Below are positions 1-64,000 of a stretch of DNA of 64,000 bases, one piece after another. The translations under genes were made by a program, and so were the position numbers. Under the pieces are notes generated by a model. The model did not search any database. It saw nothing but the letters and a program-made list of their open reading frames with translations, and was not told the origin of the DNA. This DNA is from Owenia fusiformis (taxonomy: Eukaryota; Annelida; Polychaeta; Sabellida; Oweniidae): NCBI GenBank assembly GCA_903813345.2, contig CAIIXF020000012.1:29336684-29400683 (forward strand), written 5' to 3'. Each line of letters opens with the position of its first letter. Position 1 is the first letter of the stretch.

Positions 1-59
1 TTGCTTTTTCGTATATGCTTCATATTTTTAAGTTTTTTAAGGTAACATTAAAGTTAATC

Positions 60-1640
60 AAAAGTACAAAAAAGTGGCAGCCATAATTTTTTAATAAAGT
101 CACAAGATTTTGTGTCTATTTTCCTTATATGTTAATGAATTTCCTGGCTAAAGCACTGGTGATCCGCTCGATTACGCTGGTTACCGAAACGGTTCGTTTC
201 GGTAACAAAATGTCGGAACGTCGAAGGTACGATTTTTCTTTTTTCCTTATTTCACGTGTTGTAGGCAGAATCTTCACGACGTCTTTTCTCACAAACGTGT
301 ATCAGTATCATATGTTTTAGAAAATGTACATGTTTGCGAAAAAATAGCTCAGAAGACAACAGAATCGTCGATTTAATTCCTCACTTACCTGTTAACTGTT
401 TTTCGAAAACCGTTTCTGTAACTTAAGTGAGGAATTAAATCAACGATTCTGTTGTCCTCTGAACTATTTGTTCGCAAATATGTACATTTTCTTAAACATA
501 TGATACTGATACACGTTTGTGTTAAAAATGTCGTGGGAAATCTGCCTAAAACATGTGAGATAAGGAAAAAAGAAAAATCGTACCTTCGATGTTCCGAAAT
601 TGTGTTACCGAAACGGTTCGTTTCGGTAACCAGCTTAATCGAGTGGATCGCCAGAGTAAAGAGACATGTCAAAGAAAACATCACATTTGAACGCATTTTT
701 CATAACTATGAAGTGGAGGTGCATGGGTCCCCAAATCTAGCATGAAGACTGTGAAGTGAGGCTTATATTTGAAAGTTTCAAGGAGTAGCCTTGTAACAGT
801 CACACATTTGCAAGAAGCCAAAATTTCCACAAATCATCTTTCCTAACTAAAGAACAACGAAGGAGCATGAAAATGTCCACTTCTTGCATTGCTAGAGTAT
901 GATAAAGCCCAAACCATAGTTTCTTATAGATATTTCATGTCCACCATTTTGTTTACTTCTAGACTTAGGTCTCAGTGCAATGTGGAATGACCATTCCTTG
1001 AAGATGTTACTCTCCAAAATTTGCACGAGATGCGGAGCATCAAGTGTTAATTTTAGGAAGCAACGTCTGAAAGGAATGGTCATTACACAATGCATCGAGT
1101 TTTAGGCTTAAATTCTTTTCACACATCGCAAAATATTTTCTATCATGTCACCTAAAAGATTCGAAATCACTAAAATAACATATTTTCAATGAAACATTTT
1201 GCAAGGGTTAAGTTGGCAAACAATCAATTATAATCTGTTGAGTGAACTTGTCCCCTTGGCAACCACATAAGGAATGACCTTGGATGAGTCGTTGGAATTT
1301 CATGCACAGTGCATTATGCGAAATACTGTGTTCGGATTGGCTGAATTTGGACACACCTTCACACGTCTAGCTATGTGTGAATTCCTGATTAATCCTCATA
1401 CAAATTTTGTGACTTCGCCAAGTGGCATGGATTATAACTAGTATATTTTATCTATTACAGTATAATTATCATGATAGATACATGATAGAGGCATTATGAA
1501 TGATAAACAATGGATACATGAATGAAGATTTCTCTGGACTAAAAAATAGTCCCAGCAAACAAAATGGTGAACATGAATATTTAGAATTCACAATGGTTTC
1601 AGCTTTATTATACTCCAACAATGCAAGAAGTTCACATTTC
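60..1640. repeat. Inverted then direct copies of the unit head, unit A
   Basis: Positions of about 60-960 are the reverse complement of the head of unit C (about 44770-45160), with the hairpin inserted. About 1380-1640 repeats part of the same head in direct orientation. In unit B the inverted copy is 18870-19615 and the direct copy 19740-19950 plus 27787-28022. The head of each unit is thus a divided palindrome. Confidence 0.6.
143..665. mobile_element. Large foldback hairpin, copy 1
   Basis: The arm at about 143-389 is the near-perfect inverse of about 424-665, with a loop of some 34 bases. Each arm contains the palindrome GTTACCGAAACGGTTCG.. that can itself fold. Flanking sequence (60-142 and 666-790) recurs without the hairpin at 27788-28000 and 44945-45155. 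The hairpin is therefore an insertion into an older repeat, or that repeat's variable core. Open frames on both strands simply mirror each other. Confidence 0.7.
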
Positions 1641-1926
1641 CATATATATGATAATTGATTGTTGTATTGTTGCATAGCGAAACATCGGCATATAAAGGGT
1701 GATTTATATGGTTTTTGCGTTCGGTTAGCGACACTTTTGGTCGAATATACAGGTTTAACTGTACAACGTCTTCGACTTCCAAGTTGTTGTAAAGGAGCAA
1801 GTGAAACCTTGTGAATCAAGATGTTACATGCAATGTGTCCATAAAGCATCTTTATAATTTCAATACAAAGTCTGTGTAAAGTGCGTATGTGAGTGGAGTC
1901 CTGTTAATGGAAACATGTTATAGGCC

Positions 1927-3048
1927 TTATGAAGTTTTTAATCTAGAGGGTATTACACTCTGAGATAACACCCTCATTTTCTCTACAGTACTTGATAGAA
2001 TACAGTTCACCTCCCCAACATTTAGATTATGTTGCTTGTCTAATGACACATTCATAGGTTCTTTGATGCCATCTTCTTCATCGACGAGCAGCTTCTTGAA
2101 CTTTCCAGTTGAGCTGAGAAGATGAACTGTATAATTGGCGGAACTAGCTACAATAATGTTCCCAAGCGAATCTACGCACAATCCCCTTGGAGTAAGATTT
2201 TGCGCGTCATATTTGAAGAGTATGTCGCCCTTCTGGATATAACCGACAACGATGCTATCTTTGAAATATGAAATGACAGCTATCTTACTGGAGGTGATTG
2301 CCATCGAGGGCATTTTACCATCACTCCTTACATTACACGTGGCCTTTGTAGTGTTCGTAGTGAGATCGATGAATAGTAACTTGTATGCTGGTTGACATCC
2401 CTGTAAGACTGCCAACTCTTGTGCTGGAGCTCCTGCTACACATTGTACTGGAGCCTCCACACAATCTATGGACCCAACTTTGATACCTTGATGGCTCAGT
2501 ATGCTTATGGTGCCAGGTTTTCGATCCACTGCTATGATTTTATTTCCAATAGATGTGAGCCGTACACATTCTTTATCAATGTGCTTGTTCACATTGAGTG
2601 TGTCGGCGTCTACTATGTTAATACCGTCCTTGCCATGCGCTGTGACTAGATTCCCGTTTGCTAATATAGTCATGGATTCTAAAGCAGGGAAAGTGTTACC
2701 TTGCTTCTGTATCTTGGCACATTCCTTGACATCACTCGAGTGTTCTGTAACACCACGATGGCAGAGATCCTTCTTTGGTGCCTTATTCTTGTTCAAAGCT
2801 TCCAGTAAATTCATTACTTTAAAATTGGTCTTCAAATTTTGGGCTCCACCTCCAGGCATGTCGAATGGTGTTTTGCATTCCGGACATGGACACTGCACCT
2901 TTCCCCGGGTCTTCGCCCAATTATTTAGGCAATCACAACAAATGGTGTGGCCACATCCGGGGATCAACTTAGGAAGCTTCAGTTGTTCAAGACAAATCGA
3001 GCATTCAAGGTGAGCCCTTACGACATTTTCCACTCCATCATTTGCCAT
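1927..3048 (-). CDS. RING-finger / NHL-like propeller protein, copy A (frameshifted tail)
   Basis: Single open frame of 373 residues starting at the ATG at 3046-3048. A longer frame begins with a GTG further upstream, but this ATG is conserved in all three copies. The N-terminus carries a C3HC4 RING (CSIC near residue 16, CGH near 32, CCDC near 37, CPEC near 55), the zinc fold of E3 ubiquitin ligases. No B-box or clear coiled coil follows. Residues of about 120-360 have the look of an NHL-type beta-propeller (PRGLCVD..GNIIVAS, VHLLSSTGKFK). Compared with copies B and C, 7 bp are missing near 2022-2028, so the last 30 or so residues are replaced by an unrelated tail ending in RLKTS. This loses the final propeller strand motif (GCWGGELY in copy C). 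It lies head-to-head with FReD gene A. The family (TRIM2/TRIM56-like without B-box) is recognised by motif only; ligase activity is inferred. Confidence 0.8.
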   Translation of the reverse strand: MANDGVENVVRAHLECSICLEQLKLPKLIPGCGHTICCDCLNNWAKTRGKVQCPCPECKTPFDMPGGGAQNLKTNFKVMNLLEALNKNKAPKKDLCHRGVTEHSSDVKECAKIQKQGNTFPALESMTILANGNLVTAHGKDGINIVDADTLNVNKHIDKECVRLTSIGNKIIAVDRKPGTISILSHQGIKVGSIDCVEAPVQCVAGAPAQELAVLQGCQPAYKLLFIDLTTNTTKATCNVRSDGKMPSMAITSSKIAVISYFKDSIVVGYIQKGDILFKYDAQNLTPRGLCVDSLGNIIVASSANYTVHLLSSTGKFKKLLVDEEDGIKEPMNVSLDKQHNLNVGEVNCILSSTVEKMRVLSQSVIPSRLKTS

Positions 3049-3718
3049 ACTGCAACGCCTTGTCACTCTTGTGCATCAAGTTATCACACCTGAAATCATA
3101 AATCATTTTTAATTGGTGCAACCCAAATATTATGTTATATCAAAATTGTTATATGAACAATTTCAGGCGTTTTTAAACTAAAACTGTGTAAATGAAGTCC
3201 AAACGTGGCAATATACCTCTTTTAGTAGGAAGAAAAAACACCACCCGGTCATATGACCCACCAAAACATATTTCACATGGAAATGACTTTATACTGGCAG
3301 CACCATCGTCACTTGTATGAAAGTAATGAATTGTACACTTCGTGCACAGTAAACAAACTAGAGGATATAAATGATACGAATTCATACAATGTGGCATATG
3401 TTATCTTGTGTGATCTGTAAATCTGGAGATACCGTGATCTTTTGAAAGATGTTAAAGGTTTTAACATGTTGGTTAGCATGTAGTCAGATTCATTAAGGAT
3501 TCTCATTTGCTTAAGTTATCAATTCAATGTGTATAATAACAATATTTCATTCCATTAACAAAGGCAACACTGACAATATTTTGCCACAGACTTTTGTTAT
3601 TCCTTTTTCTCAGTAATGGCCCATTACGGAATGTAAATTATTATAACATTTGGTGATTATAGTCAATTTAAATTTCTTTTTTCTGATTAAACTCAAACTA
3701 TTTTGTATCATCATAAAC
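3049..3718. promoter_or_regulatory. Shared divergent promoter interval, unit A
   Basis: This 670-bp gap separates the start codons of the minus-strand RING gene and the plus-strand FReD gene. The same arrangement recurs in unit B (37581-38189) and unit C (46746-47404). The stretch around 3570-3660, including TTTTGCCACAGACTTTTG and a CAGTAATGGCCCATTACGGA palindrome, is almost unchanged in all three copies, as expected for a shared control region, although recent duplication alone could also explain it. A TGATTTCAG just upstream of the RING start codon (reverse strand) could be the acceptor of a 5' UTR intron. No convincing TATA box is seen. Confidence 0.5.
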
Positions 3719-6700
3719 ATGCAGTGCTCCATAGCATACAGTTGGGCAATTCTTTGCCTCGGCTGTTTAATTGCAGTTGAATCTAAAGGGAAGAAACCAA
3801 GTGGCGGCGGTGGCCAGGGTACTGGACAAGTCATTAAAGATGAATTTGGGAACCTTGAAGAAGCAATGCAACTCCTGATCGAAAAACTGAAAACAGATCT
3901 GAAAGATGATTCTGCAAGTACGAGAGATGAGGTGTCAAATCTGAGGGATGACGTGTCAAATCTGAGGGATGACGTGTCCAACCTAAGACTGGGTGAATCC
4001 GATGTTCGTGACAATCTGGTGGAATTGAAAGAATCGATGGCAGAAATGAAGAAACAGTTGAGCGAATTATCAAATGATAACACCGAGAAAGATGACACTG
4101 ACGACATTAAGACCATTGAACCACTGCTTGACTCAGAAGGTGAGAAGTTTACAATATTTATAAATATCTAATGCCTCAGTCACATTTGATCTACGGCAAC
4201 CGTATGGAGGCTGTAGCTTCCCAAAATTTACATGTCTAATATACATATGCAGCATAAGAAGGATAAGCAGTATGATGTAGATTTTCTATATTGATTTTGT
4301 GGTGAAGCTACGGCTGCCGTACGCCCGCCGTAGAGCAAATGTGACAGAGACTTAAGAAAGTAATTCATCTCCCAGACGTTTTGTTACATGGTTCTCGTTT
4401 CATGCTTTTTCGTTATTCGACGCAGATTGTATGTTTGATCATTATGTATTTGCAGTTTGCAACAAGTCCTCCACAATGTTCCAAGAAATTAAAGATCAGC
4501 TGAAGGGTTGCCAAAAAGATGCGTTAACAACCGAAAGTCGTATCAATGTTGCCGCCAGTTCTGAAGGTAAGAATATTTAGTGCAACATGCATCAATAGTT
4601 ACTGTGAACAATAGTTATTGTTAAAGTACGTTTGTCACAGCGTGGCGGCCTTGGGGTCTAAAATGTCTAAGGTCAATAGGGATGCCGTAGCGTTCCCATG
4701 GTCACATACTGTAGCGATCAGATATGCTAGAATTGCCGCATGGCGTATTCTGAATTTGTTGAGACGGGAAACTTGCGGCGGCCGTATAGCCTTTGAAGTG
4801 ATGAAACACGGTCGTCTTTGGGCGCCCCTGCACTTTGGAATGGCCCTACTGCATGGTCACGCCGTATCTAATTGCAACGACTAACGTAAAATCATGAAAC
4901 TATTTCTCGCTACTACGGCCTGAGATACGCCGCGGATGACCCTGAGTATATCAAAGATAACCTGCGACCGCGCCAAGTATCTCTTGATTTCGGGGAGAGA
5001 GGGCTACGGGCGTCGTAGCCTAGTCGTAGACTAAATGTGAATGAGATATAAATTAGGCCCATGGCTTCTTCTTTTCGATAATATAAACAAAGTATAACAT
5101 ATTCATATGACATAATTTCTCATTGACACATTCCAAGATCTAATTTGTTGTTATTTTATAGCATTTATGTATTTTCAGTTTGTAACAAATCATCGAGGAT
5201 GTTTGAAGCCATTCAAGAACAACTAAAGAACTGTCGACGCCCGGAAACCACGGAGAATAATAAAGCAAATGGTATTTTTCTTAAATTGTCTTCGTTAAAT
5301 ATGATATAATGTAAAACGCATGAAACTTGACTTTAAAATGATATAATTGTGATTATGTTAGTAGGTCGAAAATTAATGTTGAAAAAACACGTTCCAACAA
5401 TTAATCAAGATGTGATGAATCATGTTAATTTTGTGTATTTTATAAAATATTAATTATGAAAGAAATGAATATAAAATTTGAACTGAGACGGGGTAAAAGT
5501 CGAGCAAACTTAACAGATCTGAAATGTTCATATTTGTAATGTTTTGTCATGTTGTAGGAAACTTCACCGAGTCCACATCGGGGACAGAATCGTTGAAGGA
5601 AGATCTTGAAATGATGATTCGGGAACAAATGAGGAAACTAGTAGAGACGTGCAAGACAGGATCAGATGATCAAACATATTCAGGTACATATACACGTATT
5701 GGCGTAAACACCTTGAAAATTAGACCTATACAGATAATTTAATATGTTTGGAGCGAAAAGAGTGGTATCGATATGGAGAACTGATTTCAACAATGTTTTT
5801 CTCTTAAACCAATCATTTAAAACATTCTGTAAAAAAACACGGTATTTTATGTAATGTTGACTGATTGACAACAATTTAATGCGAAAATTATTTAGAAATA
5901 TTTAATATAACTGTTTTTGTTAACATTTTTCGTTTTTCTAGTGCAATTGTTTTTGCTCCTTTCTACCAATTATCGAGAATGAAATATATTGTCTTTCCGA
6001 ACCTTGTTGGAACAAAATAGCATATACAACATGTTTTTAGACCTTTCAATATTATAGTTATACAAAGGAATTTTTGGTTCATTTTAAAAAGTATTCAAAA
6101 AATTAAAACAAAATTCCCCAAAATAGATAAAAATCAAGATAAACCTTTTATTTCATTAACAAGATACTTTTTTTAAAATGAACCAAAATTTCCTTTGTAC
6201 AATTACAATATTGAGAGACATGTTGTGTTTATGTCGTTTTGTTCCAATGAGGTTCGGAAAGATGTTTCATTTCACTCTGGAAACATGATACCAAGAACAA
6301 AACAAGCGTTTGATGTGTTTTCTAAAACAATATAGATGAAAGTATATATATATATCTTTCCAATTATATTGTTACCATTCAAAAGATGACCATTGAATTG
6401 ACAATGTGTAAAATTTTCAGAATTTTTTGATGACTGGTTTAAGAGAAACGTGTGTTCAAAAAGTTCGCCATATCGATACCCATCCTTTCAATTGAACACA
6501 CTTGAAATAAAGTCAGAGCTGTTGTATTGGGCTTTCTCAGAATATAGGAATGGCGAGAAATATTTTTAGTCATTGAATTTGTTTTAATTGTGTCAACTTT
6601 GTTATCTATGTGCTTATGTGGCTTTAAATCTGCATTATATTCTCAAATGGCTGGGTGGGTAAAAAAGAAATTGGTTTTAATTAAACAATCAATACTTTCA

Positions 6701-9700
6701 TATTACCAAAAAGGTCCTCGCCATTGTTCAAATCAATCAGCAGATTGGGTAACTTGGTGTAAATCTTATCATCATTGACCACAGCAGCCCTGGCTAGTAA
6801 GATTTAGTTGTAGTGTATATCAATTACCACTAGTAGCGCTGCTTAACTGATGTAGGCTATTAGCATACTTAAGGCTGTATCACTATCTCATTATCTATTA
6901 GGCAGTGCTTAATGATGTTTAATGTTTGCTGTGATTTTATCTTTCTTAAATAGTTTTAATAATCTGGCATAAAATTGGAATCATAACCATATAATCATGA
7001 GTGTCATTAGGATGACATTGAAGTACCATTTAGAAATTTGTAAGTTTCAATGCCATATTATAGTAATTATTAATAGAAAGGTGTTAAAACACATCTCTGA
7101 AATTCATGCATGTTAGTAGCTACAATGTCTGTGTTTGATGACTATGTTTTGTGTGTGTGTGTGTGTGTTTGAACTTTATAATCAATGAAATACTCACAGT
7201 TCAATCCTCTAACTTCTTAGTTCTTTTTCTTCGGCACTTAACGACAGGATTAGCGGCTATCAGTTCTGGTTGGCATGTAACTATGTGCTCATTAAACGTC
7301 GACAAAAGTCTATTGAGGGGGTTCCTAATCCCGCACATTCTCCTGTTAAGGTGGTTAAATACTTTGTGGATTCCCTCTATTCCCTGCTCACCTTGAAGAG
7401 CAACTCCACATTTGTATTTTGTTATCCAGGGTACAATGTGGTCCTCAAGCATGTGTTGTTTGACTGTAATTCGTGTCCGGGGAAAGCATTGTCTATATTT
7501 TGTTAAGTATGCATCTATTTTTGATTGAATTTGAGGTATATCCATTTCATCTATTGGTTTGTCATGACTAATTGCTTGGTGTATTGGGAGAAACGTCTGG
7601 TTTACCTGTTTGAACCCACGGCAAATTTTTTTCGCTTTTTTTACCATCAATCTTTCAACTTTCAGGCCTTTTGATATTTTGATTGTGGCAGCAACAACAT
7701 TGTCACATAAATCATTAAACACATCTTCATTTAAATACTTATGGCATTGGTTTCCGACAAATGAACCACCATGATATGCCTCACGATGTATGTTATGTTT
7801 TTTCAAAGTATCATCCAATACATTTGCAACTGTCCCTGCCTCAATGTGTAACTGATTCTTCTTTTCCCGCTGTTTAATATCAGCCTCCATTGTTTCACGT
7901 TTGGTCAGATTTGTTATTGTGTTATATTGTTCTCTCAATTTTTTTATTTTATCAAGTTCAGTGATGTATTTCCCGTATGGGGTATCCCTTTTCTGATCTC
8001 TAAGGGCATCCTGTTCAGCTATACACTCAGCGATTGCCTTATCAATTCTATTACAGTGCAGCAATAATAGATCATGGTGTTTTTTTACAATTCCCAACAA
8101 GATGTGAAGGTATGGTGGACATATTGCATCTGTGTCTATTTCCATAATAGGAGAATTAATAACGTTCATGTATAACTTTGCTTGTTTCTTGTCTCCCTTT
8201 CCTTCGTTAAGAAACTTTTTGTGGTATGTTTTTAAAGTTTCCATCGTCCTAGGCTGTGATGCCCCCCTCGCATCATGTGGAATGTGTAGTGAATTTGTAT
8301 GAATATGACAGTATAAGCAAGGATGCAAACCAGCAGCACCAGAAATTCCCATTATTCTGCAGAGAAATTCGTAATCCCCGCACATACATAATTCTATTGT
8401 TTTATTATTCCATTTCATGTTTTTAATTTTGTTTATCTGGGAGGTGTATCTTGAAAGAAGGGTTTCCTGATTTTCTCTGCTATCATTTGCGCACATTACT
8501 GCAAATACCAATACATTGTCTGTTTTATTTGGAAGTGGTGTGTTCAGTACCTGCAGGCTGACTTTAAACGATCCTCCACCTTTATCACCCCCAACTTTGA
8601 CCCATATCGAATCATGAGGAATAACAGGGTGATCTAATGTCAGCATATTATATTTCAACATGTTGTCCAGGTGGTTAGATAGATGTTGTGGTAGATCCTC
8701 AATGTAAGCCATTGGCATTCTTTCGTATATGATGCCTTTGTGTCCATTGGGAGATATTAGATTCCTTTTCCCAAACTTTTTCATTTTGCCACGCAGCTTT
8801 ATTTTCTCAAGTAACTTGTTTCTATATTCCCTTTGTTTATTTTCACTTTCTATTTTGATGTTAGATCTTGACAACTGCCGTGTAATTACTTTAACTTGGC
8901 CCCATGATAATTTGGCAGCTGCCTTCATAGAGAGAGCCTGTTTCCCGGAAAGTTTTGATGCTTTTATTTTGGTATATTTTTCCAACTTTTCCCGGTTCTT
9001 CCTCCTATAATGTTGGACACGCCACTCACGTGACAGCTGGTGCAAAATTGAGTCATCAGTCCCTCCACTTGTTGCCTTTCTGTACTTTCCTATTTTTTGT
9101 GCTCGCCTCTTTTTTAATGGTGAAGAGGCTGATTCACTTTTAACTTGTGCTTGCTCAACTTTGAGAAAAACTAGTGGCTGGAAAAATTGGAACTATTCTT
9201 AGCACATGGATGTTGATCTATGAAGAAATTATTTCAAAATAAATGTAAATGTGCAATTAAATGAATAGCCCACAAAACAGCTGTATTTCAAGAGGCTAAG
9301 TCTAACAAATGTGGAGGGGAGCTTTTTTGATTGATTTTTCATTTACTTATCTATTTATTGATTCTGTTTATTCAATTCATTCCTTCATATAACATTGGTA
9401 CACTTTGGTAATTTTACTTGCAGTGATTGACTATAATTTAGTTATTTTTGATATAAAGGATAATTACCTTTCCTCCAGTTTTGCAGTGGAGCTCCTCTTT
9501 CTTACGGGAATGATTTAACTTTCTTTTAACCAATGAAGTCAGAAGCTTATCTTCCAATACTGACAATGGCTGATCACTTGGTTTTTGCAAGATGTCTCTT
9601 ATTGTTGCATCACGTCCTCGGCCAGGTGTCATACAGGTAGATGCGTCATTGTCGCTTATCACATTACACCTCTTTTTTGGTGTGCTGTGACTCATACTAA

Positions 9701-11536
9701 TATCTCTTGCAAAGTCCTCCTCATTCAAACTTGTTTCAAATGATCTTTTCCTTGATTTTTGAAAAGGATTGGCGCTTTGGTGTACTTCGCACGTCCAACA
9801 TTTCTCAGAGTCATTTTCTATCCATTTTTTGTTGACATTTGAATATAATGTGAGTGTTTCTAAAGGTATTTGTCTTTTCCTCCTGTTTAAATCCTTAATA
9901 AGCCTGTAACATTTCTCACACACTTTTGATGGATGATACAGTGGTTCATCTTCATCTAACTTTATAGATGGGCATATTTTAGAGAGCTCTGACTGAATAA
10001 GTATACATGATCTTGCTTTGACATTTTGTTTAGAAGATTTTCTTTTAGAAGAGCACAGCCTACACAGTGATTCCAATGCTCTTTGATGTTCATCTTGATT
10101 GTGAAAATAAGAGGAAACTGATGCTTGTTGTGTATTTGACATTTTTATCTTGTACTGTTCTCACTAAATGGGAGTTTGTCAATGTGTAGGGTCTACTAAA
10201 ATTAGTTAATCTTCAAAACTAGCGATGCGCCCCAAATGAAACTTTCTTTAAATGATAGGAGACATCTTGCTCTAAAATAATCAGTAAATTTCATTTGGGG
10301 TTGACCGACAAAATTTTTACTTATGAAGGGTTAAAGTTGAGGAACATTAAGATAATTAGCAGAACATTAGTGAGATACTGAATCTTCTTGATTTCATCAC
10401 TTGCATGCTTTGAAATAGATTAGTACCAATTAGTATGATAGACAAGTGAATACACTAAGGATATCTAGTGAAATTAGACTTTAACATGCTCAAATGAACT
10501 ATGTGGGCAATTCTAACTAAAACAAACGAGTATCTTGAGCCTGACTATCAGCCATCTTGATGCTGTTTATTACCAAGCAACAAGCTAAAGCGAGGCTCAT
10601 GAATATATTATGCTGAAGATCATGTTACATTTAGGCTTGCAACTAAATCTTACTAGCTAGAGCTTACAGGGCTGCTGTGTGACTTATTATGTCACCACCA
10701 AAAGTCAACTTTTTGTGGACGGCGTTCAGCGGTTGGTGTTCGGAGCTCGGCGTCTGTAACAAACGGCATGTTGCGATATATTGCATGTTAATGCCTTGTA
10801 TATATTGTCAGTATTCACTTACTATATTCTCAATGCTTTGCTATTTATTCTTCCAGAACTGTCTACCAATGTCACATTTCCTGTAGCAGAAGATTGCAGT
10901 GGGCAAGCGGATGGAGTCCATATAATAACCACCAGGACTGGTAAACAGTTTCTTGCAAGATGTGAAAGCGGTTGGCTCATACTTGCACACCGCTTCGATG
11001 GGAGTGTGGACTTCAACCTGGATTGGGCAGCTTACAGACAGGGCTTTGGCAATATTTTCAGAGAACACTTTAGAGGAATGGACAACATTGTAGCTGTGTT
11101 ACAACAGAAGATATACAAGGCAAGGTTTGACCTGACAACATGGGAGAATGAGACACGATACGCTGAATATAGAACATTTGACATTAATGATGAAAAGAAC
11201 AAATACCGGTTGAATATTGATGGCTATAGTGGAACAGCAGGTGATTCAATGAAAAATGCCAATCATGACCAATTCTCAACCAAGGATTCTGATAACGATG
11301 CTGACAAAAGACATTGCGCTGTGGTTTTTCAAGGGCCTTATTGGTATGGAAGTGGTTGTAACGGCGTCTATGGTTCTGTCTTTGGCAAATACATAAAAGG
11401 TTCCAAATGCACAGGTAACTATGCGGGTGCATTTGGCTGTATAACTTGGCATTATTGGCCTGAGAAACTCCCTGGAGTTACTGCCAATTATCATTATTCT
11501 TTCAAAGAGATAAAGCTCAAAATCCGACCAATTTAA
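3719..11536 (+). CDS. Secreted coiled-coil fibrinogen-related protein, copy A (5 exons, transposon in intron 4)
   Basis: Exons 3719-4139, 4456-4566, 5179-5271, 5558-5683 and 10857-11536 all have GT/AG borders, all splice in phase 1, and join into an open 476-residue protein. Residues 1-20 form a signal peptide (MQCSIAYSWAILCLGCLIAV), followed by a GGGGQG linker and a coiled coil with repeated seven-residue units of type DDVSNLR. Exons 2 and 3 each encode a VCNKSSxMFxxIxxQLKxC module, probably for inter-chain disulphides. Exon 5 (residues about 251-476) is the fibrinogen-related domain: the DGSVDF, YSGTAGDS and FSTKDSDND calcium-site motifs, GPYWYGSGC, and a KLKIRPI end. The family binds carbohydrate or acetylated ligands outside the cell, as in invertebrate FREPs and ficolins. 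Intron 4 contains the 3.9-kb RAG1-like transposon in antisense, and its splice sites are untouched. Calling an immune role is inference. Confidence 0.88.
4172..4355. mobile_element. Short inverted-repeat element (CACATTT type) in FReD intron 1, copy A
   Basis: The ends are imperfect inverted repeats: TCAGTCACATTTGATCTACG on the left and CGTAGAGCAAATGTGACAGA on the right, with GGCNNCCGTA/TACGGC stretches inside. The GC-rich ends stand out from the AT-rich intron. The same element sits at the same place in intron 1 of copies B (about 38655-38828) and C (about 47934-48108), so it was there before the gene duplicated. Probably a MITE; superfamily not known. Confidence 0.6.
4620..5045. repeat. GC-rich conserved block in FReD intron 2
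   Basis: A block clearly richer in GC than its surroundings, starting near GTCACAGCGTGGCGGCC and ending near CGTCGTAGCCTAGTCGTAG. Copies occur in intron 2 of genes B (about 39100-39510) and C (about 48350-48770). It contains an 88-codon open frame (4618-4884) that is broken in copy B, so coding is unlikely. The CGTAG/CTACG words at its edges recall the CACATTT element of intron 1, and it may be a larger relative. Confidence 0.4.
5757..6486. mobile_element. Foldback (long inverted repeat) element in FReD A intron 4
   Basis: Present in copy A but absent at the same place in copies B and C, where GGAGCGAAA runs directly into TTTCAATTG. The left end (GGTATCGATATGGAGAACTG) pairs with the right end (CGCCATATCGATACCCATCC), and the inner arms 5993-6110 and 6165-6262 are also inverted copies, so nearly the whole element can fold on itself. 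A related copy lies at about 25310-25698. No open frame is present. No clear target duplication can be read. Confidence 0.7.
7201..10142 (-). CDS. RAG1-like transposase with N-terminal zinc region (2 exons, about 883 aa)
   Basis: Exon 1 is 10142-9468 and exon 2 is 9177-7201. The 290-bp intron has a GTAATT donor and a TTTTTCCAG acceptor, both phase 0, joining CKTGGK to PLVFLK. Exon 1 carries three CxxC pairs (CRLC at 27, CEKC at 75, CWTC at 115) inside HPSKVCEKCY and KKWIEN..CWTC. This is the layout of the RAG1 N-terminal zinc region (LCRIC, HPTEFCHNCW, CDIC). Exon 2 carries the catalytic core. Candidate DDE residues are D423 (GGDKGGGSF), D493 (CGDYEFLCR) and E826 (GIEGIHKVF). The zinc pairs CLYC (512, 515) and HMLEDH (800, 805) keep the CxxC and HxxxxH spacings of RAG1. 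It would cut and join the transposon ends. No stop or frameshift is seen. Residue assignments are alignments by eye. Confidence 0.87.
9178..9467 (-). other. Predicted intron of the RAG1-like transposase gene
   Basis: Donor AAAG/GTAATT and acceptor TTTTTCCAG/CCACTAG on the minus strand keep the frame open through both exons. Two nearer AGs (exon starts at 9170 and 9158) would shift the frame, so the distal acceptor is preferred. Without splicing, the first exon runs only seven codons past the junction region before a stop. Confidence 0.75.
10227..10301. promoter_or_regulatory. Inverted repeat upstream of the transposase start
   Basis: GCCCCAAATGAAA near 10228 pairs with TTTCATTTGGGG near 10290, about 50 bp apart. 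It lies between the start codon (10142) and the right terminus (10679), where a promoter or a transposase-binding site would be expected. No function is shown. Confidence 0.35.
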
Positions 11537-14061
11537 ATGACGTTTTCAGAAAGGCAATTTGACATCGTCTAGTTTCAAATAATCATTTCAAATATTGCAA
11601 AACACAAGACTGAACTTTGTATAATTATACAACGTATTTACGTTGGTACAAGTAATCCCCAAGTCACACCCAACTAGCTCTCATTAAACGTCTTATCCCG
11701 TCCTAAAATTCATAAAATGATCTTAGAAAGAGATCGGTTTGAAATGTCATAAAACACGATGCTAGTTAGTTTATATAAACAGTCTTCAATACACGACTAG
11801 TACTCGACTAAAAACGAGTAAATCTTAATGAGAACTTACTTTAAAGTGTCTCACATATTCGATCAAAATTTGCCATGCAAACATGTTAGTCTACTTTACT
11901 GGCCCCCCTTGCTGTAACAAAGAACCCAAAATACATTAAAACGTAAACATAAACCAATTAGTCACTTCACTATGAAAGTGGGGGGTGTTAGCAAATGCAC
12001 GGTGTATAACCCAAACGCTCCTACATGCACGACGGAGCGTTTCATTTACGCGGAAACGCTCCGGAGAGAAATAAAATGGCGGCTAATGAAGATTCCACTA
12101 TGACCGTAGGTATTGTTCCTCTCGTTAATATTATGTACCATTCGATGAACAATACCGTGAGCAAAGATCTGATTTATTCAACTTCTGGTGGTAAACTGTT
12201 ATTTGCTTGATCAAAGCTCCGTAGTGTAGATCGAACGAATCTGAAGATGACGATTTGACCACAAATTACGAATTAAACTAGTATTTCTTTGAAAACGTTA
12301 ATCTTTCTGTTAAAGTAGTAGATCACAAACTCGTATATTCTCATTTCCTAAAATCCCAGTCCAAATCCATTACTTGTTCTCGAGAAATCGCTTGTTTTCC
12401 TCGAAACGCTCCGTCGATTTAGAAAATAATTTTAGAAACGCTCTTACCATTTTGTTTTGATATAATTTTCAGATTATTAGAGAAGAGTTTCGAATCGAAT
12501 CTATCTCTCAAAAACGTGTTGTACTTGTTAGGCAAATTGAAACATCTGAACCTGGTGGTGCTAAACGTGCAACTAGCTGATTTAAGCCTACATTAGATGA
12601 TGTCATGCCTACATATGTGCTAAATCATAAAACTATAGAAAAATGTGAATTAATCTTTCTTCTATTGATGCCAAGGGGTATAATAGATCTTTTCTTTCTC
12701 TTCCTGAAAAGAAAAGGCAAGCTATATATTTCCTAAACTGATCTAGACTACCGGAGCGTTTCCAGTTCACTGTGTAAACCAGATCGGAGCGTTTCTTGAA
12801 TATGAGAATGTCATAATTTTTAAGACTGGATATTCGGTCATCAAATCACTATTATGATAATGTATGGTGCGTTGAAGCATTGGAATTTGACTAAAATATA
12901 CGTTGGTGCTCTAATCTTAGCTCAACTAATCACATGTATCGACAAAAGGGGTTTTGACCGGTAGAATGACAAATACGTTTTTGAATTTTGATAACTATAC
13001 TGCTTCGTACAGCTCTTCCTAATTGCTTCAAACGTCAACAGCCAGCCAAGTACAACATGAATATCACACCCATCGAATGGTATACTCGAAATATGTAACT
13101 CATACCTCTTATTCCCATTATTGGGGAAATCGTCAGATGGCTCATCATTCCCGCCAGTCAGTTTTCCTGCTCCGGAGCGTTTCTTTGTTTAATTTCAGTA
13201 ATGAAACGCTCCGTCGTGCATGTAGGAGCGTTTGGGTTATACGCCGTGAAATGTGTATAAGCAGAATACGCTGTGTCCATGGACTAACACAATATCAGTG
13301 GTCATTTACTGTGTCAACTTAGTAACCCTTGCATATCGTGCTCACTCAAGTATTGAATAATTTTTTTATGATCTAAATGTTTGTGGTTTATAAAAAAATG
13401 TGATATATTTTAGCTAGAAATACATTAATTAATATATTCATTAAAACAGCACTAGAATGCGGGAAGAAAGAGCAATGGTGACAAAATGCAGACAGAATTT
13501 TCCGTAAGGGTTTCAAACATTTCTGAACACAATCATACACGTACTTCATGTGTACTGTTATTTTTAGTGCTGTATTTATAGATATAATTTCACGTATTAA
13601 AATCATATTTTCCAGCAATGACTTCAAATTCGGAACCACACCCATATCACATTTTCTTCAATAACTCCAAACATGTGTAAACATTGACCATGTGCATATA
13701 AATTCAGATTTCACGAGCTCTTTCCTATTCGAGTACCTCATACAACCCTGCATGGATTTGAGTTGGATTCGCCTTTTATACCTGAGCCGATACACATCGC
13801 AAACGCTGATTGGATAAAGATTGCGAGAATCTTTAACCTTTTATAAACCTCTAATGAATTACCACGCATTTATTTTGTATTATCATTTTATCTTGAACCA
13901 ATTTCCACAGCACCATTTGCTCAAAGCTTCGAAGCACCTTACCATTCGAGCAAAGTTCGTAAAAAGACTATAAAATGTTGTAATTGGTTCGTATAGTTTG
14001 TAGACAATACAGTTTAAGGCAACAAGTTTGGTGTGACCTCAACTTTATGCTAGTTAATAAA
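11537..14061 (+). other. 3' UTR region of FReD gene A with AATAAA signal
   Basis: After the stop codon, sequence shared with copies B and C runs to a GTTAATAAACAG box. AATAAA is at 14056-14061 in A, 41865-41870 in B and 51123-51128 in C, about 500 bp past the stop in B and 355 bp in C. This is the best candidate polyadenylation signal. In copy A it is pushed to about 2.5 kb by the inserted 1,251-bp element at 11998 plus about 0.7 kb more DNA. Confidence 0.45.
11998..13248. mobile_element. Non-autonomous element with RSS-like CACGGTG ends and 5-bp target duplication
   Basis: The left end reads CACGGTGTATAACCCAAACG and the right end, on the other strand, CACGGCGTATAACCCAAACG. The inverted repeat continues for about 45 bp. 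AAATG flanks both sides (11993-11997 and 13249-13253). CACNNTG-type ends with 5-bp duplications are the hallmark of Transib/RAG transposition. The 1,251-bp interior has no meaningful open frame, but repeats the word GAAACGCTCC (or its complement) many times, e.g. near 12051, 12404, 12444, 12755, 12784, 13171 and 13202. It is absent from the same 3' region of copies B and C. Assignment to Transib rests on ends and duplication length only. Confidence 0.72.
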
Positions 14062-14274
14062 CAGTTTTCGATGCATCCTAAAGTCTAGTTTTTTGTCTTT
14101 CATAAAAACTGATTTTTTCTGATACTATGCAGGGTTACAGACTTATATATTACCAACAACAAAAAGGGCAGTTCCATATTCTTAAAGTATGTCAATAAGA
14201 ATCAATATTAGTTTGTGTTTTCTACAGCTGCCATTTGTGCTTTATAACAAAAACTAAAAATGATCCCAAATAGC

Positions 14275-14720
14275 CTAAAATGTTCTAAATAAATGGTGGG
14301 ACAGTATAGACATAAATACGGAGAAACAAGACTTTTGTCCGGTACTAGCCACAAATCGACTACTGACTTTGTAGTCCACTCCATAAATCATTGGAACACT
14401 TGTATAGGTGCCCATATCCACCCCTTCCAACTTAGAGCCTGTCCCAATGGTACTTGTGCTAAGTTTGGTGACCATAGTTGACAATGTACAGTCCATTTCT
14501 GATTTTCAGTTGGGTCGTGCGTCAATATAAGGAAGGAATCAAAAACACACTTGCAATATCACATGAAAAATACATTTAAAAAAAGTTTGTACATCTTGGA
14601 TTGTTTGTGGTTTGGCTAATAAAATGTGTTTCCTCTTGTATTTTGATGCTTCTCTGACATGTATTAAAAAAATTAATATGGCTGAAACTCCCTAAATTGC
14701 AAGAGGCCGCGAGTTTTTTA
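14275..14720. repeat. Unit tail segment A, repeated four times in the window
   Basis: The segment with GGTGGGACAGTATAGACATAAA and the GCCACAAATCGAC words recurs at 42240-42670 (B) and, more diverged, at 51340-51560 (C). A further copy at 18055-18300 shows that the end of one more unit lies inside the A-B junction. The small open frames in it (62-73 codons on both strands) track the repeat and are not credible genes. Confidence 0.6.
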
Positions 14721-14785
14721 ACATAAAACTAATTTATCTAAAATATACAAACGTTTTGCACTGTGGTCTCTTGATTATTAAGTTA

Positions 14786-15612
14786 TATTTTAAGTCCCCG
14801 TGTAATGTTTGAAAATATGTTTTTATCATTCATTTCCTATTTGTCATGACTTAAAAAGTTATTTTAGAGATTTTTTGAAAAAAAACGTTGTCAGCTTTTC
14901 ATTTCTCAAATATTCAAATTTCCCGCCATTTTTCAAAAAAAAGTTGAAATTGTTTAATCATAAAATATTCCATCATACATTTCAAAAAAGATTATCTTTT
15001 TAACACCTATGCAAAGATTGAACAAAGGACACACTATTTCAATAATAAAATGCCATATCTAATGTGCCACTTCAATGTTTTAGCATATCAAAAATATTTT
15101 GCAACCTGAGTGATGTCATCGATGACTCTTTTTTTTGAAAAAATGAAATTTTTTTTTCTATGTCAATCTTTTCTAAATATGCTAAACTTCAAAGTTAAAT
15201 CAATGCTGATTGTCTAACCAGATTAAAAGGAGGAATATATTATGTTTTAGATATTATTGTACCATTGGTTTCTATGAGAACTAAAAATTTGAAATGCATT
15301 TTTCTCTGAACCATTTTCATGGATTTATGAGTTCATTTCTCGCTTATTTATGAACCGATTTTCTTAATCTTTTCGGCAAAAAACACGTTAGGATGAATGC
15401 TGTGCATTGGTATGAATTATCGCTTATTAAAAGATATGTGTAACCTCTTAAAGTTAGTTTTAAAGAAATTAACAATTTTTCGAACAGAAAGTCCTTCAAA
15501 AACCACTTTTTGAAATTAAAAAGTTTCACATATCAGACTTTGATAAAATTGGGTAAGACTACAATATAAGCCAACGTGGTTTAAACTTTATATGGGGACT
15601 TTAAGGTTTTAT
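14786..15612. mobile_element. Inverted-repeat element with TTAAAGTCCCC ends
   Basis: Begins TTTTAAGTCCCCGTGTAATG and ends TTTATATGGGGACTTTAAGG, i.e. inverted TTAA(A)GTCCCC termini next to TTAA. Related pieces occur at 42716-42950 (truncated left half), at 55175-55250 (a short form with both ends) and, in inverse orientation and split by another insertion, at about 58980-59285 plus 60760-60965. No open frame. TTAA at the borders would fit a piggyBac- or Kolobok-like mechanism, but this is not proven. Confidence 0.55.
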
Positions 15613-18054
15613 TAGCCCTATTTACACTACACGCGACATTTCAAGACGTCTTACGAAATATGATTGAGTTTACACCTGTTTTTTCTCAAACGTCTTAGAG
15701 ATATGTAGGCATACATGTAAAATGAAAAAGCAGTTCAACACTGGTTGAAGGATGGTTCAGTCAACATAGTTATTCCTTTCCCGCTTCTATACTTTCTGCT
15801 AAAGAATGCATCGGTTTCAAAAAAATATGTCCTAAAGAGAGCATTGTTAAAAGCATGGGCAGGAAGATTTTGTCTATATATTAGGATTATGACAGAACGC
15901 TAGGCGAATTAGTTCTTCTCGATATTTTTGGGATGATATTGGTTACAAAGGGATGAGACAAGAGAAAGGACCATGCTACACATGTAATCAGGAAGTTTCA
16001 CATTTTTCGTCCATAAGTTCTACCCAGTCCCTTATTAAGGATAGAATTGTTGGGAAGTGGAATCGATTGTCTCAACAGCATGTCAATGATGCTATTGACC
16101 AGTTTAAAGTGCCTGATAAACTATAAAATGCGCATGCGTCCAGGTGTTGATAAACTATAAATAGCGAAAACCCAGGGTTTGTCATCACAAGGTAAGCCAG
16201 GACGTGTTGAGCGAACATCTAGTGTTGATATTGAATTTACATGTAGCCAGATAAGTTTCCTTATTGAAATTACATATAGTTATTAGCAATACTTTGTAGG
16301 TGATAATTAATAAAATATGAGTATATATGAGAGAAATTGGGAACCTGTTGAAAGTTTGTGGCTCTCGGCTACACCGGGGAATTTACTTCCATGAATACAC
16401 AAATGTGGGGCTCCCCAAGAGGTACGCGAGAAGGTGACCTGGCATCAAATGTACGACTAAATGCTTCTATCGAGTAGATAAAAGAACGAATACGACAATA
16501 AGTTATTGCAAACGACAATTCCGAGCATTCATCTCACTGAAGTATTTTGATGTGAAGAAAATATGATTTTTGTTTTGAAACATGGATTCATGAACGTAAC
16601 TTCATTCTGACAACTAATCAAAACAAAATTGATTATACGTAACAGACGATTTATTGTTTTACAATGTTTTGATCGGCTAAACGAATGAAACCAAGAAATT
16701 ATGACATGTAAAATGGCAATTTTGAAATTTAAAAGTGACAAACACAACCTCCCTATCCACTCTTTATGAGCCCTAATATGTGCATGCAGCAGTAGTAGTG
16801 TACAGCTTATTATCACACTACTGGGCTTTGTAAGCTTGTTGTTTTTAATAACACTGTTCACTCGACGTAAATGTTTTGTGTGTGCGCAGTCAACGATAAT
16901 CATTGTTTAATCCCGGTTATATGACCTCGGCAATTATAACAAAACCGTACTAAACGAAAAAACGCAAATAAGAGAAAGCTTTCACACACATATAAAAAAT
17001 GAACTAGTCTAATCCGCCAGTATAAACTCTATCATATACGTAGCCAGGTCGGGCGCACACTTTATGCCAAAAAATGAGGGCTATAATTGATCAAAATGGT
17101 GTACATATTGAGTGTCTGTTTATGTAAATCAAGTTGACAAAAAACTTGGTTTTTACAAGTTTTGGAAAACCCGTTTTGAAACGAAAATGACGTCATTTAT
17201 ATTATGGACGCTGGTTGACAGACATTATAATACATTTGAACTTATGATATACCAAATTAAAGATGAGTAAATTCCCTATCAAGTGGTATATAATATGGCA
17301 TGTTTTCATCAAGAAAAGCAATATTTATTTTTGAAATACGAGTATCCCATTTTTGGACCACACTGTACTATACATATTTATATGAGGCCATATAATTACA
17401 ATCAACCCGTCGGCCGACAGTCGAATTGTTCAACTTTGAATTATTCAACTTCCAGCAGACGGTAAACAGTTTAATCTACTATTTTATGGTCAACTTATTT
17501 AGATATGAATAGTATTTGTCACTTTTCCATTCATGTGCATATGCTGCAACCTAAGTGTATGTGATCTGATGTTTATGTAGAAAATAAAAATATTGAAAAT
17601 AGTAGAATCAATGAATGTACAAAGGAAAATAAAGTTACAGAATAAGATCTCGTCTGTGCGACACTTTATCACTCTCACACCTTTTACATTAGTTATATTT
17701 TCAGAAGCATTCAAACTTTTCGGTGGTCTAAAATTTGAATTTAGAAGTTATTGTAATCAAATGGTTCTTTCATGGTATGACATCAAACTGTTAGCATGCG
17801 CGGGTGTAGCAAAAGAAAGTATGTCAGAAATGCTTAGTCATCATCATGTTTGGGTGAATGATACTTACTGTCTTTCAAATTCAGTTTGAAATTCTTGAAA
17901 GAGTTAGATTGATTGCTAGTTGTATATTACCTGGGATATTATGTCCCAGCCCACACTCTTGACTTGCATACATCTAAGTAGGTGTGTTCATATTTTTCAA
18001 GTTGCTGTTTTTTGCTACATACCCAACCTAAAATTAATATCAAAGTGTATTAGA
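15613..18054. other. Spacer between units A and B; coding-like relic and nondescript AT-rich DNA
   Basis: Near 15895-16125 a plus-strand frame of about 77 codons (…YFWDDIGYKG…CYTCNQEVSHF…) with a CxxC pair ends at 16123-16125 and has no start codon. It looks like a decayed fragment of a mobile-element or host protein that I do not recognise. About 16130-16470 has a TATA-like CTATAAATAG and could be a solo LTR, but no paired copy is seen. 17760-17960 is repeated at 44225-44440. Confidence 0.3.
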
Positions 18055-18937
18055 TGGTGGGACAGTATACAGAGTTCAACGAATAAACAGGACTTTTAAC
18101 AGCTACTGGCCACGAATCGACGACTGACTTTATAATTCACTCCATCATAAATTATTGGATCACGTATCGACGCCCATTCCCAGCCACCCCTACCAACTTA
18201 GAGCCTGTCCTGAAGGGTACTTGTACGAAGTTTGCTAACCTTAGTGAGCATGCTATTGTTAATTTCTGATTTTTCAATTGGGCTGAGCGTCATCAAAACC
18301 TAACATGACAGATTAACATGACAAAATGTTACCACTTGGTTGCAATTAAAAAATCTGGATCCAAATAATCAATTTGAAAGATCAACTTTTTGACATTTCG
18401 AATGTGATTGAAGGTCAATCCATAGTCAACTCTAAAATATAAATGGAGAATTTGAAATCAGCCTAAACAGTACTTGTTGTAAGAATAAGTTACAGATGCC
18501 GGTCGCTAATCGCCAAATGCCGAACACCAACTGCAAAACACCGTCCATTAAAAAGTTGAAGACTAAAGCTATAAAAAACACAGTGCAATATTAGCAATGC
18601 TTGGATTGCTTGTGGTTTGACTAATAAATTGTGTGTCCTCTTATATTTTGTTGCTTCGCTGACACTTGTGTAATTTTAATTCCTGAAGTACAAGAGGCCA
18701 CGGGTTCATTGAACTGATTTATCTGAAATATACAAACTTTTTGCGTGTAAAACATTAATGTTTTTTCCATATAATATTGCACTTATGGTATATCGATTGC
18801 TTATTCGTACATGCTTCATATTTTTAAGGTTTTATTAAGGTAACATTAAAGTTAAGTACAAAAAAAGTGGCAGCCATAATTTTTTGATAAAGTCACAAGA
18901 TTTTGTATCTATTTTCCTTATATGTGAATGAATTTCC

Positions 18938-19458
18938 TGGCTAAAACACTGGTGATCCGCTCGATTACGCTGGTTACCGAAACGGCTCGTTTCGGTAACA
19001 GAATGTCGGAACGTCGAAGGTAGGCGACTTTTCTTTTTTCCTTATTTCACGTGTTGTAGGCAGAATCTTTACGAAGTTTTTTTTTCTCACAAACGTGTAT
19101 CAGTATCATATGTTTAAGAAAATGTACATGTTTGCGAAAAAATAGCTCAGAAGACAACAGAATCAGATTTAATTCCTCACTTAACTGTTAACTGTTTTTC
19201 GAAAAACAGTTTCTGTAACTTAAGTGAGGAATTAAATCGACGATTCTGTTGTCTTCTAAACTATTTGTTCGCAAATATGTACATTTTCTTAAACATATGA
19301 CACTGATACACGTTTGTGTTAAAAATGTCGTGGGAATTCTGCCTACAACATGTGAAATAAGGAAAAAAGAAAAATCGTGCCTTAGATGTTCCGAAATTTT
19401 GTTACCGAAACGAACCGTTTCGGTAACCAGCGTAATCGAGTGCATCGCCAGAGTAAAG
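18938..19458. mobile_element. Large foldback hairpin, copy 2
   Basis: Same foldback as at 143-665, with arms about 18938-19185 and 19213-19458 and the same flanks, at the head of unit B. A few substitutions and a small deletion in the left arm separate the two copies. Confidence 0.7.
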
Positions 19459-22400
19459 AGACATGTCAAAGAAAACATCACATTTAAACGCATTTTTCAT
19501 AACTATGAATTGGAGGTGCATGGGTCCCCAAATCTAGCATGAAGACCGTGAAGTGAGGCTAATTTTTGAATGTTTCAAGGAGTAGCCTTGTAACAGTCAC
19601 ACATTTGCAAGAAGCCGGAATTTCATGCACAGTGCATTATGTGAAATACTGTGTTCGGATTGGCTGAAATTGGACAAACCTTCACACCTTCACACGTCAA
19701 TCTATGTGTGAATTCCTGATTTATCCTCATACAAATTTTGTGACTTCACCAAGTGGCATGGATTATGACTAGTATATTTTATCTATTACAGTATAATTAT
19801 CATGATAGATACATGATTGAGGCATTATGAATGATAAACAATTGATACATGAATGAGGATTTCTCTGGACTAAAAAATAGTCCCAGCCAACAAAATGGTG
19901 GACATGAAATATTTTAGAGTCTTACAAATGTGACACCGAAGCACCCCTACCAGCCGGGCAGCAAGGCCCCTGGTTTCAATTGTCTACGTTGTTTGGCATT
20001 AAAATGAGGTATTCTTCCGCGGAGAGAAAATAGATCGTTGATTGGATTTCTGTAAAATTGACAGCCTGTTTCAAACTAAGTTTAAGGGTATTAGGAAAAT
20101 TTTTAAATGTATATTTATCCAATATTATGTAAGAGTGTAGTCTCAAGCGTCGGTCTGATGTACTTTTGAACGAATATCTTATTCATGGAAGTTTCTGTGA
20201 CGTATTTCCATATGGACCCAAAACGATATATTTTTTAACCAAAATAACGCTTGAATCGCAAATTTTGCTGGGCCGTTTGATGATAACGTTTGTTATATTT
20301 TATCATATTCAGATATGCGATAGCCCTAATGACGCCGGTTCTTTTCCACCTTGTGGCCTAATCAAAATCACAATATGAGTTGGCAAGATCTGACTTTGAA
20401 ATTGGGCTTCGCAATTCATACAATTTCATTTTTTATTTTGACATGAGTAGAAATAAAGGTTTTAAACTCTACCAGAAACTTACAGAAAGTCTAGGAAAGC
20501 AATATATTTTAAAAACATACATTCAAATGCATCTTTTCTGAAATTTCTAATGTTAGGTATTACTCATTTTTATCCATGTTTCACTGCAGACGATGATTAT
20601 TTGCGCTGTAGAAAAACTAAATAATTCTTGAGCCAAAAATAAGTCTGGGCCGTTTTATGATAACGATAATTTCATTTCGTAAGTTCTCAAATAAGTGTTT
20701 TTTTATAGTGCTGATTCCAAATGTTATTACTGTCTCAATAATCAATTGAAAGACGCAAGAAAAATAGGGGAATTTCAATCATGAAGACAGGTGTAAAATG
20801 ACAGGTCCCCAATCAATTATATACGGCGCCATCTTTATTTGCATACTGAAATATTGCTGAAACGTACAGTGTTTTCTGTGATATTATGCGATAATATGGC
20901 TCAATTAGGTGAAGTTATGATCTTTCCTTATTGGGAGGTGTCATACATTTATATAAGATGTGAACTAATTATCACGAAAAGGTATGTGTGAAGAAATATG
21001 ATATTGCCGAACACTCACCCCTCCCACATTTAGTAGCCTAATTCTCATCATATTTACACTAAACCTATGATATCACTGTGTTATCAAGTGTAAGACATAC
21101 TGTAGAGATAAGATTATGAGAAGTTATATCCCGTTACATTAGGGTATTGGAGCTATTCAAGAATATTTGTTCAAAATGTCGGGAAAAATGGCCGAAAATG
21201 GCCGACATTTTGACCATGTCATATGCCTTGTTGATCCCTTGGAGTATAACCAGTTTTCGAATTGGTATACATTTCCAAATCAATGAATGATAGACAGTTA
21301 AAAAGGTGACATTGGATTTTTTTTACCTGCGAGTATCATTTTATTGCTGTGACCCAGCGATTATCTGTTTCGTTACGTAACATGTCGTGTCAACCGTTCT
21401 CCCGGTAATGAAATCGTCTACTACTTCAGCTCTGCTGATACTAACTCGTCTCAAGGAGGATTGGCTCCCAGGATCGAAACTCGATATTTTCCAACAATGA
21501 AAACGTCGAAATGTCGTTATTTTCTGAAATTAAAACCGACTATAAATTCAAAATAAACAGTTCAAAAGATTCGAACCAATATCTCGATCATTTCTTGTGA
21601 GTTTTGGAATTTTTCGTTTGGAAATAAGACCAAAATTCACGATTTAAATGTTGAAGTGAACAAAATGGCGGCTGTTTGAATTCGAATTTTGTATTACGAC
21701 ATACCCATATATGGGACAGAATATCGGTGGTGCACTCTGGGAGCCAATCCTCCTTGAACTCGTCTGTATCACGTTCAATAAGAACATTTCAACCAATCAG
21801 CTCAAAGAACAACTTTGCTGCCCTCAATCGATACATGTACTACATTATTCCATGGGGTGTTTCGTATAAATTTTCATAGTGTCAATTTGTTACGAAAATA
21901 AGTTAGGCTGCGTATATGAAGCATGTTATGAATAACATTGTGGAATATACGTTTTTAGAAGCTACTTTTAAACTTATTGTCTAGAAAAATAACTTCATGA
22001 AGAATGAAAATTCTATAATTCGAAACTTTGGCCACGACTTCGGCTCCCTAGCTCTGTCTGTTACGTAGCGAATTTTACCGGGAATTTTAAAAACAACTCC
22101 ACCAAAAAGGTAATATTTTACATTTTATACTTGAGAAGCGATATAAAGTAAGATCCAGGTGGTAGACTAATATGTATACTTCATATTAGAGGTAGAATTA
22201 CGTTGCTAAATACTTTGAATCACATATGAATCCTAAGTGTTCTCGTTTTTGAATTTTTCATTTTTTAGAAGTTGGATTGACATCGTGTCCTGTTGTTACG
22301 TAGCGTATGTTGAAGTGCTAAAACATGACATTCAACACTATTATGATGAAACTCAACACTCATAAATATAAAATGATGGTTAGGCATTTGCGATTTTATG

Positions 22401-23475
22401 CTAGTCTGCGGTATTCATTGAGATGCATAGCCAATTTATCAAAAAACTGATTTTGGTTTCAAAGACTCCAAGATACTTTTGGTGTCAAGTAACGTAACAA
22501 ATATCGATTAAACACCACATGCAATGATTCAAATCATGAAAGATATGTCTCTCTGTACAAGAGGTAGGCAGTATAACATAACTTAGTACACCTGGTTAGG
22601 ATAGTGAGATTCCTCCTGTTGAAACTTCATAATAAAGTTTTGATATGTATTAAATATTCGTTACGTACGGTGTCAACCATATAGTGTTGTATAGCAAAAC
22701 TGATGATCACTTATGCAAGTGGTTTATTGTTAAGTGAGAACAAGGCTAGGGAGCTTTCTATTTTGATGATATCATATAGTCCTCAACTATATTCTATTTC
22801 TAGATAGGTACCATGTTTGGAACCCATGTAACCAAACATAAGATTGACCATCTCCTTTGTTTAGCTGTTCATCAGTCAAAAACTGATGTATGAGTTATCT
22901 TTAAAATGAGATTTTCATAAAATTTTGATGTTTATGTTCCATTTGTTGCGATTTTGATACAAAACAATGATCAACTTTTTTTCATAAAGTGGTCATAAGT
23001 GTTCGGCAATATCATATTTCTTCACATGTATAATTTCATTCTTACGTTACGATTATTTTTTTCAAGACTTGAATTTGATTTTGGATTTTGTGAATTTGAT
23101 CCTGATTTTTCTACATGTAAATGAGGTCTAACCGTTGTGCAGGTCCTTATCATATCGTGCGCATTAGAATTTCAGAAGTAAGGCACTGTACATGTATCTC
23201 CAACTAGAAATGAAAGATTATTATTAGAATTCCACTAGACTTCAATATGATGAAGGGGGCCAATGAAGTCAGTCTAGGTTTATAGGCACTATAAATGGCT
23301 AGAGTGATTTGAACATTTAATGTACATGTACCCAAGATCTGGTTATAGCCTCTTTTGAGCTTACATAGATGATTACTTAAAACATATACAGTATCGCTTC
23401 GAAGTACATTACATGTATTTATGCAGTCTACATGTACAGCAATGATGTAACTTCCATGTTTGTGTGCTCTACTGT

Positions 23476-24421
23476 TGTGTATCTCGATTCCAGGACCATC
23501 TCACACAGACCAAATTTTATCTGAACGACCATGTAAAGAGTTCACACGGTGGCGAACTGTTGGGATGGACCGCTGAGGATAAGGGGACATGATGCTATAT
23601 ATCATAATCTTTTTGCTGTCCTTACTCATTGGATTGAGTACAAGATCTCTATACAATATGGAGCTCTGGGACATCTGTCAGCCAAATTACTGTGTGCTGC
23701 ATTGTATTTCATCTTTATATCTGTCCAAGAAGTTGGGAGTATGTCTGTCTGCTGGATATCAGTTTTGGGATAAGCAAGAATATACAACATTCAGGTAATA
23801 ATATTTGTGTGCAAGCGATCAAGATTCCTCAGGCGATTTCCGTAGCACATACATGTATGACATAGCTAGAGCCTAATTGACAGTGAAATTCAGATCATTG
23901 TTGACAATGTGCCTATGAAAAGTCATGTCATTGTCAGTTTATCGTAATCTTATATAAATATCAGTGATACTTTTTGCATTTTCAATGATTCTGCAAAGTG
24001 TATTCCACTGACCCTTTAGGCTTTGGGTAATACACTTTGCTAGAATCATTGAAAGATGACCAAGTATTCTTAAATTGAACCGTACAAAATATTTGTATAA
24101 TATCATACTTGTCAAATTACCATTTGGTTATATTATAATTAAAACCTTATATTCAATTCCTCATAGTACATTACATGTACTAGATTAGTGTGTTTCAACT
24201 TTTAACATCTTTTAAAACTTTGTTGATTGAAATAATGTGCAATTAAATAGTTTAATGATGACAATGTTATTCTGCTTTTATAATTTCAAATAGCCTAGTA
24301 GTCAAAATGTAGATATAAAATTTCTCTTCTATATATTTCCAGGCCAATGGGGTACTTGCTGACTGGACCCAATCAAGAGAGACATATTTCGAGGAATGCA
24401 GAGCAACAATGATTTATTTAT
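23476..24421 (+). other. Possible captured gene fragment inside the 7.8-kb element
   Basis: After an acceptor-like TCGATTCCAG at about 23494, 32 codons are open (DHLTQTKFYLNDHVKSS..) and end in TGA at 23590. An overlapping frame continues to about 23795 before a GGTAATA donor-like site. A second acceptor (ATTTCCAG, about 24342) starts sequence ending near TTATTTATAA at 24421. This could be two exons of a captured or decayed gene, or chance. I recognise no family. Confidence 0.25.
23978..24056. ncRNA. Pre-miRNA-like hairpin
   Basis: TTTCAATGATTCTGCAAAGT (from 23980) pairs with ACTTTGCTAGAATCATTGAA (ending 24053) and extends into GTATT/AATAC, with about 20 unpaired bases between. Length and near-perfect pairing fit a small-RNA precursor, but a short palindromic element would look the same. 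Confidence 0.3.
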
Positions 24422-25309
24422 AATTGACCTAGGAAAATAGGATTATGTATCCACATAATATACAAATCTAGATACCCTGTGCTGATTATTGTTGCATCAG
24501 AGTATTCTGGATATTGTTATAAGTTTTGGAAAAATGAAGCTGTAAATACTAAATAGTATCGTTGACAACAAATATCCAGATGTATTGAGAAACAATTCAT
24601 GTTGAGAGGGGACACTGAAGATGGAATATACATTTAAATTCAACTTAGCAAGAATTTGGTGAGTCTTTCATTGACCAAAAACACTAACACTGTTCTTTGT
24701 TAAAAGTGTCAAGGCATAAACTGTAAAGTCTGATGTCTCTCAAGTCTATTTATCAGAAAGGAGTGACTAAATTCAATTACTGGCAGATAGAGTTATCCAC
24801 TAAATGTTTATGATAAACTCATTGAAACATGAATAGAATATTCATTGAAATATGAAAAGAATATTGGCAATCCCCATTATATTTAAATTAGTTGGGCATA
24901 AGATAGTTAAAGGACCAGGTATAGTATGGCAAGTGATTTTAGACAATCATGTTCTTATGAGTACTTTCTCGTTTTAGATATGACTTTTCTCATTTACACA
25001 ATATGTTATTTTTCAAGAAAATTCTCAAGGATAATAAAAATATCAATTGAACAATTCAAAATTTTATAAATAGCAACTCCATGTCAACATTTCTTTCAAA
25101 ATATTGAAGCTATTTGCTCACAAAGAAGATCTTCTTTTTTATTTTAATTGCATGAAAACATTATTCTTAACCTCTTCATATGTAGAATGGTATTGAAAGT
25201 CTAGTTCTGAAGATTTTTGATGACCAGCTGAAAACAATGAATAGAATGAGTTTTCCTTGTGGGAAATAAACATTGAATATGTGGTTTTTAACTTACTCAC
25301 ATTTCAATA

Positions 25310-25698
25310 TCCATCCCCTTTTCAGAAGATATGGTGAACTTTTTGAACACATTTCTCTTAAACCAGTCATCGAAAAATTCTGAAAATATTACGCATCATC
25401 AATTTAATGGTCATATTTTGGATGGTAACATTATAATTTGAAAAATATGTATGTATATATTTTTCTCTATATTGTTTTAGAAAACACATCAGACACTTCT
25501 TTTGTTCTTGGTATCATATGTTCGGAATGAAATGAAGTTAACAAAAACAGTTATATAAAATAAATCAATATTTTTGCATTAAATTGTTGTCAATCAGTCA
25601 ACATTACATAAAGGACTGTGTTTTTACAGAATGTTTTCAGTAAATTGATTAAGAAAAAAACATTGTTGAATTCATTTCACCATATCGATACCTATCCT
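25310..25698. mobile_element. Foldback element, second copy (short)
   Basis: The ends (ATCCCCTTTTCAGAAGATATGG on the left, CACCATATCGATACCTATCC on the right) and the stretch TTTCTCTTAAACCAGTCATC match the foldback in FReD A intron 4. The middle is shorter. It is nested in the 7.8-kb element. Confidence 0.6.
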
Positions 25699-27765
25699 TT
25701 AGAAAATTTAATTTTGATAATTATTAGAAAATAAGCCTAACACTTTAAAAAAAGTGAGAGGGTGGGGTGGTAATAATTTTTCAGAGAGTTGATTGGTATT
25801 TTTAATAACATGGGGACTTTACTTGACAGAAAACTTATTGTTTAATAAAAGAAAACATGGAAACTACTGTATTTATGGTCATAAAGTACTCACTCATGTT
25901 GAAAGATATGATTGTTTAAAATAACTTGCCCTACTGTACTTTGTTCTTATTAGCCATCAGCCGGCAGCATGTCATGAATACCAACAGTTCTCTGTTGTTG
26001 TTTTTTTAAATTAACAAGTTACAATTTTCATGTTTTACTACCAAAGAATATGTAGCTAGCTGCATATACAAAGGACCAAACATGGTCCATGGATGTGCAG
26101 GAGCTAAATACATTGTATTTAACACCTGGCATAACTTACTAGTATGTTAAATAAAAAATAAATTACATTGACAATTTAATTTGGAATAATCTAGAAATTG
26201 AAATGAAATTTTGTAAACAGGCATGGAAAAAAATGTTCAGTTTTTAAAAAAAATAAATCTACCGGTATTGCAATAGCATACTGATGGAATTTCCATTTCC
26301 TATTTACCCTTTTGTAATTTTTTTTTTCTTAGTGGAGATGAAATGATAAGTGACATTTAATCAGGAATTGAGATATACTAAACCAAAATGCAAAAGTGTC
26401 TATAATACAGCACCCAGGTGCTCTCACTGAAAGCAAGCTGTGCATTCTCCATTATGATGAAAAATGTATAAACATTTAATTTGAAGTGTGACGTGAATCG
26501 ATTGCAAACTTCATATTTGGACATCTGATGTGATATACCATTTGTGTCATATTGTCAAATTATTTATTTTGCAATCAATTCATGTCATAGTGTATTTTAG
26601 GTATTTTTGTGAAAATCAATAGAAATCAATGGCCTCCATTGGAATCTGATGGTATCCACATGTTAAGTCAATGGAGCACATCCAATGTCAAGTCAATACA
26701 CCCTTACTGAAGTTAATGACCTCGACCTCAGCCCATGTGGGTCCAAATGCTTAAATATTTTCCAAAGTATTATGTGACATTGTATTCTTTATGTTACACC
26801 TAAAATGGTTCATTTTGTTCATGGGGAAATCATAAAGGAGAGTGCACTAGACCCTTTGATGGTATACCTTGAAGTTTTTTTTATTAATAACAACATAAAA
26901 TTCCTATTAGGGGGCCTTTAATTAAAAAGATGATTTTGAGACTGACCCCTCAAATATAATATTGCACCCCACTACTTTAAATGGAAAGGTACAGTGAGTG
27001 CCTTTGTCAGCCACAGGTCACAATGACCTAGGCAGTGATAAACTATAACAGCATGTTATGTACAGAAGTCCATGTACTCCTATAGACATGATATAGACTA
27101 AGGGGCTCTAATAGACAACCCTTTCTGGTCGGCCAGTTATCTTCTTCCGGCCGGATATCCTCCTGGTATAGTAACAGTTCTTTGAAAAGGGATTGTGAAT
27201 GACGGTAAATGCCAGAGAGGGCAGATAGAATGCATTCAGAATTCGATTTCATTTATAGATGTCATGCCGTCCGGTCAAAACATACAAAGGTCAAACTGAG
27301 TTCAGAGTTTTAATGGCGGTAGGTTTGGAATCGTTTTTGACCACTTGATCATGTCTTTTTTCTGAACTTATATTTAATCGAATGAGTTATTTTATACAAG
27401 GGACACATGAAGAGATATATACTGTATGCTCCGTCGAGGGTAGTAATCAATAATGTATTTTACGTTTTTGCTTAGTAATTGCGACTTGAAACGGTGTTTT
27501 CAACAAAAAGTTGAAAATCTGACAAACTTCTGTTCGCCACGACAGACGTGCGTGATTGTTTCAATATTAGCAGCGTAGATCAGGTATCTTAAGCTCAACG
27601 ATTCTGTGTAATTTCAGGAATTATGATCATACATTTTGCGCGTTACAAGCAATTCAATTTTCGAAATGAGAGATCTCAGAAATTTCTGACGAAGAAAATT
27701 TTTGTTGAACGTCAGCGGATTAATATATCGTGACGTCACAGATTTTAATGCTAACAATGGACTTG
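25699..27765. other. Non-coding interior of the 7.8-kb element
   Basis: AT-rich DNA without gene-like signals. A 69-codon minus-strand frame at 27043-27252 is somewhat protein-like but unrecognised and isolated, and I do not call it a gene. Confidence 0.4.
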
Positions 27766-28829
27766 AGGGGCCTTGCTGCCCGGCTGTACTCCTTGAAGTT
27801 TTCAAAAATTAACCCCACTTCACAGTTTTCATGTTAGCTTTAGGGACCCACACACCTACAATTCATAGTTATGAAAAATACGTTTATGTGTGATGTCACT
27901 TTGACAAGTCTCTTTAGTCAAGAATTGCATTCACATATAAGGAAAACAAATTTTAAGACCACGTGTCTTTATCAACAAAAATATGGCTGCCACAGTCAGT
28001 AATCTTGATTTACTTAGTCGTCACCTTACACTGGCATGTAGCGATTATAGCGGTCCTGTCTTGGCTTATTGAATCAAGGGAAAGATCAATACCCGGTGAT
28101 TTCAGCGGGAAGTGGCGTTTCGTTCATTGGATGAGCTGCGCGCGCACGCATAAATGTGATTATCCAATATAATTAGGGGAGGGCTATTTGAAGTAGTTTT
28201 TGGTCCCAGGCGCGACCCAGGGCTGTTGTCTTAAGGACATTTCGTTGAAAATGAGCCATTCGGCTGATAATTGGTAAGAGTTTGCGATCTTATAATGTAT
28301 AACTGTTACTCAGACACATATTTTGACACGATTCTGTTGGAAATAAGCTTTGAACCGAGAGATATTCACGATTGATATGCACATTTTTGATTGTGCCATT
28401 GCTTTTCTATTGCACAATCCATGTATTGATAGAAGAAACATTAATAATGCAGATTGGTTTACCTTCAATACATGGCAGACACTACATATCGGTCTATTAA
28501 TACCAGTTTGTGCCTTAAATAGTTTTATATTTCCATCCACGGCCTGGAGCCTGGGTGTGTTTGTCTCTTATGTGTATGCTTGTGCATGGACTTCTAATCA
28601 CTAGCAGAATTTAACATGATGCAAACTCGACATTATAACTCATGCTGTAACATTTTGACTTCGCTGGAAAACAATAGGAATTATTTTTCTTGCCAATCAA
28701 TCATGAATCACAATCAAAATTTCAGAATGATCAATCAGGCTTACCTTCTTCTAAGGCCACTGTATCGTGGCCTTCCAGTACAGATATATTCCTGCATGAA
28801 CAACTGGTAATGTCGTAATCATAAAATTT

Positions 28830-30300
28830 GAAATCATATGTCCGCCATTTTCCACATCACAATTTGAATTGCGAGTTTTGGTCTTATTACCTCACCAAAA
28901 ATTCCAAAACACACACAAAGTGATCAGTGTATTAGTTCACATCTTCTGGATCGCTAACTTAGAATTTACAGCCAGTTACTAATGTCAGACGTAACGACAT
29001 TTCGTCCAGTTTTCGAACATCGCCATTTTTCTTGGAGCCATTTTGTTTTAATTTTAGACGAAATCCTGATGAAATCATGTCATATCTCATCAAGGATTTG
29101 AGCTGGGTCCGGTTTGATTAATGATTTATTTATCTGGCGATTTTTAAAATATTCAATAAATTTATGACACCCCGGCAGCTTTTTTCAAATAGAGTTCACA
29201 GTATTTCAGATGAATCCCCTCTAGCCAAGTATTGGCTAGAGACTCGAGTAAAATCAGGCAATGGTCCAAATCAAGTTATAACATTATATGATATTCAGCA
29301 AGAAGTCCGGTAGAAATACAGAATATTTAAACATCAAAGCTGAAAGTTAAAAGCTAATCTGTCAATTTTCTGTCTGCAAAAGAGCGTCCCAAGAGCGTTT
29401 ACATTTGACACAATAACAGACTGAGGCTTTGAAATCTAGGATTCACCAGGAAAATATGACGTCATACTAATTAGCATAAGGATTTCCCTATTGGTGTGGG
29501 TCGAGCCTTGTTCGAAAACACAATCCATAAATACATGCTAATTTCTAAGGAGATAGGAAGTGTATAACGTGTTTATCGATTTTGTTTAAAGATTTAATCA
29601 ATTATCAAATTGTTTAAGTGGATAAAGTGGTCACACTTGCTTCAATTCATAGCGAAATCGACGGATAGAAACTGACCGAATTCCCGATATCCTACCCCGT
29701 ATTACTGTAGGCTATAAGCATAGTGACCTACAGAGGGCGCTATCACAAACAAGTACTGGACGAACCGATAAATTCCCGGGTATTGTAACGCCCTTGATTG
29801 AATTGTTACGAAGTTACGTATGCGGTGCGGAAGTTAGAGAGCAAATGACCATCATTTCAATGTAATAGTTTATGCAGGAAAATTGAGATTAGGCCATTGG
29901 AGTATTTGTTTCATGCATTTGTAAAACATTACCAACTCATAGGTCATACTTATCGTTAAACCAATAACTCAAATATATGCCCTTGTACACCGATCACCTG
30001 TTGAAATTAATACAGGCCGATTTCAACAAATGTAAACGGCGATATATTCAAAATCGTATTCAAGCATGACCACGTCCCAACTTCTTTTGTTTTCTTTACA
30101 ACTAAGCTATGACTGCAGTCTATTCAGTGTTGCGTATCGAACCTTGTTTATTATAAAAATAGTGCAACAACAAGCAGAATTCACACATTTACCTTATACT
30201 TATTCTCAATTGAAGACATTGAGTTTATCTCTTAGGTTTTACATTATAAATATCTTAACATGCAGAATACGAAAATAGAGGCTTAGGCCCAACTTTGTAT
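28830..30300. other. Repeat-derived non-coding stretch within the 7.3-kb element
   Basis: About 28840-29060 resembles, in inverse orientation, about 21560-21700 of the neighbouring 7.8-kb element (words such as GAGTTTTGG, AATAAGACC, AAATGGCGG). The two large elements therefore share a common repeat. Nothing coding is seen. Confidence 0.35.
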
Positions 30301-30465
30301 GAATTTTATGAGGATAATCTGATTTTAGAGAAATGAAAAGAAAAATGTCCACACCCTACACAAAATATTTATGGTTCCCCGGGAATACGTATGTGCTGCT
30401 TGTATATTAGAATCGTATTCCAGTTACAGAAAGAAGTACATATCATGCTAAACTATATACAACAG

Positions 30466-30604
30466 TTATGCACTTGGAGGTTTTGGATACAGGGAATATC
30501 CCGAGGGATATATAATATATCTTCCCTTGGTCCCTCGGGAAGATATATTGTATATCCCTCGGGATATTCCCTGTATCCAAAACCTCCAATTGCATAACCC
30601 CTAT
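30466..30604. repeat. Near-perfect palindrome of the GGTTTTGGATACAGGGAATA family, copy 1
   Basis: Arms of about 65 bp (GGAGGTTTTGGATACAGGGA.. and its inverse) meet at CTTCCCTTGGTCCCTCGGGAAG. The same hairpin recurs at 31769-31915, 32350-32503 and, degraded, 33925-34070. Each copy ends near CATAACCCCTATAT. Confidence 0.75.
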
Positions 30605-30939
30605 ATATTGGCCAAGGGATAATCCCAATATCCTGAACCGACTATAGGATAATATGTTTATCCCATACCAATATTGGTCATCTGGTTCACATTGTTAAAT
30701 CGTGGAAACAATTTAGAATATTCATGTCCAATTTTGTTTTCTTGGCCGTGGGCGGATTTTCATGTTCTCTCAAATATTCCCATATTTATTTTCTCGAATT
30801 TTTTATTGATTAAGTGGATGCTCTTTCCCTTTTTTTAACTATCAAACAGACCCTGATTGTCTGTGTTTTCTCCATTGCCGTTTACAGTCATTCTGCGAAC
30901 GTTACAAATTATGAACAAATATGCAAGCGGCGATTATGA

Positions 30940-31265
30940 CGTAGCGGGCAGATATACTATATCTGCCCGCTTGGAGCGGGACGTAAAGCTTTATCCCATG
31001 GTTGCAAGGAGGATATAGATCGAATATCACATGATGATATATTTGATATGTGGATCAAGATATCATATTTTAGCAAACAATTTACAAACCATCGAATATC
31101 ACTTTTAAACTATCGAATATCACATCTTAAATAGAGGATATCCTATGATTTATGGGTGATATGATTTTTATCCACGAATAGCCAGATATCTGCACGAGTG
31201 AGTGTAGCGAGAGAGTGCAGATATCAACATCCATGAGTGGATTAAAATCATATCACGAGTAAATC
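30940..31265. repeat. Cluster of short hairpins (GCGGGCAGATATA and GCGAGTGAG types)
   Basis: GCGGGCAGATATACTATATC folds on itself near 30946-30972. At 31170-31250 the sequence flanking CACGAGTGAGTGTAGCGAGAG forms a larger hairpin. A matching hairpin (CGCGAGTGAGCGCAGCGAAT) is at about 33340-33460. TCGAATATCAC repeats near 31020-31120 reappear inverted at 33720-33890, bracketing the interval. Confidence 0.5.
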
Positions 31266-31768
31266 ATAGGATGTTCTTATATTCCATAGTTAAAGTCATC
31301 ATCAGAATCGTCGGGAATTAAGTGATTTAAAACAAATTTTCCAAACGATACGGCGATATTGACACTTAGCCTCGTTTTGAGTCTGAAGTAGCAAAAATCC
31401 ATAAACCATGGCATACGACGCCGTATCTCATACTAGAGTGGGTTTGGGGTAGATATCACCCGGGAATATATATCGTATCTGAGGAGCGGGCAGGATATAT
31501 TGTATATGTCCCGCTCCAGGCCAAATGCGGGCAGATATAATATATCCATCCCGCTCCCGGGAATTTTTCAAAAGTTTAAAAAAGTTTAAATATCAAGGGT
31601 TTTAATTTTTTAATTTTAAAATTTATTTTTTTTAAGTTTAAATGTTACAATTTTATTGTATTGAACAAAAAGAATATTACGAAAATGTTAAATATAAATA
31701 TCTTGTCATTTGAAAAAGGTGGCAAAGGTTATATCTACCCTAAACCCACTCAAGTATGAGATACACCA

Positions 31769-31915
31769 GTTATGCACGGTCGGTTTGGATACATGGCATA
31801 TCCCTTGGGATATACGATACATCTTCCCTCGGTCCCTTCGGTCCCTCGGGAAGATATATTGTATATCCCTCGGGATATTCCCTGTATCCAAAACCTCCCA
31901 GTGCATAACCCCTAT
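31769..31915. repeat. Palindrome, copy 2
   Basis: Same hairpin family, with a left arm diverged from the right (TTTGGATACATGGCATATCC against GGATATTCCCTGTATCCAAA) and an added TCCCTTCGG step at the centre. Confidence 0.7.
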
Positions 31916-32349
31916 ATATTCCATACCTGATGAGGTTTCAGGGACATATCAACCGGCAATATATTCCATATCCGGGCAAATATTTTTCGTATGTCCCGCT
32001 CCAACGGAGCTCCGGGACACATAAATCGTATGTCCCGCTCAAAAAAAAATGTTGAAAAAAAAAAATTCGGGAAAAAAATTTGAAAATAAAAATTTGAAAA
32101 AAAATTGTGTAAAAAGATTTTGAAATAATGTTGATAATTCTGAAAAAAATTATGCAAAAATGTGAAAGAAATTGGGAAAAAATGTGAAAAAAATTTTGGG
32201 ATTTTTTTTTTCATTTTTGAAAAAAATTGAAAACAAATATGGAAACAATTTGAATTTTTTTGAAAATGATAACATATTTTGCAAGTAAACACACCAGAGC
32301 ATATGGGATACATGCTTATTATTTCAAACCTCTTCAGGTATGGAATACC

Positions 32350-32503
32350 TACAGTTATGCATGGTCGGTTTGGATACAGGAAATAACCCTTGGGATATAC
32401 AATATATCTTCCCTTGGTCCCTTCGGTCCCTCGGGAAGATATAATGTATATCCCTCGGGATATTCCCTGTATCCAAAACCTCCCAGTGCATAACCCCTAT
32501 GTA
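32350..32503. repeat. Palindrome, copy 3
   Basis: Same hairpin family and centre as copy 2, followed by the same CCCAGTGCATAACCCCTAT border. Confidence 0.7.
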
Positions 32504-32536
32504 TGTCATGGCTAAAACACCGTATGCTATGGTTAA

Positions 32537-33238
32537 GTGAAAAGAAGGAGGGAAATTAGTGCAACAGATTTTGGACAGTCATATTTTGGATTTTGGCCAT
32601 TTTCTGAGGATTTAAACAATTGCATATGTTAGGCCAATGCATTACCCCCAGGAAAATCACTTCTAGAGATGATAAAATAATTTCGACTTTGAGACAGGGT
32701 AGATGCAAACAACCCACCCACATGTTTTTTCGACCCCTTCTACCCCTGCTTTTTCAATTTTTCTTGCATCAATATGTTGCATTTTGACACATAGTTAACC
32801 ACTTTAAAGGAATAAGTGATTCCTTCAGGGGTTTTAAAGATACCCATTATGAGTGACCAAACTTAGCTGAAAGCAATGGTTTTTCCTATGGGAAAATTAC
32901 ATGGGAAATATTGTTTTCCACTTTATCTAAAAGGAATCATTTATTCCTTTTAAGGGATTATCTGTGTGTCAAAATGCTACATATTAATGCAAGAAAAATT
33001 AAAAAAGCAGGATGGAAGGGGTTGAAAATCAGGAAAACGTTTCAGAAAAAACATGTGGGTGGGTTGTTTGCATCTACCCTGTCTCAAAGTCAAAATTATT
33101 TTATCATCTCTAGAAGTGATTTTCTTGGAGCTAATGCACTCGCCTAACATATGCACCTGTTTAAATCTCCAGGAAATGGCCAAAATCAAACATATGACTG
33201 TCCAAAATCTGTTGCACTAACTTCCCTCCTCCTTTGCC
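32537..33238. mobile_element. Foldback element with about 280-bp arms
   Basis: GAAAAGAAGGAGGGAAATTA at the left is inverted at the right (TAACTTCCCTCCTCCTTTGC). The match continues through AACAGATTTTGGACAGTCAT, CATCTCTAGAAGTGATTTTC and CATGTGGGTGGGTTG-type words to about 32810/32940. The open frames in it are arm sequence read both ways. Confidence 0.65.
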
Positions 33239-33924
33239 AAAAATATCATATTTTACCACTGATTTCAAAAATACCGTTTTTATTTTGACATGTTATCCTA
33301 TGGATATCATGCTAACTATGGAATAATATAGGAATATCCTATGGCTCTGAAAAAATATCACTTATATCCATGAGTGGATATTTATATCTTCGCGAGTGAG
33401 CGCAGCGAATGAGTGAAGATATTGATATCCATGAGTGGATATAAGTGATATTTTTGAAAAACCATAGGATTGTCCGTTTATCCCATTGGGAATTATTATC
33501 CAGCGAACATTGAATAGTCAGATAAATTGCAATGGAAATTCCATTTCGTCTGAGATTTTGATTGCGATAATTCAACGAACGTCATATACGTGACGTAACA
33601 GAGTGGTTTGTATTTAATGCGAACGCCGTAAAAACAAGATCCCAAAAAATATGAATATATAATAAATATATAAACAATCGTTTTGCTGAATGAATAAAAA
33701 AATTGAAAAAATCAAAACCATCGAATATCACTTTTGAAACCATCGAATATCACTTTTGAAACCATCGAATATCACCTTTCAAAAAGTGATATTCGATGGT
33801 TTCAAAAGTGATATTCGATGATTTGGGAATTGTTTGCTAAAATATGATATCTTCATCCACGTATCAATTATATCTTCACGTGATATTCGATCTATATCCT
33901 TGTAACCATGGGATAAATAAGGGT

Positions 33925-34070
33925 TATGTACTGGGAGGTTTTGGATATGGGGTTTTTCCAGAGTGAGATATGCATATCTACCTGAGGGACCGTAGGGACA
34001 GAAAGTAGATGTGCATATCTCACGAGGGATGAACCCAATATCAAAACCGACCGTACATAACTGCTTTATC
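33925..34070. repeat. Palindrome, copy 4 (diverged)
   Basis: GGGAGGTTTTGGATATGGGG and the inverse end CCAATATCAAAACCGACCG keep the outline of the family, but the stem words have changed to GAGATATGCATATCTAC and the centre differs. Confidence 0.55.
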
Positions 34071-34309
34071 CTATACCAAGTAGAGTTTTCGGTAGTACAA
34101 GGTGTAAAAAATAAACAAATCATTCATATGCAAAGTCATTTTATTGCATTTCCACTTTTTGGAAGCGGGAAGATACGCCCCGAAGCGGGAAGATATGCAC
34201 CGAAGCGGGAGATATGACGGGAGATATGGAGGTTCTTGATATGGAAACCTCAAAATCAGGATACGGGATATATGTTACCAACTTATCTCCCTAAAACCCT
34301 ACTTGGCAT

Positions 34310-35180
34310 AGGATAAATCAAGATAATTTCTACTTGCATCTAGTCTATTCCACATGTTTGGGAAAAGTGTACAGGAAAATCTCCATGTTCAATTACTCAG
34401 ATGCGAGTAGGTAGTTACCAGTTTCGCCACCAGGTGGCTGATTCGGGGGAAATAACATGGCAGGGTATTACAAAATTCCCTTAAACTTGAATGTGCATCA
34501 GTTTTATTGGTTCACTTTTGAAATTACCCTTATGTATGTGATAGTTATACAAATTAAAATATGTCCAGTAAAAGAAAATATTATCTGCCCAACACAAGAA
34601 ACGATATTTCGCTTTTTGTAGTTTTACAACATGGGGTCTATGGGGAATCTCCCCGACCTAGAAATCACATTGTCAAAGAAAATTAAATTTTCAAAGTTGA
34701 TAAACTATTTTCAAAACCACATTTTTAGATGAAATTTTATATGTAGATTCCAAATATGACACCAGTTTGACAGAATTGTGAATTTTTAATGACGTAAATC
34801 AAGATTATTTCTACTCGCATCTAGGATATTGATGTATGATCAATATATACGAATCGAATATCGTGTGCATTACAATATCCACATTGAAACATTTTTGGCC
34901 TGCAATGGGCGTATAATGAATTAGAATATGAGGCCGTGTTATCATTCTAATGTAAAGTCATTGTATTTACTGTGGTATTGGGTTCCAAGTTAATATCAGA
35001 TTCAATGCAAATTAATCATCTAATATCAGATGCGCGATCAGTCCAATAATCTAATTTCAGGTCATCAGTTCGATATCTAGCACTTGTTCTAACGACACGG
35101 TATTACTAGGCTATCATATTATAAATACACACACATATAAAACAATCAAACTGGTACACGATATAAGCACGACTGCTCTT
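34310..35180. other. Non-coding right part of the 7.3-kb element
   Basis: AT-rich with no gene-like feature. The sequence TCTACTCGCATCTAG is repeated at about 34330 and 34810. Confidence 0.4.
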
Positions 35181-35777
35181 TCAATTGAGTATAAATGTTG
35201 ATAAACTTACCCGGAAGCCAAGACATACACGTTTAGACGATGCTATTTTCAGTTCAGTGTAAGAGTAAATGCCCGGATATCGAGGCTTTTTCGTGTAAAG
35301 TTTTAACCAAGCATCTAAAATCGGGTTATATTGCGTGTAGAATTTATCGATATCAGGGCCGCTACATGCCAGTGACCTTAACGCGCAACGAAATGGACTA
35401 TAACTGCCTAAAGGAAAAATACGACTTCTCATATAGATGTCACACGTTTATAACATCCAATAAAATATTAAAAGGTTAAATATTTATAGTATAAGTAGTA
35501 TACGTTTTACCAGTACATTCACATTTACACAGTCTATATGAGTTTTACTAATAACTTATATGAGAATTGATTGTTGTATCAGGGACCGAAAGCCTTTTCT
35601 GGGTCACCACGAATGGCATGATTTCCTCGAGTCTCTTCAGTTTCAATGCAACCATACTATGACCGATTCGTGTCGTTCCACTAGACAATCAGATGATTGA
35701 GAAAGATTCCATGAATAAAATTATGTTTCTGACTCAAATAATGAAGCATAGCGAAACATTTGCGTTCGGTAACACCC

Positions 35778-36258
35778 CAGTCACATTTGTCACACGGCGG
35801 CCGCAAGTCGACCGCAGATCAATTAAATCGGTGAATTGCTGCGGCGAGCGTAGAAAAACTACGCTCGCCTTGCGGCCTCCGTACGGCGAATGCAGATTTT
35901 TACAGGCCGCAGGGAAGGCGTAGAAATTATGACTCGGAGTTATAATATTTGTTCATTTCTGAGGTCCCCGTAGAAATCAACTGGCTCAACAAGATTGAAT
36001 CATTATCTGTCAATGTTTCACGATCACTTTTCATTTGATAGTACATCCTAGCACTATGAATAACATTTATAAATTGTCCCGATGTAAATAAAATGAAAAA
36101 AGTATTATTTATCAACAGAAATTTAAAATTCACCGCGGTGCGGCTGCCGTGGGAAATGTGACTGCAAAAGTATGAGAGCGCAGAAATTCTACGGCGAGCG
36201 TAGAAGAGCTACTGGCCGCAGAAATGATAGACCGCGCGGTGGCCGTGGGAAATGTGTT
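35778..36258. mobile_element. GC-rich CACATTT-type inverted-repeat element, unit B only
   Basis: Inserted between TGCGTTCGGT and TTAGCGACAC, which are adjacent in unit C (about 45420). Its ends are CAGTCACATTTGTCACACGG on the left and GTGGCCGTGGGAAATGTG on the right. It contains two internal CACATTT-ended segments, so it may be two nested copies. Confidence 0.55.
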
Positions 36259-36467
36259 AGCGACACTTTTGGTAGTATACAGGTTTAACTGTACAACATC
36301 TTCGACTTCCAAGGTGTTGTAAAAGAGCAAGTGAAACCTTGTAAATCAAGATGCTACATACAATGTGTCCATAAAGTATTTTTATAATTTCAATACAAAG
36401 TCTATGTAAAGTGTATACACGAGTGGAGTCCTGTTAATGGAAACATGCTAGAAATGAAGCTTTTAAG

Positions 36468-37580
36468 CTAGAGGGTATTGCACTCTAAAATAACACCCTC
36501 ATTTTCTCTACAGTACTTGATAGAATACAGTTCACCTCCCCAACATTCGACAATTAGATTACATTGCTTATCTAAGGAGACATTCATTGGTTCTTTGATG
36601 CCATCTTTCTCATCGACGAGCAGCTTCTTGAACTTTCCAGTCGAGCTGAGAAGATGAACTGTATTATTGGCGGAACTAGCTACAATAATGTTCCCAAACG
36701 GATCTTTGCATAACCCCCTTGGAGTAAGATTTTGCGCGTCATATTTGAAGAGTATGTCGCCTTTCTGGGTATAACCGACAACGATGCTATCTTTGTAGTA
36801 GGAAATGACAACTATCTTACTGGAAGTGATTGCCATCCAGGGCATTTTACCACCACTCCTTACATTACACGTGGCCTTTGTAGTATTTGTAGTGAGATCG
36901 ATGAATAGTAACGTGTATGCTGGTTGACACCCCTGTAAGACTGCCAACTCTTGTGCTGGAGCTGCTGCTACACATTGTACTGGAGCCTCCACACAATCTA
37001 CGGACCCAACTTTGATACCTTGATGGCTCATTGTGCTTATGGTGCCGAGTTTTCGATCCACTGCTAGGATTTCATTTCCAATGGATGTGAGCCGTACACA
37101 TTCTATGTCAATGTGCTTTTTCACTGTGAGTGTGTCGGCGTCTACTATGTTAATACCTTTCTTACCATGCGCTGTGACTAGGTTTCTGTTTGCTAAGACA
37201 GTCATGGATTCTAAAGCAATGGAAGTGTTACCTTGCATCTGTATCTAGCCACGTTCCTTGACATCACTCGAGTGTTCTGTGACACCACGATGGCAGAGAT
37301 CCTTCTCTGGTGCCTTATTCTGGTTCAAAGCTTCCAGTAAATTCATTATTTTAAAATTGGTCTTCAAATTTTGGGCTCCACCTCCAGGCATGTCGAATGG
37401 TGTTTTGCATTCTGGACATGGACACTGCACCTTTCCCCGGGTCTTCCCCCAATTATTCAGGCAGTCACAACAAATGGTGTGGCCACATCCAGGAATCAAC
37501 TTAGGAAGGTTCAGTTGTTCAAGACAAATCGAGCATTCAAGGTGACCCCTTACGACATTTTCCACTCCATCATTTGCCAT
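36468..37580 (-). pseudogene. RING-finger / NHL-like gene, copy B (nonsense mutation)
   Basis: Aligned with intact copy C, this copy is colinear over its full length from the ATG at 37578-37580 but has TAG at 37245-37247 where copy C has AAG (ERG-K-IQ). The RING part (about 111 residues) is upstream of the stop, and the propeller part remains open from 37244 to 36468 in the same frame. A truncated RING-only protein is possible, as is initiation at the methionine just after the stop (37236-37238), but the simplest reading is a recent pseudogene. It is head-to-head with the frameshifted FReD copy B. Confidence 0.8.
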
Positions 37581-38189
37581 ACTGCAACGCCTTGTCACCC
37601 TTGTGCATCAAGTTATCACAAACTGAAATCATAAATCATTTTTCATTGGTTCAACCCAAATATTATGTTTGATAAATTGTTATTTGAACAATTTCAGCCG
37701 TTTCACCCGGTCATATAACTCACCAAAACATATTTCACATGGAAATGACTTTATAATGACAGCACTATCGTTACTTGTATGAAAGTAAAACGAATTGCAC
37801 ACCTTGTTCACAGTAAACAAACTAAAGGATATAAATGATACGAATTCATACAATTTGGCATGTTATCTTGTGTGATCTGTAAATCTGGAGACGCTGTGAA
37901 TTTTTGAAAGATGTTTAAAGGTTTTAACATGTTGGTTAGCATGTATTCAGATTCATTAAGGATATTCTCATTTGCTTAAGTTATCAATTCAGACCTGTGT
38001 GCAATAACAATATTTCATTCCATAACAAAGGTAATATTGACAATATTTTGCCACAGACTTTTGTTATTCCTTTTTCTCAGTAATGGCCCATTACGGAATG
38101 TAAATTATTATAACATTTGGTGATTATGGTCAATTTAAATTTCTTTTCATTTTCTGATTAAACTCAAACTATTTCGTATCATCATAAAC
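37581..38189. promoter_or_regulatory. Shared divergent promoter interval, unit B
   Basis: Homologous to 3049-3718 and 46746-47404 but shorter by a deletion around 37690, where the TTTTTAAACTAAAACTG to AGGAAGAAAAA section of the other two is lost. The FReD-proximal block with TTTTGCCACAGACTTTTG is kept. Confidence 0.45.
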
Positions 38190-41100
38190 ATGCAGTGCTC
38201 CATAGCATACGGTTGTGCAATTCTTTGCCTCAGCTGTTTAATTGCAGTTGAATCTAAAAGGAAGAAGCCTAGTGGTGGCGGTGGCCAGGGTACTGGACAA
38301 GGAGTCACTCGAGCTGAATTTGGGGAGCTGAAAGAAGCAATACAACTCTTGATTGAAAGCAGCGATGCCTTGAAAACGGAACTGAAAGAAGATTCTGCAA
38401 GCATAAGAGATGAGGTGTCAAATCTGAGGGATGACGTGTCTAATCTAAGAGATGGTGAATCTGAAAATATTGCTAGTATCAGAGAAGAGTTGTCCGATGT
38501 CCGTGACAATCTTGTCGAACTGAAAGAATCGATGGCAGAAATGAAGAGCGAAATATCAAATGACAACACTGAGAAAGCTGATACTGAAACGAAGACTAAT
38601 GTACCACTGTTTGACTCAGAAGGTGAGATGTTTACAATGTTTACCTTATAAATATATAATGCCCTGATCACATTTATTCTACGACAACCGTATGGCGGCC
38701 GTAGCTTCCCAAAATCGAGAGAAATATTCAGCATAAAATATAGAAATGAGCAGTACGATGTTTCAATATCGATTTGGTGAAGCTACGGCCGCCGTACGCC
38801 CACCGTAGAGCAAATGTGACCGAGGCTTAAGAAAGTAATTCATCTCCCAGACGTTTTGTTACAAGGTTCTCGTTTTATGCTTTTTCGTTATTCGACGCAG
38901 ATTGTATGTTTGATTATTATGTATTTGCAGTTTGCAACAAGTCCTCCACAATGTTCCAAGAAATTAAAGATCAGCTGAAAGGTTGCCAAAAAGATGCGTT
39001 AACAACCGAAAGTCGTTTCAATGTTCCCGCCAGTTCTGAAGGTAAGAATATTTAGTGCAACATGCATCAATAGTTATTGTGAACAATAGTTATTGTTAAC
39101 GTAAGTTTGTCACGGCGTTGCGGCCTTGGGGTCTAAATTGTCTCAGGCCAATAGGGACGCCGTAGCGTTCCCATGGTCACATACTGTTAACAGTATGTTA
39201 CAGCTCGGTCAGATATGCTAGAATTGCCGCATGGTGTATTCTGAATTTGTTGAGACGGGAAACTTGCGGCGGCCGTATAGCCTTTGAAGTGATGAAACAC
39301 GGTCGTCTTTGGGCGCCCCTGCACTTTGGAACGGCTCTACTGCATGGTCACGCCGTATCTAATTGCTACGACTAACATAAAATCATGAAAATATTTCTCG
39401 CTACTACGGCCTGAGATAAGCAGCGGATGACCCTGAGATCGCCCCAACTATCTCTTGATTTCGGGGAGAGAGGTCTAGGGCGTCGTAGCTTAGTCGTAGA
39501 CTAAATGTGAATGAGATATAAATTAGGCCCATGGCATGGCTTTTTCTTTTCGATAATAAAAACAAAGTATAACAAATTCAAATGGCATAATTTCTTCATT
39601 GACACATTCCAAGCTCTAATTTGTTGTTATTTTATAGCATTCATGTATTTTCAGTTTGTAACAAATCATCAAGGATGTTTGAAGCCATTAAAGAACAACT
39701 AAATAACTTCCGATGCCCGGAAACCACGGAGAATAATGAAGCAAATGGTATTTTTCTTGAATTGTCTTCCTTAAATATGATATAATGTAAAACGCACGAA
39801 TCTTGACTTTAAAATGATATAATTGTTATTTGATTAGTAGGTCGCAAATTAATTAATTAAAACACGTTCCAATAATTAATCAAGATGTGATGAATCATAT
39901 CAAATTTGTGTATTTTATTAAATATTAAATGTAAGAAATGAATATAAAATTTGAACTGAGACGGAGTAAAAGTCGAGCAAACTTAACAGATCTGAAATGT
40001 CCATATTTTTAATGTTTTGTCATGTTGTAGGAAAATTCAACGAGTCCACATCGGGGACAGAATCGTTGAAGGAAGATCTTGAAATGATGATTCGGGAACA
40101 AATGAAGAAACTAGTAGAGACGTGCAGGATAGGATCAGATGATCAAACATATTCAGGTACATATGCACGTATTGGCGTAAACACCTTGAAAATTAGGTCT
40201 ATACAGATAATTTAATATGATGGGAGCGAAATTTCAATTGAACATACTTGGAATGAAATAAAGTCAGAACTGTTGTATTGGGCTTTCTCAGAATATAGGA
40301 ATGGCGAGAAATGTTGTTAGTCATTGAATTTGTTTTAATTGTGTCAACTTTGTTATCTATGTGCTTACGTGGCTTTAAATCTGCATTTTATTCTCAAATG
40401 GCTGGGTGGGTAAAAAATAAATTGGTTTTAATTAACCAATTAATACTTTCATATTACCAGAAAGGTCCTCGCCATTGTTCAAACCAATCAGCAGATGGGG
40501 TAACTTGGTGTAAATCTTCTCATCATTGACTTATTATGTCACAACCAAAAGTCAACTTTTTTGTGGACGGCGTCCAGCGGTTGGTGTTTGGCGGTCAGCG
40601 TCTGTAACAAACGGCATGTGATTTGCCAGTGTCGTGTCATCATTAACTTATATAAATTATCCACTTATACTAAATACTTTGTTATCCGTTTCCAGAATTG
40701 CCTAACAATGTCACATTTCCTGTCGGAGAAGATTGCAACGGGCATTCGGATGGAGTCCATGTAATAACCACCAGGACTGTTAAACGTTTTTTTTGCAAGA
40801 TGTGAAGATGGTTGGCTCATACTTGCACACCGCTTCGATGGAAGTATCGAGTTCAACCTTGAATGGGCTTCATACAGACAGGGTTTCGGCAATATTTTAA
40901 GAGAACACTTTATAGGAATGGACAACATTGTAGCTGTGTTGCAACAGAAGAGGTACAAGGCAAGGTTTGACCTGACAACATGGGAGAATGAGACACGATA
41001 CGCTGAATATAGAACATTTGACATTAATGATGAAAAGGACAAATACCGGTTGAATATTTATGGCTATAGTGGAACAGCAGGTGATTCAATGAAAGGTGCC

Positions 41101-41364
41101 AATCATGACCAATTCTCAACCAAGGATTCTGATAACGATGTTGACAATAGACATTGCGCTGTGGTTTATCAAGGGCCTTATTGGTATGGAAGTGGTTGTG
41201 GTGGTGCATTTGGATCTGTTTTTGGTAAATACATAAAAGGTTCCAAATGCACAGGTGCACATAGTTGTATAACTTGGTATTATTGGCCCGAGAAACTCCC
41301 TGGAGTTACTGCCAATCATTATTACTCTTTTAAAGAGGTAAAGCTCAAAATCCGACCAATTTAA
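38190..41364 (+). pseudogene. Fibrinogen-related gene, copy B (+1 frameshift in FReD exon)
   Basis: Exons 38190-38622, 38931-39041, 39655-39747, 40031-40156 and 40696-41364 have the same borders and phases as copies A and C. The first four are open. In exon 5 a run of eight T (40787-40794) replaces the seven-base GTTTCTT of copy C. This gives a +1 shift and an in-frame TGA at 40803-40805, about 36 codons into the domain. After the shift the rest of the FReD is open to the normal stop. A sequencing or assembly error in the T-run must be excluded. Exon 3 has NFRCPE in place of the NCRRPE of copy A. A small repeat (about 41955-42100) has inserted downstream. Confidence 0.8.
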
Positions 41365-41954
41365 ATGACGTTTTCAGAAAAACAATTTGACATCGTCTAG
41401 TTTCAAATATTCATTTCAAATATTGCAAAACACAAGACTGAACTTTGTATAATTATACAACGTATTTACGTTGGTACACGTAATCCCCGAGTCACACCCA
41501 AGTAGCTCTCATTAAACGTCTTATCCCGTCCTAAAATTCATAAAATGATCTTAAAATAAGATCGGTTTGAAATGTCATAAAACAGTCTTCAATACACGAC
41601 TAGTACTCGACTAAAAACGAGTAAATCTTAATTTTACCACGCATTTATTTTACCACGTTTTACCACGCATTTATTTTGTATTATCATATTATTTTGAACT
41701 TATTTCCACAGCACCATTTGCACAAAGCTTCGAAGCACCTTACCATCCGTGCACGCCGATGAAGTTCGTAAAAAGACTATAAAACGTTGTAATTGGTTCG
41801 TATAGTTTGTAGACAATACAGTTTAAGGCAACAAGTTTGGTGTGACCTCAACTTTATGCTAGTTAATAAACAGTTTTCGATGCATCCTAAAGTCTAGTTT
41901 TTTGTCTTTCATAAAAAATGATTTTTTCTGATACTATGCAGGGTTACAGACTTA

Positions 41955-42100
41955 TATGTATGTATGTATTTATTTATTGAAGTGTCACGCCAATATATAA
42001 AATTACATATTATTAAAAACTACATAAAATCACTGGCCCTGCCGGTGTCGGTATATGAGACACTATGGTGTACAATAATCACTTTTAAGATATTATTATA
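41955..42100. repeat. Small insertion with TGTATGTAT microsatellite, unit B tail
   Basis: Unit A reads ACAGACTTATATATTACC here. Unit B has some 140 additional bases, starting TATGTATGTATTTATTTATTG, between the two halves. This is possibly a SINE tail or a microsatellite-tipped element. Confidence 0.4.
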
Positions 42101-42959
42101 TATTACCGACAACAAAAAGGGCAGTTCCATATTCTTAAAGTATGTCAAGAAGAATCAATATTAGTTTGTGTTTTATACAGCTGCCATTTGTGCTATATAA
42201 CAAAAACTAAAAATGATCCCAAATAGCTTAAAATGTTCTAAATGAATGGTGAGACAGTATAGACATAAATACGGAGAAACAAGATTTTTGTCCGGTACTA
42301 GCCACAAATCGACTACTGACTTTGTAGTCCACTCCATAAATCATTGGAACACTTGTATAGGTGCCCATATCGACCCCTTCCAACTTAGAGCCTGTCTCAA
42401 TGGTACTTGTGCTAAGTTTGGTGACCATAGTTGACAATGTACAGTCCATTTCTGATTTTCAGTTGGGTCGTGCGTCAATATAAGGAAGGAATCAAAACAC
42501 ACACTTGCAATATCACATGAAAAAATACATTAAAAAAAAGTTTGTACATCTTGGATTGTTTGTGGTTTGGCTAATAAAATGTGTTTCCTCTTGTATTTTG
42601 ATGCTTCTCTGACATGTATTAAAAAAATTAATATGGCTTAAACTCCTAAAATTACAAGAGGCCGCGAGTTTTTTAACATAAAACTAATTTAATCTAAAAT
42701 AAATATTATCTTATATTTAAAGTCCCCGTGTAATGTTTGGAAATATGTTTTTATAATTCATTTCCTTTTTGTCATGACTTTAAAAGTTATTTTAGAGATT
42801 TTTTGAAAAAAAAGTTGTCAGCTTTTCATTTCTCAAATATTCAAATTTCCCGCCATTTTTCAAAAAAAAGTTGAAATTTTTTAATCATTAAATATTCCAT
42901 CATACATTTCAAAAAAGATTATATTTTTAACACCTATGCAAAAGATACATGGAGCTGTA

Positions 42960-44650
42960 TTTGACATTCAAAACCAGAATATAATGAATAATAGAAGGAA
43001 TGATACGTTTCATTGGAGTTTACGCACGAATACATACAAGGGGCGTCATTAGAATATTTCAAATGCTGTATATATGGAAATGCTTGCCTAAAACTGCAAA
43101 ATAACTATATGTGCGGAATATGACATATGTTTGTATCGTTTTTTATCTTGTAACAATTACCGCTGGCATTTTGAATGTTGACTAGACATAGTGCTGTACA
43201 ATAAGTGTATTTGTAGGAAGTGGATTCATAATACTAAACTATGCTAAACCCATACTTTTAACTCTGAAAACTATTACCAGATCGATGTAGTCTTAAGTAT
43301 ATGGCATGTTGAATGTCAGATGTTTTTGGATGGGATCTGCTCCAGTGATTTTGCATTTAATCATGAAACGCTCATTATCAGACACCTCAAAACAAACATT
43401 ATCCTCTTTGTGACAAGAGGAAAAATATGAACAATATGTTCTGCCTTACAGCAAAGTAAAGATACATTTCTGGGACGACTTTTTATTCATCTTAAGAATG
43501 ATTTTGGAAAAACAATTAATTCACAAAAATACTAGAAAACGTATCTACATATAATACACAATGACACGCAGTTTAAATAACAGTTAACTGTTTTTTTTGT
43601 TACATATCAATGTCAAAATAAGTAACATTTTCGAAGTGGAACTTACACGCTCCCTGTGCGTTAATAGATTTACTTAAATATATCTTATTGCTTTCGAGTT
43701 TTGCTTCACTGCGCCCACGATTATCTATCTTTGCCTACATGGTTTTGTGCCAACTGCCAACAACATTCTATAAACTGCTTGATGAATCAATTATATGTCT
43801 GATAGAAAACTAGAAATAAATGTAAAATGTATTTTACGTTAAGAAATATGGAATTAAACCCACGTCCTCCATTTGAAACTTAACTGTACCCTGTTTCCCT
43901 TTTAAACGTGGTCACGTGGTAGGGTAGTGTGTATAAGGCATGCATAAATCTTGATATTGTTAGAATATTGAATGTGAATATATTCTTAAACCTCAGAAAA
44001 GGGATAATTCAAAGAAAAGTACACAATTTTGGCAAAGAAATGGTACACTTTTGAAATTGCCTGAAAACATATTCTTTGATTGATTTAATTTCAAAATAAA
44101 TATGGAATCGGTGAGTTAACACTATTACCTCAATAATTTCATAAGAATTTAACACATGTTCATATATTGGATTTATACCTTATTTATAGTGACACTTATA
44201 GGGACAGATTCTTTATGTTTAGAATTTTTTTTCATGGTATGACATCAAATTGTTAGCATACATGCGATGTAGCAAAAGAAAGCAGGTTAACATTGTCAGA
44301 AATGCCTATTCATCATCCTGTTTGGGTGAATTATACTTACTGTTTTTCAAATTCAGTTTGAAATTCTTGAAAGAGTTAAAATTGAATGCTAGTAGTATAA
44401 TACCAGGGATATTATGTCCCAGGCCACGCTCTTGACTTGCACTTAGCCCTTGCACTGATTTTTGCAATATCTAAAACTTGGCCAAGAGCCGATTTTGACC
44501 CACTGTGTAAACGGAAGGATTTCTCATCCAACCATTATCACATGTGAATGATAGACATATCATCGGAAAGAGGAGAGATATGGCTTTATGATACATTAAA
44601 TGAAATTGATGTAGGCATCACTAGTTTTGTGATTTTACAAGATAACTACT
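42960..44650. other. Spacer between units B and C
   Basis: AT-rich with no supported gene. 44225-44440 matches 17760-17960 in the A-B spacer, so spacer DNA was part of the amplified unit. Confidence 0.4.
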
Positions 44651-45632
44651 TGTTGCGTTTTTTATACGCCCTGTATTACAGTATAATTATCATGATTGAT
44701 ACATGATTGAGGCATTATGAATGATAAACAATGGATATATGAATGAGGATTTCTCTGGACTAAAAAATAGTCCCAGCAAACAAAATGGTGGACATGAAAT
44801 ATTTAGAATTCACAATAGTTTCAGCTTTATTATACTCTAACAATGCAAGAAGTTCACATTTCCATGCTCCTTTGATGCTCCTTGGTAAGGTAAGATAATT
44901 TGTGGAAATTTTAGAGTCTTACAAATGTGACATCGAAGCACCCCTGCTCCTTGAAGTTTTCACAAATTAACCTCACTTCACAGTTTTCATGTTAGCTTTA
45001 GGGACCCATACACCTACAATTCATAGTTATGAAAAATACGTTTATGTGTGATGTCACTTTGACACGTCTCTTTAGTCAAGAAATGCATTCACATATAAGG
45101 AAAGCAAATTTTAAAACCATGTGTCTTTATCAAAAAAAAATGGCTGCCACAGTCAGTACTCTTGATTTAACGCGCAACGAAATGGACTATAACTGCCTAA
45201 AGGAAATACGACTTCTCATATAGATGTCACACGTTTATAATATCCAATAAGATATCAAAAGGTTAAATATTTATAGTATAAGAAGTATAACAGTTTTACC
45301 AGTACATTCACATTTACACAGCCTATATGAGTTTTACTAATAACTTATATGATAATTGATTGTTGTATTGTTGCATAGCGAAACATCGGCATATAAAGGG
45401 TGATTTATATGTTTTTTGCGTTCGGTTAGCGACACTTTTGGTCGAATATACAGGTTTAACTGTACAACATCTTCGACTTCCAAGTTGTTGTAAAGGAGCA
45501 AGTGAAACCTTGTGAATCAAGATGTTACATGCAATGTGTCCATAAAGCATCTTTATAATTTCAATACAAAGTATATGTAAAGCGTATATACGAATCCTGT
45601 TCATGGAAACATGTTATAATGAAGCTTTTAAG

Positions 45633-46745
45633 CTAGAGGGTATTACACTCTAAGATTGAACCCTCATTTTCTCTACAGTACTTGATATAATACAGTTCAC
45701 CTCCCCAACATCCGACAATTAGATTACATTGCTTGTCTAAGGAGACATTCATTGGTTCTTTGATGCCATCTTCCTCATTGACGAGCAGCTTCTTGAACTT
45801 TCCAGTCGAGCTGAGAAGATGAACAGTATTATTGGTGGAACTAGCTACAATAATGTTCCCAAGCAGATCTATGCATAACCCCCTTGGAGTAAGATTTTGC
45901 GCGTCATATTTGAAGAGTATGTCGCCTTTCTGGGTATAACCGACAACGATGCTATCTTTGTAGTAGGAAATGACAACTATCTTACTGGACGTGATTGCCA
46001 TCCAGGGCATTTTACCATCACTCCTCACATTACACATGGAGTTCGTAGTGTTGGTAGTGAGATCGATGAATAGTAACTTGTACGCTGGTTGACATCCCTG
46101 TAAGACTGCCAACTCATGTGCTGGAGCAGCTGCTACACATTGCACTGGGGAATCCAAACAATCTACAGACCCTACTTTGTCACCTTTGTGGCTCAGTATG
46201 CTAATGGTGCCAGGTTTTCGATCTACTGCTATGATTTCATTTCCAATGGATGTGAGCCGTACACATTCTATATCAATGTGCTTGTTCACGTTGAGTGTGT
46301 CGGCGTCTACTATATTAATACCGTCCTTACCATGCGCTGTGACTAGATTTCCGTTTGCTAAGACAGTCATGGATTCTAAAGCAGGGGAAGTTTTACCTTG
46401 CATCTGTATCTTGCCACGCTCCTTGACATCACTCGAGTGTTCTTTGACACCACGATGGCAGAGATCCTTCTCTGGTGCCTTATTCTGGTTCAAATCTTCC
46501 AGTAAATTCATTATTTTGAAATTGGTAATCAAATTTTGGGCTCCACCTTCAGGCATGTCGAATGGTGTTTTGCATTCTGGACATAGACATTGCACCTTTC
46601 CCCGAGTCTTCGCCCAAGTATTCAAGCAGTCACAACACATGGTGTGGCCACATCCGGGAATCAACTTAGGAAGGTTTAGTTGTTCAAGACAAATGGAGCA
46701 TTCAAGGTGATCCCTCACGGCATTTTCCACGCCATCATTTGCCAT
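45633..46745 (-). CDS. RING-finger / NHL-like propeller protein, copy C (intact)
   Basis: 370 residues in a single exon from the ATG at 46743-46745. The C3HC4 RING has C16, C19, C32, H34, C37, C40, C55 and C58. It is followed by a short linker with a CHRGV..H motif too small for a B-box, then an NHL-like propeller at about 115-365 (NIVDADTLNV, RKPGTISILSH, PRGLCID, NTVHLLSSTGKFKKL, GCWGGELYYIKY). The RING suggests an E3 ubiquitin ligase with the propeller as target-binding part, acting inside the cell. It is divergent from the intact FReD gene C at 660 bp. This is the reference copy: A has lost the C-terminal strand by frameshift and B has a stop. Substrate is unknown, and the NHL call is by pattern, not by search. 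Confidence 0.85.
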   Translation of the reverse strand: MANDGVENAVRDHLECSICLEQLNLPKLIPGCGHTMCCDCLNTWAKTRGKVQCLCPECKTPFDMPEGGAQNLITNFKIMNLLEDLNQNKAPEKDLCHRGVKEHSSDVKERGKIQMQGKTSPALESMTVLANGNLVTAHGKDGINIVDADTLNVNKHIDIECVRLTSIGNEIIAVDRKPGTISILSHKGDKVGSVDCLDSPVQCVAAAPAHELAVLQGCQPAYKLLFIDLTTNTTNSMCNVRSDGKMPWMAITSSKIVVISYYKDSIVVGYTQKGDILFKYDAQNLTPRGLCIDLLGNIIVASSTNNTVHLLSSTGKFKKLLVNEEDGIKEPMNVSLDKQCNLIVGCWGGELYYIKYCRENEGSILECNTL

Positions 46746-47404
46746 ACTGCAAAGCCTTGTCACCCTTGTGCATCAAGTTATCACAAACTGAAATCATAAA
46801 TCATTTTTCATTGGTGCAACCCAAATATTATGTTATATCAAATTGTTATATGAACAGTTTCAGGCGTTTTTAAACTAAAACTGTGTAAGTGAAGTCCAAA
46901 CGTGGCAATATACCTCTTTTAGTAGGAAGAAAAACCGGTCATATGACCCACCAAAACATATTTTGCATGGAAATGACTTTATACAGAAAGCATCATCGTC
47001 ACTTGTGCAGAAGTAAGGAATTGTACACCTTGTGCACAGTGTACAAACTGAAGGATATATGATTCCGATTCATGCAATTTGGCATATGTAATTTTGTGTG
47101 ATCTGTAAATCTGGAGACGCCGTGATCTTTTGAAAGATGGTTAGAGGTTTTAACATGTTGTGTAGCATGTAGTTAGATTCATTAAGCTTTCTCATTTGCT
47201 TTAAGTTATCAATTCAATGTGTGCAATAACAATATTTCATTCCATTAACAAAGGTAACACTGACAATATTTTGCCACAGACTTTTGTTATTCCTTTTTCT
47301 CAGTAATGGCCCATTACGGAATGTAAATTATTATAACATTTGGTGATAATGGTCAATTTAAATTTCTTTTCATTAAACTCAAACTATTTCGTATCATCAT
47401 AAAC
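46746..47404. promoter_or_regulatory. Shared divergent promoter interval, unit C
   Basis: 659 bp between the two start codons, matching unit A over its whole length with few indels. The block at 47265-47350 (TTTTGCCACAGACTTTTG to ACATTTGGTGA) is the best-conserved part in all three units and lies 60-140 bp upstream of the FReD start, where a core promoter would be. Confidence 0.5.
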
Positions 47405-50400
47405 ATGCAGTGCTCCATAGCATACGGTTGGGCAATTCTTTACCTCGGCTGTTTAATTGCAGTTGAATCTAAAGGGAAGAAACCCAGTGGTGGAGGTGGC
47501 CAGGGTACTGGACAAGTCATTAAAGATGAATTTGGGAACCTTGAAGAAGCAATGCAACTCCTGATCGAAAAACTGAAAACAGATCTGAAAGAAGATTCTG
47601 CAAGTATAAGAGATGAGGTCTCAAATCTGAGGGATGACGTGTCCAATCTAAGAGATGGTGTGTCCACTCTGCAAGATGATTTATCCACTTTACGAGATGG
47701 CGAATCTGGTAATATTGCTAGTATAAGAGAAGAGTTGTTAAATCTAAGAATGGGGGAATCTGATGTTCGTGATAATCTGGTGGAATTGAAAGAATCGATG
47801 GTAGAAATAAAGAAACAGTTGAGCGAATTGTCAAATGACAACACCGAGAAAGATGACACTGGCGACATTAAGACAAATGTACCACTGCTTGACTCAGAAG
47901 GTGAGAAATGTACAATATTTATAAATATCTAATGCCTCAGTCACATTTGATCTATGGCAACCGTATGGAGGCTGTAGCTTCCCAAAATTTAGATACATAT
48001 GCAGCATAAGAAGGATAAGCAGTATGATGTAGATTTTCTATATTGATTTTGTGGTGAAGCTACGGCTGCCGTACGCCCGCCGTAGAGCAAATGTGACAGA
48101 GGCTTAAGAAAGTAATTCATCTCCCAGACGTTTTGTTACAAGGTTCTCGTTTCATGCTTTTTCGTTATTCGACGCAGATTGTATGTTTGATCATTATGTA
48201 TTTGCAGTTTGCAACAAGTCCTCCACAATGTTTCAAGAAATTAAAGATCAGTTGAAAGGCTGCCAAAAAAATGAGTTAACAACCGAAAGTCGTTTTAATG
48301 TTCCCGCCAGTTCTGAAGGTAAGAATATTTAGTGCAACATGCAACAATAGTTTGGTCACGGCGTGGTGGCCTTGGGGTCTAAAATATCTAAGGCCAATAG
48401 GGACGCCGTAGCGTTCCCATGGTCACACACTGTAGCGGTTAGATGTGCTAGAATTGCCGCATGGCGTATTCTGAATTTGTTGAGACGGGAAACTTGCGGC
48501 GGCCGTATAGCCTTTGAAGTGATGAAACACGGTCGTCTTTGGGCGCCCTTGCACTTTGGAACGGCTCTTCTGCATGGTCACGCCGTATCTAATTGCTACG
48601 ACTAACATAACTAACATCATGAAAATATTTCTCGCAACTACGGCCTGAGATACGCCGCGGATGACCCTGAGTATATCAAAGATAACCTGCGGCCGCCCCA
48701 AGTATCTCTTGATTTCGGGGAGAGAGGGCTACGGGCGTCGTAGCCTAGTCATAGACTAAATGTGAATGAGATATAAATTAGGCCCATGGCTTTTTCTTTT
48801 ATAGCATTTATAGCATTTATGTATTTTCAGTTTGTAACAAATCATCAAGGATGTTTGAAGCCATTCAAGAACAACTAAAGAACTTTCGACGCCCGGAAAC
48901 CACGGAGAATAATAAAGCAAATGGTATATTTCTTAAATTGTCTTAAATATGATATAATGTAAAACGCGTGAAACTTGACTTTAAAATGATATAATTGTGA
49001 TTTGATTAGTAGGTCGAAAATTAATTTTGAAAAACACGTTCCAACAATTAATCAAGATGTGATGAATCATGTCAATTTTGTGTATTTTATAAAATATTAA
49101 ATGAAAGAAATGAATATAAAATTTGAACTGAGACAGGGTTAAAGTCGAGCAAACTTAACAGATCTGAAATGTTCATATTTTTAATGTTTTGTCATGTTGT
49201 AGGAAAATTCAACGAGTCCACATCGGGGACAGAATCGTTGAAGGAAGATCTTGAAATGATGATTCGGGAACAAATGAAGAAACTAGTAGAGACGTGCAAG
49301 ACAGGATCAGATGATCAAACATATTCAGGTACACGTATTGGCGTAAACACCTTGAAAATTAGGTCTATTCAGATAATTTAATATGATGGGAGCGAAATTT
49401 CAATTGAACATACTTGGAATGAAATAAAGTCAGAGCTGTTGTATTGGGCTTTCTCAGAATATAAGAATGGCGAGAAATATTGTTAGTCATTGAATTTGTT
49501 TTAATTGTGTCAACTTTGTTATCTATGTGCTTATGTGGCTTTAAATCTGCATTATATTCTCAAATGGCTGGGTGGGTAAAAAAGAAATTGGTTTTAATTA
49601 ACCAATCAATACTTTCATATTACCAGAAAGGTCCTCGCCATTGTTCAAACCAATCAGCAGATGGGGTAACTTGGTGTAAATCTTCTCATCATTGAATTAT
49701 TATGTCACCACCAAAAGTCTCCAACGTTTTACGGTCAAGTCAAGTAACTTTGCTGGTATGGCTTTAAACTTCCAATATATTCTCAAATGGCTGGTTGGGT
49801 AAAAATGAAATTGGTTTTAATTAACCAATCAATACTTTCATATTACCATAAAGGTCCTCGCCGTTGTTCAAACCAATCATCAGATTGGGTAACCTGGTTT
49901 AAATCTTCTCGTCATTGACTTATTATGTCACCACCAAAAGTCAACTTTTTTGTGGACGGCGTTCAGCGGTTGGGGTTTGGCGGTCGGCGTCTGTGACAAA
50001 CGGCATGTGATCTGCCAGTATCGTGTCATCATTAACTTATATAAATTATCCACTTATACTAAATGCTTTGTTATTTGCTTTCCAGAACTGCCTAACAATG
50101 TCACATTTCCTGTCGGAGAAGATTGCAACGGGCATTCGGATGGAGTCCATGTAATAACCACCAGGAGTGGTAAACGGTTTCTTGCAAGATGTGAAAGTGG
50201 TTGGCTCATACTTGCACATCGTTACGATGGGAGTGTAGACTTCAACCTTGGGTGGGCAGCTTACAAACTGGGATTTGGTGATATCATGAAAGAACACTTC
50301 ATAGGAATGGACAACATTGTGGCTGTGTTACAACAGAAGAGATACAAGGCAAAGTTTGACCTGACAACATGGGAGAATGAGACACGATACGCTGAATATA

Positions 50401-50768
50401 GAACATTTGACATTAATGATGAAAAGGACAAATACCGGTTGAATATTGATGGTTACAGTGGTACAGCAGGTGATCCAATGTTACATGCAAATCATGACCA
50501 ATTCTCAACCAAGGATTCTGATAACGATGTTGACAGTAGACATTGCGCTGTGGTTTTTCAAGGGCCTTATTGGTATGGAAGTGGTTGTGATGGTGCACTT
50601 GGATCTGTTTTTGGTAAATACATTAAAGGTTCCAAATGCACAGGTGCATCATATGGGGGTGCATATGGTTGTATAACTTGGCATTATTGGCCCGAGAAAC
50701 TTCCTGGAGTAACTGGCAATCAGTATTACTCTTTTCAAGAGATAAAGCTCAAAATCCGACCAATTTAA
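47405..50768 (+). CDS. Secreted coiled-coil fibrinogen-related protein, copy C (5 exons, intact)
   Basis: Exons 47405-47900, 48208-48318, 48831-48923, 49203-49328 and 50086-50768, all GT/AG and phase 1, encode 502 residues. They comprise a signal peptide (1-20), a GGGGQGTGQ linker, a longer coiled coil than in A (extra units GVSTLQD, DLSTLRD and an ASIREEL stretch), two VCNKSS modules (exons 2 and 3), an acidic helix (exon 4), and the FReD from about residue 276. The FReD keeps DGSVDF, the WENETRYAEY strand, YSGTAGD, the FSTKDSDND calcium site, HCA..GPYWYGSGC and the KIRPI end. Exon 3 has NFRRPE, lacking the second cysteine present in copy A. Intron 4 holds a tandem duplication (49520-49692 and 49760-49918). 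The protein is probably an oligomeric secreted lectin; ligand and immune role are inferred from the family. Confidence 0.9.
49520..49918 (+). repeat. Tandem duplication in FReD C intron 4
   Basis: The stretch GGCTTTAAA..TTCTCAAATGGCTGG.. to TCATCATTGA occurs twice, about 220 bp apart. Copies A (6610-6776) and B (40365-40530) have it once. The second copy is more diverged. Confidence 0.6.
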
Positions 50769-51599
50769 ATGAAGTTTCAGAAAGACAATTTGACATTGTC
50801 CAGTTTCAAATTGCAAAACACTTTTGGGTAATACGTTGGTACACACAATCCCCCGACACACCCCAACTAGTTCTCAAAACGTTCCTTTCCCCTCCCTGTC
50901 CCTAAAAAACAATGAGCTTAGAATTAGATCGATTTGTAATGTCATAAAACAGGATGCTAGTTCTTTCATAAACAGTCTTCAATATACGACTCAACTAAAA
51001 AACTAGTAAATTTCAGTGGGAACCTACTGTAAAAGGTTGTAATTAGATCATACACAATACAGTTAAAATTTTCAAGAACGTAGTGACAATAAGTTTGGTG
51101 TAACCTCAACTTTATGATAGTTAATAAATAGTTTTCGATACATCCTTCTAGTTTTTTGTCTTTCATAAAAATGGATTTTTTCTGATACTATGCAGGGCTA
51201 CGGAATAACTTTTCTCGATAACAAAGAGGGCAATTCCATATAATCAAGGTTATAATAATTAATATTAGTTTGTGTTTTATACAGTTGCCATTGTGCTATA
51301 TAACCGGAGCTAGAAATCGATCCCAAATGTTATAAATAAATGATGACTACAGTATAGAGACATAGAGATACACGGAGATACAAGACTTTTGACAGCACTG
51401 GTCACGAATCGACGACTAACTTTTTAGTTCACTAAAAAATCACTAGCTAATAAATCATTAGAGCACGTTTCGGTGCACACCCCCCCCCCTTTCAACTTAC
51501 AACCTGTCCGAGGGTCCTTGTGCGAAGTTTGGTGACCGTATGATTGTTAACAGCATAGGCCAAGGTGAAGTACTATTGAGCTAGCTGATGGTTTATAAA

Positions 51600-53690
51600 A
51601 CTAGGAGTAAAAAGCACACTTGTCGACGGGAATAAATTTTCACGATTTTAACAATCGACGATTCGATTATTATTATTGGAGTTTGGTACATATACACGTT
51701 CTCCTTTTGAAGTATGACTTTTAAAATTCTTTTCATTCCCGAAAGCCTCAGTCACATTTTCTCAACGGCCGTCACAAAATCGATACAGAAAATCTACATC
51801 GGAGTGCTATGTTTTATTTCTCTCGATTTTGGGAAGCTACGGCCGCCATAAGGTTGCAGTAGTTCTGGGGGGTCATTCATCAAGCTTTCGCAAGCACGTC
51901 GCATGCTTGCGATGTCGCAACGGCCCTTTTTAGCGATTACGTCCTATTCATCAATCTCGTGCGACTGTCGGATCGGTAGAATTTCCTTCGACGTCGCAGT
52001 GAAATACCCCTTAAATGCCCCAAAATTAAGCGACCGGTAGTACCCAGTCGCAGTGATTTAAGTTCAAGAAAAATGTCTTGAATTAATTTTTTTACGAGGC
52101 ATTAGTTTACCAACGTGGACACTGGATTTTCAGACAGGGTGGGTACTTAAATTGCAATCCGAGTGGATTTCACTTCGATAAACGATACAATTGATTAAAA
52201 AATTGCATACTTTATTTAACTTTTTGAAGTGTTGCCCTCACTACATCTGTTTAAAATTGATATCATGCAAATACACTTACACAATCTATTTCTTCGAATA
52301 ACGTTGCCCCTTTGAAATATTAAAGAGGGTTAAGTTGACACTATTTCAAAAACGCCAATGGGAACGTGTAAACGTACACGTTTAGTCTTCTAAGTTTCAC
52401 ATTCTGGCAGAACTCCCCCCCCCCATAGTTGTAATACTGAAAGGTTGTTCAAATTCTACCAAATATGTGTAAGTTAACTTCTCTATTAAGTAATACCAAA
52501 GACGAACATACCGCTCTAAGATCCCTTTCCCAAGCGTACGTATAGTTTTAGCGTATCCTGTATCCTTAAACCAACCTCTACGTTGTCAGTCCGTGAAATT
52601 CTGGTGAGACTCGCTGTGCGTGGTCGTAGCCTATGAATCGCACAAACCTATTAGAAAACTATTAAATATAGTTGTTATAATTTTAATGATAAAATAGATA
52701 AGCTATGGTCTTGATTTTACATAAGACTCTTCAACTATAAATGGTTACAACAAGTGTATTACGTCATTTTTTATACTCTTACGATTTGTTTATTGAATAC
52801 TCAGATAAGGCAAGAGAGCCTTACCATTCTTGGTATGTTCTTTTGTTCAGTTTGAACAAATTACAGTAGTTGAACACTGCATTGTTTATAAAAACACAAG
52901 TTTTAAAGACACAGAGTCGAGTTATCAGACGAAGTTCTCCTTTAAGAAGCGAAGCCGAACGAATGCAAGGGGTAGACACCGTGCAAATTTTAAGAAAATT
53001 GTTTAATCATGAAAATTGAGACATTTTCTAAAAGTTTAGATTAGAAAAAATTGTCAGTCTCAATTTTCAAATGCTTAAATTTTCCGCCATTTTTGCAACA
53101 CAAGAAACATTACACAGATTAATTCCCATACACCATATTTCATTTTGATGCAAACATTTTCTTTCGAAATCATTTTAAAAATGTGATCATCAGGTTACAA
53201 CGTGATGTCATTAAGTGAAGTTTATCAATTCTTATTGATAAACTATTATCTATTTCTGATGCCGAACATCAATTAAGAAAAACAGATTAGATAAAAAATA
53301 AAATCGATCGTATTCTTATCTCTAGTGTTAACTAAATATACGACCTAAAGGATTTGAAATTTAACAATTATCCCCGGGATTTTTTTAAATTTCATATTTG
53401 GGCGGTTGAGTTTGAGTTGGACAAAATATTTTGACCATAATAATAACATTGTAAAGTTGAGTTGTGTATCATTATTAATTAATCATAATTTATATAAACT
53501 GTAAAATTATGAAGCATATAGAAACTGGTTAGTTATTATAGTGAGTACTAAGTACTAGTGTACCTTCGTAAACTCTGAACAAAAAGAAACTAAAGTTGAC
53601 ACTGCAAATTAATGTGTTAATAAAAATGATTAGGCTTTGTTTTGGATGTGATCCAATATGTTTACAATCTCCTTTTGGATCACACTTTAC
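51600..53690. other. Repeat-rich non-coding stretch after unit C
   Basis: 51745-51870 resembles the CACATTT elements (CCTCAGTCACATTTTCTCAA, GAAGCTACGGCCGCCAT). 52920-52975 (AAGAAGCGAAGCCGAACGAATG) is repeated at about 55680-55710, and 52985-53100 is distantly like the inside of the TTAAAGTCCCC element. No gene is supported. Confidence 0.4.
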
Positions 53691-53705
53691 TTCTCTTAAT
53701 TCAGT

Positions 53706-54282
53706 TAGAATAGGTGTGCTTGGAATATGTGTTCTTGAAATAGGTGTGCTTGGAATATGTGTGCTTGAAATAGGTGTGCTTGGAATATGTGTGCTTGAAA
53801 TAGGTGTGCTTGGAATATGTGTGCTTGAAATAGGCGTGCTTGGAATATGTGTGCTTGAAATAGGTGTGCTTGGAATGTGTTCTTGAAATAGGTATACTTG
53901 GAATATGTGTTCTTGAAATAGGTGTGCTTGGAATATGTGTTCTTGAAATAGGTGTGCTTTGAATATGTGTTCTTGAAATAGGTGTGCTTGGAATATGTGT
54001 TCTTGAAATAGGTGTGCTTGGAATATGTGTTCTTGAAATAGGTGTGCTTGGAATGTGTTCTTGAAATAGGTGTGCTTGGAATATGTGTCCTTAAAATAGG
54101 TGTGCTTGGAATATGTGTTCTTGAAATAGGTGTGCTTGGAATATGTGTTCTTGAAATAGGTGTGCTTGGAATATGTGTTCTTGAAATAGGTGTGCTTGGA
54201 ATGTGTTCTTGAAATAGGTGTGCTTGGAATATGTGTCCTTAAAATAGGTGTGCTTGGAATATGTGTTCTTGAAATAGGTTTG
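53706..54282. repeat. 30-bp minisatellite (GAAATAGGTGTGCTTGGAAT)
   Basis: About 19 tandem units of 30 bp (a few are 28 bp where AT is missing), with variants in TGTGTTCTT/TGTGCTTG/TGTGTCCTT. Because the unit is a multiple of three, long open frames appear on both strands (e.g. 255 codons on the minus strand with a ten-residue period). These are not evidence of a gene. Confidence 0.9.
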
Positions 54283-54479
54283 TCTGATTGGATCATTTGT
54301 GTGTTCCAGTTCTGAAGTAACTCTCTCTGGTTTCAGGTTTAGGTGCTTAGGTCTCTTAGCACGTCTCTGCTCCAGTCTCTGCTCTAAGAGGTCAGATGTT
54401 TTGGGTCGTAGAATAACTATGCCTTTAGAACTGATAAAAATAAGTTAATGCCAGAAAACATTGCCACTACCTTTTAGAG

Positions 54480-54860
54480 ATAATCAAGTTTTGAAAACCG
54501 AACGAAATCTCCTGTTAAAGAACCCACATTCTAACCAAATGGGATTGATTTAGGATATGATCAGTAACATATTTTACTGGTTGTTCAAGCAGAACCAGTG
54601 TTCTGAGAAATTCAGCAAGTTCAGCATGTATTGACTTAACATAGGGATATGCATATCCCCATGTTATCATCATGGGTATATCATGAAATTCTCACGATCT
54701 CAGAACATTGGTCGACTGAGTCATACCAGTGAAATTATGTTACTGAGCATATGCAGTATCGATTCTAATTGGATAGAAAAGGTGTTCTTTAAAACAGGAA
54801 ATTTTAGCCTAACCAAGGCCTTTCTGAAACTTTTGGTTGACTTTATTTGATGTCCATATT
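54480..54860. repeat. Inverted-repeat element with AGTAACAT arms
   Basis: GATCAGTAACATATTTTACTGG (about 54560) pairs with CCAGTGAAATTATGTTACTG (about 54728), and CCAGTGTTCTGAGA with TCTCAGAACATTGG. The arms are separated by about 100 bp containing GGGATATGCATATCCC. Likely a MITE. Confidence 0.45.
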
Positions 54861-54869
54861 ATTTCAAGT

Positions 54870-56270
54870 AACATACAAGGCATTAACATGCAAAATGTCA
54901 CCACCTGCATTTGCTACAGACCCCGCCTGCCGTACACCACATACAAAAAAAGTAGGTGACAATAACAATATGTCACCACTTGTGGGGGTGACATAAAAAC
55001 CAAGTGTATTTTAATGACCACCTCATTAAATTATGAGACCTTGAAATACAAAACATCATTTTTATTTACATTCATCATTTATTTCATAACTGAACACCAA
55101 TTCCAATTTTTGTTCAAATTATTCTTGAAGTTGTTACTTACATCATTATCATTATCCAAATGATTTTAATTGTTAAAGGCCCCATGTAAAATTTGAAAAT
55201 AAGCCAATGTGGTTTTAACTTTATACAGGGCCTTTATTACAGTAATGATTTACAGTAAATTTCTACTGGCCAATCTTCATCATGATTAAGCGGTTGGTTT
55301 ATCTCTGCAACCTAAGCTGTACATGTCATGAATTTTTAGTAAACTATTTTCTCGATAGAGTTAAGATTTTTTTTATTTCATTTTATTTTATTTTTATTAA
55401 TTTGCACTAAGTAATACAAGACCATTGCTTTATCGAATGTTTGAGGTGATTGGCTGATTGTACTAAGCTAGCATTCAACTGTCGACTGATTGGTATTTTG
55501 TGTCCAACTCATTTAAATATGAATTCTCAAAGGAGCTGGTATTATTCAACGAGTTGGCCATAAATTATCAATAAAATTGTCAGGGTCAGTCAAAAGTTGA
55601 ATTCATGAATGCTAGCAAAGAATGACAGCTAATGATTACCCTGCGTGCAGAGTCTAGTTAAACTACAGAAGACGAAGCTCTCTTTTAAGAAGTGAAGTCA
55701 AACGAATGCAAAGGGAAGCTAATGATGATCAGTTGATCCGTAAAGTTGAGATGACGTTGTTATTTGAGTCTTGGATTTTTTGTGAAAATGTCCAAATATT
55801 TGTGTGTTTTATATATGCTGATCTGATGATAGTCAAGCATGAAACACACAATTAATGTGACATATAGACAGCTTACTATTTTAAAATACTTTGTACACTA
55901 TCAGGAAACTAACTGAATTCTCCCCAGTTTATCAATTTATGTGTCCAGGGAACACTCTATACAAGACGAAAGTGTTCCTTACACACGGGTGTTTTTTTCC
56001 AGAGAGGTATTCTCTATTTTACAAATATAGATATTTATCCTGTTGAACTACTGTCAGTATTTCATAAGAAAAAAACGTGTTTAGGGAACAATTTCTATAT
56101 TGATAATAATGTTCCTAATATACAGTTTCTTCTTACAAAGATGTGTTCCCTAGAACAGGCTTTGAATGCTCTCTTAAAAATTAAGATATTCATCCTGGTG
56201 AACCACTGTTCGTTTATTTCATACAGTAAAACCAATCTACAGAAAACACTCCATACTTGATGAAAGTGTT
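54870..56270. other. Intergenic DNA 3' of SSRP1
   Basis: Contains a TGTCACCACC element (54895-55015) related to sequences at 10685-10760, 40535-40615, 49920-49990 and 58298-58440, and a short TTAAAGTCCCC-type relic (55175-55250). Otherwise nothing gene-like. Confidence 0.4.
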
Positions 56271-56282
56271 CTTTACAGACAA

Positions 56283-56350
56283 GTGTTCCTTACAGAGAGG
56301 TGTTCCTTACAGAGAGGTGTTCCTTACAGAGAGGTGTTCCTTACAGACAA
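56283..56350. repeat. 17-bp tandem repeat (GTTCCTTACAGAGAGGT)
   Basis: Four to five units just downstream of the SSRP1 stop codon, within its probable 3' UTR or immediate flank. Similar GTGTTCC words are scattered over 55945-56345. Confidence 0.7.
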
Positions 56351-56390
56351 GTGTTCTCCAGAACATCTTCTGTAGTATAGGTCTATGAGA

Positions 56391-59300
56391 TTATTCACTG
56401 TCTGAATCACTTCCAGCCTCAGATTCTGATTCCTTGGCATCTTTCTCAGAGTGAGCAGGGCTACTCAAGATCTCCTCCTCTGAGGGCAGCTGAAACACAT
56501 GAGTATTATGGGATATATAACAATACACATGAGAATTATTGGATATATTACAATACGCATTAGAATTATGGGATATATTACAATACACATGAGAATTATG
56601 GGATATATTACAATACACATGAGTATTATGGGATGTATTACAATACACATGAGAATTATGGGATGTATTACAATACACATGAGAATTATGGGATGTATTA
56701 CAATACACATGAGAATTATGGGATATATTACAATACACATGAGTATTATGGGATATATTACAATACACATGAGAATTATGGGATATATTACAGTACACAT
56801 GAGTATTATGGGATGTATTACAATACACATGAGAATTATGGGATATATTACAATACACATGAGTATTATGGGATATATTACAATACACATGAGAATTATG
56901 GGATATATTACAATACACATGAGTATTATGGGATGTATTACAATACACATGAGAATTATGGGATGTATTACAATACACATGAGAATTATGGGATGTATTA
57001 CAATACACATGAGAATTATGGGATATATTACAATACGCATGAGTATTATGGGATATATTACAATACACATGAGTATTATGGGATATATTATGTATTGTAC
57101 TGTAGTTCTGACTAATGTTATCATGTAATGATACTACATGTCAATAAAAGTTATATAATTACAATACACATTAATAGTATTATGGACAAATAGTTGAACC
57201 AAGGCATAGATCACACCACAAATTAGGCACTCGTTATTATTCAATGTTAAAAATCCAAGATAGAAAATTAAAAGTCTAGAAAGTCTAGAACTTGATACTG
57301 GAATTGCAATGAGAAAAAAAGATAGAAATGATCCAAAATCCATCCAATAAAAACAAGTAAATCAGACGAGTAATTTATTTTTCCTAGAATGATGACAACA
57401 GTACATGATGTCAACAACATTCAAACATTGACATGAAAAAAAATGAACCAAAAAATGGAGCTAACAAAATAAACGCTAACATGTAAATAAAATATAAACA
57501 TAAATATGTCAATTTCGGAAAAATGGTCGATTGACAATTATTGTGCTTTCTGCATGTTCTATGTTACCATATGCGAGATTGACTATAAGACTAATAATTC
57601 CCAAGACAGTGGCTAGTTTAATACTATGATACGTAATTCCATCCAACTAAAAATACAAAAATTCAATCTAATTTTCTAGTTTTTTTGCTGATATGCCAAT
57701 ATTTCCTAGTGATGTTAATGTTTTTGACATATTTTATTCATACTGATCACATTTAATGTTGATGCCAATATTTTAAACTGATGCCAATATTTGAAATTGA
57801 TGCCAATATTTAAATTTGATGCCAATATTTCAAACTGATGCCAATATTTTAAACTGATGCCAATATTTGAAAATGATGCCAATATTTAAATTTGATGCCA
57901 ATATTTCAAACTGATGCCAATATTTAAAACTGACCTCTCCTGCAGGTGAATCATCACCTGAGCCGTCTTCTTTATGCTTTGAACGTGTCTTCTTAGGTTT
58001 GAGGGGTTTATCATCAGAGTCAGTGCTGCTGCTACTGCTATCATCATCCAGGAACTCCTTTGATTTATAATTTGCCCCAGAGCCTCCTTTTGATTCCTCA
58101 TTCTTTTTCGGACTCTTCGTCTTTGTCTTCTTCTTTTTCTTTGGACTGGAATTGACAAAATATTGAGTTAATGTGACTCTGAATACTACCTTATATGAGC
58201 AAATTAAAGACTTTCCTGGGAATTTTTATGTAATCTACGAAATTTGTAATTATCTAATTCTAAAATGACTGGAATAAATTGAAACAAGGCATAAACTTGC
58301 AAAATGTCACCACCTCCCATTTGTTACAGATGCTGAACATCAACCACCAAACAATAACCGCCAAACACAAACCACAGAACACCTATCCACAAAAAGTTGG
58401 AGACTATAACAATACGTCTCCAATTCTGGTGGCGACACAAAAGCTGAATGTGGATTAAATTCTTACGTATTTTCAGTATTATCATCAGAGTCAGAATCTG
58501 GTTTATTGGCCAAGTACTCTTCCATCTGTTGTTTATAGACCTCCTTGGCTTGCTTGGCTTTTTCATCCCATTCCTATTTAAATAAATTAGAAGACACACA
58601 TTAGAATGGTATAACTCAAGTATATGACGGCTTCTTAGGAATACATTGGGTTCATTTCATCGACTCGATTACAAACGAAAATAAATACAATAAATACAAA
58701 TATTTGAAGCAAACTAGATGAATTACTCTTTTAAAAATATGCCTGGGCTTTCAATAGCAGGGGGTGAGGGCCCAAAATCACCGTTTGTTTTCGATAATTC
58801 GCCATTTGTCAGAAGCCAAATATTGTCTAAGTTTGGGGGGAAATCAAAAGTCTTCTTTAGATTATCCTTTATTTTATTAAGCGGTCTTATTTTGCACTTC
58901 CTTGTTTTTCGGATTTGTACCTTATTTTCCATGGGACATGCAGATAAATGTATGATTGATACAACTGTTCAACCAGTCACAGTACATCTTTCAAATTGTA
59001 TTAATCAGTTAAAGGTCCAATATGAACGTTGGCTTATTTTTTTGAAGGACCTTTTGTTCAAAATATCGTGAATTTATTAAAAACTAACTTTGAGAGGTTA
59101 CACTAACACATAATTCACATCAATGCATAGCATTCATCCTCACTTGTTTTTTTGCCGACAAAATTAAGAAAATTGGTTGATAAATAAGCCAGCAATAATC
59201 TCATTCATGGATGAAAGTGGTTCAGGGCAAATGCATTTCGAAATTTTAGTTCTCACAGAAACCAATGGTAATTATATTAATAATAATAAAAACCAGAACA

Positions 59301-62300
59301 ATGGCAACGCCAAAGCGTAGCAAATCCCATCGAACAGAAACGGCTGGCATTTTTACATACGAAATATATGGCAAATATCACAAAATAACACCCATGAGAA
59401 AGGCCACCATTTTCAAAATGGTTGATCACTAGCCAAGTTGTCATCAGAAGTAATATGCTTTTAAGTAGCCACATATAAAATTCTTAAAAGATTGCCAATG
59501 GTGGCCATTTTTTAAAATGGCCGCTTACTACTCAAAATGTCATAAGACAGTATGCAATCCTTACGAGTATTCGCATATCAAATATGAACAAAATCGCTCT
59601 ATTACTTTATGAGTTATAATAAAAAAGTAAAATAACACATATAAAAGTGGTGGCCATTTTTCAAAATGGCCAACTACTCCCCAAAGTTTAATTAGACAAT
59701 GTGCCATGCTTAAAGTATTCACATATCAAATATGAGCAAAATCGCTCCAATTTTGAGTTATAGTAAAATGTAAAAATGACAGCCATTTTTAAAATGGCCG
59801 CCTACTACGTGAAGTGTCATGAGACAGTGTGCTAGGCTCATGAGTATTCACATATCAAATATGAACAAAATCGCTCCATTACTTTTCAAGTTATAGTAAA
59901 AAACATAAAAATGGTGGCCATTTTTCAAAATGGCTGCCTACTACCCAAAGTGTCATTAGACAGTGTGCCATGCTTATAGTATTCACATATAAAATATGAA
60001 CAAAATCGCTCTACTACTTTTTGAGTTATAGTAAAAATTGTAAAATAACACACGTAAAAATGGTGGCCATTTTTCAAAATGGCTGCCTACTACCCAAAAT
60101 GTCATTAGACATTGCCCCATGCTTAAAGCATTGACATACCAAATATGAACAAAATCGCTAAACTACTTTTTGACTTACAGTAAAAAATGTTAAATATTAC
60201 ACACTTAAAAATGGCGGCCATTTTTCAAAATGGCCGCCTACTACCAAAAATATCATTAGACATTGTGCCATGCTTAAAGTATTCACATACCAAATATGAA
60301 CAAAATCGCTCCACTACTTTTCAAGTTACAGCAAAAATCGAAAAATGACGCAAATGCAGCCATTTTTCAAGATGGCTGCCATGTATTTTTTCTATATTTA
60401 CATTTCTAGCTTAATCAATGTCCTATATAACTTTTTACATTTAAAACATATTGCTATTGTAGTTTGATATGCAGTACCTATATTACTGTAAAATCGGCAC
60501 TAAAATGGCCACCATTTTTAAATGAGCAGCCATTTTGAAAATCGGTTTTCGAGCAGAACTTCTACCCCCATTGGGTATATGTGTACAAAATATGAACAAA
60601 ATCGGGCCAACGGTATTTGAGTTATTGCCCGGACGGACGGATGGACAGACAGACGGACGGACGGACGTACGTACGGACGTACATACAGACGAACGTACGT
60701 ACGGATGGAGGGACGGACGGAGGCGTTCCCTATATCCCTCCTAACTTTGTTCGATGGGATAATTAATATATTCATCCTTTTAACCTGGTTAACATTGGTT
60801 TATTTTAAGTTTAGCATAGAAAAAGATAAACATGGAGAAATGTTGCCACCTAAATGATGTCACGATGACGTCACTTAGGTTGCAAAATACTTTCGATATG
60901 CTAAAACATTGAATTGGCACATCAGATATGACATTTTATTATTGAAATAGTGTGTCCTTTGTTCAATGAACAATGTTTTCAGATACATTGTCTTTGAAAT
61001 ATAATGCACATCAGAATTTTATATTATTTTTGGCAAGGCCTGTCCATGCCCTTGTTCATTTGTCCACTTTCTGTCAATGGACAAGAATTTGCATTTACGG
61101 GAGTGTAAAATTGGTTGTTTTGAATGGCGCCTCTTGTTTTTTTCCTCCGCCTCTTGTGCAGAAAGTTACTGAAACCACTGTATGCTCCTTTATGTCAAAG
61201 AAACCAAAATTTTGGAAAAGAAACCCTTAATACTGAACTGCAGTACTAGAAAAATCGCAAAAAATCATTTTCTATCTACACCGTATTCCTTCTATCTATT
61301 AAATCTTTACATATTAGTAAGAATAGTTCAACAAATACTTACAGATTTATCAGTTATTTTGCCCCATTCAGCGCCACCTATCTTGGCTACATCAGCAACT
61401 CCAGCATCAGGATTTTCCTCCTTGATACGGCTGCGGTTCTCGTTCAACCACAGAAAGTAGCCGGACTGAGGACGCTTAGGGGCATTAGGGTCCTTCTTAG
61501 CCTTACCCTTCTTCCGGGGCTTCCTTGTCCCTGGCTCCTTCTGAATTTGAACAAGACACAAGCTGATAAATATCGCACTTTGAAGAACAAAATGGCGGCC
61601 ATGTAATTCACAGAACAAGCCAAATACCGAATCACATCTTGGTACTTATCTGCTCATAGATCTGAAATTTTGATGAAGCCTGGAAACATATAGACAAAAT
61701 TACGTTGGATGCACGTCCATCCATCTGGCCACCAGATGATTGCAATATAGCATCCAAGGGTCTATAAATAACCTGATTATTTACTGTAGATTGGGTTAAT
61801 TTGGCACCCTCTTTAATTTGGCGAATTTGGCGAAAATGAAAAATTCGCCAATTTTAATCTTCGCCAAAATTTAGAATGAATCCCCAGGAATTATCTAGGG
61901 TATTTGGTCCAGTGTATTTAGGTCACTTCCGGTTTAGCTTTTTCCAAAAATATGATAAAATGTCTCTCATAAATTGGCTCAGAACTGGTCAGTCACTCAT
62001 TAATACTCAGGGAAAAACGCAGTATGGTAGCAGCATAGATCGAGGTACAAAATGTAAATGATGATCTCACAAAAATGTACAAACGTGGTGAATATCGCCA
62101 GTGGAGTTAATTTTTTTTTCTTTTTGCATATCCGCCAAATTAAATAGCCGCCAATATGCCAAAAATGGCAAAATCGCCAAATTAAGTATCGCCAAATTGA
62201 CCCAATCTACAGTAATACTTTAAAATAGATTGCCCGGACAATATTTTTCAAAAAATGTACGGATAGTAAATGGATGAACATGATCAATGCATAGCTTTTA

Positions 62301-63416
62301 ATCTCTTCTATTAGTATCCTATCTTTCTGGAGAATTTCCCATTATTTTTTTCTCAAAAAGTGATAAAGCTATGAACATAGGGTCACTGCAGTCTCTCAAC
62401 AGCATAATTGTACATATTCAGGAATATTTTTAAGCCTGAATCCTGAATAACACAAAAGTTACGGAAGTTAACTTAAGTACCCCATTTAAAGGTGCAACAA
62501 TTAGTGCAGGGGATTCAACGATCATCGACCAGTATCAAAATATATTTAAGTTTGGATATTTCATCAAGATTAACATATATTTTTATTATCTACAAAGAAA
62601 CCCCCTGGATGAACATTATTTCAGCTGATATTCCTCTTGAAAAGGTGGTGGATCTTAAAAATCTATAAGTGGGACTCCTTTTATAGAAGCTTTGAACTGA
62701 ATTTACACTTCTTAATGCTGAAATTGATAGTCTATACATATTTTAATGCATAATTCAATGTACCATTGATCAATTTAAGCTATTTGAGATGTCTTTTTAT
62801 TTCAGTTATGAAAATAATAATTAGTTTTAAATTTGGGGGCAAACTGTAGAGGGTGCCACCTTTAGGACCAATTTTCACATTCGTTGCCGGGGCTAGGACA
62901 GAGAACCCAAGCTCAAATTAAGCCCAATACCTTGCTCTACATGAATCCAGTGAGAAACTTATTTAAACTTATTTTCTAAAATGTGCTCAGCTGCTGACCT
63001 AATGTGTTTATTTTGTTATTTTCCTTGACCTCATTACAAAAACACTTGCATACTTTAACAGTGATATCATGTGTAAAAAGGACTATTGTTAATGACAGTA
63101 TTAATTGGGCTATTGATCAATGTAAAATGAATAATAAAATGTGATATGAAAATGACTGTCACACTCAGTATGCCAAAAACTAATCAGTTTGAGATGTTCA
63201 CTCATTAAATGATCATAAAAATTACAAATGTAACTCACTATAGTCTTTGCTTTCTTTGCTTTTTTGGCTTTGTGTTTCTTCTTGCGCTTCAGTTCCTTCT
63301 CTTCTCTCCTCTTCTTCCTCTCTTCTTCAGTCATATCTTTATCACTTGAGCTAGAAGCTGCATTACCACCCTCATCTTCAGAGGGTGTAGCACTGCTTGT
63401 GGCATCAGTGTCATAC
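56391..63416 (-). CDS. SSRP1: SSRP1 (FACT complex HMG-box subunit), last five exons
   Basis: Exons on the minus strand: 63416-63239, 61540-61343, 58573-58467, 58145-57935 and 56489-56391 (stop). Their phases are compatible, and they encode the C-terminal 263 residues. The first is acidic/serine-rich then KKRREEKELKRKKKHK. The second starts the HMG box (KKDPNAPKRPQSGYFLWLNE..), finished in the third (EWDEKAKQAKEVYKQQMEEY). Then come lysine-rich KKKKKTKTKSPKK, NYKSKEF and a serine/acidic tail ending GSDSDSE. DPNAPKRP, the box and the YKSKEF motif are typical of SSRP1, which with SPT16 handles H2A-H2B dimers during transcription and replication. The N-terminal part (POB3/PH domains) lies beyond the right edge. 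Introns are swollen by minisatellites and mobile DNA. Confidence 0.88.
56498..57088. repeat. 30-bp minisatellite in the last SSRP1 intron
   Basis: About 20 units of ATGGGATATATTACAATACA plus CATGAGAATT, with two alternating variants (ATATATTA/ATGTATTA and GAGAATT/GAGTATT) that occur in runs. The first unit is only 9 bp from the splice acceptor of the last exon. All reading frames are open by period, not by selection. Confidence 0.92.
57750..57930. repeat. 20-bp tandem repeat (CTGATGCCAATATTTAAAAC)
   Basis: About nine units with variable bases after ATATTT. The array runs up to the splice donor of the fourth exon listed for SSRP1 (57934), so the donor lies at the edge of the array. Confidence 0.8.
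58298..58440. repeat. TGTCACCACC / GGTGGCGACA inverted-repeat element in an SSRP1 intron
   Basis: Ends AAAATGTCACCACCTCCCAT and TTCTGGTGGCGACACAAAAG. The inside (AACACCTATCCACAAAAAGTTGG) is inverse-related to the sequence beside FReD exon 5 (AACTTTTTGTGGACGG..). Solo pieces lie near 18500-18570 and 54895-55015. Confidence 0.5.
59390..60600. repeat. Tandem array of about 145-bp units with AAAATGGCC palindromes
   Basis: About seven units, each starting GGTGGCCATTTTTCAAAATGGC, then TCATTAGACAGTGTGCCATGC, then CATATCAAATATGAACAAAATCGC and a poly-A-like TAGTAAAA stretch. GGCCATTTT/AAAATGGCC can form a cruciform in each unit. The array is located in an SSRP1 intron. Confidence 0.8.
60630..60722. 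repeat. GGAC / GTAC microsatellite
   Basis: Impure (GGAC)n, (GTAC)n and (AGAC)n run following CGGTATTTGAGTTATTGCCC, which looks like the variable tail of the nested array's last unit. Confidence 0.8.
61791..62215. mobile_element. Inverted-repeat element made of GCCAAATT words, SSRP1 intron
   Basis: The left end TTACTGTAGATTGGGTTAAT and the right end GACCCAATCTACAGTAA are inverse. Both halves are full of TTTGGCGAA / TCGCCAAATT repeats. The middle (61875-62090) is unrelated and has a 61-codon frame I do not consider real. Confidence 0.65.
62220..63238. other. SSRP1 intron, remaining part
   Basis: AT-rich intron between the basic-region exon and the HMG-box exon. No additional exon is needed, because both flanking exons join in phase 0. 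Confidence 0.5.
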
Positions 63417-63577
63417 CTGAAATAATACAGTGATGTTTCATAAGAGCTGTATAAAACTTGTTTTAAAATTATGGTAGTATTTGTTTCATTTTTAGCCCTT
63501 AAATAGTATATATGAATAAATATAATTTTTGTGGCATTTTGATTCATAAAATTCATTTATATTATAACAAACAGACT

Positions 63578-63912
63578 GAAATGTTCATTATGTACACTGA
63601 AATGTTCATTACGTGCAATGAAATGTTCATTATGTACACTGAAATGTTCATTACGTGCAATGAAATGTTCATTATGTACACTGAAATGTTCATTACGTGC
63701 AATGAAATGTTCATTATGTACACTGAAATGTTCATTATGTACACTGAAATGTTCATTACGTGCAATGAAATGTTCATTATGTACACTGAAATATTCATTA
63801 TTTACACTGAAATGTTCATTATATACACTGAAATGTTCATAATGTACACTGAAATGTCCATTATGACACTGAAAAACTCATTATCTACACTGAAATGTTC
63901 ATTATGCACACT
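63578..63912. repeat. 21-bp minisatellite (GAAATGTTCATTATGTACACT) in an SSRP1 intron
   Basis: About 16 units. The early part alternates ATTATGTACACT with ATTACGTGCAAT units, giving a 42-bp higher-order period; the later part degenerates. The frames are open for the same arithmetic reason as the 30-bp arrays. Confidence 0.9.
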
Positions 63913-64000
63913 GAAATGTACAGTAGTTTCCGCAAGATGAACATCATGAGTCAGTATCAGGAGACGGTAACGGCAATTACCTTCCCTTTCAAAATGGTGG

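Follow-up and report, generated by a model that had tools for sequence, protein, structure and literature searches.

A Chapaev-type transposon of Owenia fusiformis with a RAG1-N-like zinc region and unequal, bipartite ends

The element and its insertion site

The window, a 64,000-nt stretch of the Owenia fusiformis genome, carries on its minus strand a complete, 3,900-bp DNA transposon of the Chapaev type at 6780-10679. Confirming the original prediction of an intact transposon at this position, the element has paired ends, a TGAC target site duplication (TSD) and unoccupied paralogous sites. Its termini are of the CAC...GTG type with short inverted repeats: the outer terminal repeat, CACAGCAGCCCTG, forms a perfect 13-bp inverted repeat between the gene-start (5') end (10667-10679, minus strand) and the gene-end (3') end (6780-6792, plus strand). 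The insertion point reads CATTGAC/TTATTATG and shows a 4-bp duplication, with the left copy of TGAC at 6776-6779 and the right copy at 10680-10683. Just upstream of exon 1, the element also contains an 18-nt inverted repeat (10230-10247 and 10283-10300), whose arms are 89% complementary and 35 nt apart.

Unoccupied sites were sought in the window with a query consisting of 100 nt of the left flank, including one TGAC, joined to 106 nt of the right flank. Two matches, at 40431-40619 (93%) and 49820-50008 (92%), cross the junction uninterrupted and have the TGAC once; a third, at 49597-49719 (95% over 123 bp), has TGAA at the insertion point. In the whole genome, the junction is spanned by six matches besides the element's own two flanks, and three of the six are these window sites. 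The empty sites sit in repeated DNA around two fibrinogen C-terminal domain exons on the plus strand (10760-11533 and 49893-50765), and the insertion of the element is therefore younger than that duplication. On the minus strand, the duplicated surroundings also include two open frames that contain RING, 382 and 379 aa long (1930-3075 and 45636-46772).

A transposase gene of two exons

The transposase gene lies on the minus strand and consists of two stop-free exons of 225 and 658 aa, giving 883 aa, in agreement with the approximately 883 residues that had been predicted. Exon 1 (9468-10142) holds the RAG1-N/Chapa-like zinc region (residues 16-121, nt 10097-9780); a 290-nt GT-AG intron occupies 9178-9467; and exon 2 (7201-9177; coding 9177-7204, stop 7203-7201) holds the putative transposase core, with DUF1280 at residues about 46-253. 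The position of the intron, with its GT...AG, is kept in 12 of 15 copies; in L030 and L031 the intron is apparently shifted, and L034 has lost the acceptor. One relative, L037, has zinc region and transposase within a single 904-aa open frame, and the order of exon 1 and exon 2 is the same across 11 loci. Judged from these sequences, exons 1 and 2 are one gene encoding one protein, as originally proposed. On an open-reading-frame basis, 6780-10679 contains no other long frame free of overlap with the two exons that could represent a RAG2-like partner.

The N-terminal zinc region

Exon 1 contains three CxxC pairs, at residues 27/30, 75/78 and 115/118, which are invariant in all ten aligned sequences. 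The original prediction had likened this region to the N-terminal zinc region of RAG1, a likeness that we recovered with the family but not with the window's exon 1 alone, for which neither hmmscan nor a single-sequence PDB search returned a RAG1 model or PDB chain. When all ten exon-1 family sequences were combined into a profile (A1) and compared with the PDB, RAG1 chain 21wb was matched at E=2.1e-7 and full-length RAG1 at 1.8e-4. After removal of the four most RAG1-like rows (L027, L032, L036 and L037), 21wb was still the top match, but at E=0.02. Alignment of the exon-1 profile with the mouse RAG1 N-terminal stretch by hhalign yielded a probability of 94.5 and a score of 51.2, a score reached by none of 100 shuffles in which C, H and W were fixed (maximum 25.4); the agreement therefore exceeds the metal ligands. 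Failure of exon 1 to match any RAG1 N-terminal profile, or assignment of the exons to separate genes, had been named as outcomes that would speak against the prediction; neither occurred, the profile match being found at the level of the family. Homology of the exon-1 N-terminus to the RAG1 N-terminal zinc region is supported at this family-profile level.

Individual members vary in how closely they resemble RAG1. PF12560, the Pfam model of the RAG1 N-terminus, matches four of the ten exon-1 members at E up to 0.05, the window member matching nothing; by hmmscan, exon 1 of L036 scores 37.5 bits (cut-off 23.3) and that of L027 22.6. Shuffled controls derived from two exon-1 proteins, with C, H and W kept, match neither PF12560 nor zf-AD (0 of 10). 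A search of the genome with PF12560 returned nine places at E up to 10, eight of which are flagged as over the cut-off (three of these only together with neighbours), and two of the nine lie within 1 kb of an exon-2 place among those listed. Neither exon 1 nor exon 2 has a match to RING. Matched by description, the zinc region is the Chapa domain of Kapitonov and Koonin (2015; PMC4411706).

The zinc region (window 9780-10097) and its relatives also match the insect ZAD domain (zf-AD), with six of ten sequences matching and a best value, over the cut-off, of 2.6e-7; our literature search found no paper connecting RAG1-N and ZAD. A module of the RAG1-N type occurs, in addition, in a 1,034-aa open frame at L035:2451-5555 (G000:C3:4983500-4989500), where it is joined to a DUF6589 protein (1.1e-9). 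Aligned with profile A1 by hhalign, the module of L035 attains a probability of 95 and a score of 54 (0 of 100 shuffles), and direct hmmscan gives no PF12560 match. There are 51 genome matches to L035, many of them decayed; inverted ends were looked for in L035 and L038, and none was convincing.

The transposase core

Exon 2 is assigned to DUF1280 by Pfam (1.3e-16), and its motifs follow the order D-D-CxxC-HxxxxH-E. Residues D198, D268, C287 and C290 are conserved in all ten aligned exon-2 sequences, and H575, H580, E597 and E601 in the nine rows that extend that far. For comparison, conserved blocks of exon 2 were slid ungapped along the mouse RAG1 core, and each placement was evaluated by its rank and by 500 shuffles; the positions of the RAG1 residues concerned were checked against the PDB letters. 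The D268-C290 block fits best at RAG1 D708-C730 in all three widths (rank 1 of 581, 589 and 597), a placement reached by none of the 500 shuffles of the narrow block and by five of the 500 for the 262-292 block. D268 (8374-8376, minus strand, as are all motifs given here) is the predicted second catalytic D, and the CxxC pair C287/C290 (8308-8319), with the same D-x18-C-x2-C spacing, is the putative counterpart of RAG1 C727/C730. The block around E601 (7375-7377), the candidate catalytic E, is best at RAG1 E962 (rank 1 of 597, or 2 of 603 in a narrower block), with 17 of 500 shuffles reaching it. The HxxxxH motif H575/H580 (7438-7455), a possible counterpart of RAG1 H937/H942, ranks 2 of 605 and 4 of 597 and does not rise above shuffles, 482 of 500 of which reach it. 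For the candidate first catalytic D, D198 (8584-8586), placement on RAG1 D600 is unsupported (ranks 30 of 597, 31 of 577 and 17 of 599).

Comparisons with the core as a whole gave no match. With hhalign, the exon-2 profile scored 16.9 on the mouse RAG1 core, compared with a mean of 18.0 and a maximum of 25.2 in 60 shuffles; searched against the PDB, the same profile found no RAG1 or Transib chain and only a chance-level match to pelota (E=0.12), and a single-sequence PDB search with exon 2 found no RAG1 match. PF12940, the RAG1 core model, has no match in this genome, and none in control genomes either. AlphaFold2 run without an alignment returned poor models (pLDDT 42.8 and 40.5 for the two). 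As neither the whole-core hhalign nor the PDB profile search produced a match, the resemblance of the core to RAG is confined to motif architecture. The 'RAG-type catalytic core' of the original prediction is, in this wide sense, only partly upheld: the predicted motif order and the fit of the second-D/CxxC block to D708-C730 remain, and the whole-core similarity and the first D do not.

Related copies in the genome

At least 72 matches to exon 2 and at least 48 to exon 1 are present in the host genome; no relatives were found on viral and prokaryotic contigs. We cut out 14 related loci (L021-L034) and searched them for ends, the strict search demanding CAC...GTG pairs with at least 13/14 matching. 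Nine of the 14 loci had paired ends, always with an exact duplication of 4 bp and never with one of 5 bp, and for the five others (L030-L034) the strict search found none at this threshold. A relaxed search rescued L031 (TAAC) and L032 (ACTT), both with 4-bp duplications; a 4-bp duplication can be read in the flanks of L030 only if one extra base is allowed, L033 is alignable over 2,569 bp only, and L034 is decayed. No convincing ends were found for L036 and L037.

Five pairs of loci are nearly identical: L022/L023 (99.6% over 3,870 bp), L025/L026 (99.7% over 3,856 bp), L028/L029 (98.8% over 3,833 bp), L030/L031 (98.9% over 4,193 bp) and L032/L033 (99.6% over 2,569 bp). Near-identical copies at different sites count as evidence of mobility. 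The search for further copies that had been proposed was successful in that related loci with paired ends exist; the window element's own family comprises just one intact copy and the decayed L034 (about 90% over 1,186 and 444 bp, with stops). Three 36-bp matches to the 3' end (on C12, C10 and C3) were rejected as a stray end that lies within another repeat: in L044-L046 the similarity continues beyond the element end, and paired ends were not found there.

Unequal, bipartite ends

A second inverted-repeat block (6793-6810 and 10640-10657), missed by the original prediction, lies at distances from the two ends that differ by 9 bp. The inner end motif ATTTAGTT has the long spacing at the 5' end, where it occupies bp 32-39 (10641-10648, minus strand), and the short spacing at the 3' end, where it occupies bp 23-30 (6802-6809, plus strand). 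An inner A[C/T]TTAG is found behind the outer repeat in all ten elements compared, deeper at the gene-start end. We compared eight families, represented by the window element and by L021, L022, L025, L027, L028, L031 and L032. At the 5' end, AYTTAGTT has its best match starting at bp 32-34 in seven of the eight; at the 3' end the start is at bp 22-23, again in seven. The L030/L031 family is the exception at both ends, having a degenerate inner motif near those places. Within the seven families, the long spacing exceeds the short by 9, 10, 9, 11, 10, 10 and 12 bp. Across these families, an end consists of two parts, a CAC repeat on the outside and AYTTAGTT farther in, and the two ends of an element are unequal in spacing.

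The motif also emerged from an unprompted search of all 4,096 six-mers, with at most one mismatch and a 3-bp window, which recovered ACTTAG in all eight families at the 5' end, where the window opens at bp 32, and in seven of eight at the 3' end, where it opens at bp 21. No six-mer exceeded three of eight at both ends in 200 shuffles, which ignore the common descent of the families. Pairwise identity between families is 0.69 (5' end) and 0.62 (3' end) over bp 1-11, falls between repeat and motif to 0.26 (5' end, bp 17-31) and 0.36 (3' end, bp 14-21), and is 0.48 and 0.57 in the inner motif. The drop to chance identity in the 5' spacer is an argument that both the motif and its position are constrained. 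Most families have, in addition, a block specific to one end: CCAC[T/C]AGT.G-like at the 3' end only (window 6826-6840), and G[A/T]AAC..GAT-like at the 5' end only (window 10619-10628).

In the genome, the pattern CACASC-N(10-40)-AYTTAGTTG has 71 matches versus 75 for the reversed control, and hence no total excess; a spacing of 16 accounts for 18 of the 71, and each other spacing for 0-6. A stricter end pattern gave 127 genome matches versus 18 reversed, the matches listed including other repeat families. Among those listed were four further facing end pairs with both spacings, at C9:37817692-37821543, C4:28172990-28176827, C8:17635940-17637511 and C3:19601543-19602998. The last (L048) is 1,456 bp long, is flanked by a TGGA duplication and matches L028 DNA at 74-84% in three pieces; the C8 pair bounds another short element, of 1,572 bp, with the same unequal ends. 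Both were probably moved by the transposase of other copies. Conversely, L047 (G000:C1:16849891) has an end of the gene-start type, 76% identical to that of the element over 290 bp, but with the short spacing; a partner end was looked for and not found. This stray end counts against a strict spacing rule.

Identity of the element and a possible pairing rule

The sequence at 6780-10679 is, with little doubt, a Chapaev-type, cut-and-paste DNA transposon, autonomous by its appearance, within the CACTA/EnSpm-Mirage-Chapaev-Transib clade. A 4-bp TSD is a hallmark of Chapaev. The element combines such a duplication with CA(C)...(G)TG termini, a Chapa-like domain (by family profile) and a predicted D-D-E in which C(2)C and H(3-4)H come after the second D and before the E, and this motif order and these termini are those described for the CACTA-Mirage-Chapaev-Transib clade (PMC12730594). 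The original assignment to the Chapaev group is in line with these features. Of the features of RAG1 and RAGL, a 5-bp TSD, a profile-level RAG1 core, a RAG2-like partner frame and a RING (ZDD) after the zinc region were not found.

Other identities were weighed. A true RAG-like element (RAGL/ProtoRAG) or Transib, that is, direct kin of RAG1, could likewise have a RAG1-N-like zinc region, CAC ends and the RAG1 motif order seen in exon 2, yet the duplications are of 4 bp and not of 5 bp as in RAGL and Transib (PMC7204232), no second gene is found within the 3,900 bp, and the core is unmatched to RAG1 or Transib chains; we regard this identity as highly improbable. A domesticated host gene, to which the single intact copy in the family and the long open frame might point, is more improbable still, given intact ends and a duplication, the absence of the element at paralogous sites, and relatives that are repeated and in some cases decayed. 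Nothing was found in favour of the two exons being adjacent but different genes, the chance of which is negligible in view of the GT...AG shared by most copies, the single frame of L037 and the constant exon order. The conserved splice site, the 4-bp duplication and the empty paralogous sites with intact ends led us to reject these three alternatives. The zinc region could, finally, be a ZAD-type domain for host chromatin or dimerisation that resembles RAG1 by convergence on CxxC pairs; zf-AD does match more of the ten exon-1 sequences (six) than does RAG1_imp_bd (four), but against the RAG1 N-terminus the hhalign score was higher than in any of the 100 shuffles that held C, H and W constant, and we consider convergence improbable.

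For the Chapaev-type element, the ends contain what a 12/23-like signal would require, an outer CAC plus an inner motif whose spacing takes two values that differ by about one turn, with L030/L031 and L047 as exceptions. In the mechanism we envisage, the core would cut at the outer CAC in the manner of RAG and Transib, and another part of the transposase would hold the inner motif; one long-spaced and one short-spaced end would be joined in a single complex, from which the whole element would be excised and inserted with a 4-bp stagger. The zinc region may serve dimerisation or host contacts. A 12/23-like rule, under which the transposase would bring together one bipartite end with the long spacing and one with the short, the two differing by about one helical turn, is a tentative proposal that we think possible rather than probable. 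The inner motif at two spacings might, instead of a synapsis signal, be a leftover of common descent or a promoter or terminator element, which we likewise regard as possible but doubtful. The families are related, their ends have specific blocks, as regulatory DNA might, and L047 breaks the pattern; against this, the 5' spacer is at chance identity (0.26) and the motif is not (0.48-0.57), the orientation of the motif is the same relative to both ends, and the motif is kept in the short elements of 1,456 and 1,572 bp.

If the 12/23-like rule is true, the signal logic of RAG would extend to a distant branch of the same clade, one that bears RAG1-N, without need of RAG2, and such logic would either have been inherited from before RAG1 and Transib or have evolved in parallel. 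With eight Chapaev families, seven of which have two spacings that differ by 9-12 bp and several of which have near-identical copies, this one genome offers natural material for asking if a 12/23-like rule operates beyond RAG and Transib. That a RAG1-N-type module is also present on a protein of a second class, DUF6589, bears on the proposed ancestral fusion of this module to the RAG/Transib/Chapaev core. In Kapitonov and Koonin (2015; PMC4411706), the Chapa domain is said to occur in no other known transposable elements, a statement that L035 counters if DUF6589 proteins are transposases.

Comparison with known systems

A RAG1-N-like zinc region and a transposase core in one Chapaev protein are already known. 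Chapaev transposases with a RAG1-N-like Chapa domain are in print in PMC4411706, which cites Kapitonov and Jurka (2007) for them and reports RING in two Chapaev subgroups; that such proteins bear on how RAG1 gained its N-terminus, as the original prediction proposed, was argued there also and is hence not new. Like those elements, the present one has a zinc domain, a transposase core, CAC ends and a 4-bp duplication; unlike them, the present families are new, are without RING and have unequal, bipartite ends. A literature search of titles and abstracts, with Repbase and subscription papers outside its scope, found no description of unequal, bipartite Chapaev ends, and the 12/23-like end asymmetry of these families is apparently new.

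With vertebrate RAG1 and its 12/23 signals, the element shares an N-terminal zinc region, the D2-x18-CxxC spacing and CAC-started bipartite signals with two spacer lengths about one turn apart. It differs from vertebrate RAG1 in having no RING, no RAG2-like partner frame and no profile-level core match, and its inner motif is AYTTAGTT, whereas the nonamer of the recombination signal sequence (RSS) is A-rich. The RSS heptamer and nonamer lie 12 or 23 bp apart (PMC8289069), so that, computed from the lengths given there, the nonamer starts at bp 20 or 31, compared with about bp 22-23 or 32-34 for the motif here. ProtoRAG of lancelets, with spacers of 27 and 31 bp (PMC8289069), resembles our element in its unequal, bipartite ends with an outer CAC and differs in its two genes, 5-bp duplication, 4-bp spacer difference and RAG1-type core; invertebrate RAGL is expected to be rather insensitive to asymmetry (PMC7204232).

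According to a 2021 review (PMC8355894), some Transibs are the only known case of 12/23-asymmetric transposition outside V(D)J recombination. These 12/23-ended Transib families belong to the same transposon clade and have, as here, spacings unequal by about one helical turn; they differ in their 5-bp duplications and in their core, and that review is not known to report a RAG1-like N-terminal region for them. N-RAG-TP of Aplysia is, like the present element, a case of RAG1-N-like sequence in a transposable element, and differs in that, per the same review (PMC8355894), it is composed only of N-terminal-like sequence.
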